Source: a virus
Virus record (IMG/VR): IMGVR_UViG_3300031539_000115
Coordinates: 1-40,159 of that record
Direction: 5' to 3' (one strand)
Length of the DNA stretch: 40,159 bases
Below, piece after piece: positions 1 through 40,159 of the stretch (its first letter is position 1; each line of letters begins with the position of its first letter). Position numbers and translations under genes: made by a program. The notes below the pieces were generated by a model. The model did not search any database, had not been told where the DNA came from, and saw nothing but the letters and a program-made list of their open reading frames with translations.

Positions 1-117
1 GGAACGTTTATATTGAAAAACGAAAAAGGTTTATTGCAAAATTTGTTTATAGTTTATCTTTCTTCAGAAGGTTTTGAAATAATCTGCAACATCCACGAAA
101 ACAAGGATCTATTATGA
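1..117 (+). CDS. C-terminal end of an unknown protein (5' cut by window edge)
   Basis: Frame 1 is open from the first base and ends in a TGA at 115-117. It gives about 38 residues ending in NKDLL. The stop overlaps the ATG of the next gene as ATGA, the coupling used throughout this region, which supports a real gene. No family is recognised from so short a piece. Confidence 0.5.
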   Translation, partial: GTFILKNEKGLLQNLFIVYLSSEGFEIICNIHENKDLL

Positions 118-353
118 AAGAGGTTTACGGTATAGACGATAAAGAAGTGTATTTTTTTACAGGAAAGCAAATTTTTCAGGAAATTAAAAATCACAAGATT
201 AGGAATTATTTTTGGGAATACAATAGTGTTGATGGCTTTATATTTTGCAACAAAAACGGAAGTGTTTGCAAAAAACCAAACAAAGCGCTTATTGAACACG
301 CTGAAAAATGCAAAGCTATAATGCTTAGCACGGTAAGTAAGGATCTATTATGA
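114..353 (+). CDS. Hypothetical small phage protein
   Basis: This encodes 79 residues of unknown function, fairly rich in Lys, Asn and aromatic residues, with three scattered cysteines and no membrane segment. The ATG lies behind an AAGGAT ribosome site and overlaps the previous stop. The stop overlaps the start of the next small ORF in the same ATGA way. Both this gene and the partial gene before it end in KDLL because the same 16-base string (ribosome site plus start of the next gene) closes both, which suggests duplicated gene junctions. No function is claimed. Confidence 0.55.
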   Translation: MKEVYGIDDKEVYFFTGKQIFQEIKNHKIRNYFWEYNSVDGFIFCNKNGSVCKKPNKALIEHAEKCKAIMLSTVSKDLL

Positions 354-424
354 ACGAATACTTATATGCACTCTTATACCTGGTGGTAGCTTGTATAATT
401 ATATTTATAGCGAAAAGGAGATAA
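350..424 (+). CDS. Tiny single-pass membrane peptide (24 aa)
   Basis: This is an ATGA-coupled ORF of 24 codons. It encodes a short acidic/aromatic start, one hydrophobic segment (about residues 4-20, ending IIIFIAK) and a basic KRR end, so it could be a one-pass membrane peptide. Its stop lies inside the AAAAGGAG ribosome site of the following gene. The coding call rests only on the start/stop coupling and the hydrophobic pattern; it could be chance. Confidence 0.4.
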   Translation: MNEYLYALLYLVVACIIIFIAKRR

Positions 425-428
425 CGAT

Positions 429-872
429 ATGAAAGAGATTGATTTAAGTAAATCGCAGATAATTGATGGTGATGTAAAAGTTAAGGTTTGGAATGATTCG
501 GAAGACAAGCCGATATATATAAGATATTTACAATGCATTGACCATTCGCTTGTCCGGCCTTTTATATGTTTTGATGGCGGTGGGACAAGAGAAAATACAG
601 GAATGTTCTGTTCTTGGGAATACGCCGAATTAATAGAACCAAAATACAGGGTCAAATGTTTTTACGATCTTGTTGAGGCTCTAAAAAAAGAAGGCTATAA
701 AAAAGACCCTGACGACGGGTTTTTTTACCATCCCAAAGATGACAAAATCATGTTCACTACGAGTATGCTTTGGTATGAAGGGAAGGGAGTAGAAAAAGAT
801 AGAAGCGGTTTTTTCACTATAGACGGTTATTCTTTTGATCAAATATTCGTTGAAGAGGTAAAAGGAGAATAG
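429..872 (+). CDS. Hypothetical phage protein (147 aa)
   Basis: This soluble-looking protein has 147 residues, mixed charge and several aromatic patches. It carries an FDGGG glycine run near residue 50 and a YDLVEALKKEGY helix near residue 77. The ATG follows AAAAGGAG by seven bases, so the start is secure. It ends two bases before the next ATG in a tight + strand run leading to the terminase. A small terminase would be expected somewhere upstream of the large subunit, but nothing here looks like a DNA-binding small terminase, so none is assigned. Confidence 0.55.
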   Translation: MKEIDLSKSQIIDGDVKVKVWNDSEDKPIYIRYLQCIDHSLVRPFICFDGGGTRENTGMFCSWEYAELIEPKYRVKCFYDLVEALKKEGYKKDPDDGFFYHPKDDKIMFTTSMLWYEGKGVEKDRSGFFTIDGYSFDQIFVEEVKGE

Positions 873-873
873 A

Positions 874-1056
874 ATGAAGGCTATAGAATTGAAAATAATT
901 GCCGGACAAAGTTATTTGCAAGTAAACGGAAAAGGTGCGCTTGAAAAGGTTCCTCCGGTCCCATGGTATAAGGTTATATGTATTGGCATGGACAGCGGAA
1001 GAACGGCTGAAGAGTGTAGGTATAACATTTGCCTTCCTGTTAGTCGAATAATATGA
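874..1056 (+). CDS. Hypothetical small protein (60 aa)
   Basis: This 60-residue protein has an AAAGGAG ribosome site just upstream and a stop that overlaps the start of the ParB-like gene. The sequence has a basic N-terminal strand-like part, a Pro-rich VPPVPW turn in the middle, and two cysteines toward the end. No family is recognised. Its place in an unbroken run of overlapping genes is the main evidence that it is expressed. Confidence 0.5.
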   Translation: MKAIELKIIAGQSYLQVNGKGALEKVPPVPWYKVICIGMDSGRTAEECRYNICLPVSRII

Positions 1057-1754
1057 ACCAAAAACTAAAATCAAAATATATAGAGCTTCATAAGCGCTAT
1101 GGAGATGTCAGAATTGAGTGTGAAGCTAAAGACTCTCTTCCTCTTGATGTTATACTTGATTTTCAGGGTGATTTAAAATCAAGAACCACGGAAAATAAAA
1201 TAAAGCTGGCGACCCAGATATTTAAATCTGGGTTTTGTGCGCCTTTTTTTGTTTGGTCCCACGAAGGCGATTATTATTTTATGGATGGTCACGGGCGCTC
1301 GGAGGTTCTTTGTGAGATCCGCGAGGCTGGAATTCCTATCCCTGGGTTTTTCCCTATCGCTTATGTTTTTGCTAAGACTGAGATTGAAGCGCGTGAGAAA
1401 TTGACGGCTATTACAAGTCAGTATGGAGATGTTGATCTTGAGGCGCTTTCCGAGTGGGTCGAGGATTTTGACAATGAGACTAAGGAGTCTTTCAGGTTAC
1501 TGGAAAAAGAAATTGAGATACCTGTAGAGGATATTGCCATTGTGGAAAATATTCCAGTTGGCTCATTTGATGACAATCAAGCTACAACAATAAATGGAGA
1601 CGTTTGGAGCCTTGGCAATAATAGGCTATTTTGCAGCAACAAAGAAGATGAGACAGAAATAATATTTACACTCGTTAAGAGATATAGGTCGTTATGTATT
1701 AAATATAACAAAACCCCGGAGATAAAACTTAATGGCGAGATTTACGAATTCTGA
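1053..1754 (+). CDS. ParB-like nuclease-domain protein, apparent remnant of a ParB-DNA methyltransferase fusion
   Basis: The 233-residue protein has an N-terminal ParB/sulfiredoxin-like domain (about residues 25-130) with the typical MDGHGRSEVL stretch near residue 75. Around residue 183 it carries GDVWSLGNNRLFCSN. In phage ParB-methyltransferase fusions this kind of 'G-D-x-W-x-L-G-x-(N/H)-R-L-x-C' linker immediately precedes the N6/N4 methylase domain. Here only about 35 residues follow, ending in a KRY...IKLNGE segment resembling the end of such enzymes, so the catalytic core (DPPY and GxG motifs) is absent. The gene overlaps the terminase start by 23 bases. ParB-like proteins commonly sit at this place next to terL; a role in packaging or methylation control is inference. 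Confidence 0.7.
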   Translation: MNQKLKSKYIELHKRYGDVRIECEAKDSLPLDVILDFQGDLKSRTTENKIKLATQIFKSGFCAPFFVWSHEGDYYFMDGHGRSEVLCEIREAGIPIPGFFPIAYVFAKTEIEAREKLTAITSQYGDVDLEALSEWVEDFDNETKESFRLLEKEIEIPVEDIAIVENIPVGSFDDNQATTINGDVWSLGNNRLFCSNKEDETEIIFTLVKRYRSLCIKYNKTPEIKLNGEIYEF

Positions 1755-3045
1755 AAAAGAACTCTTAAGCGAATTATTAATGCAAGATGACCTTGAGCGC
1801 GTATCCCCAAAAATGGAGCGATTTCGGGAGCCTTGGTCTATCAAGCTTGCAAAAGGTGGCCGTGGAGCAGGAGCTAAGTCCTGGGGTATGGCATCTTTGT
1901 TAATTCAGCGCGCGAATTATGATTGTATAAGAATAGGCAGTTTCAGAGAGATTCAGAAATCCATTGAAGAATCCTCTTATCAATTATTGGTGAATATGGT
2001 CGGACGGTTAAGATATCCGGGCTGGAAAATAACAGACCAGCGGCTTGAATCGCCGACTGGATCTAAGATTATATTCCGCGGGCTAAAAGATATCCGCGCG
2101 GCTGGACAAGTAAAATCCCTTGAGGATTTTGATATATTCGCGATCGAAGAAGCCGCGCCTATATCTAACGAGTCATGGATGATGCTACTTCCTACGTTAA
2201 GAAAAGAAGGCTCGGAGTTATGGGCTGTCTATAATCAAGAGACCGATTTTGATCCAGTTGATATCAGGCTTTGGAATTCAGACAGGAAGGATGTACTTAG
2301 AGTTTGGCTTGAGCCAGGACCTACCGATAACCCATGGTGGACCTCAAGACTGCAAGAAGAAATGGAAGCTCATTATAAGTTAGACCCGGATGAGGCCGAA
2401 CACGTTTGGGGTGGTCTGCCTAGAAAGCAAGGCCAAAAGGCCGTCATGTCTCGCGTGCGCGTGCGTGGCGCTATGAATCGGATTATTGATCCTGTTGGAA
2501 AAATAGCTATAGGTTGCGATGTCGCCAGGTTCGGAGATGATAGAACAGTTATCTATAAACGGCACGGTCTAAAAATCATAGACGAGCGAAGCTTTGCAGG
2601 CCAGGATCTTGTCAGAACATCAAACGAGATATGGGATATGGCCAATAAAGATCCTTCGATTGCGATCAACGTTGATGATTCTGGTGTCGGTGGTGGTGTA
2701 ACTGATATGTTAAGATCGTGGGGAGCCAAAGTGTTCGGGATATGTAATAATCACAGGCCATCGAATCCCGATAAATATGATACTGCGGCAGATGAGCAAT
2801 GGTTTGAATTTCCGGTTGATGAGGCAGACATTCCGAACGATCCGGTTCTAAACATGGAACTGACAGGTCGCCAATATGACTACACAAAGGCCGGACAAAA
2901 AAAGATTGAATCTAAAGACAAATACAAAGAAAGGCTTGGAAGGTCCCCAGACAAAGCGGATGCGTTATTACTTACTTATTATCAACCGAACGCGTTATTT
3001 GATGACGATTTCCAGGCTCAAATGAAAAGGAGAAGAGGGTTATGA
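1732..3045 (+). CDS. terL: Terminase large subunit
   Basis: This is the motor that cuts and pumps phage DNA into the prohead. The 437 residues carry an N-terminal ATPase with a Walker A-like GGRGAGAKSW (about 42-51), where Ala replaces the usual Gly before the Lys, and a Walker B DIFAIEEAAP (about 133-142). The C-terminal RNase H-like nuclease has its acidic residues in GCDVARFGDD (about 263), INVDDSGVG (about 307) and SPDKADALL (about 408). Length and order fit a complete enzyme. The start overlaps the ParB-like gene and follows a GGAG site. It is followed not by the portal, as is usual, but by a glycosyltransferase and ten kilobases of accessory genes. Confidence 0.93.
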   Translation: MARFTNSEKELLSELLMQDDLERVSPKMERFREPWSIKLAKGGRGAGAKSWGMASLLIQRANYDCIRIGSFREIQKSIEESSYQLLVNMVGRLRYPGWKITDQRLESPTGSKIIFRGLKDIRAAGQVKSLEDFDIFAIEEAAPISNESWMMLLPTLRKEGSELWAVYNQETDFDPVDIRLWNSDRKDVLRVWLEPGPTDNPWWTSRLQEEMEAHYKLDPDEAEHVWGGLPRKQGQKAVMSRVRVRGAMNRIIDPVGKIAIGCDVARFGDDRTVIYKRHGLKIIDERSFAGQDLVRTSNEIWDMANKDPSIAINVDDSGVGGGVTDMLRSWGAKVFGICNNHRPSNPDKYDTAADEQWFEFPVDEADIPNDPVLNMELTGRQYDYTKAGQKKIESKDKYKERLGRSPDKADALLLTYYQPNALFDDDFQAQMKRRRGL

Positions 3046-3055
3046 GGTTAGTAAG

Positions 3056-3850
3056 ATGATACTATGCACAGCTCAATTTGATTTTAAAAGTAATAAAAAT
3101 TATAAACGCTTACTTAATGTTTTCGTTCAAAGCGTTAAAAAATACATACCCGAAATTGATATTAGAATTCTACGACTTGAGATGCCGCGAAAAGTTGACA
3201 ATACTCCTCTTAATTTTACGTGTAACACGATTAAGCTTAAGGCATGGGTGGATTTCTTGGGATCTGAGACAGATGATATAATATTTTCAGATTGTGATAT
3301 GATCTGTTCGGGTAATCCGCTTGGGGTTTTTGACCAAGAATTTGATGTTGCCTACACATCGACCGGCCTGAAATCTCCACCAATGAATGGCGGTATGTTG
3401 TTTGTCAGAAATAACCAACGAAGTCTCGATTTTTTTAAATCCTGGCTCTCGGTTAATAATAAAATGTATTATAACGATAAACAATTACATGCTCAATGGC
3501 GCGCTAAATACCTAGGGATGAATCAAGCTGCATTTGGATATTTGATCAATAATATCCCAGTTGAGGCTCAATTATTACCGGTCCCTACTCAAATATATAA
3601 TGCGGTAGATACAGATTGGAAAAACATTAATGATTTAACCTGTTTTATTCATATTAAGTCCGAATTACGCCGCGCTGTACTTAATAATATGGAGCCACAT
3701 GGGGTTTGTGAGCGCGCCATGAAGCTTTGGTACGAAATTCAGGCGGAGCTTCCGGTAGAGCAAAAAGAGTGCAGCCAGGAGCCTAAGAAGCCAGCCAGGC
3801 CTACAAGATATCGCAGGGTTCGGCGGCGTGGAAAAATTTTTAAAATATAA
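3056..3850 (+). CDS. GT-A fold glycosyltransferase, paralogue 1
   Basis: This is a putative nucleotide-sugar-dependent glycosyltransferase of 264 residues. It has an N-terminal strand (ILCTAQFDF), a DxD metal/nucleotide-sugar motif in FSDCDMICSGNP (D79, D81), an MNGGMLFVRN segment typical of GT-A acceptor-side loops, and a late HIKSELRR segment where a metal-binding His is expected. It is clearly related to the proteins at 9228 and 11174; all share an N/DQxxxG(Y/F) pattern and a final H-x-(K/H)-x-x-(L/R). The last 35 residues are unusually Lys/Arg/Pro-rich and not shared by the other two. Substrate (host polysaccharide, virion protein or DNA) cannot be read from the sequence. Confidence 0.75.
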   Translation: MILCTAQFDFKSNKNYKRLLNVFVQSVKKYIPEIDIRILRLEMPRKVDNTPLNFTCNTIKLKAWVDFLGSETDDIIFSDCDMICSGNPLGVFDQEFDVAYTSTGLKSPPMNGGMLFVRNNQRSLDFFKSWLSVNNKMYYNDKQLHAQWRAKYLGMNQAAFGYLINNIPVEAQLLPVPTQIYNAVDTDWKNINDLTCFIHIKSELRRAVLNNMEPHGVCERAMKLWYEIQAELPVEQKECSQEPKKPARPTRYRRVRRRGKIFKI

Positions 3851-3854
3851 TCAC

Positions 3855-3918
3855 AAAAAGCTTGACATTTTATCAATAATTGTTTATATTTAATATATCA
3901 AGAGTTTATAAGGAGATT
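3855..3918 (+). promoter_or_regulatory. Strong sigma70-type promoter and leader, 64-base element
   Basis: TTGACA (3862-3867), a 17-base spacer and TATATT (3885-3890) form a near-consensus promoter. It is followed by an AT-rich leader and an AAGGAGATT ribosome site. The same 64 bases, with two differences, occur on the - strand at 20559-20496 in front of another set of small genes, so the element is a conserved promoter/leader rather than a chance match. Confidence 0.85.
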
Positions 3919-3921
3919 GAT

Positions 3922-4110
3922 ATGAATGAAATTAACATGAATACAACAAAAGAACGACTATATGGTCGATTACAGGAAATGGGATTTAATTTGGACAATT
4001 TTGCTCAAGATTATGAAACATGTATTGATAATTATGAATTTGAATATAATTGTTTGAACGCAGAGATGAATGACGATTTCATAGATTATTGCTTTGATAA
4101 TTGGAAATAA
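3922..4110 (+). CDS. Small acidic hypothetical protein (62 aa)
   Basis: The start is taken at 3922, eight bases after AAGGAG, rather than at an upstream ATG lying inside the promoter's -10 region. The product is strongly acidic with a helix-forming N-terminus (TTKERLYGRLQEMGF) and a Cys/Tyr/Asn-rich end. It is the first gene of a promoter-driven small-gene island and is followed by a GC hairpin. Small acidic early phage proteins often bind host proteins, but no function can be assigned. Confidence 0.65.
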   Translation: MNEINMNTTKERLYGRLQEMGFNLDNFAQDYETCIDNYEFEYNCLNAEMNDDFIDYCFDNWK

Positions 4111-4114
4111 CAAC

Positions 4115-4142
4115 AAGGCCGGAGCAATCCGGCTTTAAATAG
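4115..4142 (+). terminator. Intercistronic GCCGG hairpin (partial terminator or processing site)
   Basis: AAGGCCGG and CCGGCTTT pair around a six-base loop (AGCAAT), followed by AAATAG rather than a T run. It is therefore a weak terminator or an RNA-stability element. The 27 bases at 4116-4142 recur exactly on the - strand at 20128-20102, and a degenerate copy lies at 19862-19882. In each case it sits between small genes just before the next ribosome site. Confidence 0.6.
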
Positions 4143-4156
4143 ATAAGGAGATTGAT

Positions 4157-4324
4157 ATGAATGAAATTATTAAGGAAATGAAAGTGAATACAGGAAACAA
4201 TTCAAGCAGAATATGCTTTCGGCTTAAAATTTGCTCGGTTCATGGCCATGAATGGTTAACTTTTACACGTTGCGAATGTAAAACATTAAAAACAGCATTA
4301 AAGAAAGCGGGATTTGATGCTTAA
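4157..4324 (+). CDS. Small hypothetical protein (55 aa), partly built from a copied tail-gene segment
   Basis: The ATG follows AAGGAGATTGAT, the same leader used at 3922, and the first codons MNEI are shared with that gene. The product is basic, with four Cys and two His in the middle. Residues 18-33 are encoded by the 46 bases that also form codons 7-22 of the tail tube gene, read there in a different frame. The reading frame remains open through the copied part, and the stop overlaps the next ORF's start. Function is unknown. Confidence 0.5.
   Translation: MNEIIKEMKVNTGNNSSRICFRLKICSVHGHEWLTFTRCECKTLKTALKKAGFDA
4209..4254 (+). repeat. 46-base exact direct repeat shared with the tail tube gene (22566-22611)
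   Basis: All 46 bases from 4209 to 4254 match 22566-22611 exactly. The flanks differ at once on both sides. Here the segment is read in a different frame (ICFRLKICS) from the tail gene (YAFGLKFAR), so protein-level selection cannot explain the identity. Confidence 0.9.
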
Positions 4325-4481
4325 TTGCCACAAAAAATATATAAAGGACCTGACTCAAAGGTTGGGTCATTTTAGACATTTTTATTGTGTTAAATGCAAA
4401 GCTCATTCTTATAAAGATAAAATCTATACCAAAAAAGAATGGGATAATTATGTTGACTTTAATCCAAAAGGGTATTTATGA
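4317..4481 (+). CDS. Small Cys/His-rich protein (54 aa)
   Basis: This ORF of 54 codons starts inside the end of the preceding gene and overlaps the next ATG at 4478 (ATGA). It has an early NCHKK, a central HFRHFYCVKCKAHS and a basic, aromatic tail. The CxxC with nearby His and Cys residues would allow a small metal-binding fold. No clear ribosome site is visible, so translation would depend on coupling. Moderate support only. Confidence 0.45.
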   Translation: MLNCHKKYIKDLTQRLGHFRHFYCVKCKAHSYKDKIYTKKEWDNYVDFNPKGYL

Positions 4482-4711
4482 AACAAACATTTATTAACAT
4501 TTTAACGCCAGAAAAAGACTATGACAGCAACCAGCAAATGATAGACTCAGGGCTTATTAAAATAGAGCGTGAGTATACTTGGGAATTCGAAAATCCTGAG
4601 TGTAGGTGGACTTTGATCGATAAAAAAGACCGTTATTTTTATAATGATGGTAAAATATTACATAATTCAGCGGCCTTTAAAAAAAAGACCTATGGGATAA
4701 ATTATCTATAA
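4478..4711 (+). CDS. Hypothetical protein (77 aa)
   Basis: This is a soluble 77-residue protein that starts at the ATGA overlap with the preceding ORF. It is charged, with a strand-like middle (WEFENPECRWTLIDKKDRYF) that suggests a small beta fold. It is the last gene before the promoter-like sequence at 4751. No family is recognised. Confidence 0.55.
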   Translation: MKQTFINILTPEKDYDSNQQMIDSGLIKIEREYTWEFENPECRWTLIDKKDRYFYNDGKILHNSAAFKKKTYGINYL

Positions 4712-4750
4712 TAAAAATAATAATAGTTTTAAATCAATGGAAGAATTTTC

Positions 4751-4779
4751 TTGACTTTCTGAAATATAAATATTAACTT
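4751..4779 (+). promoter_or_regulatory. Promoter-like sequence before the methyltransferase cluster
   Basis: TTGACT, 17 bases and TAACTT are followed by TATATATA. The same arrangement (TTGACTTT, then TATTA-x-CTTATATATA at identical spacing) occurs at 9926 before the C5 methyltransferase. This suggests a shared promoter class with a weak -10. The spacing match is seen directly; activity is inferred. Confidence 0.5.
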
Positions 4780-4803
4780 ATATATATGATTAAGGGAGAT
4801 TAT

Positions 4804-4992
4804 ATGAAAACTAATTATGAAATTAAATCAGAGAACATAAGAATGGACATTGCAGAGATTAACGGCGAATGGACTTACAGGGAATTTTCAAACGAAAAGC
4901 CCGTATTTTTCATTTTTTGTGACTCAAAAGAAGAGGCTATTTCTGAGTTAAATTCACGAGTTAAAGAGATTGAAGGGGCTATGAATGTCTAA
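4804..4992 (+). CDS. Hypothetical small acidic protein (62 aa)
   Basis: The start at 4804 is preferred because AAGGGAG lies five bases upstream; an earlier in-frame ATG at 4786 has no ribosome site. The protein has a beta-like N-terminal half and a helical C-terminal half (SKEEAISELNSRVKEIEG). It overlaps the MT-A70 gene start by eight bases, so the two are probably co-translated. Function is not recognised. Confidence 0.55.
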   Translation: MKTNYEIKSENIRMDIAEINGEWTYREFSNEKPVFFIFCDSKEEAISELNSRVKEIEGAMNV

Positions 4993-5548
4993 TTTCCCAC
5001 AAGGAAAATTCAACATAATATATGCAGATCCTCCTTGGAAATACGGCGATTCGCGAAACTATAAGGTCAAAAATAATCCAAGCGGAGCGGGCGGTGCATC
5101 AAAGCATTATGCAGTAATGAGCCTGGAAGGTATAAAATCCTTGCCTGTTGCTGACTTAATTGACCGTGAATCCTGTTTTCTCTTTTTGTGGTGTACTGGC
5201 CCAAAAATGGATTGGGGCATTGAAGTTTTAAAATCCTGGGGTTTTAAATTTGTTACAATTGTTTTTGACTGGGTAAAGGTCAAAAATGATTATTCGGGCA
5301 TCCGTCACGATGGCATTGGCTGTTATACAAATAATAACACTGAATATGTTTTGTTGGGCCGTGTCGGAAAATATCAGCGAGCTAATACCGGAGTAAGAAA
5401 AATAATAGAAGCCCCAAAAATGGGCCATAGTCAAAAACCGCCAGAGGTTGCCGATAGAATAGTCAAATTGATTGGTGACTTACCAAGAATAGAATTATTT
5501 GCCAGGGATAGAAAAGAAGGCTGGGAGGCCTGGGGAAATGAAATCTAA
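4985..5548 (+). CDS. MT-A70 family DNA N6-adenine methyltransferase
   Basis: This transfers a methyl group from SAM to adenine in DNA. The catalytic DPPW (residues 15-18, in IIYADPPWKYGD) is placed near the N-terminus as in phage MT-A70 enzymes. The region GHSQKPPEVADRI near residue 149 and the LFARDRKEGWEAWGNE ending are characteristic of the family. Length (187) is normal for phage members. No restriction endonuclease is adjacent, so protection from host restriction is the simplest role. It is the first of a run of four methyltransferase genes. Confidence 0.88.
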   Translation: MSNFPQGKFNIIYADPPWKYGDSRNYKVKNNPSGAGGASKHYAVMSLEGIKSLPVADLIDRESCFLFLWCTGPKMDWGIEVLKSWGFKFVTIVFDWVKVKNDYSGIRHDGIGCYTNNNTEYVLLGRVGKYQRANTGVRKIIEAPKMGHSQKPPEVADRIVKLIGDLPRIELFARDRKEGWEAWGNEI

Positions 5549-5636
5549 ACTACCAAAAGAGCTACTAATTTATATTTTAAGTCTTTATGCCATAGCGCTA
5601 ATAGCCGCTGTGGTGGTTATAATCTGTAATTTATAG
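5538..5636 (+). CDS. Tiny single-pass membrane protein (32 aa)
   Basis: The ATG lies within the end of the MT-A70 gene and the ORF ends two bases before the next gene's ribosome site. The product has a short basic N-terminus (MKSKLPK) followed by one long hydrophobic segment (about residues 10-30) rich in Ile, Ala and Val. Its fit between two genes and its clear membrane pattern support a real peptide. The role is unknown; holin-like, toxin-like and anchor roles are all possible. Confidence 0.45.
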   Translation: MKSKLPKELLIYILSLYAIALIAAVVVIICNL

Positions 5637-5645
5637 GAGTAATTT

Positions 5646-6233
5646 GTGAAAAAAGGAAAAGCGTACGCCCATAAATCAGGACAAAGGCAGGGTGATTTAT
5701 ACCATACACCGAAAAGCTTAGTGTGGGTTGCTGAGGATATAATTAAAGATGAATTTCTAATTCAAATTTTAGAGCCTTGCGCTGGGCAAAAATATACTCC
5801 AATAGTCGAAGCCTTAGAACGTATTAATATGACTGTTGACTATAATGATTTGTTTGCTTTTGACGGAAAAGATTATTTAAAAGATGAATTTTTTATTGAT
5901 TATAATCAAATTATAACAAACCCACCTTTTAGCCTTTGGGATGAATTTGTATTGAAAGCAAAAACACACTGTAATAAATTCATGTTCATAGGTAGGCTTA
6001 ATTATTTCGGAACTCAATCAAGATTAGAAAAAGGAATCTGGAATAATTTAAAAGGGATTTATCCTTTTTCGCGCTATGTTGACTATCAAACACCATACCG
6101 GGATGACGGACTTTTTCATGTTGGGGCCATGGCGACTGCTTGGTTTTTGTGGGATATGGAATACACCGGAAAATTAGACTTTGAAATTCTGGACGTTGCA
6201 AAATATGCAAAGCTTGGGGCTTTTAAAAAATGA
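5646..6233 (+). CDS. DNA adenine methyltransferase (NPPF type)
   Basis: The 195-residue protein has LEPCAG (residues 42-47) as SAM-binding motif I and NPPF (92-95) as the catalytic loop, in the order used by gamma/alpha-type N6-adenine methyltransferases. YHTPKSL near residue 20 is a known lead-in of phage members. The start is GTG at 5646, with AGGAG ten bases upstream; there is no ATG alternative. It is short for a full enzyme with a target-recognition domain, so specificity may be low. The stop overlaps the next gene's ATG. Confidence 0.75.
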   Translation: MKKGKAYAHKSGQRQGDLYHTPKSLVWVAEDIIKDEFLIQILEPCAGQKYTPIVEALERINMTVDYNDLFAFDGKDYLKDEFFIDYNQIITNPPFSLWDEFVLKAKTHCNKFMFIGRLNYFGTQSRLEKGIWNNLKGIYPFSRYVDYQTPYRDDGLFHVGAMATAWFLWDMEYTGKLDFEILDVAKYAKLGAFKK

Positions 6234-6922
6234 AAAACATAGTACACCTAATCGACAATATGAAATTCATGGCCGATATTCCAGACAATCATTATGATCT
6301 GGCTATTTGTGACCCGCCTTATGGAATATCGGTGGGAAGTGTTAAACACTATCGAACAAAATTGACAGAATATAAACCTAAAGATTGGGATACAGAACCA
6401 CCACCGAAAGAATATTTTACTGAACTTTTTAGAATCTCGAAAAACCAAATTATATGGGGTGGGAACTATTTTACAAAAAATTTGCCACCTTCAAAATCGT
6501 GGATAGTTTGGGATAAAAAGCAACCAGAAGGATTAACTTTTTCAATGCATGAATTAGCATTTTGCAGTATTCCAAAAAAACAACCTAAAATATTCAGGCA
6601 TTATCCAGGTGGAAATAGAATTAGCAATAATGAAGAAAAAGCAAAGTTGTATAAAAAGATCCACCCAACTCAAAAACCAGTAGCATTATATAAATGGACA
6701 TTAAAAAATTATGCTAAACCTGGATGGTTAATATTAGATACAAATGTCGGCTCTGGCTCAATAAGAATAGCTTGTCATGATTTAGGTTTTGACTTTGAAG
6801 GCTGCGAGCTTGACCCGGATTACTGGCAAGCACAAGAAGAACGCTATCAAAATCACATATCACAACAATCATTATTTAATACTGAAGAAATACAGGATTT
6901 GATTTTTGAAGGAAAGGAGTAG
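6230..6922 (+). CDS. DNA methyltransferase, DPPY type (N4-cytosine/N6-adenine, beta order)
   Basis: The 230-residue enzyme has DPPYG (28-32) first and the SAM-binding segment ILDTNVGSGS (168-177) last, the beta-class order. HPTQKP (145-150) is the hallmark preceding motif I. TNVGSGS replaces the usual PFMGSGT, an atypical but plausible variant. It overlaps the previous gene by four bases and is followed after two bases by a shorter paralogue sharing 37 identical bases, so the pair arose by duplication. Confidence 0.85.
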   Translation: MKNIVHLIDNMKFMADIPDNHYDLAICDPPYGISVGSVKHYRTKLTEYKPKDWDTEPPPKEYFTELFRISKNQIIWGGNYFTKNLPPSKSWIVWDKKQPEGLTFSMHELAFCSIPKKQPKIFRHYPGGNRISNNEEKAKLYKKIHPTQKPVALYKWTLKNYAKPGWLILDTNVGSGSIRIACHDLGFDFEGCELDPDYWQAQEERYQNHISQQSLFNTEEIQDLIFEGKE

Positions 6923-6924
6923 AC

Positions 6925-7389
6925 ATGAAAAACATAGTCCACTTAATCGAAAACATGGAATTCATGAAAGACTTGCCTGATAATCATTATGATCTTGCTA
7001 TTGTTGACCCGCCTTATGGAATTGGTGAGAGTGGGAAAACAAATAAAACAAGAAGTAAATTAGCAATATCTAAGGATTACGGAAATAAAGACTGGGATAC
7101 AGAATCACCACCGAAAGAATATTTTACTGAACTTTTTAGAATAAGTAAAAATCAAATAATTTGGGGTGCTAATCATTTTATATCTAAAATATCAATAGAT
7201 TCTTCATGTTGGATTGTTTGGGATAAGGATAATGGAGCAAGTGATTTTGCAGATAGCGAATTGGCATACACCAGTTTTAAAACAGCAGTTAGAAACTTTA
7301 AATTCAAATGGCAAGGTATGCTTCAAGGCAACATGAAAAATAAAGAAAAACGAATCCACCACCCTCAGAGACCTTTTATAAAGCAATAG
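6925..7389 (+). pseudogene. Truncated second DPPY-type methyltransferase
   Basis: The first 140 residues parallel the upstream enzyme: same start (MKNIVHLI), DPPYG near residue 29 and ISKNQIIWG. The HPTQKP motif, however, is damaged (IHHPQRPF) and the frame then stops. Shifting frame after the Phe codon restores FYKAIEWMNKRSKTVS, which resembles the expected helix, but that frame also stops at about 7424, just where motif I (the SAM-binding GSG loop) should begin. The gene has therefore lost SAM binding through a frameshift and a break that coincides with the left edge of the foreign-looking block. It is unlikely to be an active enzyme alone. Confidence 0.7.
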
Positions 7390-7438
7390 AATGGATGAAT
7401 AAAAGGTCCAAAACTGTTTCATAAATAACGACTAAAAC

Positions 7439-7455
7439 AATCGATATTATCGATT
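7439..7455. promoter_or_regulatory. Perfect inverted repeat, possible operator upstream of the permease
   Basis: AATCGAT-ATT-ATCGATT is a perfect 7-3-7 palindrome 20 bases before the permease start. It looks like a binding site for a dimeric regulator controlling the TauE/SafE gene. It lies inside the foreign-looking block, so the regulator would be a host one. Confidence 0.45.
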
Positions 7456-7474
7456 AAACAAAGGAGAATTTAAC

Positions 7475-8317
7475 ATGGAAATAACTTTAGTCACAGGATG
7501 CTTAATCTTTATCATCGCCTTTTTTGCGGAATTAACAGACTCGACACTTGGCATGGGTTACGGCACGGCCCTTACACCCATCCTTCTATTCATGGGATTT
7601 CAACCCCTAGAAGTAGTCCCGGCCATTCTGGTTTCGGAATTTGTCACTGGAATACTGGCCGGAATAGCCCATCAAAGCCTGGGAAACCTGACATTGATCA
7701 CTCCAAAGCCCTCGGGTAAAATTACCGGTTCACAGAAATTACCATTAAATTGGATAAAAAAAATAAAGGGCTTAAATGTTAACATGAAAAGCCTCATTGC
7801 AATTTCAAGCTTTGGTGTCGGCGGAACCATATTAGCAGTGGCATTAGCCATAAAACTCCCGGCTTTCTACGTAAAGCTCTATATTGGAATTCTCATCACA
7901 GCTATCGGCATACTCCTCTTCCTCACCAATAATAAAACCTATCACTTTTCCTGGAAGAGATTAAGTTTAATGGGGATTATGGCCTCATTTAATAAAGGAA
8001 TTTCAGGCGGAGGCTACGGACCCCTGATCACCGGAGGTCAAATACTCAGTGGTATTCCGGAAAAAACCGCCATTGGAATCACATCGATTTCTGAAGGACT
8101 AAGCTGCTTTGTCGGAATCATCATCTACCTGGCCTTTCGTGAAAATCCTTTTCAAAGCAGCCTTCTTCCCCTACTGGTTTGTGCCGGAACATTATCAGTG
8201 CCCTTTTCAGCCTTCTTTGTAAGCAAAATTGATGCAAAAAAATTAAGATGGTCAATGGCATGGATCACCCTTGGATTAGGAATATTTACATTAATAAAGC
8301 TAATTTTATCAAACTAA
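7475..8317 (+). CDS. TauE/SafE family membrane permease
   Basis: This inner-membrane protein has 280 residues and about eight hydrophobic segments. It is of the TauE/SafE family, which exports or imports sulfite, sulfonates or other organic anions. A GMGYG motif follows the first segment (about residue 27), and a second glycine-rich GGGYGPL (about residue 175) marks the family's internal duplication. The loop at about 75-100 is basic. Length is normal and the ORF is intact, with AAAGGAG upstream. Phages rarely carry this family; here it sits between two broken phage genes and faces a broken deaminase gene, so it most likely came as a piece of bacterial chromosome. Confidence 0.85.
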   Translation: MEITLVTGCLIFIIAFFAELTDSTLGMGYGTALTPILLFMGFQPLEVVPAILVSEFVTGILAGIAHQSLGNLTLITPKPSGKITGSQKLPLNWIKKIKGLNVNMKSLIAISSFGVGGTILAVALAIKLPAFYVKLYIGILITAIGILLFLTNNKTYHFSWKRLSLMGIMASFNKGISGGGYGPLITGGQILSGIPEKTAIGITSISEGLSCFVGIIIYLAFRENPFQSSLLPLLVCAGTLSVPFSAFFVSKIDAKKLRWSMAWITLGLGIFTLIKLILSN

Positions 8318-8376
8318 AACGCTGGGTTCGACATGAAATCACTGAATTTTAAGCAATAATCATGGTCCAGATAAAA

Positions 8377-8619
8377 TTAAAGCTCATCATAGACAAAATG
8401 TTCAATTTCAATGCCCGCCGAACGAAAAAGTTCCAGAGAATCACGAAGGCGGTAATCTTGATTATAAAAAATCTTCTTCACCCCGCCGAGATTGATAATC
8501 CGCTTAGCGCACATCACACAAGGAAGATGGGTCACAAAAAAATATTTAGCGGTCTCGAGTGGATAACAGGTCGAATAATAAACGTCGGTCTGGGTTGGAA
8601 TTTTTGGGACTATAAACAT
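8377..8619 (-). pseudogene. C-terminal fragment of a dCMP deaminase-like protein
   Basis: The reading frame encodes the zinc-binding PCVMCAKRI helix start, the strand KKIFYNQDY and the terminal HFVYDE of cytidine/deoxycytidylate deaminases. The catalytic HAE segment, which lies N-terminal in the family, is missing. Homology begins at about the TDVYYST strand (near 8600), and the residues before it run into phage sequence of the other strand. The gene was therefore cut at the right edge of the foreign-looking block. It converges with the permease gene with a 59-base gap. It is unlikely to be active. Confidence 0.7.
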
Positions 8620-8913
8620 TTAATATTTTCTACACCTGACGGCCAGATAAATTTCTTTTTTAGTTTGTTGTGGCTTGCCTTGTCTCCTGTTGCTTTCTGG
8701 GTAGACGACGCTGCAAGGCGAACATATGATATTTTTGGTATAGAAAAAATAGCCATGGTTGAAAGTGCCAAGGCGTCAATAATGGCATCTAGAGCACAAA
8801 GATTTTCGGAGAATTGTAAGAGAACATGGGTTGAAAGGGCCAAAGATCCTTCGTCTAAGTTATATCCAAATCAAGACCTTAGAGATTTAATGGGGCCTGA
8901 AAATAAATCTTGA
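8605..8913 (+). pseudogene. Phage gene lacking its start (fused out of frame context to the deaminase antisense)
   Basis: An open frame runs from 8362 to 8913, but its first half is only the antisense of the deaminase fragment. From about 8605 it looks like a real phage protein: an aromatic hydrophobic stretch (FFSLLWLALSPVAFW) followed by about 60 charged helical residues ending in MGPENKS. No start codon with a ribosome site lies near 8605, so the N-terminus was lost at the junction. The promoter of the next gene follows the stop directly. Family unknown. Confidence 0.55.
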
Positions 8914-8938
8914 CAAAATGTGATTTATTGTATATATT
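8910..8938 (+). promoter_or_regulatory. Sigma70-type promoter
   Basis: TTGACA (8910-8915), 17 bases and TATATT (8933-8938) are followed by AAAGGAGATTGATATG. Its layout matches the promoters at 3862 and 20552 (- strand), including the GGAGATTGAT leader, so it belongs to the same promoter class. Confidence 0.8.
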
Positions 8939-8956
8939 ATTAGAAAGGAGATTGAT

Positions 8957-9238
8957 ATGAGAAGAAAGATCATTATAGATTTATTTTGCATTATAGTTTT
9001 ATCATTATTTGCCTGGATTAATGTTTTGGCTTTTAGCGAAGTATTTTTTGCTGAGGAAGAAGTAGAATCTATTTTTGGATGGATCGTGTTTCTTGCTTTA
9101 GAGGGTGTTATTGCTCTTATATGTTTTTGTTGTATTCTTTCGTTCTTGACTGAAGAATTCATAGCACCTTTTCTTTCTGAAAAAATAACAGACTTTTGGG
9201 AGTGGATCGACGAACTGGACAGCCGCGATGAAGATTAA
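8957..9238 (+). CDS. Small two-pass membrane protein (93 aa)
   Basis: There are two hydrophobic segments, about residues 5-27 and 39-63, separated by an acidic loop (FAEEEVES). A charged, acidic C-terminal tail (about 30 residues, ending DSRDED) probably lies on one face of the membrane. It has its own strong promoter and ribosome site and overlaps the glycosyltransferase start by 11 bases. Together with the glycosyltransferase it could form a membrane-associated surface-modification pair. That link is positional only; GtrA-like flippases are larger, with four segments. Confidence 0.6.
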   Translation: MRRKIIIDLFCIIVLSLFAWINVLAFSEVFFAEEEVESIFGWIVFLALEGVIALICFCCILSFLTEEFIAPFLSEKITDFWEWIDELDSRDED

Positions 9239-9929
9239 AATAATAACAGCGGTTTTTGACTACCCAGGAAAAAATGAGTATTCAAGATGTTTGACAGCGC
9301 TTGAGAATTCAATCAAAGCTAACGCGCCAAACGTGGAATTTACTTGTATTCAGCTTGAACCTCCAGCGACGTGTTTTGCCTGGAATAAACCAGGCTGGCA
9401 CAATAACCATATCAAGCTCAGGGCTTATTCTAGTGTAAAAATTGATTGTCCGACGTTTTTTGTTGATGCAGATACAATTGTTTTAAAAGACCTCACTCCT
9501 CTCGTGTCTGAGGATTTTGACATTGCAATTGCTGAGCGGCCAGAGAGAGCAAAGGCGCCTTTCAATATGGGCGTTATTTTGTTTATGCCAACAGATAAGG
9601 CTATAGCGTTCATGGGCGACTGGATAGGTATTGATGAACTGATGTTGAAAAATATAGAGCTACACATGGAATATCGGAATAAATATTCCGGTCAAAATCA
9701 ATCATCCTTTGGTTTTTTGTATGAGAGATCGCAGAATATAATCATAGACAAATACCCTACAAAAATAATGAACGCAGTAGAGCAAGATTGGGGCGACATA
9801 AGCCAAGCATTTATATTGCATGTCAAAACACGTCTTAGGGATGCCGCTCTTGGTGACCTTCCGATTGAACGTATACACTCTCGATTACAAACAGGAGTCC
9901 AACTTTGGCGACAGTACGAAAAAGCTTGA
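9228..9929 (+). CDS. GT-A fold glycosyltransferase, paralogue 2
   Basis: This 233-residue protein has a DxD motif in FFVDADTIVLKD (D80, D82), an FNMGVILF acceptor-loop segment, NQSSFGFLY and a late HVKTRLRD. It aligns along its whole length with the protein at 3056, including the NAVEQDW/NAVDTDW segment, so the two are close paralogues. It lacks that protein's basic tail. It is translated from an ATG inside the end of the membrane protein gene. Donor and acceptor sugars are unknown. Confidence 0.75.
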   Translation: MKIKIITAVFDYPGKNEYSRCLTALENSIKANAPNVEFTCIQLEPPATCFAWNKPGWHNNHIKLRAYSSVKIDCPTFFVDADTIVLKDLTPLVSEDFDIAIAERPERAKAPFNMGVILFMPTDKAIAFMGDWIGIDELMLKNIELHMEYRNKYSGQNQSSFGFLYERSQNIIIDKYPTKIMNAVEQDWGDISQAFILHVKTRLRDAALGDLPIERIHSRLQTGVQLWRQYEKA

Positions 9930-9954
9930 CTTTTGACAATGTTAGTATTAGCTT
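9926..9954 (+). promoter_or_regulatory. Promoter-like sequence before the C5 methyltransferase
   Basis: TTGACT, 17 bases and TAGCTT are followed by ATATATAAGGAG. This is the same arrangement as at 4751. An alternative pairing, TTGACA at 9933 with TATATA at 9956, has a better score by eye but would start the RNA inside or after the ribosome site. It overlaps the end of the glycosyltransferase gene. Confidence 0.45.
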
Positions 9955-9972
9955 ATATATAAGGAGTATGAA

Positions 9973-10995
9973 ATGATTGTATTAAGTTTATTTGACGGTT
10001 ACGCTGGAGGATTGGAATCTTTAAAACGCGCAGGAATAAAGGTTGATAAATATTATGCATCAGAAGTCGATAAGTACGCAATACAAATAGCGATGAAAAA
10101 CCATCCCGAGATGATACATCTCGGAGACGTAACAAAATGGCGAGAATGGGATATTGGAAAGCCTGATGTTATAATAGCTGGCTCGCCTTGCCAGGGGTTT
10201 TCTTTCGCGGGCAAACAATTTAATTTTAATGATGAACGCTCAAAGTTGTTTTTCGACTTCGTGGACATTTTGAAACACTATAAACCAAAATATTTTTTGC
10301 TTGAGAATGTGAAGATGAAAAAGGAATATCAAGATGTCATTAGTAAAATAATAGGAGTCGATCCAATAGAAATTAATTCCGCATTGGTAAGCGCCCAGAA
10401 CAGGAAACGACTTTATTGGACAAATATTATAGGTGTAACACAGCCAGAGGACAGAGGTATTTTTTTAAAAGATATCATAGAAGGTAATGAGATGAGCGTA
10501 ATGGCTGGTCGAATTGTCGGAAGAGCAAGGGTAAACGGTAAGCGAATTGACCATAAGCAATCTGTTGCTGGGATAACAAATCAAGAGCTTGAAATAAATA
10601 AAAACCCTCAAAAAACAAATACTTTAAGCACAGTTAGCAAAGATAATGTTTTAGTACTGAAAAAAGTAAGTAAAGATATATGCAAAAAAACTAAAAACTA
10701 TATACAATACGATTTAAACAACACTGGGAATGATAGTTGTGATCAAAGACTATACTATAAGCATACTGAAAAAGGAAGAACATTATCAGCGAATATTTCA
10801 TCTATAATTAAGGTAATAGAGGCAGAAGATGGAGACTATTACTACTATAGAAATTTTACAGTAATTGAATGTGAACGTCTCCAAACTTTACCAGATAACT
10901 ATACTGAAGGTGTAAGCAATACACAACGATATAAAATGCTTGGAAACGGCTTCAATATAGAAACCGTGACACACATATTAGGGAGTATGAAATGA
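9973..10995 (+). CDS. C5-cytosine DNA methyltransferase
   Basis: This 340-residue enzyme has all main motifs of the family: I (LSLFDGYAGG, 4-13), IV with catalytic Cys73 (GSPCQGFSFAG), VI (ENV, 111-113), VIII (QNRKR, 142-146), a variable target-recognition region (about 165-290), and IX/X (ERLQTLPDNYT and MLGNGF). It appears complete and active. No endonuclease is nearby, so it is an orphan enzyme likely to shield phage DNA from restriction. The start follows AAGGAG by six bases, and the stop overlaps the next ORF (ATGA). Confidence 0.93.
   Translation: MIVLSLFDGYAGGLESLKRAGIKVDKYYASEVDKYAIQIAMKNHPEMIHLGDVTKWREWDIGKPDVIIAGSPCQGFSFAGKQFNFNDERSKLFFDFVDILKHYKPKYFLLENVKMKKEYQDVISKIIGVDPIEINSALVSAQNRKRLYWTNIIGVTQPEDRGIFLKDIIEGNEMSVMAGRIVGRARVNGKRIDHKQSVAGITNQELEINKNPQKTNTLSTVSKDNVLVLKKVSKDICKKTKNYIQYDLNNTGNDSCDQRLYYKHTEKGRTLSANISSIIKVIEAEDGDYYYYRNFTVIECERLQTLPDNYTEGVSNTQRYKMLGNGFNIETVTHILGSMK
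10106..10124. repeat. 8-bp perfect hairpin with 3-base loop inside the C5 methyltransferase gene
   Basis: CCGAGATG-ATA-CATCTCGG is a perfect palindrome, at codons 45-51. It could be a site for the enzyme's own control or chance. No T run follows, so it is not a terminator. Confidence 0.5.
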
Positions 10996-11177
10996 ACCTA
11001 AAAAAACAAGACAACATTATAAGCGACTTGATTTATGCGATAGAGGCGCAACAAGTAGAGATTAGCGACTTCGAGGAGGAATTTATTAGTTCTATTTGGA
11101 GCAAGATTTCTCACGGCTGCAAGCTATCTCACAAAGAAGAGCACATTTTAGTAAAAATTCACGGGAGGATCGCATGA
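10992..11177 (+). CDS. Hypothetical small acidic protein (61 aa)
   Basis: This is a helical 61-residue protein, acidic in its first two thirds (QQVEISDFEEEF), with a basic His-rich end (SHKEEHILVKIHGRIA). It starts at an ATGA overlap with the C5 methyltransferase and overlaps the following glycosyltransferase by four bases, so it is a translationally coupled link. No family is recognised. Confidence 0.55.
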   Translation: MNLKKQDNIISDLIYAIEAQQVEISDFEEEFISSIWSKISHGCKLSHKEEHILVKIHGRIA

Positions 11178-11902
11178 AAAAACCGATAGTATTTTCAATA
11201 TGGTTTGACCGCCACGAAGAGATAAGCCGATATAAAGAATATTCCAAGGTTTGGAAGGTCTCAGCAGAAAAGCACCTTAAAGACGTTGAACATCATTGTA
11301 TGGCTGTTGATCCTCCAAACTTTGATGATCCGTGTCCGGTTTTTCATCGTGGAGACCGTAAGATCGGACCGTCAAAAACGCTTTCCTGGTTGAAAAAGAT
11401 TGATATGTGGGAAAAACTTATTGATAAGCATCCAGACCGGCCTATATTAATGTGCGACACTGATATTGCTTTTTTCGGTAATCCGTTCGACGAGTTGCTG
11501 GCTGGAGAATTTGATTTCGATGTTGCATTATGCGGCAACAATACCGGAGCGGTATATTTTAGCGGTAGTAAGAAATCTCGCGAATTTATGAGGCAGTGGT
11601 GGTTTACGACGCACTATTTATTCGATCGTCCTAAGTTGTATCAAAAATTGGACAAGAAATATAAGGGGTTGGATCAATCCTCAATGGGTTATATGCTTGA
11701 GCAAGGCAGCCATAACGCGGATGTTTTACAGTTGCCAAGAAGATTCCATTCAATTTGGAACGATTACGAACACCCTTGTTACTTGATGCATTATCATAGT
11801 TCGCTTAAGAGCGTTGTTTTCAACGAAAAAAAAACGCCACTACTTGGCGCCGTGCAATATTACAAAGACGCTTGGTTAGCGTATAGAAGCGAGGTTGAAT
11901 AA
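11174..11902 (+). CDS. GT-A fold glycosyltransferase, paralogue 3
   Basis: The start at 11174 follows GGGAGG; the longer frame upstream is only overlap with the previous gene. The 242-residue protein has a DxD in MCDTDIAFFGNP (D95, D97), GAVYFSGSKKS in place of the NGGMLF loop, LDQSSMGYML and a late MHYHSSLK. These match the positions of the same motifs in the proteins at 3056 and 9228, at lower overall similarity. It opens the run glycosyltransferase, sulfotransferase, SAM methyltransferase, portal, all overlapping or touching. Confidence 0.7.
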   Translation: MKKPIVFSIWFDRHEEISRYKEYSKVWKVSAEKHLKDVEHHCMAVDPPNFDDPCPVFHRGDRKIGPSKTLSWLKKIDMWEKLIDKHPDRPILMCDTDIAFFGNPFDELLAGEFDFDVALCGNNTGAVYFSGSKKSREFMRQWWFTTHYLFDRPKLYQKLDKKYKGLDQSSMGYMLEQGSHNADVLQLPRRFHSIWNDYEHPCYLMHYHSSLKSVVFNEKKTPLLGAVQYYKDAWLAYRSEVE

Positions 11903-12492
11903 TGATAGTAATAATATTAGGAATGCACAAATCAGGCACAACGCTAATTGCAAAAACACTACATGAGTCAGGAATAAATATGGGCGTCACAAGTTACGGG
12001 GATTATCCAAGATGTAAATATGAGGACCCGATTGTTCAGCAAATTACAAAACAGCTTGTGCATGGTAAGCAGAACAGGCACAGCCTTGATATTCCAACTT
12101 CAGATATGTCAAAATTTGTTACACAAGAAATATTTGATCGGATGAAGGACTATGTAATAGACAGGGTTCATAAGCACGGTTATGATTGGGGCTTTAAATT
12201 CCCTGATGTAACTTTGTGTTATGATCTCTGGAAACAAATACTGCCTTATCATATCGCTATAGGCGTGAAAAGAAAGCGCGAATCAATTATAAATCATTAT
12301 TTACGCCGAAAAACAAAACTGCACACGGTTGACGAAATCAACCGTGTGTGCGACTTGTATGAAGAGGCACTTTTAGTGTATAATGTCCCTATTGTTAATT
12401 ATGAGGATTATTTAGAGCTTGGAACTAAGCCACTTGAAGATATCCTCAAAATCAAGCTAAAGGACTGTAGAATACATGGGAAGCAGAAGTAA
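11902..12492 (+). CDS. Sulfotransferase-like protein
   Basis: The N-terminus, MIVIILGMHKSGTTLIAKTL, is the PAPS-binding loop of the sulfotransferase superfamily (G-M-H-(K/R)-S-G-T-T). Later segments include GFKFPDVTLCYDLW and GVKRKRESIINHYL, where the 3'-phosphate-binding Arg/Ser region is expected. The enzyme would move sulfate from PAPS to a glycan hydroxyl. At 196 residues it is a minimal version. Its start shares one base with the glycosyltransferase stop (TAATG), which points to joint action on the same glycan. A kinase-like P-loop is an alternative reading, but the HKSGTT pattern favours sulfotransferase. Confidence 0.7.
   Translation: MIVIILGMHKSGTTLIAKTLHESGINMGVTSYGDYPRCKYEDPIVQQITKQLVHGKQNRHSLDIPTSDMSKFVTQEIFDRMKDYVIDRVHKHGYDWGFKFPDVTLCYDLWKQILPYHIAIGVKRKRESIINHYLRRKTKLHTVDEINRVCDLYEEALLVYNVPIVNYEDYLELGTKPLEDILKIKLKDCRIHGKQK
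12321..12349. repeat. 12-bp perfect inverted repeat with 5-base loop inside the sulfotransferase gene
   Basis: GCACACGGTTGA at 12321-12332 is the exact complement of 12338-12349, around the loop CGAAA. The RNA would form a very stable hairpin in mid-gene. No T tract follows, so it is not an ordinary terminator. It encodes part of HTVDEINRVC. Confidence 0.75.
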
Positions 12493-13012
12493 AGAGATTT
12501 CAAAACGTTTTAAATATGACCAAAATATTGTTGGAGTTGAAGTCGGCGTAAGATATGGAAAAAACGCCGAACAACTCCTTTGTAATTTACCCAATTTAAA
12601 ACTCTATCTTGTTGACAGGTGGGAGAAGCCGCCAATCGGAGATTCTTATTATAAATCTGGCGACGGTGTGGCTCAAAGAGCAGCGGGGCATTTAAAGAGG
12701 GCTTACAAACAAACAAAAGAACGCCTTGCAAGGTTTAAGACGAGGACAACGTTTCTTAGAACAGATTCTTGTGCCGCTTCTGAAATGTTTTCAGACGGTC
12801 TTTTTGATTTTGTTTTTATTGACGCAGATCATTCATATGATGGCGTTAAAAAGGATATAATTTGCTGGCTGCCAAAAGTAAAAAAAGGCGGCTATTTGTG
12901 TGGCCATGATTATGGTCATGTTAAAATTGGGGAAGTCAAAAGGGCTGTTGATGAACTTCTTGATAGTGTTGAATTATGCTCTGATATGACCTGGTTTTGG
13001 AGGAAGTGCTAA
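12476..13012 (+). CDS. Class I SAM-dependent methyltransferase (Methyltransf_24-like)
   Basis: The 178-residue protein has motif I VEVGVRYGKN (21-30) and the post-II/IV region FVFIDADHSYDGVKKDI (from 113), followed by GGYLCGHDYGH. This pattern is typical of small-molecule or sugar O-methyltransferases often found among glycan biosynthesis genes, not of DNA methyltransferases. It overlaps the sulfotransferase gene by 17 bases and touches the portal gene. Methylation of a glycan made by the neighbouring enzymes is inferred from position. Confidence 0.75.
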   Translation: MGSRSKEISKRFKYDQNIVGVEVGVRYGKNAEQLLCNLPNLKLYLVDRWEKPPIGDSYYKSGDGVAQRAAGHLKRAYKQTKERLARFKTRTTFLRTDSCAASEMFSDGLFDFVFIDADHSYDGVKKDIICWLPKVKKGGYLCGHDYGHVKIGEVKRAVDELLDSVELCSDMTWFWRKC

Positions 13013-13013
13013 T

Positions 13014-14444
13014 ATGGGAATTTTCGACTGGCTAAAAGGCAAGCAAACAATAGACAATAGCAATGTGACAAAATTTTCACCAAGAAGGCCGGCCCCGAGA
13101 GACTGGACCGACGATCTTGTTGTAAATAAAGAATTAACAAAAGGCTTGTTTCATAATACCTACCCAGGAATGAAGCTTGCCGGGGGCCTGGCCTTTGCTC
13201 CGATTGCGATTCCTGTCTGGCTTATGGGCTATCCGGTTCCAAGTCCTGTCGAGGAAGACGAAAGCGCCAGTGAGGACATTGAGTATTTGCTTGATCATTT
13301 TAAAACAGAAATGAAACAAATACATTTACAGTGTCATAGAGATGGGACAATATGGATTTTTCCGAAATGGGTAGCTTCGTTAAATAAGCTTATTTGGGAG
13401 TTTATACCCGATCCGTCAGTCTCGGACATTATAAGAGATATTGAAACCGGCGAGATAGTCGAAATAATAGTTGATGAACTTTTGGGAATAAAAATAGGAG
13501 AAAATAAAGTTGTATATGTCAGAAGAAAAAGATACTTTACGACAAAAAAAATAACAGAGCTTTGGCTTGAAGGGAAAGATCAGGTTCCAAAAGAACTAAA
13601 ATCTAAAACTTATAGAAATATCGCTGGCATCTTGCCGGTTCCTTTTTCTAATAACAAAGATGCTGAAGAAGTTAGGGGATATCCAGACCTTGAGAGAATA
13701 ATCACGGATTTAAAATCATATCATGATATTGATCTGCAGCGGTCGAATATGCTTGCAAAGTTTCAGCCAAAAATGGTTCAGCGTGTTAATGATCCTGCAT
13801 CCTGGCTATCAAATAACGGATATACAGACATTAACCAAATCAAAGTTTACGATCTTGATGTTATAATCAACAAAGGAGAAGTTGAAGCTACGGAATTTCA
13901 GTCTCTTGATTTTTCAGCTTATACGGCATACGAAGGCGCATTAAAGCAAAAATTTCAAAAGATAGTTGAGGCGTCCGGAGTTCCTGAGATTGCCTGGGGA
14001 TTGAAGACAACCGGAAACAACGCCAGTGTTGAAGAATCAATGGCTTCGCTTGTGAAATTTGTGATAGACAAGCAAGAGCAAAAAACAAATCAATATGAAA
14101 AATTGTTTTTTGCTTCGCTATCATTATATCGGATGGCCACAATCGGAGGCTCTGGAGTGCCTTTAAAAATAAAATGGAATGACCTTGACGCTGTCAGCGA
14201 TGCAACAAAAGCGACTGTCTTTAAAGGCTTTGCCGAAGCGGTCGGCGTATTGGTTAAGAATGCAGCAATGACCAAAGAGCAGCTATTAAACCTGTGGACT
14301 CAATTATATCCAAAAGCAACAAAGGAGGAATATGATATTTTCGTACTTGGCCTGTCAGATATGGCTCAGCACGTACAATATACCAATGCGAGTTATTCTG
14401 AGACATTGGATTTTAAACAACAAGAAGAGGAGATAACAGAATGA
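13014..14444 (+). CDS. Portal protein
   Basis: This forms the dodecameric ring at the capsid vertex through which DNA enters. The 476-residue protein fits the SPP1-gp6/DUF935-like portal group. It has an early KGLFHNTYPGMKLAG region, a beta-rich wing with DIETGEIVEII, the PVPFSNNKDAEEVRGYPDLE segment, and a long stem helix (AYEGALKQKFQKIVEASGVP) followed by a clip-like LKTTGNNASVEESMASL. The length is usual. It starts two bases after the SAM methyltransferase gene and ends in an ATGA overlap with the sugar dehydrogenase gene, an unusual neighbour. Confidence 0.82.
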   Translation: MGIFDWLKGKQTIDNSNVTKFSPRRPAPRDWTDDLVVNKELTKGLFHNTYPGMKLAGGLAFAPIAIPVWLMGYPVPSPVEEDESASEDIEYLLDHFKTEMKQIHLQCHRDGTIWIFPKWVASLNKLIWEFIPDPSVSDIIRDIETGEIVEIIVDELLGIKIGENKVVYVRRKRYFTTKKITELWLEGKDQVPKELKSKTYRNIAGILPVPFSNNKDAEEVRGYPDLERIITDLKSYHDIDLQRSNMLAKFQPKMVQRVNDPASWLSNNGYTDINQIKVYDLDVIINKGEVEATEFQSLDFSAYTAYEGALKQKFQKIVEASGVPEIAWGLKTTGNNASVEESMASLVKFVIDKQEQKTNQYEKLFFASLSLYRMATIGGSGVPLKIKWNDLDAVSDATKATVFKGFAEAVGVLVKNAAMTKEQLLNLWTQLYPKATKEEYDIFVLGLSDMAQHVQYTNASYSETLDFKQQEEEITE

Positions 14445-15196
14445 GGAAAGTATTGATAATCGGCTATGGGGTAGTTGGTCAGAATATGCACAAGCTTTTT
14501 AAAAATGCAAGCATCGCCGACCCACCGAAAGGATTTACAATCAACGAAGAAGAAAGATTTGATGTTGCGTTTGTCTGCGTTCCCACGGAAAAAAAAGCAG
14601 ATGGTACTTGTGATACATCAATTGTGGAAAGAGTTATTGTAGATTATGCGGAAAATGTAGATATTTTTTGTATAAAATCAACCGTGCCGCCTGAGACGAC
14701 CAAAAAAATAGGATCGGATTATTATGTCAAAGTTGTTTTTTCTCCTGAATACTTCGGCGAGACAATACACGCAAACGGCGCTGATTATAATTTTCTTATT
14801 CTTGGTGGGAAACGGACCTACGCATCTGTTGTTGCGGAAGCTTATAAGGAAATATCACACTCAAGCCTTGAAATCATATTTACTAGTTCAAGGACAGCGG
14901 AACTTTGTAAATATATGGAAAATTGCTGGCTTGCTGCTAAGGTGACTTTTTGTAATGAATTCGCAAGAATATCAAGTATGATTGGTGTTGATTACAATGA
15001 ACTACGCGAATTATGGTTAAAGGACCCAAGGATAAATAGATCTCATACGTTTGTATATAAAGACAATCCTTATTATTCAAGCCACTGTCTAAACAAAGAT
15101 ATTCCTGCCTTAATAGCTTTTGCTGAGTCTGTTGGCGGTGATCCTTCTTTAATGCGTTCTGTTTTTCAGACTAACGAAAAGCACATGAATGACTAA
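14441..15196 (+). CDS. Short UDP-glucose/GDP-mannose dehydrogenase family protein
   Basis: This is a nucleotide-sugar 6-dehydrogenase relative that would oxidise a UDP- or GDP-hexose to the uronic acid with NAD. It has a Rossmann GYGVVG (8-13), VPT (47-49), KSTVPP (79-84), SPE (101-103), the AELCKYMENCWLAAK central helix (from 153) and a catalytic-type Cys216 in SSHCLNKDIPAL. It ends at 251 residues, so the C-terminal UDP-binding domain of the usual 400-450-residue enzymes is missing. It overlaps the portal stop and the head protein start, so it is embedded in the morphogenesis operon. Confidence 0.78.
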   Translation: MRKVLIIGYGVVGQNMHKLFKNASIADPPKGFTINEEERFDVAFVCVPTEKKADGTCDTSIVERVIVDYAENVDIFCIKSTVPPETTKKIGSDYYVKVVFSPEYFGETIHANGADYNFLILGGKRTYASVVAEAYKEISHSSLEIIFTSSRTAELCKYMENCWLAAKVTFCNEFARISSMIGVDYNELRELWLKDPRINRSHTFVYKDNPYYSSHCLNKDIPALIAFAESVGGDPSLMRSVFQTNEKHMND

Positions 15197-16166
15197 ATCA
15201 GAATATACCCGGCTATACCGGCAAGCGAGAAATAGCTTTCCGCATATGACCCGCAAAGCAATGCAAGAATTAGCGAAAACTTATGAAGAAGCTGGAAGAC
15301 TTGCAGCAGCACAGGTCCGAAAAGCGGTCCTTGCCGGGAACGCCGAGTTAACGATTGGCTCGTGGGCACAAATTGAAAGGCAACTAAGATTAAGCGCCTA
15401 TGACATTCGAGAAGGCATAGAAACACAAGTTTTTAAAACTGTTAACATGGCAACAAGAAAAACAAATATCATAAACGAAAAATATTTGTTTGATGCGATT
15501 GATTTTCAACAAGCAGGTCAGCCGCTAACAAAATCCGGCATTGAAAACTTGTTTATATCCGTTAATAAAGACGTGATACAGTCTATGGTTAATCGTGTTT
15601 GGCAAAATGGTTATACTTTTGACGCGAGAATTTGGGAGTCAGCTCTCGATTATCAGAATCAAATTAAGCGCGTAGTCTCTTCAGGCCTCGCGCAGGGCCG
15701 CGACGTTGTTAAGATTGCAAAGGATATACAAATATATATAAAAGACGGGAAAACAAAACTTGTAAAGCGTTACGGAGAGCTTAAGCGTGGAACCTCCGCG
15801 TTTGTTCGAAGAATAGGCGACAAAGTTGATTGGCGAGCGTTAAGGGTTGTCCGTTCTGAACTGTACGCATCTTTGCAAGAGGCGTCCGTCCGTCAGGGCT
15901 TAGTTAATCCTGCTGTTATGGACAAGTATGAATGGGTTTTAAACTCTGGCCGTCAACATTGGGGATGTGCGTGTCCCGACAACCAAGCTGGAAGCCCGTA
16001 TAAATACAGCGAGATTCCAGGCTATCCGCATCCAAATTGTCAATGTCAAATAAGACCTGTTTTGATGGATTCTAATGAGTTTAAGTCTGACCTAAAATCA
16101 TGGGTCAATGGCGAGAGTGTTGGCTATATAGATCAATGGTATTTTAACCAGTATTCGACAAGTTGA
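15189..16166 (+). CDS. Minor head (head morphogenesis) protein, SPP1 gp7 / Mu F type
   Basis: The 325-residue protein ends with WVLNSGRQHWGCACPDNQAG and HPNCQCQIRPVL, the Cys/His/Asn pattern that closes the head morphogenesis domain of this family. Its first two thirds are helical. Its place right behind the portal supports the call; such proteins enter the prohead in a few copies. It overlaps the sugar dehydrogenase gene by eight bases. The promoter at 16163 overlaps its stop codon. Confidence 0.85.
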   Translation: MTKSEYTRLYRQARNSFPHMTRKAMQELAKTYEEAGRLAAAQVRKAVLAGNAELTIGSWAQIERQLRLSAYDIREGIETQVFKTVNMATRKTNIINEKYLFDAIDFQQAGQPLTKSGIENLFISVNKDVIQSMVNRVWQNGYTFDARIWESALDYQNQIKRVVSSGLAQGRDVVKIAKDIQIYIKDGKTKLVKRYGELKRGTSAFVRRIGDKVDWRALRVVRSELYASLQEASVRQGLVNPAVMDKYEWVLNSGRQHWGCACPDNQAGSPYKYSEIPGYPHPNCQCQIRPVLMDSNEFKSDLKSWVNGESVGYIDQWYFNQYSTS

Positions 16167-16191
16167 CTTTTCATCTAAATCTGGATATAAT
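16163..16191 (+). promoter_or_regulatory. Sigma70-type promoter for the capsid genes
   Basis: TTGACT, 17 bases and TATAAT (16186-16191) precede the AGGAGGG ribosome site of the protease/scaffold gene. This gives the scaffold-decoration-capsid genes a possible separate, stronger transcription input. Confidence 0.75.
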
Positions 16192-16211
16192 TAACAATAG
16201 GAGGGTTATAA

Positions 16212-17348
16212 ATGCCAAAAGAACACAAACAAGATGACCGGTTTAAACGGCTCAACCTTGCAGATTTCGGCGCTGTTGATGTTTTCAATCTCGCGCCAGT
16301 AGACATTCCAACGCTTGTTCCTGAGCATATTATGAGTAAGTGGATGGACGGTGACAAGGACCCTTATTTTAAAATTCAAAAAATGGAATATCCGATAAAA
16401 GCAAAAGGTATTGTATATACTGAGTCTTTTTTCGAATCCTTCCTTGGTAAATTAAAAGACAGGCCAATTCCAGGTTCTAAAGCTGGACATTCTATTTGGT
16501 GGGGCGAAAGGCCGAATACTGATTTTATCCTTGCCGGTGGAAAGCTTGAAAAAACAGGAAATGAGTCTGGAAGCGTTTATTTTAAAAATTATATTCCAAA
16601 AATAGGAGAGTCTGGAGATAATTCAATCTTCATAAAAGAAAACCAATCCGGAATGGTTCACTTCAGTCTTGTCACGTATCCGAAAGAGATAACAGAAGTG
16701 GACGAAGACGGAAATTCAATTCACACGGCGATTGAATCATTATTTGGCGAGCGCAATGACGCTGTTGAGTATGGCACAGGCGCCATGAAGCAAATAACCA
16801 ATAAAACCGACGGCGTTGCCGGCGATGAAAAGCAAAATAATTATAGGGAGAATAACATTATGGACAAAACAGAGCTATTAAAACGGCTCAATGCCCTTAA
16901 GGCTGACGGCGATGTCACCCTTGTAGAAATCGCCGAAGCCTTTGGACAGTCTGGAAAGATTATTACCGATGCGCATAAAAACGCTCTTAAGGTTGTTGAA
17001 GATTTAAAGGGAATCGGCGTAATTGAACCTGTTAAAGAATTTACAGACATTCAAAATAAAATGTCTGAAGATTTTGAAGCTGTTAAAAATGCCAAGATTT
17101 CTGAGAATTTCGGAACGTCTAAGCTTAACGAAAAAGGCGAGGAAACAAACTTGCTTTTTAATTATGCGCAAAATCAATTAAAAGATGTAAGTGCGGAAGA
17201 TCTTGAAGAAAAGATTAACAGCTTAAAAGAAGATCCGGTCGCAAAGCATCTATCGAGTGAAGCCGCTGATCTTAAAAATAATATTCTGTCGGTCGAAAGC
17301 AAGAATGAAGATCTTGAAAAATCAGGCGTTAAAATTCTTGAGCTTTAA
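16212..17348 (+). CDS. Probable capsid maturation protease fused to scaffold
   Basis: The 378-residue protein sits between the minor head and decoration genes, where protease/scaffold genes lie. The N-terminal half (about 1-160) is beta-rich, with a candidate catalytic His93 (SKAGHSIWW) and Ser152 (VHFSLVTYP), the spacing expected of herpes/HK97-like prohead proteases. The C-terminal half (from about 217) is Lys/Glu-rich coiled coil without Cys, as in scaffolds. A second ribosome site and ATG at 16860 would make the scaffold alone. The protease identification rests on motif position and context, not a firm match. Confidence 0.65.
   Translation: MPKEHKQDDRFKRLNLADFGAVDVFNLAPVDIPTLVPEHIMSKWMDGDKDPYFKIQKMEYPIKAKGIVYTESFFESFLGKLKDRPIPGSKAGHSIWWGERPNTDFILAGGKLEKTGNESGSVYFKNYIPKIGESGDNSIFIKENQSGMVHFSLVTYPKEITEVDEDGNSIHTAIESLFGERNDAVEYGTGAMKQITNKTDGVAGDEKQNNYRENNIMDKTELLKRLNALKADGDVTLVEIAEAFGQSGKIITDAHKNALKVVEDLKGIGVIEPVKEFTDIQNKMSEDFEAVKNAKISENFGTSKLNEKGEETNLLFNYAQNQLKDVSAEDLEEKINSLKEDPVAKHLSSEAADLKNNILSVESKNEDLEKSGVKILEL
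16860..17348 (+). CDS. Nested scaffold protein from an internal start (162 aa)
   Basis: Inside the protease/scaffold gene, AGGGAG (16845-16850) stands nine bases before an in-frame ATG at 16860 (Met217). The product, MDKTELLKRLNALK onward, is an all-helical, acidic protein. This is the arrangement known from lambda C/Nu3 and Mu I/Z, where the scaffold is also made separately in excess. Seen in the sequence: site and frame. Inferred: use in vivo. Confidence 0.65.
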   Translation: MDKTELLKRLNALKADGDVTLVEIAEAFGQSGKIITDAHKNALKVVEDLKGIGVIEPVKEFTDIQNKMSEDFEAVKNAKISENFGTSKLNEKGEETNLLFNYAQNQLKDVSAEDLEEKINSLKEDPVAKHLSSEAADLKNNILSVESKNEDLEKSGVKILEL

Positions 17349-17364
17349 TGGGAGGGCCAATTAA

Positions 17365-17742
17365 ATGACTGTATATATTCAGAAAGAAAAAGTCGACCAT
17401 GTTGTCGGCGTTAATGATTCAGGCGCGGCCTTAGAACAGTATGAATTTGCTATTGTTGGCCCATATGCGGCAATAGCAGACGAAGACATTGCAAGTCTCG
17501 CAAGCGGATCATATCATGTCGAAAAAGGAATTCAGTTTCAGGTAGAATCTGATGACCTAAAAGCCGGAGAGTTAACATTTGGGACCGCGTGGCAGAACGT
17601 ATACTGGGACGCGACAACAGGAGAGTTTTCAGACACAGAAACCGCCGGATATTATTTGATCGGGCATCTTGTGAAAATCAAAGATTCAAACGGAATGATC
17701 GTTGTTGAAAAATACCGATACGCCGAACTTGTAACAAGCTAA
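17365..17742 (+). CDS. Capsid decoration protein (DUF2190-like)
   Basis: This 125-residue beta-rich protein has the family pattern of an early GVNDSGAALEQYEFAIVG segment, a central GTAWQNVYWDATTGEFS and a closing KYRYAELVTS. Such small proteins coat and stabilise the capsid surface. Its place directly before the major capsid gene is usual. It has a GGGAGGG ribosome site, consistent with high expression. Confidence 0.75.
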   Translation: MTVYIQKEKVDHVVGVNDSGAALEQYEFAIVGPYAAIADEDIASLASGSYHVEKGIQFQVESDDLKAGELTFGTAWQNVYWDATTGEFSDTETAGYYLIGHLVKIKDSNGMIVVEKYRYAELVTS

Positions 17743-17756
17743 GGGAGGGAGAACAT

Positions 17757-18965
17757 ATGCCTTTAAAAATTTTAAATCGAGACGGGCTTATTGATGAGCG
17801 TCTAAAAAATCAAGACGTTTCACACTCTGTTTTATTTCGTGGTGACGCTCAATACAATAAATCTGTTGCAACTCCTGAAAAGTTTCAGGAAAATTTCATA
17901 CAAATGAAAAGTCGAAAGTGGGTAAACTCCGAGGGATATATAAAACTTTGGGATGAAATTGGAAAGCTTCAATATAAAATGAACGCTGCACAAGCTCCAA
18001 CAGCGGCAGAACTTGAAGCGTTGCTTGGAAAAGTATTTATCGATATAACAAGGCGAGCCATGGAGTCTCCTGACCTAACCTCAGTGATTGCAACAGAGGT
18101 CACAAATTTTGAGTTTAGCGAAACTGTTAATCTGCGGGAAATTTATCCATATCGTGGAGACTTCAAAGAAATCAAAGGTACTAATGATTCGGTACCATTG
18201 ATTGAGCAGACTTTCGGAGAAACCGACTCCGTTGATATGACCATACGCGCTCTTGGCTGGAAAGACAGTCTGAAAAACTTGCTTTTCAATAAGATTCATA
18301 ACATGCAAAAAGTATTACAGAGCGTTGCAGATGCAGACACCGACAAAAGAAATTCTCTTACTGTTGGCGCAATTGTTGGGGCAACATATGTCGCGTCTCA
18401 AAAACAAGCGGCTGACGCAACAAGTGGAGCGACTTATGATGTATTGATGTACAATACATTCAGAAAGGCTATCAAGAAATTGAGAGGCCTTTTGGATTAC
18501 AGAACAGCGCGAAAAATCGCAGTGCCAAGGATTTCAATCCTTTGCAATTCATACGATACCTGGTCAATTGAAAGAGTGATTAGGGGTCAGCTTACAACTG
18601 GCGGTGCTAATGGAACTTTAACAACATTGAATCTCCAGGGGTTGCCTATTTCTCAGATCATAGAGTATGATCAGGGAATTAACGACGGGTTTGATTGGGG
18701 AAAGGAAACTCTCTCATATCCTGGCGTTACCGCTGGGAAATGTTATATTTTTGTGCCTAATGAGTATTTTTGGGTGCTCAATAAGCGCCCATTAACCATG
18801 GAAACCGGCAGGGGATCTGTCTTGCAGTTATCAACAGAAGAAAGAGCATGGTATCGAGTACAGGCAGAGTTTAACAAGATTTTTCTTGGTTCTTCGTATG
18901 CTGGTACAGCTCTTGGCGCTGGTTATGGCGCTATTATTGAGGTTACATTGCCAACAGATTCGTAA
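17757..18965 (+). CDS. Major capsid protein
   Basis: This 402-residue protein is preceded by the strongest ribosome site of the region (AAGGGAGGGAG) and followed by a strong terminator, as expected for the most abundant virion protein. It lacks Cys-rich or enzymatic motifs. It has a long N-terminal helical part, a central EIYPYRGDFKEIKGTNDSVP strand region, and NTFRKAIKKLRGLLDYR, resembling the spine helix of HK97-fold capsids. The identification rests on order, length and ribosome site; no single motif is decisive. Confidence 0.8.
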   Translation: MPLKILNRDGLIDERLKNQDVSHSVLFRGDAQYNKSVATPEKFQENFIQMKSRKWVNSEGYIKLWDEIGKLQYKMNAAQAPTAAELEALLGKVFIDITRRAMESPDLTSVIATEVTNFEFSETVNLREIYPYRGDFKEIKGTNDSVPLIEQTFGETDSVDMTIRALGWKDSLKNLLFNKIHNMQKVLQSVADADTDKRNSLTVGAIVGATYVASQKQAADATSGATYDVLMYNTFRKAIKKLRGLLDYRTARKIAVPRISILCNSYDTWSIERVIRGQLTTGGANGTLTTLNLQGLPISQIIEYDQGINDGFDWGKETLSYPGVTAGKCYIFVPNEYFWVLNKRPLTMETGRGSVLQLSTEERAWYRVQAEFNKIFLGSSYAGTALGAGYGAIIEVTLPTDS

Positions 18966-18986
18966 GAATCAGCAGATTGAAAATAT

Positions 18987-19016
18987 AAGCCTGGTTAATC
19001 GCCAGGCTTTTTTATT
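18987..19016. terminator. Bidirectional rho-independent terminator
   Basis: AAGCCTGG (18987-18994) pairs with CCAGGCTT (19002-19009), followed by TTTTATTT on the + strand and by ATATTTT on the - strand. It closes the capsid operon and, from the other side, the reversed small-gene island. Confidence 0.88.
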
Positions 19017-19019
19017 TAA

Positions 19020-19355
19020 TTATCCGTCGCCGTAGCCGTTGCCGCCGTAGATGTCGCCACATTCGTCGTCGCCTTCGCATCCGCCGTAGCCGTAGCCGTT
19101 GCCGTAGCCGTATCCGCCGAAGCCGTAGCCGTATCCGCCACATTCGTCGTCGCCTTCGCATCCGCCGTAGCCGTAGCCGTTGCCGTAGCCGTATCCGCCG
19201 AAGCCGTAGCCGTATCCGCCGAAGCCGTCGCCGTCGCCGTCGCCGTCGCCGCAGCAGTTGCCGTCGCAGTTGCCGTCGCAGCCGTCGCCGTAGCCATCTC
19301 CGTGTCCGTCGCCGTATTCGTCGTCGTCGTAGAAAACAGTTATTATTTTTTCCAT
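19020..19355 (-). CDS. Gly/Asp/Tyr/Cys-rich tandem-repeat protein (111 aa)
   Basis: After a normal start (MEKIITVFYDDDEYGDG) the protein consists almost only of Gly, Asp, Tyr, Asn and Cys. A GDGDGDGDGFGG run is followed by two exact copies of a 27-residue unit containing YGYGFGGYGYGNG and GCEGDDEC. Nearly every Gly codon is GGC, making a GC-rich stretch in AT-rich DNA. The start overlaps the preceding gene by 13 bases, with no separate ribosome site. It may be a metal- or surface-binding protein or a structural, disordered one. Other frames over this DNA are also open, so coding is likely but not certain. Confidence 0.55.
   Translation of the reverse strand: MEKIITVFYDDDEYGDGHGDGYGDGCDGNCDGNCCGDGDGDGDGFGGYGYGFGGYGYGNGYGYGGCEGDDECGGYGYGFGGYGYGNGYGYGGCEGDDECGDIYGGNGYGDG
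19060..19220. repeat. Two tandem copies of an 81-base unit
   Basis: Positions 19060-19139 and 19141-19220 are identical over 80 bases, with a period of 81 bases (27 codons). The unit itself is built of shorter CCGTAGCCG/CCGTATCCG-type elements, so copy number could change by slippage or recombination without breaking the frame. Confidence 0.9.
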
Positions 19356-19612
19356 AACTTTTTATCACTTTCGATTATTAGTATCTTCGCGTTTTTAGCG
19401 ATCCTTACTGTTCCATAATCATCTAGTGTGGTTTTTTCTTTTGGCCCTTCCGCTGCAAGTTCGCCTAAGCCGTGGGATGTCCCCCATCTTCTTATGTTTC
19501 TTGCATTATAGATGATACATTCTTTTCCAAAATCTTCGATATCGCCAACAAAGACCCATCCTCTTTCTGCGACAACGATTCCAAATCCCTTTAAAAAAAT
19601 TTCTTTCTTCAT
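19343..19612 (-). CDS. Hypothetical protein (89 aa)
   Basis: The start is set at 19612, a few bases after TAGGAG; a longer frame upstream has no ribosome site. The protein is mixed alpha/beta with a Gly/Trp-rich N-terminal half (GFGIVVAERGWVFVGDIEDF) and a basic C-terminus (SDKKLWKK). It is the fourth gene of the reversed island. No family is recognised. Confidence 0.55.
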   Translation of the reverse strand: MKKEIFLKGFGIVVAERGWVFVGDIEDFGKECIIYNARNIRRWGTSHGLGELAAEGPKEKTTLDDYGTVRIAKNAKILIIESDKKLWKK

Positions 19613-19651
19613 AATAACTCCTACTTGTTTAATATAAATAATAGCCAACGA

Positions 19652-19831
19652 CTATTTATTCTCTCCGTGCGCTTTTAAAATATGCATCATGCATTCGGTT
19701 GAACAGGTTGTTTTTACCTGACCTCTTAATTTGAATTTATGCCATCCATCTTGTTGTTGTTCTTTTCCTTCTTTGTCAAAATATCCTTTGCCTAATTTTA
19801 GGCAGTGGTCACAATCGTAATATACCATCAT
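19652..19831 (-). CDS. Small zinc-ribbon-like protein (59-60 aa)
   Basis: The start is at 19831 or the adjacent ATG at 19828, behind AAGGAGATTG, the leader motif of the island genes. It has CDHC near the start and CSTEC later (CX2C-X(n)-CX3C), spaced as in small treble-clef or zinc-ribbon folds. The middle is basic and polar. A role binding RNA, DNA or a host protein is possible; none is shown. Confidence 0.6.
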   Translation of the reverse strand: MMVYYDCDHCLKLGKGYFDKEGKEQQQDGWHKFKLRGQVKTTCSTECMMHILKAHGENK

Positions 19832-19861
19832 CAATCTCCTTATCACTTAATAATTTGTTAA

Positions 19862-19882
19862 AGCTGGATTAACCGGCCTTGT
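19862..19882 (-). terminator. Degenerate copy of the GCCGG intercistronic hairpin
   Basis: Read on the - strand, AAGGCCGG-TTAAT-CCAGCTTT keeps the outer sequence of the element at 4115 and 20102, with a changed loop and one mismatch in the stem. It lies between two island genes, like the others. Confidence 0.5.
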
Positions 19883-19883
19883 T

Positions 19884-20081
19884 TTATCTCTTATTATTTC
19901 TCAAGCATCCTGTACATCCATGATTTAAATAAAAACATTCATCATTTAAAAGGTGTGGCCATTCGCAACTCGCTGGATGATAACCTTCATTTATTAAGTA
20001 ATATTTTACATATTTAAAATTTGTTAAATATTCATCAGAAGTTGGTTCTCTCAATTTAATTCTGTCTATATTTAAACCCAT
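19884..20081 (-). CDS. Hypothetical Cys-containing protein (65 aa)
   Basis: The start is set at 20081, after GAAGGAGATTAAT, rather than at an upstream ATG. The protein is helical in its first half (SDEYLTNFKYVKYYLINEGY). It ends with SCEW, ECF and HGCTGC, four cysteines and a His that could bind zinc. The GCCGG hairpin separates it from the genes on either side. Family unknown. Confidence 0.55.
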   Translation of the reverse strand: MGLNIDRIKLREPTSDEYLTNFKYVKYYLINEGYHPASCEWPHLLNDECFYLNHGCTGCLRNNKR

Positions 20082-20101
20082 ATTAATCTCCTTCAATCAA
20101 C

Positions 20102-20128
20102 CTATTTAAAGCCGGATTGCTCCGGCCT
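20102..20128 (-). terminator. Exact inverted copy of the intercistronic hairpin at 4116-4142
   Basis: On the - strand these 27 bases equal 4116-4142: a GCCGG/CCGGC stem with AGCAAT loop, followed by TTTAAATAG. It overlaps the stop of the upstream island gene and precedes the ribosome site of the next. Confidence 0.7.
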
Positions 20129-20492
20129 ATTTAATAGTCTTTGCACCTATTAAAGGTTCGTCATCTCCGCCATAACCTATTACAATAGCCGTAAATTCTA
20201 ATTTATTTCTACCGTGTGTGAACTCTGGACGAGGTCTCATTTTTGGCAAATAGCAAGATACGCCAATTTCTGACTCATTGTCTCTGTAATTAAAAGATAC
20301 GCCAGATTTTGGTACATTTCCATACCTTATTACAGATTGCCTTGTGCCGATAAAAGATTGTTTACAATCCCAACAATATTCTTTTATTTGATTTTGCTCG
20401 GGATGGCCTTCATATGCATACGTAAATTTTTCTTCATTTGTAACTTTCCCACAATTTTTACATTCTGTTCTGTGGTTATAATATCCAGCCAT
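20127..20492 (-). CDS. Zinc-ribbon-like hypothetical protein (121 aa)
   Basis: This is the first gene of the reversed island, starting right after the conserved promoter/leader. The N-terminus has CKNCGK (near residue 11) and CWDC (near 40), a CX2C-X25-CX2C zinc ribbon. The remainder is beta-like, with Pro/Arg turns (LPKMRPRPEFTHGRNK). The protein could act in early control or host interaction; this is inference from a strong promoter and a small metal-binding fold. Confidence 0.6.
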   Translation of the reverse strand: MAGYYNHRTECKNCGKVTNEEKFTYAYEGHPEQNQIKEYCWDCKQSFIGTRQSVIRYGNVPKSGVSFNYRDNESEIGVSCYLPKMRPRPEFTHGRNKLEFTAIVIGYGGDDEPLIGAKTIK

Positions 20493-20495
20493 TTA

Positions 20496-20559
20496 AATCT
20501 CCTTATCAACTCTTGATATATTAAATATAAACAATTATTGACAAAATGTCAAGCTTTTT
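20496..20559 (-). promoter_or_regulatory. Sigma70-type promoter and leader, inverted copy of 3855-3918
   Basis: On the - strand, TTGACA (20552-20547), 17 bases and TATATT (20529-20524) are followed by the same leader and AAGGAGATT ribosome site as at 3855, with 62 of 64 bases identical. It drives the reversed island. Confidence 0.88.
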
Positions 20560-20570
20560 TGAAAAATAAA

Positions 20571-20595
20571 TAAAAAAAAGCCCCCGAAGGGGCTT
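20571..20595 (-). terminator. UUCG-loop terminator on the - strand
   Basis: Read on the - strand, AAGCCCC-TTCG-GGGGCTT is followed by a run of T (TTTTTTATTTATTT). The C(UUCG)G tetraloop is exceptionally stable. It would stop leftward transcription just before the island promoter, separating it from any antisense RNA of the tail operon. Confidence 0.75.
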
Positions 20596-20660
20596 AAGGA
20601 GTATATGAAAAAGAGATCGATAATTGAATTGTATACTATTTTATAACAAATTGCAAGTGG

Positions 20661-20689
20661 TTTACACTCGGGGTAAAATAGAGTATAAT
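20661..20689 (+). promoter_or_regulatory. Sigma70-type promoter giving a probably leaderless mRNA
   Basis: TTTACA, 17 bases and TATAAT (20684-20689) end five bases before the ATG at 20695. RNA would start at or within a base or two of the start codon. No ribosome site precedes the gene, which fits leaderless translation. Confidence 0.7.
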
Positions 20690-20694
20690 AAGTC

Positions 20695-21186
20695 ATGTCA
20701 GATTGGGATAATATTAAACAAGTTAGAGAGATAATATCAGACCCGCAAGATTTCATAAGTCTTGAAACCGTTGTTAATCCGGCAGCGTTGCCGGCAGCAC
20801 CAGAGCCTCAAACGGCCTATCGTGTTGAATCAACTGGAGGCTACTATTACACAACAAAAACAGCCGGGGCTACGTCTGTTGATTACGAATTTGTAGAATT
20901 GTTAATTTCAGACGCTCAAATATTATCAATCATATCTACCGTAGGAATAACGAAAGCGCCAGTTAGGGCTTTGTGTAGAATCGTTTTGAAATTACATAGT
21001 CAATGTAATATTGTTAAGAATCAAAACGGAATTGAAAGCAATGAATATGTCAGGCTTCTTGAACTATACAAATATTATAAGGCAATAATTGGAGACCTTG
21101 AGGACATTATAGATGAGGACAGCGGCAACAATACCGGCTTAGTAGGGAAATCATATCAACCAGAAATAGGAGGGGACAATCTATGA
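20695..21186 (+). CDS. Probable head-tail connector protein (163 aa)
   Basis: The gene lies first after the capsid gene (leaving the reversed island aside) and before other connector-sized genes, where head-completion proteins lie in siphophages. The N-terminal 65 residues are Pro/Ala-rich and strand-like, and the C-terminal half is helical, with an acidic end (DLEDIIDEDSGNN). Only the position supports the role. It is probably translated from a leaderless RNA start. Confidence 0.45.
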   Translation: MSDWDNIKQVREIISDPQDFISLETVVNPAALPAAPEPQTAYRVESTGGYYYTTKTAGATSVDYEFVELLISDAQILSIISTVGITKAPVRALCRIVLKLHSQCNIVKNQNGIESNEYVRLLELYKYYKAIIGDLEDIIDEDSGNNTGLVGKSYQPEIGGDNL

Positions 21187-21245
21187 TAGTTCAAAAAGAT
21201 GTTGTATATGGAGCTTGGACGGTCTTGACCGAGGCAGGGCTTTAA
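21183..21245 (+). CDS. Very small ORF (20 aa)
   Basis: The ATGA overlaps the previous stop, and GGAGGGG lies nine bases upstream, a good ribosome site that no other start uses. The product is MIVQKDVVYGAWTVLTEAGL. It may be a genuine short peptide or the broken start of a former gene; the next gene begins 18 bases later. Confidence 0.35.
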   Translation: MIVQKDVVYGAWTVLTEAGL

Positions 21246-21263
21246 CTTAGGAGTTAGTGATTT

Positions 21264-21680
21264 ATGAGCTTTAACAACCGAATGGCATTAAAACAAGTCA
21301 GAAAAGGAATAATAGAAGATATCAACAGATCGCCTGAAGTAATAATTACATTCAGGCGGCCTTTTGTTGATAATGGGTTTGGTCAGCTCGTGCCAGATCC
21401 TACAGCTTCACAAGTGGCTCAAGATTCTATAAAATGTCGAATTTCACACGAGAGAAAAAATATTGATTTAAACGGACCCGGCCCTGCTGGATTTTCTACA
21501 AATCTTGAAAGATATATTTTAACGGATTATAAAACACAAATATTTGAGGCAGACACATTCGAGGCAATAGGCCGTGAATTTAAAATTGGTGTTGTTGATG
21601 TTTTAAAACAATTTGGCGGGGTGGTAGGATATCAAGCATTGTTAATTGACGCGAATGGAGGGCATAGTGAATATTCCTGA
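21264..21680 (+). CDS. Putative head closure / connector protein (138 aa)
   Basis: This 138-residue protein has a basic N-terminus, a central ITFRRPFVDNGFGQLVPDP strand-turn-strand and a beta-rich C-terminal half with DTFEAIGREFKIGVVDVLKQ. The size and content fit SPP1 gp16-like head-closure proteins, which are small beta-barrels, but similarity is by pattern only. The start follows AGGAG by 10 bases. Confidence 0.45.
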   Translation: MSFNNRMALKQVRKGIIEDINRSPEVIITFRRPFVDNGFGQLVPDPTASQVAQDSIKCRISHERKNIDLNGPGPAGFSTNLERYILTDYKTQIFEADTFEAIGREFKIGVVDVLKQFGGVVGYQALLIDANGGHSEYS

Positions 21681-21861
21681 GACTGGAGCAGATGAATTAA
21701 AAAATATACCAACAACGGAAGAGGCATATATTACTAATCCTTTTTGCGGCAAAGAATATCTTACGCCTGCCGAGGCAATCGACGCAATAAATATGTTGTC
21801 CGGTATGCTTCTTGTTGATTCAAAAACAAGGAAGGCCGGTAATGAGCGTAGAATCGGTTAA
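21667..21861 (+). CDS. Hypothetical small protein (64 aa)
   Basis: A GTG start at 21667 fits the GGAGG five bases upstream; upstream in-frame TTG and ATG codons have no such site. The protein is acidic and helical (TPAEAIDAINMLSGML) with a single Cys in NPFCGKEYLTP. It overlaps its neighbours on both sides (14 and 20 bases), as small connector-region genes often do. Function unknown. Confidence 0.5.
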   Translation: MNIPETGADELKNIPTTEEAYITNPFCGKEYLTPAEAIDAINMLSGMLLVDSKTRKAGNERRIG

Positions 21862-22186
21862 GAAAAATATAGGATTTATCTTTGAACGTCGTAAGGCGGC
21901 TATTTACGCGCTAAGCCTCAGATATGCGGCTTTGGCCATAAATTATTTTAGGGCCGAGCAGTCGGGCGGGAGGTTCTGGAATAATGAAACAAAAACAGCA
22001 AAAGACACAATGTTTACCAACGCGTTTATCGAAGACGATGTAATAGGCTGGTTTATGGCTCATGACGTAGAATATGGACCATACCTTGAACTGGCAAACA
22101 ACAGACAAAATGAAGCGATAGCGCCTGTTATAAAGAGATTCGCAGGAAGATTTTTTAGAGATGTAAAGGAGTTATTAAGTGATTGA
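21842..22186 (+). CDS. Putative minor head-tail / tail component protein (114 aa)
   Basis: The start is taken at 21842 (MSVESVKK). Residues 15-45 are helical and the middle has GGRFWNNETKTAKDTMF, followed by VIGWFMAHDVEYGPYLE. The H-x-x-x-Y-(A/G)-x-(Y/x)-x-E pattern is common in HK97 gp10-like tail-joining proteins. That match and the position support the call. It overlaps the next gene by eight bases. Confidence 0.5.
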   Translation: MSVESVKKNIGFIFERRKAAIYALSLRYAALAINYFRAEQSGGRFWNNETKTAKDTMFTNAFIEDDVIGWFMAHDVEYGPYLELANNRQNEAIAPVIKRFAGRFFRDVKELLSD

Positions 22187-22532
22187 TAAAATTATTGCCC
22201 AACTAAAAACAGGGGTCATAAAAGACGTTATACCGTTCGGGTCCTCAGCTACTCCGGCATCTCCATATATTGTCGTTAAGCAGGATGCAAACCCGCCGAA
22301 CGGGGTAACATATAGAATATTTGTTCATATGGAAAAAGATCAACAGATATTTTTAGAGGATTATATCAGGAATGATCTCAGCATCCTTCTTAATGGATTT
22401 AGTAGTGAAACTCGTTACGGCAACTATAACGAGATAGAGACAGAGCAGGACTTTTCTAGTATAATAATAAATAACGACGATGGTACAATATCGATGGAAC
22501 GTAGTTTCTCAATGGCCACGCGTTTATTTTAA
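22179..22532 (+). CDS. Putative tail terminator / completion protein (117 aa)
   Basis: The gene uses a GTG start with AAAGGAG eight bases before. The order helix (IIAQLKTGVI), Pro-rich strand (SPYIVVKQDANPPNG), helix (EDYIRNDLSILLNGF) and final strands (SMERSFSMATRLF) is that of gpU/gp17-like tail terminators. It lies immediately before the tail tube gene, as these do. The identification is by context and shape. Confidence 0.5.
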   Translation: MIDKIIAQLKTGVIKDVIPFGSSATPASPYIVVKQDANPPNGVTYRIFVHMEKDQQIFLEDYIRNDLSILLNGFSSETRYGNYNEIETEQDFSSIIINNDDGTISMERSFSMATRLF

Positions 22533-22547
22533 TAGGAGGAAATAATC

Positions 22548-23480
22548 ATGTTAAGAACTAATGCGGAATATGCTTTCGGCTTAAAATTTGCTCGGTTCAT
22601 GGCCATGAATGATGACTTGACCATACCAACCGTTGACCGAATTATCGGAGGGGCTGGACCGTTTGATTTTAGCGGAGCAACAGCGATCGCGGCCGTGCCC
22701 ATGACTGTAAAAATTGATAATGCGGCAGCGGTATCATTTACGGTTAATTTATCGGCTGCAGTTTCTGCGGCCGCTGTGACGGTAGACGAATTAGTCACAG
22801 CCCTTGATACTGCGTTTGGGACGGCGTTGCTTGATCTCGACGCATCGAAAGACACAACAAACGAAGACAGACTAAAGATTGCAAACACGAATACGGCTGC
22901 CGTTCCTGATTGGATTCAAATCTATGGTGAGTGTGCCGAGCTTTGTTTTATCGGACAGGGAAAAGGATTGAAATTCGTAAAAACTGACACCTTGCAGTCT
23001 GCGGGAGAAACACCAAACCTAAAAGACGAAGAAACATTCACAACTACAGACGCGGACGGAATTGACACGGAAATTCTTAGTGATGGATATCGAAAAGGAT
23101 TTTCGGAAACAATCGTTGATACGGCTGAGGATTGGGAATTAAGGTCTCTGATTGAAGGCGGAACGTATTCATCAAGTGCTGGAACTTATGAGGTTCCAAC
23201 ATCAGAAGATGATAAAGTATATTTCTTTTGTGAGATATATTACGCTAAATATGCACAAGGGACCAACAAAGAAGCAGATCTTATTGGTTATGTCAAAAAG
23301 CTTCACAGAAGTTGCAAAGGAACTATTGGAGACGCAACAAACGAAAGAGCGTTCATGAATGGCAATTATACCATTACTGGAACTTCTTACAGGGACGAAA
23401 ACGACGTTCTTTATGGTGATACTGCTCTTGAGTCCTTAACGGTCTCAGAATACAAAGCTTTAAATTTAGACACTGTATAA
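22548..23480 (+). CDS. Major tail (tube) protein
   Basis: This 310-residue beta-rich protein has an AGGAGG ribosome site between the tail terminator-like gene and the chaperone, and it precedes the tape measure. It is Ala/Thr/Val-rich with an Ala-rich insert at about residues 45-85 (AAAVSFTVNLSAAVSAAAV), probably a surface domain. The C-terminal part is strand-rich and ends TVSEYKALNLDTV. Codons 7-22 lie in the 46-base segment also found at 4209. Confidence 0.72.
   Translation: MLRTNAEYAFGLKFARFMAMNDDLTIPTVDRIIGGAGPFDFSGATAIAAVPMTVKIDNAAAVSFTVNLSAAVSAAAVTVDELVTALDTAFGTALLDLDASKDTTNEDRLKIANTNTAAVPDWIQIYGECAELCFIGQGKGLKFVKTDTLQSAGETPNLKDEETFTTTDADGIDTEILSDGYRKGFSETIVDTAEDWELRSLIEGGTYSSSAGTYEVPTSEDDKVYFFCEIYYAKYAQGTNKEADLIGYVKKLHRSCKGTIGDATNERAFMNGNYTITGTSYRDENDVLYGDTALESLTVSEYKALNLDTV
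22566..22611 (+). repeat. 46-base exact direct repeat shared with 4209-4254
   Basis: This is the presumed original copy, inside the start of the tail tube gene; it encodes EYAFGLKFARFMAMN here. The flanks differ from those at 4209. Confidence 0.9.
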
Positions 23481-23499
23481 TAAGAATTAGGAGGGGATT

Positions 23500-24180
23500 G
23501 TGTTCTTCAAAAAAAAGGTCGTTGTAAACGAAACCGAAATTGACAAAATTGAAAGGGCGCAATTCCCTATTATTTTCGCGCCGTTCCACGGAGCGCCGGT
23601 GGCGGTGAAGCTTCGAAAATTAACACAGGCGCAAACAATAGCGTGCGGTGATATGTCTTTAATCGAAACTTTTCAGGACAAAGTAAATAAAAAATGTCTT
23701 GAAAAAAATGTAAAGATTTCTGACATAATATCTTATGCAGAGCGAAACAATGAGATAACAAAAAAAGCGCTTGTGTCTCCATCGTATGATCAAATACTAG
23801 AACGAATTTCAGGACATGAGGTTAAAAAAATAAAAGAAAAAATAAAACAATTAAAAATCGATATTGAAAGCATGAAAGATGGTCCTAAAAAATCGTTAGC
23901 AAAAACTGAGATTGATTCTCTTCGCGTTTGGTGTGATTTTTTACTTCCTGAAGATTTTATGGCTACTATAGTAAGTTACACACTAGGAATAGACGAGTCT
24001 GACATTAATGAGATATCAGAAAAAGCCCTAATAAACTCCGCAGTCCTGGCAGAGCGTGGACATAATAATCCAGCGGACCACATAAAAGGCGCGTTCACTG
24101 ATTTTATGCAGGATGATATAAACAAGCGCGCATGGGTGTTGCTGCAAGAACAACGAGAAAGGATAAAGAATGGCGGTTAA
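23500..24180 (+). CDS. Probable tail assembly chaperone (226 aa)
   Basis: The gene is placed between tail tube and tape measure, the position of the chaperone that coats the tape measure during tail growth. It starts at GTG with AGGAGGGG upstream. The protein is helical and basic/acidic mixed, with a long charged helix near residue 115 (KIKEKIKQLKIDIE). There is no second overlapping ORF and no clear slippery heptamer near its end, so the usual G/GT-type frameshift is not evident. The end overlaps the tape measure start by 11 bases. Confidence 0.55.
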   Translation: MFFKKKVVVNETEIDKIERAQFPIIFAPFHGAPVAVKLRKLTQAQTIACGDMSLIETFQDKVNKKCLEKNVKISDIISYAERNNEITKKALVSPSYDQILERISGHEVKKIKEKIKQLKIDIESMKDGPKKSLAKTEIDSLRVWCDFLLPEDFMATIVSYTLGIDESDINEISEKALINSAVLAERGHNNPADHIKGAFTDFMQDDINKRAWVLLQEQRERIKNGG

Positions 24181-27100
24181 TGCTGGCACAATATATTCAG
24201 ACGTTAGAATCCAACTCGATAAGCTTAGTGGTGATCTAAAAAAAGTAGATGCCAAGTTCGACCAATTTGTTGCAAATAATAAAACAAATGCGGGAAAAGT
24301 AGAAAAAAATTGGTCTCAAAGTTTTGGCGCAATTCAACTTGCTGGCGTTGCGGCTTTTGCTGGAATCTCTCTTGCTGTTAAAGATTCAATCAAGACTTTT
24401 GCTGGTTTTGAGCAATCGCTTGCAAATGTTAGATCGGTTGCAGGAGCAACAGAAGAAGAATTTCAAAAAATAGAAGACGCGGCGAGGGGCGCAGGAGAGA
24501 CAACAAGGTTCACAGCCTCTCAGGCGGCTGATGCGCTTTATTCCTTAGCATCCGCCGGGCTTGATGCGACTGAAAGTGTTGCCGCGCTTGATGGAGTCTT
24601 GCAATTAGCAGGGGCGACTCAGTCGGACTTAGCTTTTACAAGCCAGACTGTTGTCTCGACATTAAGCCAATATAAACTTGAGGCCGAAGACGCAGCGCGC
24701 GTTTCTAATGTTTTCGCGGCTGCAATCGGAAATTCACAAGCCAATATGGACAAACTGGCTGCCGCTTTTCGGCAAGTCGGACCTGTTGCGGGAACGCTTG
24801 GAATTTCCCTGGAGGAAACAACAGGGGCTATTCAAGGTTTGCTTGACGCAGGATTCAAAGGCGAACAAGCCGGGACCGCATTGCGAAACATATTGTCATC
24901 TCTGGCAAGCGAAACGGACCCCACAACTCAGAAGTTGACCGCGCTTGGTTTGTCATTTGAAGAACTTGATCCTTCAGTTAATTCTTTTATTGATATAATA
25001 GGCAATTTGAATGAGGCAAATCTTGAAGCAGGGCAAATAATAGGAGCTTTTGGGAAAGAAGCCGGTCCGCAAATATTGTCTTTGCTCGCGGTTGGGAAGC
25101 AAGGCCTTGAGGAATACACAAAGGCCGTCACAGATACGACAGCGGCTGCCGATGCTTATGCAATACAAAATGATACGCTGCAAGGATCTCTTGATGCTAC
25201 TGGAAGCGCTATCGAATCTTTGAAAATAGGATTGATTTCTGAGTTCTCTCCTGTAATTCGCGGGATAGTCGATGCCTTTAAAAATGCAATATTATTTTTG
25301 AATCAACTTCCCGGCCCTGTGAAAATATTCCTAGGGCTTCTTGCCGTCGGAGTTCCTGCGGCTTTTGGATTGGTGTCAGCGCTTACAGCTCTTAATGGCA
25401 TACTTGTCGCTACTGGCGCGACTATGGGCGCTATTCTTGGTCCGATCGCTCTTGTTGTTGGCGGAATAGCTGCGCTAACAGCTGGAATAGTTGGAATTTC
25501 TGGAGCTGTAAGAAAAGCCAGGCTTGACGAGATCGAGAAAAGATTTGGAGGATTGGCCGAGAATCTTGAAATTTCAAACGAAAAACTTGAAAAGCTTGTA
25601 TCTACTATTGAGACAATGGGAGCGACGAGCGATTCTAGTATAAAAAAAGCAATCACAAAGCTTAAGGAATTTCAAAAAGAAACTGGAATATCTGACGATA
25701 GACTTGACGAACTCGTAAAAACAGCTAAAAAACTCGGCGCTACATCTGATAATATTGCAGATGTGACAGCTACAGTTTTTAACTTAAATGAAGAATTCGG
25801 AGCTACAACCGACCAGATAAAAGAAATTTCAAGGGTTTTTGATCTTGGTGGAAAAATATCAGAATCAAAAATTAATCTTGATTTAGTTAATCAGCAAGTT
25901 GCGCTGCTTAGAAAAGAAACGGGACTTTCGGAAGCTGCGATATTAAAAATAGGTTTAGCGTCTGAAAAAGTATCAGATGTATATAGAGAACAATTAATTA
26001 TAGTAGAGAAATCAAAACGACTTCAGAATGAACTTGTGACTACTGAAACAAAAAAAGAAATATATCTTGCTGAGCTGCAGAAAAAAAGAGCAGAAGCTCG
26101 GCAAAAAGCTATTGAAGAAGAAGAAAAAAGAGAGAAAGAACTTGAAACTAAACGACTAAAGGCTATTGCTCAATCAAAAAGTGTAATAGAGGCAAGGCTA
26201 CAAGCTCAAGATAGTTATAATGAAGCGTTGAGAATAAATTCTTTACTAGCTCAAGAAGGCTTAATAACACAGACAGAACTTGTTAAGAGAGAAATTTCTG
26301 AAACTGAAAAACTTATCGAATCTCTATTTGAAATAGGATATACGGCTGAAAACGTTGAACAAACATTCATTGACGCAACTGGAAAAAGGGTGACAAGGGT
26401 TCAACAGGGCAATTTAGTTCTTAGAGACTTGATTGACAATATCTTACCGGAATTAAAAGGTAAGCTTGAGGAAGTAGAAAAAGTAGAGACAGAGTCCGGC
26501 GAGTCTCGTAATAAATTTGTAGACGAATACAATAAGAAATTGCTTGATCTTGTTGGAACTGAAGAAGAAAAAAGAGCGGCTGCAAAAGCATCGGCGCTTG
26601 AGGACATAAAAAACGCCAACTTGTCAGAAGAGGCAACAAGACAAGCTGTTGACGCATTGGACGCCTACTATAACAAGTTGGAGGAAATAAGCGAGAAGCA
26701 AAAAGAAAACACAGAAGACATAATTAAATTCTCAGCAGAGCAACAAAAATTATTAAATGAGCTGTCCGATATTGCGACAACTGTTTTTGATGTTTTCAAT
26801 TCTGTTTTTTCAGGAATAGACAATTTGGCTCAAGCGTCGGCGAAAAAACGAATCGAAGAAATAGAATCCGTTCTTCAAACTCAAATAAGTGCGTACGACC
26901 AAGAGCTGCAAAAAGCGCTTGAGGTTGCTGGAGTAGCAGAGGAAACGAGAGAAGAAAAACTAAAAAGAGAACTTGAGGCGGCTAAACTTGCAGGAGATGA
27001 ACAAAAAGCGCTTGAGATTGAAAACACACTGACGCGCTTGCAAATTGAAAACGATTTTGAAAAAAAGAAGCTTGATGCAAGAGAGGCAGCCGCTAGAAAA

Positions 27101-27607
27101 ACCGCAAAAATAGAATATGATGCCGCAATCGCTTCTTACAATATTAAGCTCGCATTGGCGATTGCAGATGCGGCGAGGGCTATAATCGCCGGATATGCTC
27201 AGCTTGGCCCAATCGGGGGCACGGTTGCCGCGCTTGCAACAGGTACGGCAACAGGTCTTGAGATTGCAGCGCTTACAGCAGCGAAGCCTGAACCACCTAA
27301 TTTCGGTGGCGGTGGTCTAATCATGCCAATACAAGGATATCAGACCGGAGGGGTTGTGATACCCGGCGGAACTGGTGGAAAAGTGATCAGGGCTGCTGAA
27401 AACGGTGCTCCAGAATTGCTATTAAACGGGGGCGGAGAAGGCGCGGCGCTGCTTGACCAATTTGCAAGCAGGATAGCAAGAGCAATCGGCGGCGGAGCTG
27501 GTGGACAAAACAAGCAAATTGTGATACTATTAGATATGGATGGAAAAAGAGTAGCTGAGTCAACAGCGACCTATTTTAACAATGGTGTCGTGAGGATTAA
27601 GTTGTGA
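24170..27607 (+). CDS. Tail tape measure protein (1145 aa)
   Basis: This sets tail length and is ejected with the DNA. The N-terminal TP901-type domain (about 60-330) contains VRSVAGATEEEFQKIEDAAR and several Ala/Gly-rich helices. Hydrophobic segments follow at about 380-445 (LGLLAVGVPAAFGLV and the next two). A long coiled coil rich in Glu/Lys (about 450-720, 790-990) is followed by a Gly-rich tail (GGGGLIMP, GYQTGGVV) and a beta-like end. It is the longest gene in the window. A tape of this length would give a tail of roughly 150-170 nm by the usual 1.5 Angstrom per residue rule. Confidence 0.92.
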   Translation: MAVNAGTIYSDVRIQLDKLSGDLKKVDAKFDQFVANNKTNAGKVEKNWSQSFGAIQLAGVAAFAGISLAVKDSIKTFAGFEQSLANVRSVAGATEEEFQKIEDAARGAGETTRFTASQAADALYSLASAGLDATESVAALDGVLQLAGATQSDLAFTSQTVVSTLSQYKLEAEDAARVSNVFAAAIGNSQANMDKLAAAFRQVGPVAGTLGISLEETTGAIQGLLDAGFKGEQAGTALRNILSSLASETDPTTQKLTALGLSFEELDPSVNSFIDIIGNLNEANLEAGQIIGAFGKEAGPQILSLLAVGKQGLEEYTKAVTDTTAAADAYAIQNDTLQGSLDATGSAIESLKIGLISEFSPVIRGIVDAFKNAILFLNQLPGPVKIFLGLLAVGVPAAFGLVSALTALNGILVATGATMGAILGPIALVVGGIAALTAGIVGISGAVRKARLDEIEKRFGGLAENLEISNEKLEKLVSTIETMGATSDSSIKKAITKLKEFQKETGISDDRLDELVKTAKKLGATSDNIADVTATVFNLNEEFGATTDQIKEISRVFDLGGKISESKINLDLVNQQVALLRKETGLSEAAILKIGLASEKVSDVYREQLIIVEKSKRLQNELVTTETKKEIYLAELQKKRAEARQKAIEEEEKREKELETKRLKAIAQSKSVIEARLQAQDSYNEALRINSLLAQEGLITQTELVKREISETEKLIESLFEIGYTAENVEQTFIDATGKRVTRVQQGNLVLRDLIDNILPELKGKLEEVEKVETESGESRNKFVDEYNKKLLDLVGTEEEKRAAAKASALEDIKNANLSEEATRQAVDALDAYYNKLEEISEKQKENTEDIIKFSAEQQKLLNELSDIATTVFDVFNSVFSGIDNLAQASAKKRIEEIESVLQTQISAYDQELQKALEVAGVAEETREEKLKRELEAAKLAGDEQKALEIENTLTRLQIENDFEKKKLDAREAAARKTAKIEYDAAIASYNIKLALAIADAARAIIAGYAQLGPIGGTVAALATGTATGLEIAALTAAKPEPPNFGGGGLIMPIQGYQTGGVVIPGGTGGKVIRAAENGAPELLLNGGGEGAALLDQFASRIARAIGGGAGGQNKQIVILLDMDGKRVAESTATYFNNGVVRIKL

Positions 27608-28320
27608 AAATAATATATGATAATGTTTTGCTCGGTTATGATTCAATAACGTCTGATAATGAAAGCATAAATTATCCAGCAGTTAATATTGTGGATGAAA
27701 TACTTGAAAAAAGATATCAATTCACTTATGGATCTTCAGACCAGATAACTATCGAGCTTAAAGAAAGCGAATATATAAACTCAATATTTTTCGCGTTTAC
27801 GAATGCGACACAGCTTGATTTTAAATTGTACGATGTTTATGACACGTTGCTGGCTTCGCATTCTTTCACGAGTATCACGGCAAATTGTGACGCTTATCAT
27901 TTTACATCAAGATATTTTGTCAAAAAAATAATAATAGACGTTACTGCCGTTTCTGGTGGATATCTTGGAGGTGTTGCAGCGGGTGAGTATTATGATTTAG
28001 GCTCGCCGACAAGCCCGTGGGAAGAGGGATTTGTTGACAACAGTGTTGTCGAATCTTCTCCCTATGGCCAGTCCTCACAAAGCTATGTTGAGCCTATACC
28101 TGAAAACACTTGGTTATTTCGGGAATATACCCGAGAAAAAATAAATGAATTGAAGGCGATTTATCAATCGCTTGGTGTCGGTTTTAAAATCTGGGTTGAT
28201 CCATTTGAGGATAGCATTGATTTTATAGATCCGTTTTATGCCAGGATTACAGCACCGATAAGGCCACAGAAAAACGGGCGACGCTATGATTTTGAATTCA
28301 GCGTGTCCGAAGCAAGATAA
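27604..28320 (+). CDS. Tail tip / distal tail protein (238 aa)
   Basis: The gene starts at a GTG overlapping the tape measure stop (GTGA). The protein is beta-rich with an early INYPAVNIVDE, a galactose-binding-like jelly-roll pattern in its first 120 residues (QFTYGSSDQITIELKESEYI, then FKLYDVYDTLL) and WLFREYTREK later. Small tip proteins of this kind follow the tape measure in siphophages. The exact role is not certain. Confidence 0.55.
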   Translation: MKIIYDNVLLGYDSITSDNESINYPAVNIVDEILEKRYQFTYGSSDQITIELKESEYINSIFFAFTNATQLDFKLYDVYDTLLASHSFTSITANCDAYHFTSRYFVKKIIIDVTAVSGGYLGGVAAGEYYDLGSPTSPWEEGFVDNSVVESSPYGQSSQSYVEPIPENTWLFREYTREKINELKAIYQSLGVGFKIWVDPFEDSIDFIDPFYARITAPIRPQKNGRRYDFEFSVSEAR

Positions 28321-28333
28321 AGGAGATCATTAA

Positions 28334-29212
28334 ATGCCTATAAACAAATTAACATCGCCACAATCGACTCCGACTTCATTAGCCGATTGGGTGGCAATGA
28401 AAAATTTAATCGAATCCGTATATTTAGGAACTGAGCTTCCGGTTAGAATTGACTATGATAATGACTTAGTATTAAAAGGCTCTGTTTTTCAAATTGGCGG
28501 CTCTATATATCTTGCTGATGCCGACACTGCGATAACAGGAACGCCAAGCGACTATGTAAAATTAACACCGTCGGGGAGCATTGCGGCGCCTTCTTATGTT
28601 GCTAATTTGACAGGTATAACATGGAATGATACATATAATGGTTATTATGACGGGTCTGGTAATTTGGTTGTTTTTGATGAGATGAAAGCGCGACTAGACG
28701 CGGTAGTTTCTACCGTAAATAGTAGTCCTGGAAACTATGCAAATAATATAATCTCCGGGCTTGATGGCTTTGTTCGAGAAATGAAAGTTTCTGCGATAGG
28801 TACAAGACAAAGTTCGTTAACACCAGGAGGGTGGTATCAAGTTAATATAGGTAATACAAATTATAATTTAATTCCTGGGGCATCTTTGGCCTCAAATATT
28901 TTAACATTGCCAGCTGGTAGGTTTTTAATTAAGGGATTTTGCAATCTTCTTATACTAAATTATGGTTGTTGTCGATTATATAATATTAGCGATGCAGCCC
29001 CCATCGATTATGGATCTGTTTGCGGAACGGAAGACGCGGCACTTAATATAGGGAAAAGTAATATATCTTCGTATTTAACTTTGGCCTCTCCAAAAAACAT
29101 AAGACTTGAATATTATTATCAGACCGGTACTGGTTACATAGGCAACAATCTGGTAGCTGTTGGATCGGCAGAAAACGTCGCCTTGCATATACAACAAATA
29201 AACAGGGATTAA
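28334..29212 (+). CDS. Tail fibre-like protein with C-terminal jelly-roll domain (292 aa)
   Basis: The C-terminal 130 residues contain LTLPAGRFLIKGFCNLLI followed by CRLYNISDAAP and a final VALHIQQI strand. This is the pattern of the C1q/TNF-like head domain that ends many phage fibres. The same pattern occurs in the protein at 31084. The N-terminal part (STPTSLADWVAMKNLIESVY and a Gly/Asp-rich stretch) would attach to the tail. It is a candidate receptor-binding protein. Confidence 0.6.
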   Translation: MPINKLTSPQSTPTSLADWVAMKNLIESVYLGTELPVRIDYDNDLVLKGSVFQIGGSIYLADADTAITGTPSDYVKLTPSGSIAAPSYVANLTGITWNDTYNGYYDGSGNLVVFDEMKARLDAVVSTVNSSPGNYANNIISGLDGFVREMKVSAIGTRQSSLTPGGWYQVNIGNTNYNLIPGASLASNILTLPAGRFLIKGFCNLLILNYGCCRLYNISDAAPIDYGSVCGTEDAALNIGKSNISSYLTLASPKNIRLEYYYQTGTGYIGNNLVAVGSAENVALHIQQINRD

Positions 29213-31072
29213 ATGACAATAGCAGAACTAACAAGATTTATACAAATAGAATCAATCTCACCTTATTATCCTTTTATATATCAGGTTAGACCAACTTATT
29301 ATCAGCTCGCTTCTTTTTGGACAGATACTTTTGGAGTTCAAAACGAATCAAGTTATATTGTAAGCGTTATCGAGAATGTAACTTTTCTGTTTAATCAAAA
29401 ATTAACCAAGACAATATCTATAAACGATTGTATAGCAGGCGAACGTTCATTTTATTTTGATCAATCAAATCAGGTATTATATATTCATGTTGATCATGAT
29501 TATTCAAACTACCTCGAAGACGATGTTTATAAATATGGTCAAATTTTGGGATTCAATGATAAAAAAATGATCTACGTTCAAGATGTAGAATATTTACCAT
29601 ATTTAAAATCAGTTCCTTCTTTGGCCCAACAACAAGATCTTGCAGATTATGACAAGCTATCTTTAATTGTCGGGTCTATGGTTCTTGATAACACAAACCA
29701 GTATTTTGATATTTTTATTAACGAGAATATTTATGGAAATGATATAAATATTTATTTTCTTGATGATGATATCGAAGGCCCGCAGAGATCAGACCTCCAA
29801 CAGCTTCAATCTTTGTTTGTAGAAAATTATAGTTTTTCGTTAACTGAATTTAATGTAAAGATTCAAGATAAAAGAGTCAGCTATAATAAAAAAATACCAT
29901 CTACTGTTTTTTTAGAATCTGATTATCCATATATTGACGAGAACCTAATAGGAAAACCGATCCCGCTTATTTATGGCTCACCGAGATATTCTACGGCATA
30001 CCCTGTTGACGGCGAGTCCGTTGGGAATGTCACATATCGACAAGCTCAGGTCTTGACCTCGCTTGGCACCGTGCAAGTAAAAAATGGCGATTCTTGGCTG
30101 ACTGTTACACCAGCTTCTGTCGACATTTCAACCGGCAGTTTTGTTCTAAATTATGCAGACTGTAGAGATGGAGGGACGACAGTTGGCGAGGTTTTAGAGT
30201 GTCGAGTGTGGCTCTCAGAAGGAATTACAAATACATACGCTTCAGATGTCATCAAAGATCTAAACGATCGAGAGCTTGGACTCCCTTACAATAACAGTAA
30301 TTATAATACGGAAGAATGGGAAATAGAAGAAAAGTTTCTATCTGAAATAGCGGTTGTATTTGAAAATCAAATCGAATTGTATGAGGCAATCAGACAGATT
30401 CAAAGTGGTTGTAATATAGGTTTTAGATATGAAATAAATTCTACAGGGCTTATAACGATAAGAGTTAACAACTTATTACGAGATCCTATTGGTCATATCT
30501 ATAACGTAGACATACAAAACAGGACAAGCCTTGATGTCGAGTCAGAAAACGATCTTCTCGCAGCAAAAATAAACGTAGATTATAATAAGGACTTCAATTC
30601 TGGTAAGTCTATTACTTATCCATACACAGATGGTTCCCGCGCGGTTCTTGAGGCGTACAACCAAGAGCCAACGCTCTCTGTTTTTACGTTTCTAACAACG
30701 CAATCAGGAGCACTATCCCGGGCGGCTTGGGAGTATTCAAGATTTTCAGAAATACCAAGGGTTGTAAGCCTGTCATTGATCGGCGATCAATATCTTGATT
30801 TAAGAATTTATGATATTTTGTCTTGTGAAATAACACCCGATTTTGTTGATATTGATACATTAATTTATTCGGGGCGTGAATATTTTGGCGTCTGGGTCGT
30901 TCAAGTGGTCGCTGTAGACCCTCAGCCAGGGTCAAAAATAAATAATATAAAAGCGTTGCTTGTCAAACCTTATATCGTTGAAATATTATTTAAGCCCGAC
31001 CAGTCGCTTGATGAAATGTTTTTTCAACCAAACCAGGCACTTGATGAAGTATTATTCACAAACAACAAATAA
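29213..31072 (+). CDS. Tail tip / baseplate hub protein (619 aa)
   Basis: This is a large beta-rich protein starting one base after the previous stop. It is aromatic-rich at the N-terminus (ISPYYPFIYQVRPTYY), with a central IGKPIPLIYGSPRY loop and a C-terminal half containing TYPYTDGSRAVLEAY, GALSRAAWEYSRFSEIPR and DLRIYDILSCEI. This resembles tip-attachment/hub proteins that open to let the tape out. It ends with a twofold short repeat (PDQSLDEMFF, PNQALDEVLF). No lytic domain is recognised. Confidence 0.55.
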   Translation: MTIAELTRFIQIESISPYYPFIYQVRPTYYQLASFWTDTFGVQNESSYIVSVIENVTFLFNQKLTKTISINDCIAGERSFYFDQSNQVLYIHVDHDYSNYLEDDVYKYGQILGFNDKKMIYVQDVEYLPYLKSVPSLAQQQDLADYDKLSLIVGSMVLDNTNQYFDIFINENIYGNDINIYFLDDDIEGPQRSDLQQLQSLFVENYSFSLTEFNVKIQDKRVSYNKKIPSTVFLESDYPYIDENLIGKPIPLIYGSPRYSTAYPVDGESVGNVTYRQAQVLTSLGTVQVKNGDSWLTVTPASVDISTGSFVLNYADCRDGGTTVGEVLECRVWLSEGITNTYASDVIKDLNDRELGLPYNNSNYNTEEWEIEEKFLSEIAVVFENQIELYEAIRQIQSGCNIGFRYEINSTGLITIRVNNLLRDPIGHIYNVDIQNRTSLDVESENDLLAAKINVDYNKDFNSGKSITYPYTDGSRAVLEAYNQEPTLSVFTFLTTQSGALSRAAWEYSRFSEIPRVVSLSLIGDQYLDLRIYDILSCEITPDFVDIDTLIYSGREYFGVWVVQVVAVDPQPGSKINNIKALLVKPYIVEILFKPDQSLDEMFFQPNQALDEVLFTNNK

Positions 31073-31083
31073 AGGAGTTTTTT

Positions 31084-32202
31084 ATGAGCATATTAGATAG
31101 ATTAGGAAGATGGGATATCGTGTCATATTCAAGTTATTTGACATACACACCGAAGAGCGGAGAAATAATATATTTTAACTCTGTAATAACCGGCCAAGTC
31201 GGACTGGCTGCTGTTATGGGAGACGGCACAACCGCAGTATCAGGGTTGCCATTTATGGACGAATTAGTAATTAACTCATCCTCTAATGTTGACTTGGAAG
31301 ACTTAAGAACAACAGGGAATAAAGCAAGAATATACAATTCGGGCTCTTCTACTATTGAAATAGAAATAGGTATATCAGGATCATCAAGGATATTTTATTT
31401 ACTGCCAAATAAAGATGCATCTTTTTTTTATAACGGTGCAAAATGGATACATGAAAAAGAGAATGTTATTACTATGACTGATGCTGATTTAGTGATAGTA
31501 GATGTTACAGGTCCAACAAGAGTAATAATGCCTTCTTCTGGTATTACAGCTAATAGAACTGTTACTTTACCAACGTTGGCTGATAATCAAAATCAAGTTA
31601 TTAGATTTGATAATTTAAATACTTCTTATGCTTTGTTTATCGATGGAGAAGGTGCTGAAACAATAGAGGGCTTTGATACAATAAATTTATCAACTGAATA
31701 TACAATTCTTGAAGGAAATTCAAGTGAATGGAAAAGAATCGGATATGAACCAAATAGACCTGTTTACCACTATAGAGATGAAAAAGCAGCCGGAACAGAT
31801 GGCGGAGGCTCTACAGCTACAACATGGACAAAAAGAACGTGTGATGATTTAGTGTTAAATCAAATTATAGGAGCTTCACAGGCTTCAAGTGTTCATACGT
31901 TACCCCCAGGAACTTATGAGATTCTTTGTACATCGCCATTTTACAGGGTTGGTCAATTGAAATTAAAACTAAGAAATACAACAGATGGAAGTGATACAGC
32001 TATAAGCACTAATGATTATTGTAATACAACAAACGGAGCAGCAACAATAACAATTGAAGATAGATTTACCATTACAGCATCAAAGAATTTTGAAGTTCAA
32101 TATCATGTTGCGTCAGCCGTTGCATCTAATGGATTGGGCGTTACAGGTATTGGATCTGTCATAGATATATACACAGATTTAATTTTTACAAAATTAATTT
32201 AA
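31084..32202 (+). CDS. Tail fibre / receptor-binding protein with C-terminal jelly-roll domain (372 aa)
   Basis: The AAAGGAG ribosome site lies nine bases upstream. The N-terminal half is strand-rich (SSYLTYTPKSGEIIYF, LPTLADNQNQVIRF and FIDGEGAETIEGFDTI, typical of fibre shafts). The last 130 residues contain VHTLPPGTYEILCTSPFYRV and LKLKLRNTTDGSD, the jelly-roll pattern of fibre tips. It shares this domain with the protein at 28334, so the phage may present two related binding heads. Confidence 0.65.
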   Translation: MSILDRLGRWDIVSYSSYLTYTPKSGEIIYFNSVITGQVGLAAVMGDGTTAVSGLPFMDELVINSSSNVDLEDLRTTGNKARIYNSGSSTIEIEIGISGSSRIFYLLPNKDASFFYNGAKWIHEKENVITMTDADLVIVDVTGPTRVIMPSSGITANRTVTLPTLADNQNQVIRFDNLNTSYALFIDGEGAETIEGFDTINLSTEYTILEGNSSEWKRIGYEPNRPVYHYRDEKAAGTDGGGSTATTWTKRTCDDLVLNQIIGASQASSVHTLPPGTYEILCTSPFYRVGQLKLKLRNTTDGSDTAISTNDYCNTTNGAATITIEDRFTITASKNFEVQYHVASAVASNGLGVTGIGSVIDIYTDLIFTKLI

Positions 32203-32247
32203 TTGAGTTTAAAGATAAAATTTTTTATGTATTGAGAGGATTAGAAA

Positions 32248-32280
32248 GTGAGTATTGCTACAGAGTTGCAAAAAAATTGA
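32248..32280 (+). pseudogene. Vestige of a tail protein N-terminus (10 codons)
   Basis: After GAGAGGA, GTG opens a 10-codon frame reading (M)SIATELQKN before a stop. Phage tail fibre proteins commonly begin MSIATELQRL..., so this is probably the remaining start of a lost fibre gene. It could still be translated, but it has no evident function. Confidence 0.45.
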
Positions 32281-32317
32281 TTTAATGAAAATCAAATAAA
32301 ACTAAGAGGTGTTCTTC

Positions 32318-32728
32318 ATGGCAGGCATTACAGCGGAGGATAAAAAATTTATCCACGATCTACTAGGTCCTATAAAAGATAAAATAGAGCTTATAGCTGA
32401 AAATCAAAAGTCTTTATTTCACAAACAAGAAAGTTTAGATTCAACCCTGAGAGATTTTATGGAAATTCAAAATTCTTACATACTTGATTTTGAATTGTTA
32501 AAAATATCTATAAATGGAAATGGATCAAAAGGGATAAAAGATATTTTAAAAGATCATATATCATATCACGAGCGCAAGGAAAAAGAAGAAAAACAGGCAG
32601 TTGAGAAAAAACAACTAGTAGTTAATACAAACAAAAATAAAAACAGAGCGCTTATAGTCACGATGCTAATAGCTATTATTAGCGCTGCGGCTTCAATAAT
32701 TACATCGTTAATATCTATAGGAGGTTAA
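32318..32728 (+). CDS. Coiled-coil protein with C-terminal membrane anchor, XhlA-like lysis candidate (136 aa)
   Basis: The start at 32318 (MAGITAEDKK) is preferred to the upstream GTG, which lies in the ribosome site. The product is mostly a charged helix/coiled coil (about 1-105, with KEKEEKQAVEKKQ) followed by one C-terminal membrane helix (IVTMLIAIISAAASIITSLI). This is the plan of XhlA-type proteins that work with a holin. The next two genes are also small membrane proteins, which supports a lysis cassette, though no endolysin is seen. Confidence 0.55.
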   Translation: MAGITAEDKKFIHDLLGPIKDKIELIAENQKSLFHKQESLDSTLRDFMEIQNSYILDFELLKISINGNGSKGIKDILKDHISYHERKEKEEKQAVEKKQLVVNTNKNKNRALIVTMLIAIISAAASIITSLISIGG

Positions 32729-32729
32729 T

Positions 32730-32954
32730 ATGAAACTAACAAGTCGAAAAGTAATCGCGTATATTGCTAACACTGTAATATTTTCAGCATACGTCGTTGT
32801 TTGTATGGTAAAATTCCCGCAACTACTTGAAAATATTTTTACCTCATTTGCTTATTTTCAACTCGTTAATACTGGTATTTTTTTAGGCTCTAATTCTGTT
32901 GACAAAATTGCATGGATTAAGAGCAATATAAAAAAAGAGGGAAAGGATGAATGA
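32730..32954 (+). CDS. Putative holin (74 aa, two membrane helices)
   Basis: Hydrophobic stretches at about residues 9-28 and 37-53 are separated by a short turn (KFPQLLEN), followed by a charged C-terminal tail (IKSNIKKEGKDE). This is the size and topology of class II holins. It starts two bases after the coiled-coil gene and ends overlapping the two spanin-like starts. The identification is by context and topology only. Confidence 0.55.
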   Translation: MKLTSRKVIAYIANTVIFSAYVVVCMVKFPQLLENIFTSFAYFQLVNTGIFLGSNSVDKIAWIKSNIKKEGKDE

Positions 32955-33354
32955 TAAAAAAACTATTATTATTTTTGTTATTCTTGCCTGTTTTTTGTTT
33001 GGCTCAGGAGTCGCAACCGGATATATTATCTTTGCACCCAGAGGAGTTGACGTTGATACTTCAAGAATTGACGATATCGCAAACGACATTGAAGGCATTG
33101 CAGAAAGAGAGCTTGAATATCAAGAGTCTTTTGACGATATCGCAAACGAGGCAGAAAGAACAGCAAGCGGAATTACAGAAAGCCTCGGAAGAGTTGAAAG
33201 AAGCATTGACTTATCAGTTGCTAATAATAGAAATAGCGAACAAGCATTCAATTCAGCCGGAAGAGTTGAAAAAATGGCTACAGAAACGATTGAAAGACTT
33301 GAGCGAGTTAAGAGAATATTGCGAGAGGCTGGAGAGAGAAAACAAAGACCTTGA
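32947..33354 (+). CDS. Spanin-like protein A: N-terminal membrane anchor and coiled coil (135 aa)
   Basis: This frame begins at the first of two ATGs four bases apart. It encodes an N-terminal membrane helix (TIIIFVILACFLFGSGVATG) and then a long heptad-like helix (RIDDIANDIEGIAERELEY onward, ending in basic ERKQRP). This is the layout of Rz-type i-spanins, which join inner and outer membranes during lysis. The entire gene lies within the frame at 32951, read one base apart, so both share the same 400 bases. Confidence 0.6.
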   Translation: MNDKKTIIIFVILACFLFGSGVATGYIIFAPRGVDVDTSRIDDIANDIEGIAERELEYQESFDDIANEAERTASGITESLGRVERSIDLSVANNRNSEQAFNSAGRVEKMATETIERLERVKRILREAGERKQRP

Positions 33355-33430
33355 ATTTCAGCGTAATATTTTTATTTGTGTTAGTGCGGCTGGCGTTGGG
33401 TTATTTATTTATAATTTATTTGTAAAATAA
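32951..33430 (+). CDS. Spanin-like protein B: signal peptide, helical body and C-terminal membrane segment (159 aa)
   Basis: This frame starts at the second ATG. It encodes a signal sequence (KKLLLFLLFLPVFC, then LAQES), a long acidic/basic helix (about 20-135) and a C-terminal membrane helix (IFICVSAAGVGLFIYNLF). If the Cys in PVFC were lipidated, this would have the layout of a one-protein (u-) spanin such as phage T1 gp11; the residue before Cys (Phe) is unusual for a lipobox. It extends 76 bases beyond frame A and ends at the terminator. Confidence 0.6.
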   Translation: MIKKLLLFLLFLPVFCLAQESQPDILSLHPEELTLILQELTISQTTLKALQKESLNIKSLLTISQTRQKEQQAELQKASEELKEALTYQLLIIEIANKHSIQPEELKKWLQKRLKDLSELREYCERLERENKDLEFQRNIFICVSAAGVGLFIYNLFVK

Positions 33431-33431
33431 A

Positions 33432-33461
33432 AAAGCGGCAATTAAGCCGCTTTAATTTTTT
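33432..33461. terminator. Bidirectional rho-independent terminator between the two operons
   Basis: AAAGCGGC (33432-33439) pairs with GCCGCTTT (33446-33453). On the + strand TTTAATTTTTT follows; on the - strand TTTTTTATTTT follows. It separates the late + strand genes from the convergent - strand replication genes. Confidence 0.88.
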
Positions 33462-33873
33462 AAAATGGGCAGTCATCGCCCGGAGGTATCGCTGGAGCCG
33501 TTGTTTTTTGTTCTTGTTGGTTGTTTTCTTCTGCGTTTTTAGATCGCATTACAACTGGAAACATTCCGTTTCTAATCTTGAAAATTATCTTGCTCCTATT
33601 GGCGCCCTCTTGATTTTTCCAGGTTTCTTGCTTCGCCTCGCAAGGGCATAAAAGCTGGACGCCTGTTCTGATTTGCTGAAGCCAATATTGGGGCTTTTTT
33701 GTCCAAAACTCTATATCAAACCAAGACGTAACATTTATATAACTACCTGATGTGTCTTTCTTGCTTTCGTCATTGTTCGCGATAGAAAATTTAATACAAG
33801 AAAATTCGCTTCCTTGTGGTGCAACTACTTTCGGCTCTTGGCCGACGTTGCCCGTAATTGTCGCATCTCTCAT
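33460..33873 (-). CDS. ssb: Single-stranded DNA-binding protein
   Basis: This 137-residue protein has an OB-fold N-terminal part (MRDATITGNVGQEPKV, WFDIEFWTKKPQYWLQQI). It ends with a polar linker (about 110-130) and the acidic tip GDDCPF, where DD-x-PF is the hallmark that recruits partner proteins. It starts in an ATGA overlap with the stop of the SbcD-SbcC gene. Together they suggest recombination-dependent replication. Confidence 0.87.
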   Translation of the reverse strand: MRDATITGNVGQEPKVVAPQGSEFSCIKFSIANNDESKKDTSGSYINVTSWFDIEFWTKKPQYWLQQIRTGVQLLCPCEAKQETWKNQEGANRSKIIFKIRNGMFPVVMRSKNAEENNQQEQKTTAPAIPPGDDCPF

Positions 33874-36800
33874 TTTAGGTCCTCCATGTTCACCGTATTT
33901 TCGATATATTCATGACTCACCGGCGTATGAGACACGATTATCACTTTGCTTTCAGACCAATATGATTTTTGAATTTCATAAAACGCCTGTATTCGTTCGG
34001 GATCAATTGGCCCGTCGGATTCATCAAGTATTATTGGTTGATAGGTCCGTTTGCATCTTTGGTTTCTTTGCTTCACAAGAGCTTTCGTGTAGGCGTCTGC
34101 AAAAAACGCCTTTTCGCCAGGACTGTGTTGCACGAATGACTTTGAGATTCCAGTTTCGTTATTATGCACTAAAATATCAAATTTATCAACAGTTGCTTTC
34201 TTGCCTTCGATTTGGGTTCTTGTATCAAATGAGAATTGACCGTCAAGAAGTGGATAAATAATTCTTGTAGCCTCATCATCTATAAGATCAACGACAAGCT
34301 CAAGCTCAAGCGCTGGAATTTTTGAAGGGCTCAGCATAGTGTCAATATATTTCCAGTCTTCAAGATCGGATTTATTTTTCTCTGTTTTTTCTCTGGTCGC
34401 CTTGATCTTGTCTTGAACTGTTTTTCCGTCTTCGATTTGCTTATTTATTCCATCAATTTCGGCATAGATAGCGGATCGGCTTGATTTTAGGTTTGTTATT
34501 TCCTGGATAATTTCATCAAGATATTTTTTTGCCTCAATATATTTAGGCTCAGCTTCAGAATCTATTGAGTATTTTTTCTCATTTAGTTCTTTGAGCTGAG
34601 ACTCAATAATTGATATTTCTTTTTTTAGATCGGAGATTAAATTTGATGACTCTTCAGCTTGAGATATCTTGCTAAGCATTGTTGTTCGTTCGTGATCCGG
34701 TAGTGTTTTTTTGAGTTGCCCTACTGGCTTATATGTTGGATGATCAATAGAATTTGGAGCAACAGGGGAAGGCATTACAAGATTTTTAAGCATGAACTCT
34801 AACTCTTTTTTGAAATTAAGCGCCGTTTGCCTTTTGTTTTCAATTTCAGTTAAGGTTTTTTTGTCCTCTATATGACCACAGTTTGAACATGGCCTGTTTA
34901 GTTGTTCTATCTTTAAGTTATGAATAGATATTTCATTTTCTAGCTTATTTAAATCATTCTTTATTCTGGAGACTTCATCGTTGTATTTCGATAATGCTTT
35001 GTGGTTTAGCATTTCAACGCTGTTTTTCTCTTCACGAACAGCCATGTTATATTCGTTTTCAAGCTGTTTGTTCTGGTTGATGATTTCATTAACGAGATTA
35101 TTTGACCTTATAGCCTCGTCGTCTTTTTTGATAATGTCGCGTAATTCTTTAGGATCTTCTAAGCCTGTAAGCTTTTCGAGTTGGTTCTCTTTTGATTTTT
35201 TTTCGAGCTGCAAGCCAAAAAATTTATTAGAATCTTGCTCTTGCTGTTTTTCCTGCTCTTGAGATATTGTATACAGCTTAAAAGACTGGTCTGTTAATTC
35301 TTGAGCTGTTTTTTTTGACAGCTCTTTATTTGAAATGTCTTCATTTATAATTTTCTCTTGATCAATTAAGTCGTTGGTTTTTGAGGTTAGCGTGGCAATG
35401 TCAATTGCAAACTCATTAACTCCCTCAAGCCATGATTCATCTTTTTTGATTTCCTTATCGAGCTGACTTACCTTATCGAGTGCGGAACGTTTTTCTTGCT
35501 CTCTGTTTATTCCTGCGATAGACTGAACAAGGTTTCTAATCTCCGTCATTGTCGCATCGACAAGCCCTGATTGCGTCCTCCCTTGCTGTGGTTGCACATA
35601 AAATGTAGTAAGTAAGTAATCGTTAAAAGAACCATAAATCTCCTCACATCGAGCCAGCATTTCGTCAAAGGAGCCTTTTACAAGCGCTGGCTTTTTATTG
35701 ATGTTAAAAAAACATTCTGTTTTCGAAGACGGCTTATCAGGATTTTTAATTGTGATAAAATGTTCGTGGACCTCTTCATTGTGCAAGACTGTTTTCTTTA
35801 TGTAACAATCATCTCCAGAAAAAAAGTCTTTTATTGCGCTTTGGCGGCCAGACAGTGTGTCTTTCCCTATGACTATTGGATATTGAGAGCAGAAAGCAAG
35901 TAAGCTTGATTTTCCTGATCCGTTGCCGCCGTTTATCCTGGTTAATCCATTATTTAGATCATCAATGTTGAAAATCACCGTATCACCACCAAATAAGATA
36001 CATCCTGAAATTTCAACCTCAGAAACGACCGTCTCGGTTTTTAACATCGTGTTTGAATGGTCCTGAACCTCTATTGATTTTACTTTTTCAAGTATGTTTT
36101 TAGAGACTTTAGGATCGTTAAGTTTGAACAAGTCACGAAGACTCTTGACGTTTTCGGCTTCTGCTTTCGTGACTCTCTTTGATTTGATCTTTTCGATGTT
36201 ATACGTGGTACGGCTAAGAGGGTGTACATTCTTTGGAAGTGTTGCGTTTCTGTCGTCCGTAAAAAGCCAATATGCTATATTTGGATCGTATTTTTTCAAG
36301 GGCTTTAGAATTTTTCGACGCTCTGGTGTGCCGTATGGGATGCGAGATAATTTAATATCGAATTTCTGTGTGATTTCATCTTTTGGAATGCCATAGTCTT
36401 TATCTGCGCTTAAGATTTCAATCATATTCATCGCTGGTACAAATCCAAGGCAATTCCAAGGCCGATCATCAAAGCCAGTAAATCCGGCATATCCGGCGAT
36501 TATTCGTTCTGATTCCCACGGCGTGTGTATATGGCCAAGGCTCCAACGATCAATGCCAACGTGTTCAAGTTTTTCAGTGTGAATAACAATATCAGATGAT
36601 TTCTTTATAATATCAGTCTCGTTTGATTTTTCACAATCTGATACATTACCATGAAAACCGCATACGGCAGGGACATCTTGATATCTAAGACGCATGGGCG
36701 CTATGAAGTCATCTACATATTTGTAGAACAATTCAGTTGCTTTGTGATTTGCTTTCTTGGCTGATAATTTGTAAATAGATTGAATCTTCTTCTTGTTGAT

Positions 36801-37202
36801 CTCTGGAATCCCGAAGATTACACATTTTAAACCTATAATGTCTTGATCTCCAGTTTTCATCTCTTTGATCACAGAATCAAAAAGACCGTAGGTTTTGTTT
36901 GGTCTTAAAATAACGATCCCGGAATCTTCGAATATATCCAAAGACCCTGGTGCCTCGTGAGATGGTGTCCCGTAAATCATACAGGCGGGTACAACATCTG
37001 TTAATTTTTTGCAGAGTCTTCTAAGATCGTTTATTCCGCCCTGTTCTGTTGCATAAATTGGCCGGTTGTGGAAGTCTCCGGGAAAAATAACATAATCGAT
37101 CTTTTCAGATTTTACGGTCTCTATTATTTTGTCAAAGACAAGTTCTGTTTTATCTATCCACCTGACATCCGAGTGCAAGTCTGGTATTTCTAAGAATTTC
37201 AT
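33870..37202 (-). CDS. SbcD-SbcC (Mre11-Rad50-like) nuclease/ATPase fusion, 1110 aa
   Basis: The first 300 residues are an Mre11/SbcD-type metallophosphoesterase: PDLH (7-10), GDFHN (42-46), YGTPSHE (77-83, where GNHD is usual), GFHGN (182-186) and GHIHTPW (223-229). From about 395 the protein is a Rad50/SbcC ATPase: Walker A GGNGSGKSS (425-433), a long coiled coil (about 560-1000) with a zinc-hook Cys772-x2-Cys775, an ABC-type signature HSPGEK (about 1026) and Walker B IILDES (1057-1062). Normally these are two genes (T4 gp47/gp46, sbcD/sbcC). No stop codon or internal start with a clear ribosome site separates the halves. Joined, they should trim or resect phage DNA ends for recombination. 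Confidence 0.87.
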   Translation of the reverse strand: MKFLEIPDLHSDVRWIDKTELVFDKIIETVKSEKIDYVIFPGDFHNRPIYATEQGGINDLRRLCKKLTDVVPACMIYGTPSHEAPGSLDIFEDSGIVILRPNKTYGLFDSVIKEMKTGDQDIIGLKCVIFGIPEINKKKIQSIYKLSAKKANHKATELFYKYVDDFIAPMRLRYQDVPAVCGFHGNVSDCEKSNETDIIKKSSDIVIHTEKLEHVGIDRWSLGHIHTPWESERIIAGYAGFTGFDDRPWNCLGFVPAMNMIEILSADKDYGIPKDEITQKFDIKLSRIPYGTPERRKILKPLKKYDPNIAYWLFTDDRNATLPKNVHPLSRTTYNIEKIKSKRVTKAEAENVKSLRDLFKLNDPKVSKNILEKVKSIEVQDHSNTMLKTETVVSEVEISGCILFGGDTVIFNIDDLNNGLTRINGGNGSGKSSLLAFCSQYPIVIGKDTLSGRQSAIKDFFSGDDCYIKKTVLHNEEVHEHFITIKNPDKPSSKTECFFNINKKPALVKGSFDEMLARCEEIYGSFNDYLLTTFYVQPQQGRTQSGLVDATMTEIRNLVQSIAGINREQEKRSALDKVSQLDKEIKKDESWLEGVNEFAIDIATLTSKTNDLIDQEKIINEDISNKELSKKTAQELTDQSFKLYTISQEQEKQQEQDSNKFFGLQLEKKSKENQLEKLTGLEDPKELRDIIKKDDEAIRSNNLVNEIINQNKQLENEYNMAVREEKNSVEMLNHKALSKYNDEVSRIKNDLNKLENEISIHNLKIEQLNRPCSNCGHIEDKKTLTEIENKRQTALNFKKELEFMLKNLVMPSPVAPNSIDHPTYKPVGQLKKTLPDHERTTMLSKISQAEESSNLISDLKKEISIIESQLKELNEKKYSIDSEAEPKYIEAKKYLDEIIQEITNLKSSRSAIYAEIDGINKQIEDGKTVQDKIKATREKTEKNKSDLEDWKYIDTMLSPSKIPALELELVVDLIDDEATRIIYPLLDGQFSFDTRTQIEGKKATVDKFDILVHNNETGISKSFVQHSPGEKAFFADAYTKALVKQRNQRCKRTYQPIILDESDGPIDPERIQAFYEIQKSYWSESKVIIVSHTPVSHEYIENTVNMEDLK

Positions 37203-37221
37203 ATTATACTCCTTTGTTTAT

Positions 37222-37250
37222 ATAATACTACCTTTTTAAATATATTTCAA
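37222..37250 (-). promoter_or_regulatory. Promoter for the SbcD-SbcC / ssb genes
   Basis: On the - strand, TTGAAA (37250-37245), 17 bases and TATTAT (37227-37222) lie 20 bases before the AAAGGAG-TATAAT-ATG start. It overlaps the end of the preceding gene. Confidence 0.65.
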
Positions 37251-37549
37251 TAACTTTTTTCTAAGGTTTCAAATGCCTTTAGTAAGACAGTAAAATCATT
37301 ATCGTTTAAAAAGTCATATTTTTTTACAACTTCAAGCAGGTTGTAAAAATATGAATCTTTTAGGTCTTCGAGTTTTTTTGCCTCGGATTCGATTGATGTA
37401 TTTTCTCTTGCTTCGAATGCAGTAACAACTCGGGAAATTGCTGGATCAACAAGCACATTTTTTTTATTTATAAAATTACATATTCGCCGGTTGTTTTCAT
37501 TTAGCTTATCGATTCTCTCTTGTAATTCAATTTTGAAGTTTGTTTTCAT
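37247..37549 (-). CDS. Hypothetical helical protein (100 aa)
   Basis: The protein is almost entirely helical, Lys/Glu/Asn-rich, without Cys beyond the single one near residue 23 (RRICNFINKK). The first part (IELQERIDKLNENNRR) has heptad character. It sits between the putative annealing protein and the SbcD-SbcC gene, with an AAGGAT ribosome site and a 9-base gap upstream. It may be a small accessory of the recombination proteins; the role is not recognised. Confidence 0.55.
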   Translation of the reverse strand: MKTNFKIELQERIDKLNENNRRICNFINKKNVLVDPAISRVVTAFEARENTSIESEAKKLEDLKDSYFYNLLEVVKKYDFLNDNDFTVLLKAFETLEKSY

Positions 37550-37558
37550 GTCTTATCC

Positions 37559-38701
37559 TTAATACAAATTATGAGTAAATCTTGTTTCTTGAGGTAGCAC
37601 ATCTTCAACAGATTTTAAGAACGTTATTGCTTTGGGCCAAAATGTGGCGTGTTGTTCTGCTTTTGGGTTGCTCGACAACCAGTCTTGTAAGTCCTTTGTT
37701 GTTTTTAGCAAGTCTTTCGGTATTAGGTCGTTTGATCTATAATACTCAAGCGAAAAAATCATTCTTTCTGTTGCTGTTTTTTCTGGAGGTGGAGGCGTAT
37801 CCTCTTCTGCTGCCGTTATCGTAGGTTCTGGTAAAGCTTCCGGCGTTGCATCAAATAACAAATCAGACTCCGCGCTGCCTGGTTGTTGACCGTGGCTTAT
37901 TGCCGTTAACCGCGCGGCAGTTTCCATTTTCATAACTTTTCTTGACCTTCTTATTTTTGCAAAGATTAAATAACCAGTTTTTAATTCAGATTCGTGAAAT
38001 CCTGTTACTAGGCTTGCAAGCTCTCTGATCGCTTTAAGGTTTGCCTTTGTCTCCGCCTTAGCGTGTGCAAATTTCATTTCAGAATCAAAATGATGCTGTC
38101 TTTTTAATGTTGTATTATATTTTACGGGATATTTATACTTCCCCTTGGTGTAATAATCGCCATAGACAGATTTTCCGAAATATTCGTAAGACCCGGTTGT
38201 TATATTTTGATATCCATCAGAATCCAACTCTTCTTTTGACCAATCTAATTTACAACGCTCCCATACATTATATTCAGACGTGCAAGGGCTTGATCTCAAT
38301 AATGTCCCGTCTTCTTGTATTTTCGTGGAATATTTTACAACTTTTCTTCCTACAATCATTTTTCGAAAAGTTGGTTCTTCAACGAGAGACTTCATTAGCA
38401 TAGGATTGATATCTATCATCTCGATTAACGGCTCACTTATTGACTTGTCACCGCCGGAAATGCCGCATTTGTCGGCTATCTCATACATCATTTCAGGGCT
38501 TGGCATATAATTATTATTGCCAACAGGAGAAAATGATTTTTTCAGGTTTGCAGGATCGTATTTTACTTTCGAAATCGTGCTTTCGAATTCGTCTGGGAGC
38601 TCGTTGATTGCTTCCCAATTAACATAGACTGATTTATCCCCTGGTTTTGATTCCATGGCGATTCTTATAGCGTCTTGATCTCCATATATATTTTTTGACA
38701 T
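37559..38701 (-). CDS. Putative single-strand annealing or recombination protein (380 aa)
   Basis: There is no firm family match. The segment FAHAKAETKANLKAIRELAS (near residue 225), followed by SLVTGF, resembles the 'ETKAxxRAIRE' helix of several annealing proteins (Rad52/Erf/RecT-like). The neighbours (SbcD-SbcC and SSB) are typical partners. The C-terminal part contains a Pro-rich linker (TPPPPEKTATE) and a helical end. The start follows AAGGAG, itself placed right after a hairpin terminator, which suggests attenuation. It could instead be an unrelated DNA-replication protein. Confidence 0.4.
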   Translation of the reverse strand: MSKNIYGDQDAIRIAMESKPGDKSVYVNWEAINELPDEFESTISKVKYDPANLKKSFSPVGNNNYMPSPEMMYEIADKCGISGGDKSISEPLIEMIDINPMLMKSLVEEPTFRKMIVGRKVVKYSTKIQEDGTLLRSSPCTSEYNVWERCKLDWSKEELDSDGYQNITTGSYEYFGKSVYGDYYTKGKYKYPVKYNTTLKRQHHFDSEMKFAHAKAETKANLKAIRELASLVTGFHESELKTGYLIFAKIRRSRKVMKMETAARLTAISHGQQPGSAESDLLFDATPEALPEPTITAAEEDTPPPPEKTATERMIFSLEYYRSNDLIPKDLLKTTKDLQDWLSSNPKAEQHATFWPKAITFLKSVEDVLPQETRFTHNLY

Positions 38702-38712
38702 ATAAACTCCTT

Positions 38713-38737
38713 AAAAAATAAGGACCCGAAGGTCCTT
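38713..38737 (-). terminator. UUCG-loop terminator / attenuator
   Basis: On the - strand, AAGGACC-TTCG-GGTCCTT is followed by ATTTTTT and then directly by the AAGGAG of the next gene. It lies between a small gene and the putative annealing protein gene. It could lower transcription into the recombination operon. The same C(UUCG)G design occurs at 20571-20595. Confidence 0.75.
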
Positions 38738-38742
38738 TTGTA

Positions 38743-38922
38743 TTATTTTTTTTCCCATTTTGGGTTTGCCCAGGCGTCAAGCTCTGCGTGGGCTTTTTTC
38801 AAATTTTCCATTGCAGTTTCTACCGTTTCGGCCTCTGCGGTAATATCTGGTTGAAACTCGCCCTTTGCCGAAATTTTAAAATTGATTCTAACCCGTGTTT
38901 GTTCTCTTCGTTCTTCGTTCAT
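38743..38922 (-). CDS. Small hypothetical protein (59 aa)
   Basis: The ORF begins at 38922 after AAAGGAG and encodes MNEERREQTRVRINFKISAK..., a strand-rich basic N-terminus. Then follow an acidic helix (AEAETVETAMENLKKAHAEL) and a Trp-containing end (DAWANPKWEKK). The beta-beta-alpha plan suggests a small DNA- or protein-binding fold. It has its own strong promoter and ends at a terminator. Homologues are not recognised. Confidence 0.6.
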   Translation of the reverse strand: MNEERREQTRVRINFKISAKGEFQPDITAEAETVETAMENLKKAHAELDAWANPKWEKK

Positions 38923-38949
38923 AATTACTCCTTTAAAATGATATGCTTA

Positions 38950-38978
38950 AATATATACAATCTCTTACAGTTTGTCAA
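38950..38978 (-). promoter_or_regulatory. Sigma70-type promoter
   Basis: On the - strand, TTGACA (38978-38973), 17 bases and TATATT (38955-38950) precede the AAAGGAG ribosome site of the 59-residue gene. It overlaps the stop of the membrane protein gene upstream. Confidence 0.82.
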
Positions 38979-39948
38979 CTGATTTAATTAAAAAAAGACA
39001 TTTTTCAACATCTTTTTCTTTTATTGTGCCTTCTTTGTCTATGATATTTGACTTAATAGCCAATTTGTAAATTTGATCATATACATTTGGATCAAATGGG
39101 TCTTGCTTGTCCTGCATAAATTTCTCAAATATTTTACGGGATAACATTTTTGTTGTTTTATTTTGTCTCATGCCAATCCAATTAAAATGAATCCATTTTC
39201 GTATTATATCGTCGTCAAGTTTTATTTTTTCTTTTCTTGTTACTTGTTGTCTTTCTCCGGCTTCTGGATTGTTCAATACTTCAATGCCGAGTGGCGCCAT
39301 TATAGCAATAAGAAAAGATAGAAAAGTCTGAAAAATAAACTGAAGAATATTTTCAGGAATGGAATTTAAGACAAGCCCGTTGTAATACATATAAATATTA
39401 CCACTGCTTATTGTTTTTTCTCCATGCGTAGACATTTTGGATGTGATATTATTTAGTTCCTGCTCTTTAGATTCTCGCTCTTTTTTCAATTCTTTTTTTT
39501 GGTTTTCAGCGTCGATCAATGGTGTTCTATAATTCCACCGATCTTTCAATGATTCAACAGAGCTATTTATGTAATTATCAATCCGTTCAAGCTCTTGATC
39601 AATTTTGCTTATTTGCTTTTTTAAAGACTCAACACGGTCGACCGAATACAAACTTTGTACTTCGTTTGTTATATCTTTATTTTTCACCTCATTAAAAGAG
39701 AAATTTTGACCGGCAGATGTGGCAAGTATTGAATATACAATTAGCCCTACAATCAAGGGCTTCATAAGTTTTTTATTTTTTCGAAAAACAGCAAGCGCGA
39801 GCGCAATTGTTAAAGCTGAGCCTATTATTGCAGCCCACCAGATGTTTATTCCGTCTCCGAGGAACCGGTCAATATAATACTTAACTTCAAGAGCTGATCC
39901 AAGACAAATTAAAATCCAGGCAAATATTATGCTTAATATTTTTTTCAA
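38965..39948 (-). CDS. Membrane coiled-coil protein (327 aa)
   Basis: Three hydrophobic segments at the N-terminus (about 4-22, 37-56 and 63-80) are followed by a long charged coiled coil (about 105-175, SLKKQISKIDQELERID onward), a fourth hydrophobic segment (about 203-225, FIFQTFLSFLIAIMAPLGIE) and a soluble helical tail of about 100 residues. No enzyme motif is visible. The tail has helix-turn-helix-like character (KTTKMLSRKIFEKFMQ). It starts at an ATGA overlap with the upstream gene. A superinfection or membrane-tethering role is speculation. Confidence 0.55.
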   Translation of the reverse strand: MKKILSIIFAWILICLGSALEVKYYIDRFLGDGINIWWAAIIGSALTIALALAVFRKNKKLMKPLIVGLIVYSILATSAGQNFSFNEVKNKDITNEVQSLYSVDRVESLKKQISKIDQELERIDNYINSSVESLKDRWNYRTPLIDAENQKKELKKERESKEQELNNITSKMSTHGEKTISSGNIYMYYNGLVLNSIPENILQFIFQTFLSFLIAIMAPLGIEVLNNPEAGERQQVTRKEKIKLDDDIIRKWIHFNWIGMRQNKTTKMLSRKIFEKFMQDKQDPFDPNVYDQIYKLAIKSNIIDKEGTIKEKDVEKCLFLIKSVDKL

Positions 39949-40159
39949 TTGTTCACCTTCTTCTTGTTGTTTTTTCTTGCAATTACAGCAGCTCGATAAA
40001 CCTTATGATATATAAAAAATTTGTTTTTCCAAGACTTTCCAACTCGCGTGTCCATAGCCCTTGAAAATACTTCAAATTCAACCATGTTTTTTGCTTTTTG
40101 TTTGACATAAAATTTATATCCAGCATATAGGTTGAACAAAATGCATAATATTAAAAATA
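39945..40159 (-). CDS. Partial membrane-anchored basic protein (5' end beyond window)
   Basis: The frame is open to the window edge, and the visible start has a hydrophobic run (FLILCILFNLYAGY) before a basic domain (FFIYHKVYRAAVIARKNNKKK). A TTG inside the hydrophobic run is not needed as a start. The gene probably continues outside the window. It overlaps the next gene as ATGA. Confidence 0.5.
   Translation of the reverse strand, partial: FLILCILFNLYAGYKFYVKQKAKNMVEFEVFSRAMDTRVGKSWKNKFFIYHKVYRAAVIARKNNKKKVNN

Follow-up and report, generated by a model that had tools for sequence, protein, structure and literature searches.

The lambda genes Rz and Rz1 are the textbook example of nested genes, and a u-spanin joins an N-terminal outer-membrane lipid anchor and a C-terminal inner-membrane helix; to our knowledge, all known spanins use a lipoprotein. 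According to PMC6139136, most known embedded pairs have a short lipoprotein as o-spanin, its start lying at 0.4-0.5 of the i-spanin length, and the periplasmic domain of the gp11 family consists of a short helix and a beta-rich portion. In those sections of open-licence papers that could be consulted, no coextensive pair of the kind described here was found. The window, by which we mean the whole stretch of DNA from an uncultured virus that was analysed (40,159 nucleotides, IMG/VR virus record IMGVR_UViG_3300031539_000115), holds two overlapping frames, A and B, at its lysis locus. In this pair and its counterparts in relatives, the predicted products are coextensive membrane proteins, 111-159 residues long, and would take nesting to its limit.

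Organization of the locus

The features of the lysis region of the window are as follows.

32309..32728, + strand, ORF of 139 aa (136 aa from the ATG at 32318), helical, with a C-terminal membrane segment
32730..32954, + strand, ORF for a holin-like small membrane protein of 74 aa with two hydrophobic segments
32937..32946, + strand, GAGGGAAAGG, putative ribosome-binding region common to both starts (from the sequence and a spacing table of seven members)
32947..33354, + strand, gene A, ORF of 135 aa with its ATG at 32947
32951..33430, + strand, gene B, ORF of 159 aa with its ATG at 32951

Frame B is +1 relative to frame A, the two starts lie 4 nt apart and the stretch common to both is 404 nt. 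A first-pass annotation had noticed two ATGs four bases apart that open two frames across ~400 bases, and these are present as it claimed. The ATG of A falls within the final codons of the holin-like ORF, which ends ...GAT GAA TGA, and the stop codon of that ORF (32952-32954) overlaps the ATG of B (ATGA). The convergence of three frames at ATGAATGATAA (the holin-like ORF, A and B), also described in that annotation, was confirmed by the ORF coordinates. Immediately upstream of the holin-like gene is the 32309..32728 ORF, for which Pfam, PHROGs and NCBIfam gave no convincing family match; the holin-like ORF of the window had no family match in the same three collections, and its equivalent in one relative (G039) matched a holin family faintly (phrog_9407, E 0.013).

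Relatives carrying the pair

Searched singly, neither A nor B was matched by any cultured phage; Pfam, PHROGs and NCBIfam offered nothing convincing, and from the viral collection either one alone retrieved only a near-identical copy or noise. Relatives were reached by walking via the terminase and the capsid, which led to ~35 related records; for these two proteins, identity was mostly 40-72%. Six of the records have an overlapped A/B pair at their lysis locus (G015/L032, G013/L033, G002/L034, G018/L128, G022/L132 and G039/L183), and in all seven members, the window included, B is in the same relative phase, A+1. Identity of the six to the window was 18-28% for A and ~13-33%, depending on the alignment, for B; global alignment Z-scores were positive in 21/21 pairs of A proteins and 21/21 pairs of B proteins, with a mean of ~3. 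The 51 kb record IMGVR 3300031566_000056 has a locus identical to that of the window, and a single SNP separates the two records over the 10.4 kb that were compared. Relatives were either near-identical, the single SNP lying outside the locus, or <35% identical.

Stops in one of the two frames, which according to the first-pass annotation would count against the pair, were looked for across the distant relatives and none was found. Its central claim, that the lysis region contains two full-length, co-starting overlapped genes, is strengthened by the retention of the pair in seven lineages. Profiles made from the few B sequences brought in no further members and returned only two faint coiled-coil matches. 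A relaxed scan for co-starting ORF pairs with hydrophobic starts, covering 1.24 Mb with some stretches counted twice, recovered the seven pairs described above and nothing else. Applied to order-3 Markov-shuffled sequence, it yielded 6 counts when three replicates and both phase settings were taken together. The pair has been kept across phages though its proteins have diverged to ~20% identity, and it would provide a rare multi-lineage dataset on two full proteins maintained in one stretch of DNA. Automatic annotation would normally discard one gene of such a pair.

Comparison with known spanins

The pair resembles lambda Rz/Rz1 in having two putative lysis proteins in overlapping frames of one strand, the second in the +1 frame, after holin/endolysin genes, and in that A has the outline of an i-spanin. 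It departs from the lambda type in that A and B of five of the seven members are coextensive and start together, that B exceeds A in length in six, and that B is without a lipobox and has an extra C-terminal membrane helix. In none of the seven does B start where an embedded o-spanin usually would, at 0.4-0.5 of the i-spanin length. P2-type overlapped spanins, which are found in three sister phages (G011, G030 and G033), also follow a holin-like gene and also have a downstream gene that extends beyond the end of the upstream one; however, the two sister genes share ~74-86 nt and the downstream one encodes a lipoprotein, whereas A and B overlap by 300-400 nt and B is a non-lipoprotein. B resembles the T1 gp11-type u-spanins in its predicted signal peptide, its elongated periplasmic domain and its C-terminal membrane helix, but it has no lipobox, is helical and always occurs with A. 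As the lipobox and position features failed, A/B was filed neither as a two-component spanin nor as a u-spanin; the pair may well work like a spanin.

Evidence for coding in both frames

In a recoding test, one protein was held fixed and its codons were redrawn from the phage's own usage in 20000 trials. With B of the window fixed, frame A was open in 0/20000 trials (mean 8.5 stops), and with A fixed, frame B was open in 1/20000 (mean 8.9 stops). Across the members, ~3-13 stops were expected in the other frame. Frame A was open given B in 0/20000 trials in G013, as in the window, in 1/20000 in G039, 3/20000 in G022 and 5/20000 in G002, in 0.2% in G018 and in 6% in the GC-rich G015; frame B was open given A in 0 to 0.9% of trials in all seven members. 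Permuting only the gene's own codons gave weaker values in the same direction.

A codon-usage score, built to separate true frames from off-frames, ranked A and B of every member between the 94th and the 100th percentile of off-frames. For A of the window, the score corresponded to the 100th percentile among off-frames and the 68th among true genes, and for B to the 98th among off-frames. The third frame scored at the 0-35th percentile of off-frames and contained 9-18 stops across the members; that of the window, with 18 stops, is not coding-like. Across 587 gene-sized ORFs of the same records, each with its two alternative frames, a comparable co-starting overlap arose by chance in ~1% of frames. 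Six of the seven members were found by seeking the pattern, so a product of the seven probabilities is not to be quoted; ascertainment cannot explain the dual-coding result. On these sequence statistics, dual coding and conservation of the pair in seven divergent phages are strongly supported, owing to the recoding tests, the coding-like codon statistics and the divergent relatives with the same pair, and both frames are very probably genes.

Translation starts

The start of B is offset from that of A by 4, 4, -2, -2, -5, 67 and 70 nt in the seven members. In five, the start codons are therefore 2-5 nt apart, with one Shine-Dalgarno region before both; the co-start strings are ATGAATG, GTGTG, ATGTG and ATGATATG. 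In the window, GAGGGAAAGG places GAGG 6 nt from the ATG of A and AAGGA 3 nt from the ATG of B. The other two members, G018 and G022, have a B start ~70 nt inside A, preceded by a purine-rich GGGGGA (G018, assigned by eye) or by AAGGAG (G022). B extends 7-124 nt beyond the end of A in the seven members, and the stop codon of the upstream gene overlaps, or is within ~10 nt of, one of the two starts in every one of them.

The best reading of this arrangement is that A and B are made via dual initiation, mostly from one ribosome-binding site. Ribosomes that end the holin-like gene, or that bind the adjacent Shine-Dalgarno region, would initiate at both starts, and two starts 4 nt apart in different frames would yield two proteins out of one 400 nt. 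Two out-of-frame starts behind one ribosome-binding site, as at most of the loci, would be a simple means of fixing a subunit ratio. Programmed frameshifting was ruled out, since each frame has its own start codon.

Predicted products of A and B

A predicted N-terminal membrane anchor spans approximately residues 6-29 of A, and the part after it is a hydrophilic helical domain; the structure model of A is helical, with low confidence. The outline of an i-spanin, an N-terminal membrane helix with a mostly helical remainder, is found in A of all seven members. Several A proteins gave faint matches to Rz-like spanin PHROGs, two of them to PHROG 739; these hints are weak, because coiled-coil proteins faintly match many unrelated families. 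The Rz family profile of Pfam, PF03245, had no match in the seven records, which is not decisive, as known spanins fall into many unrelated families. The membrane helix, the helical remainder and the faint PHROG matches together point weakly to an i-spanin (Rz)-like protein, in agreement with the first-pass description of A as Rz-like. The string ILAC at Cys15 of A in the window fits the lipobox consensus; A was nevertheless rejected as a lipoprotein, the sequence being hydrophobic past the cysteine and the relatives having no lipobox there.

B begins with a signal peptide that, judged by eye, is of the signal peptidase I type, with cleavage probably after CLA. An AlphaFold2 model of B (pLDDT 78) has a break at residues 21-24, a long helix at ~30-99 and a helix at 103-158, and the predicted C-terminal membrane segment covers residues ~138-158. 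All seven B proteins have such a C-terminal membrane helix (hydropathy 1.87-2.77), and none of them has a lipobox. The first-pass view of B as u-spanin-like stands as far as the C-terminal membrane segment is concerned and fails for the lipoprotein signal.

Lysis neighbourhood and sister phages

The upstream neighbours of A/B are holin-like membrane proteins, and in the relatives also M15, M23, CHAP or C39 peptidases; beside the window's own pair no endolysin was identified. The anatomy of A and B and their position at a holin/endolysin locus are shown by the sequences. In the sisters G011, G030 and G033, a classical overlapped pair of an i-spanin and a lipoprotein comes after holin-like genes, and the i-spanins of G030 and G033 match the Rz-like PHROG 739. 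A/B occupies the slot of the classical i-/o-spanins of these sister phages. An o-spanin-like lipoprotein was not found in any A/B record, some of these records being fragments, and the pattern is suggestive, and only that, of exclusion. The 51 kb record contains one small lipoprotein ORF (L035 3081-3320), which is far from the lysis locus.

Class 3 lipase-like genes lie near the lysis genes of two relatives, G039 (L183:2980-3591; Pfam Lipase_3, E 5e-16) and G015 (L032:3667-4260; Lipase_3, E 2e-4, just below the cut-off). A lipid hydrolase beside a spanin-like pair that has no lipoprotein could bear on outer-membrane disruption.

Proposed role and alternatives

We lean towards the reading that A/B is a dual-coded, two-component, spanin-like lysis module, in which the non-lipoprotein B replaces the outer-membrane lipoprotein. 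A would have a cytoplasmic N-terminus, one membrane helix and a periplasmic helical domain. B would be exported via a cleaved signal peptide and would consist of a long periplasmic helix and an inner-membrane C-terminal helix, a topology opposite to that of A. Once the endolysin has acted, a helical complex of the two would most likely disrupt the outer membrane. We infer expression of both proteins, their topology, their interaction and their role in outer-membrane disruption from the features described above. The spanin-like reading is opposed by the structure of B itself, which has no lipobox and no evident outer-membrane anchor, so that a defining feature of a spanin is missing. Speculatively, the distal, N-terminal end of B might rupture the outer membrane by contact, or the outer membrane of the host might be fragile. 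That the host has an outer membrane we infer from the signal peptides and from the o-spanins of the sister phages.

The claim that only one gene is real, the other frame being open through codon composition and its hydrophobic start arising from T-rich sequence, is close to refuted. It draws on the capacity of T-rich starts to yield hydrophobic residues in two frames together, on the recodings of GC-rich G015, 6% of which left frame A open, and on the few pairs in order-3 Markov sequences that pass the relaxed scan; yet six of the seven members individually reject it, phase, co-start and membrane segments are the same in all seven, and both frames have a coding-like codon score throughout. It is also very improbable that B alone is a u-spanin and A a second, independent protein, since A is conserved to the same degree as B. 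The outline of B, a signal peptide with a C-terminal membrane helix, is that of a u-spanin, and two of the B proteins have a cysteine near the end of the signal peptide (Cys16 in the window, position 21 in G002); in the window, however, this cysteine sits in the string LPVFC with phenylalanine at -1, and in five of the seven B proteins the signal peptide ends without a cysteine. A precedent would be offered by atypical lipoboxes, AWAC among them, that have been found in spanins (PMC6139136).

Both frames may instead be genes whose products are no substitute for spanins and act as a holin partner or antiholin, as a regulator of lysis timing or as an inner-membrane scaffold beside the holin. This we regard as unlikely, though it deserves more serious attention than the two readings above. 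A and B both appear to be anchored in the inner membrane and neither has an outer-membrane anchor, and small membrane proteins next to holins are often regulators; an overlap of the P1 LydA/LydB type, cited in PMC7692668, is a precedent for a regulator. Long helical periplasmic domains are, on the other hand, unlike antiholins, classical spanins occupy the same slot in sister phages, and A resembles i-spanins.

Should the spanin-like module indeed disrupt the outer membrane, it would dispense with the lipoprotein of known spanins. A/B could then be proposed, tentatively and with some doubt, as a new class of lysis module, in which inner-membrane helical A and B, coextensive and of opposite topology, replace lipoprotein-dependent spanins and the outer membrane is broken without a lipoprotein. 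The proposal covers one family of uncultured phages, most members of which have one ribosome-binding site and starts 2-5 nt apart.

Host and other features of the window

A genome scan with the terminase pointed to no coherent host. The metagenome-assembled genome (MAG) UBA1221, which is labelled Cyanobacteria (L036 / G042), contains two contigs with this terminase family. The family was present in 0/288 other genomes of the class of UBA1221, on which grounds binning contamination is suspected; the UBA1221 copies are probably contigs of phages that were assigned to the wrong host during binning.

Several other genes of the window were recorded. Two tandem, similar methyltransferase genes are located at 6230-6922 and 6925-7389, the second of which looks truncated, with the MKNIVHLI... 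start repeated and no Pfam match. A gene for a TauE/SafE-type membrane exporter (7475-8317, E 5e-23) adjoins DNA methyltransferase genes. Nucleotide-sugar-transferase-like genes, together with a weak sulfotransferase-like match, are found at 3056-3850, 9228-9929 and 11096-12492, suggesting a set for the modification of surface glycans. A UDP-glucose/GDP-mannose dehydrogenase-like gene (14441-15196) is placed directly between the portal gene and a probable head protein gene. The region 19012-19368, on the minus strand, is highly repetitive; one of its frames is rich in Arg, another in Gly/Asp/Tyr. The tail-fibre-like protein encoded at 31084-32202 is 36% identical to Sulfitobacter phage tail fibres over its C-terminal residues 227-371 and is otherwise unrelated.
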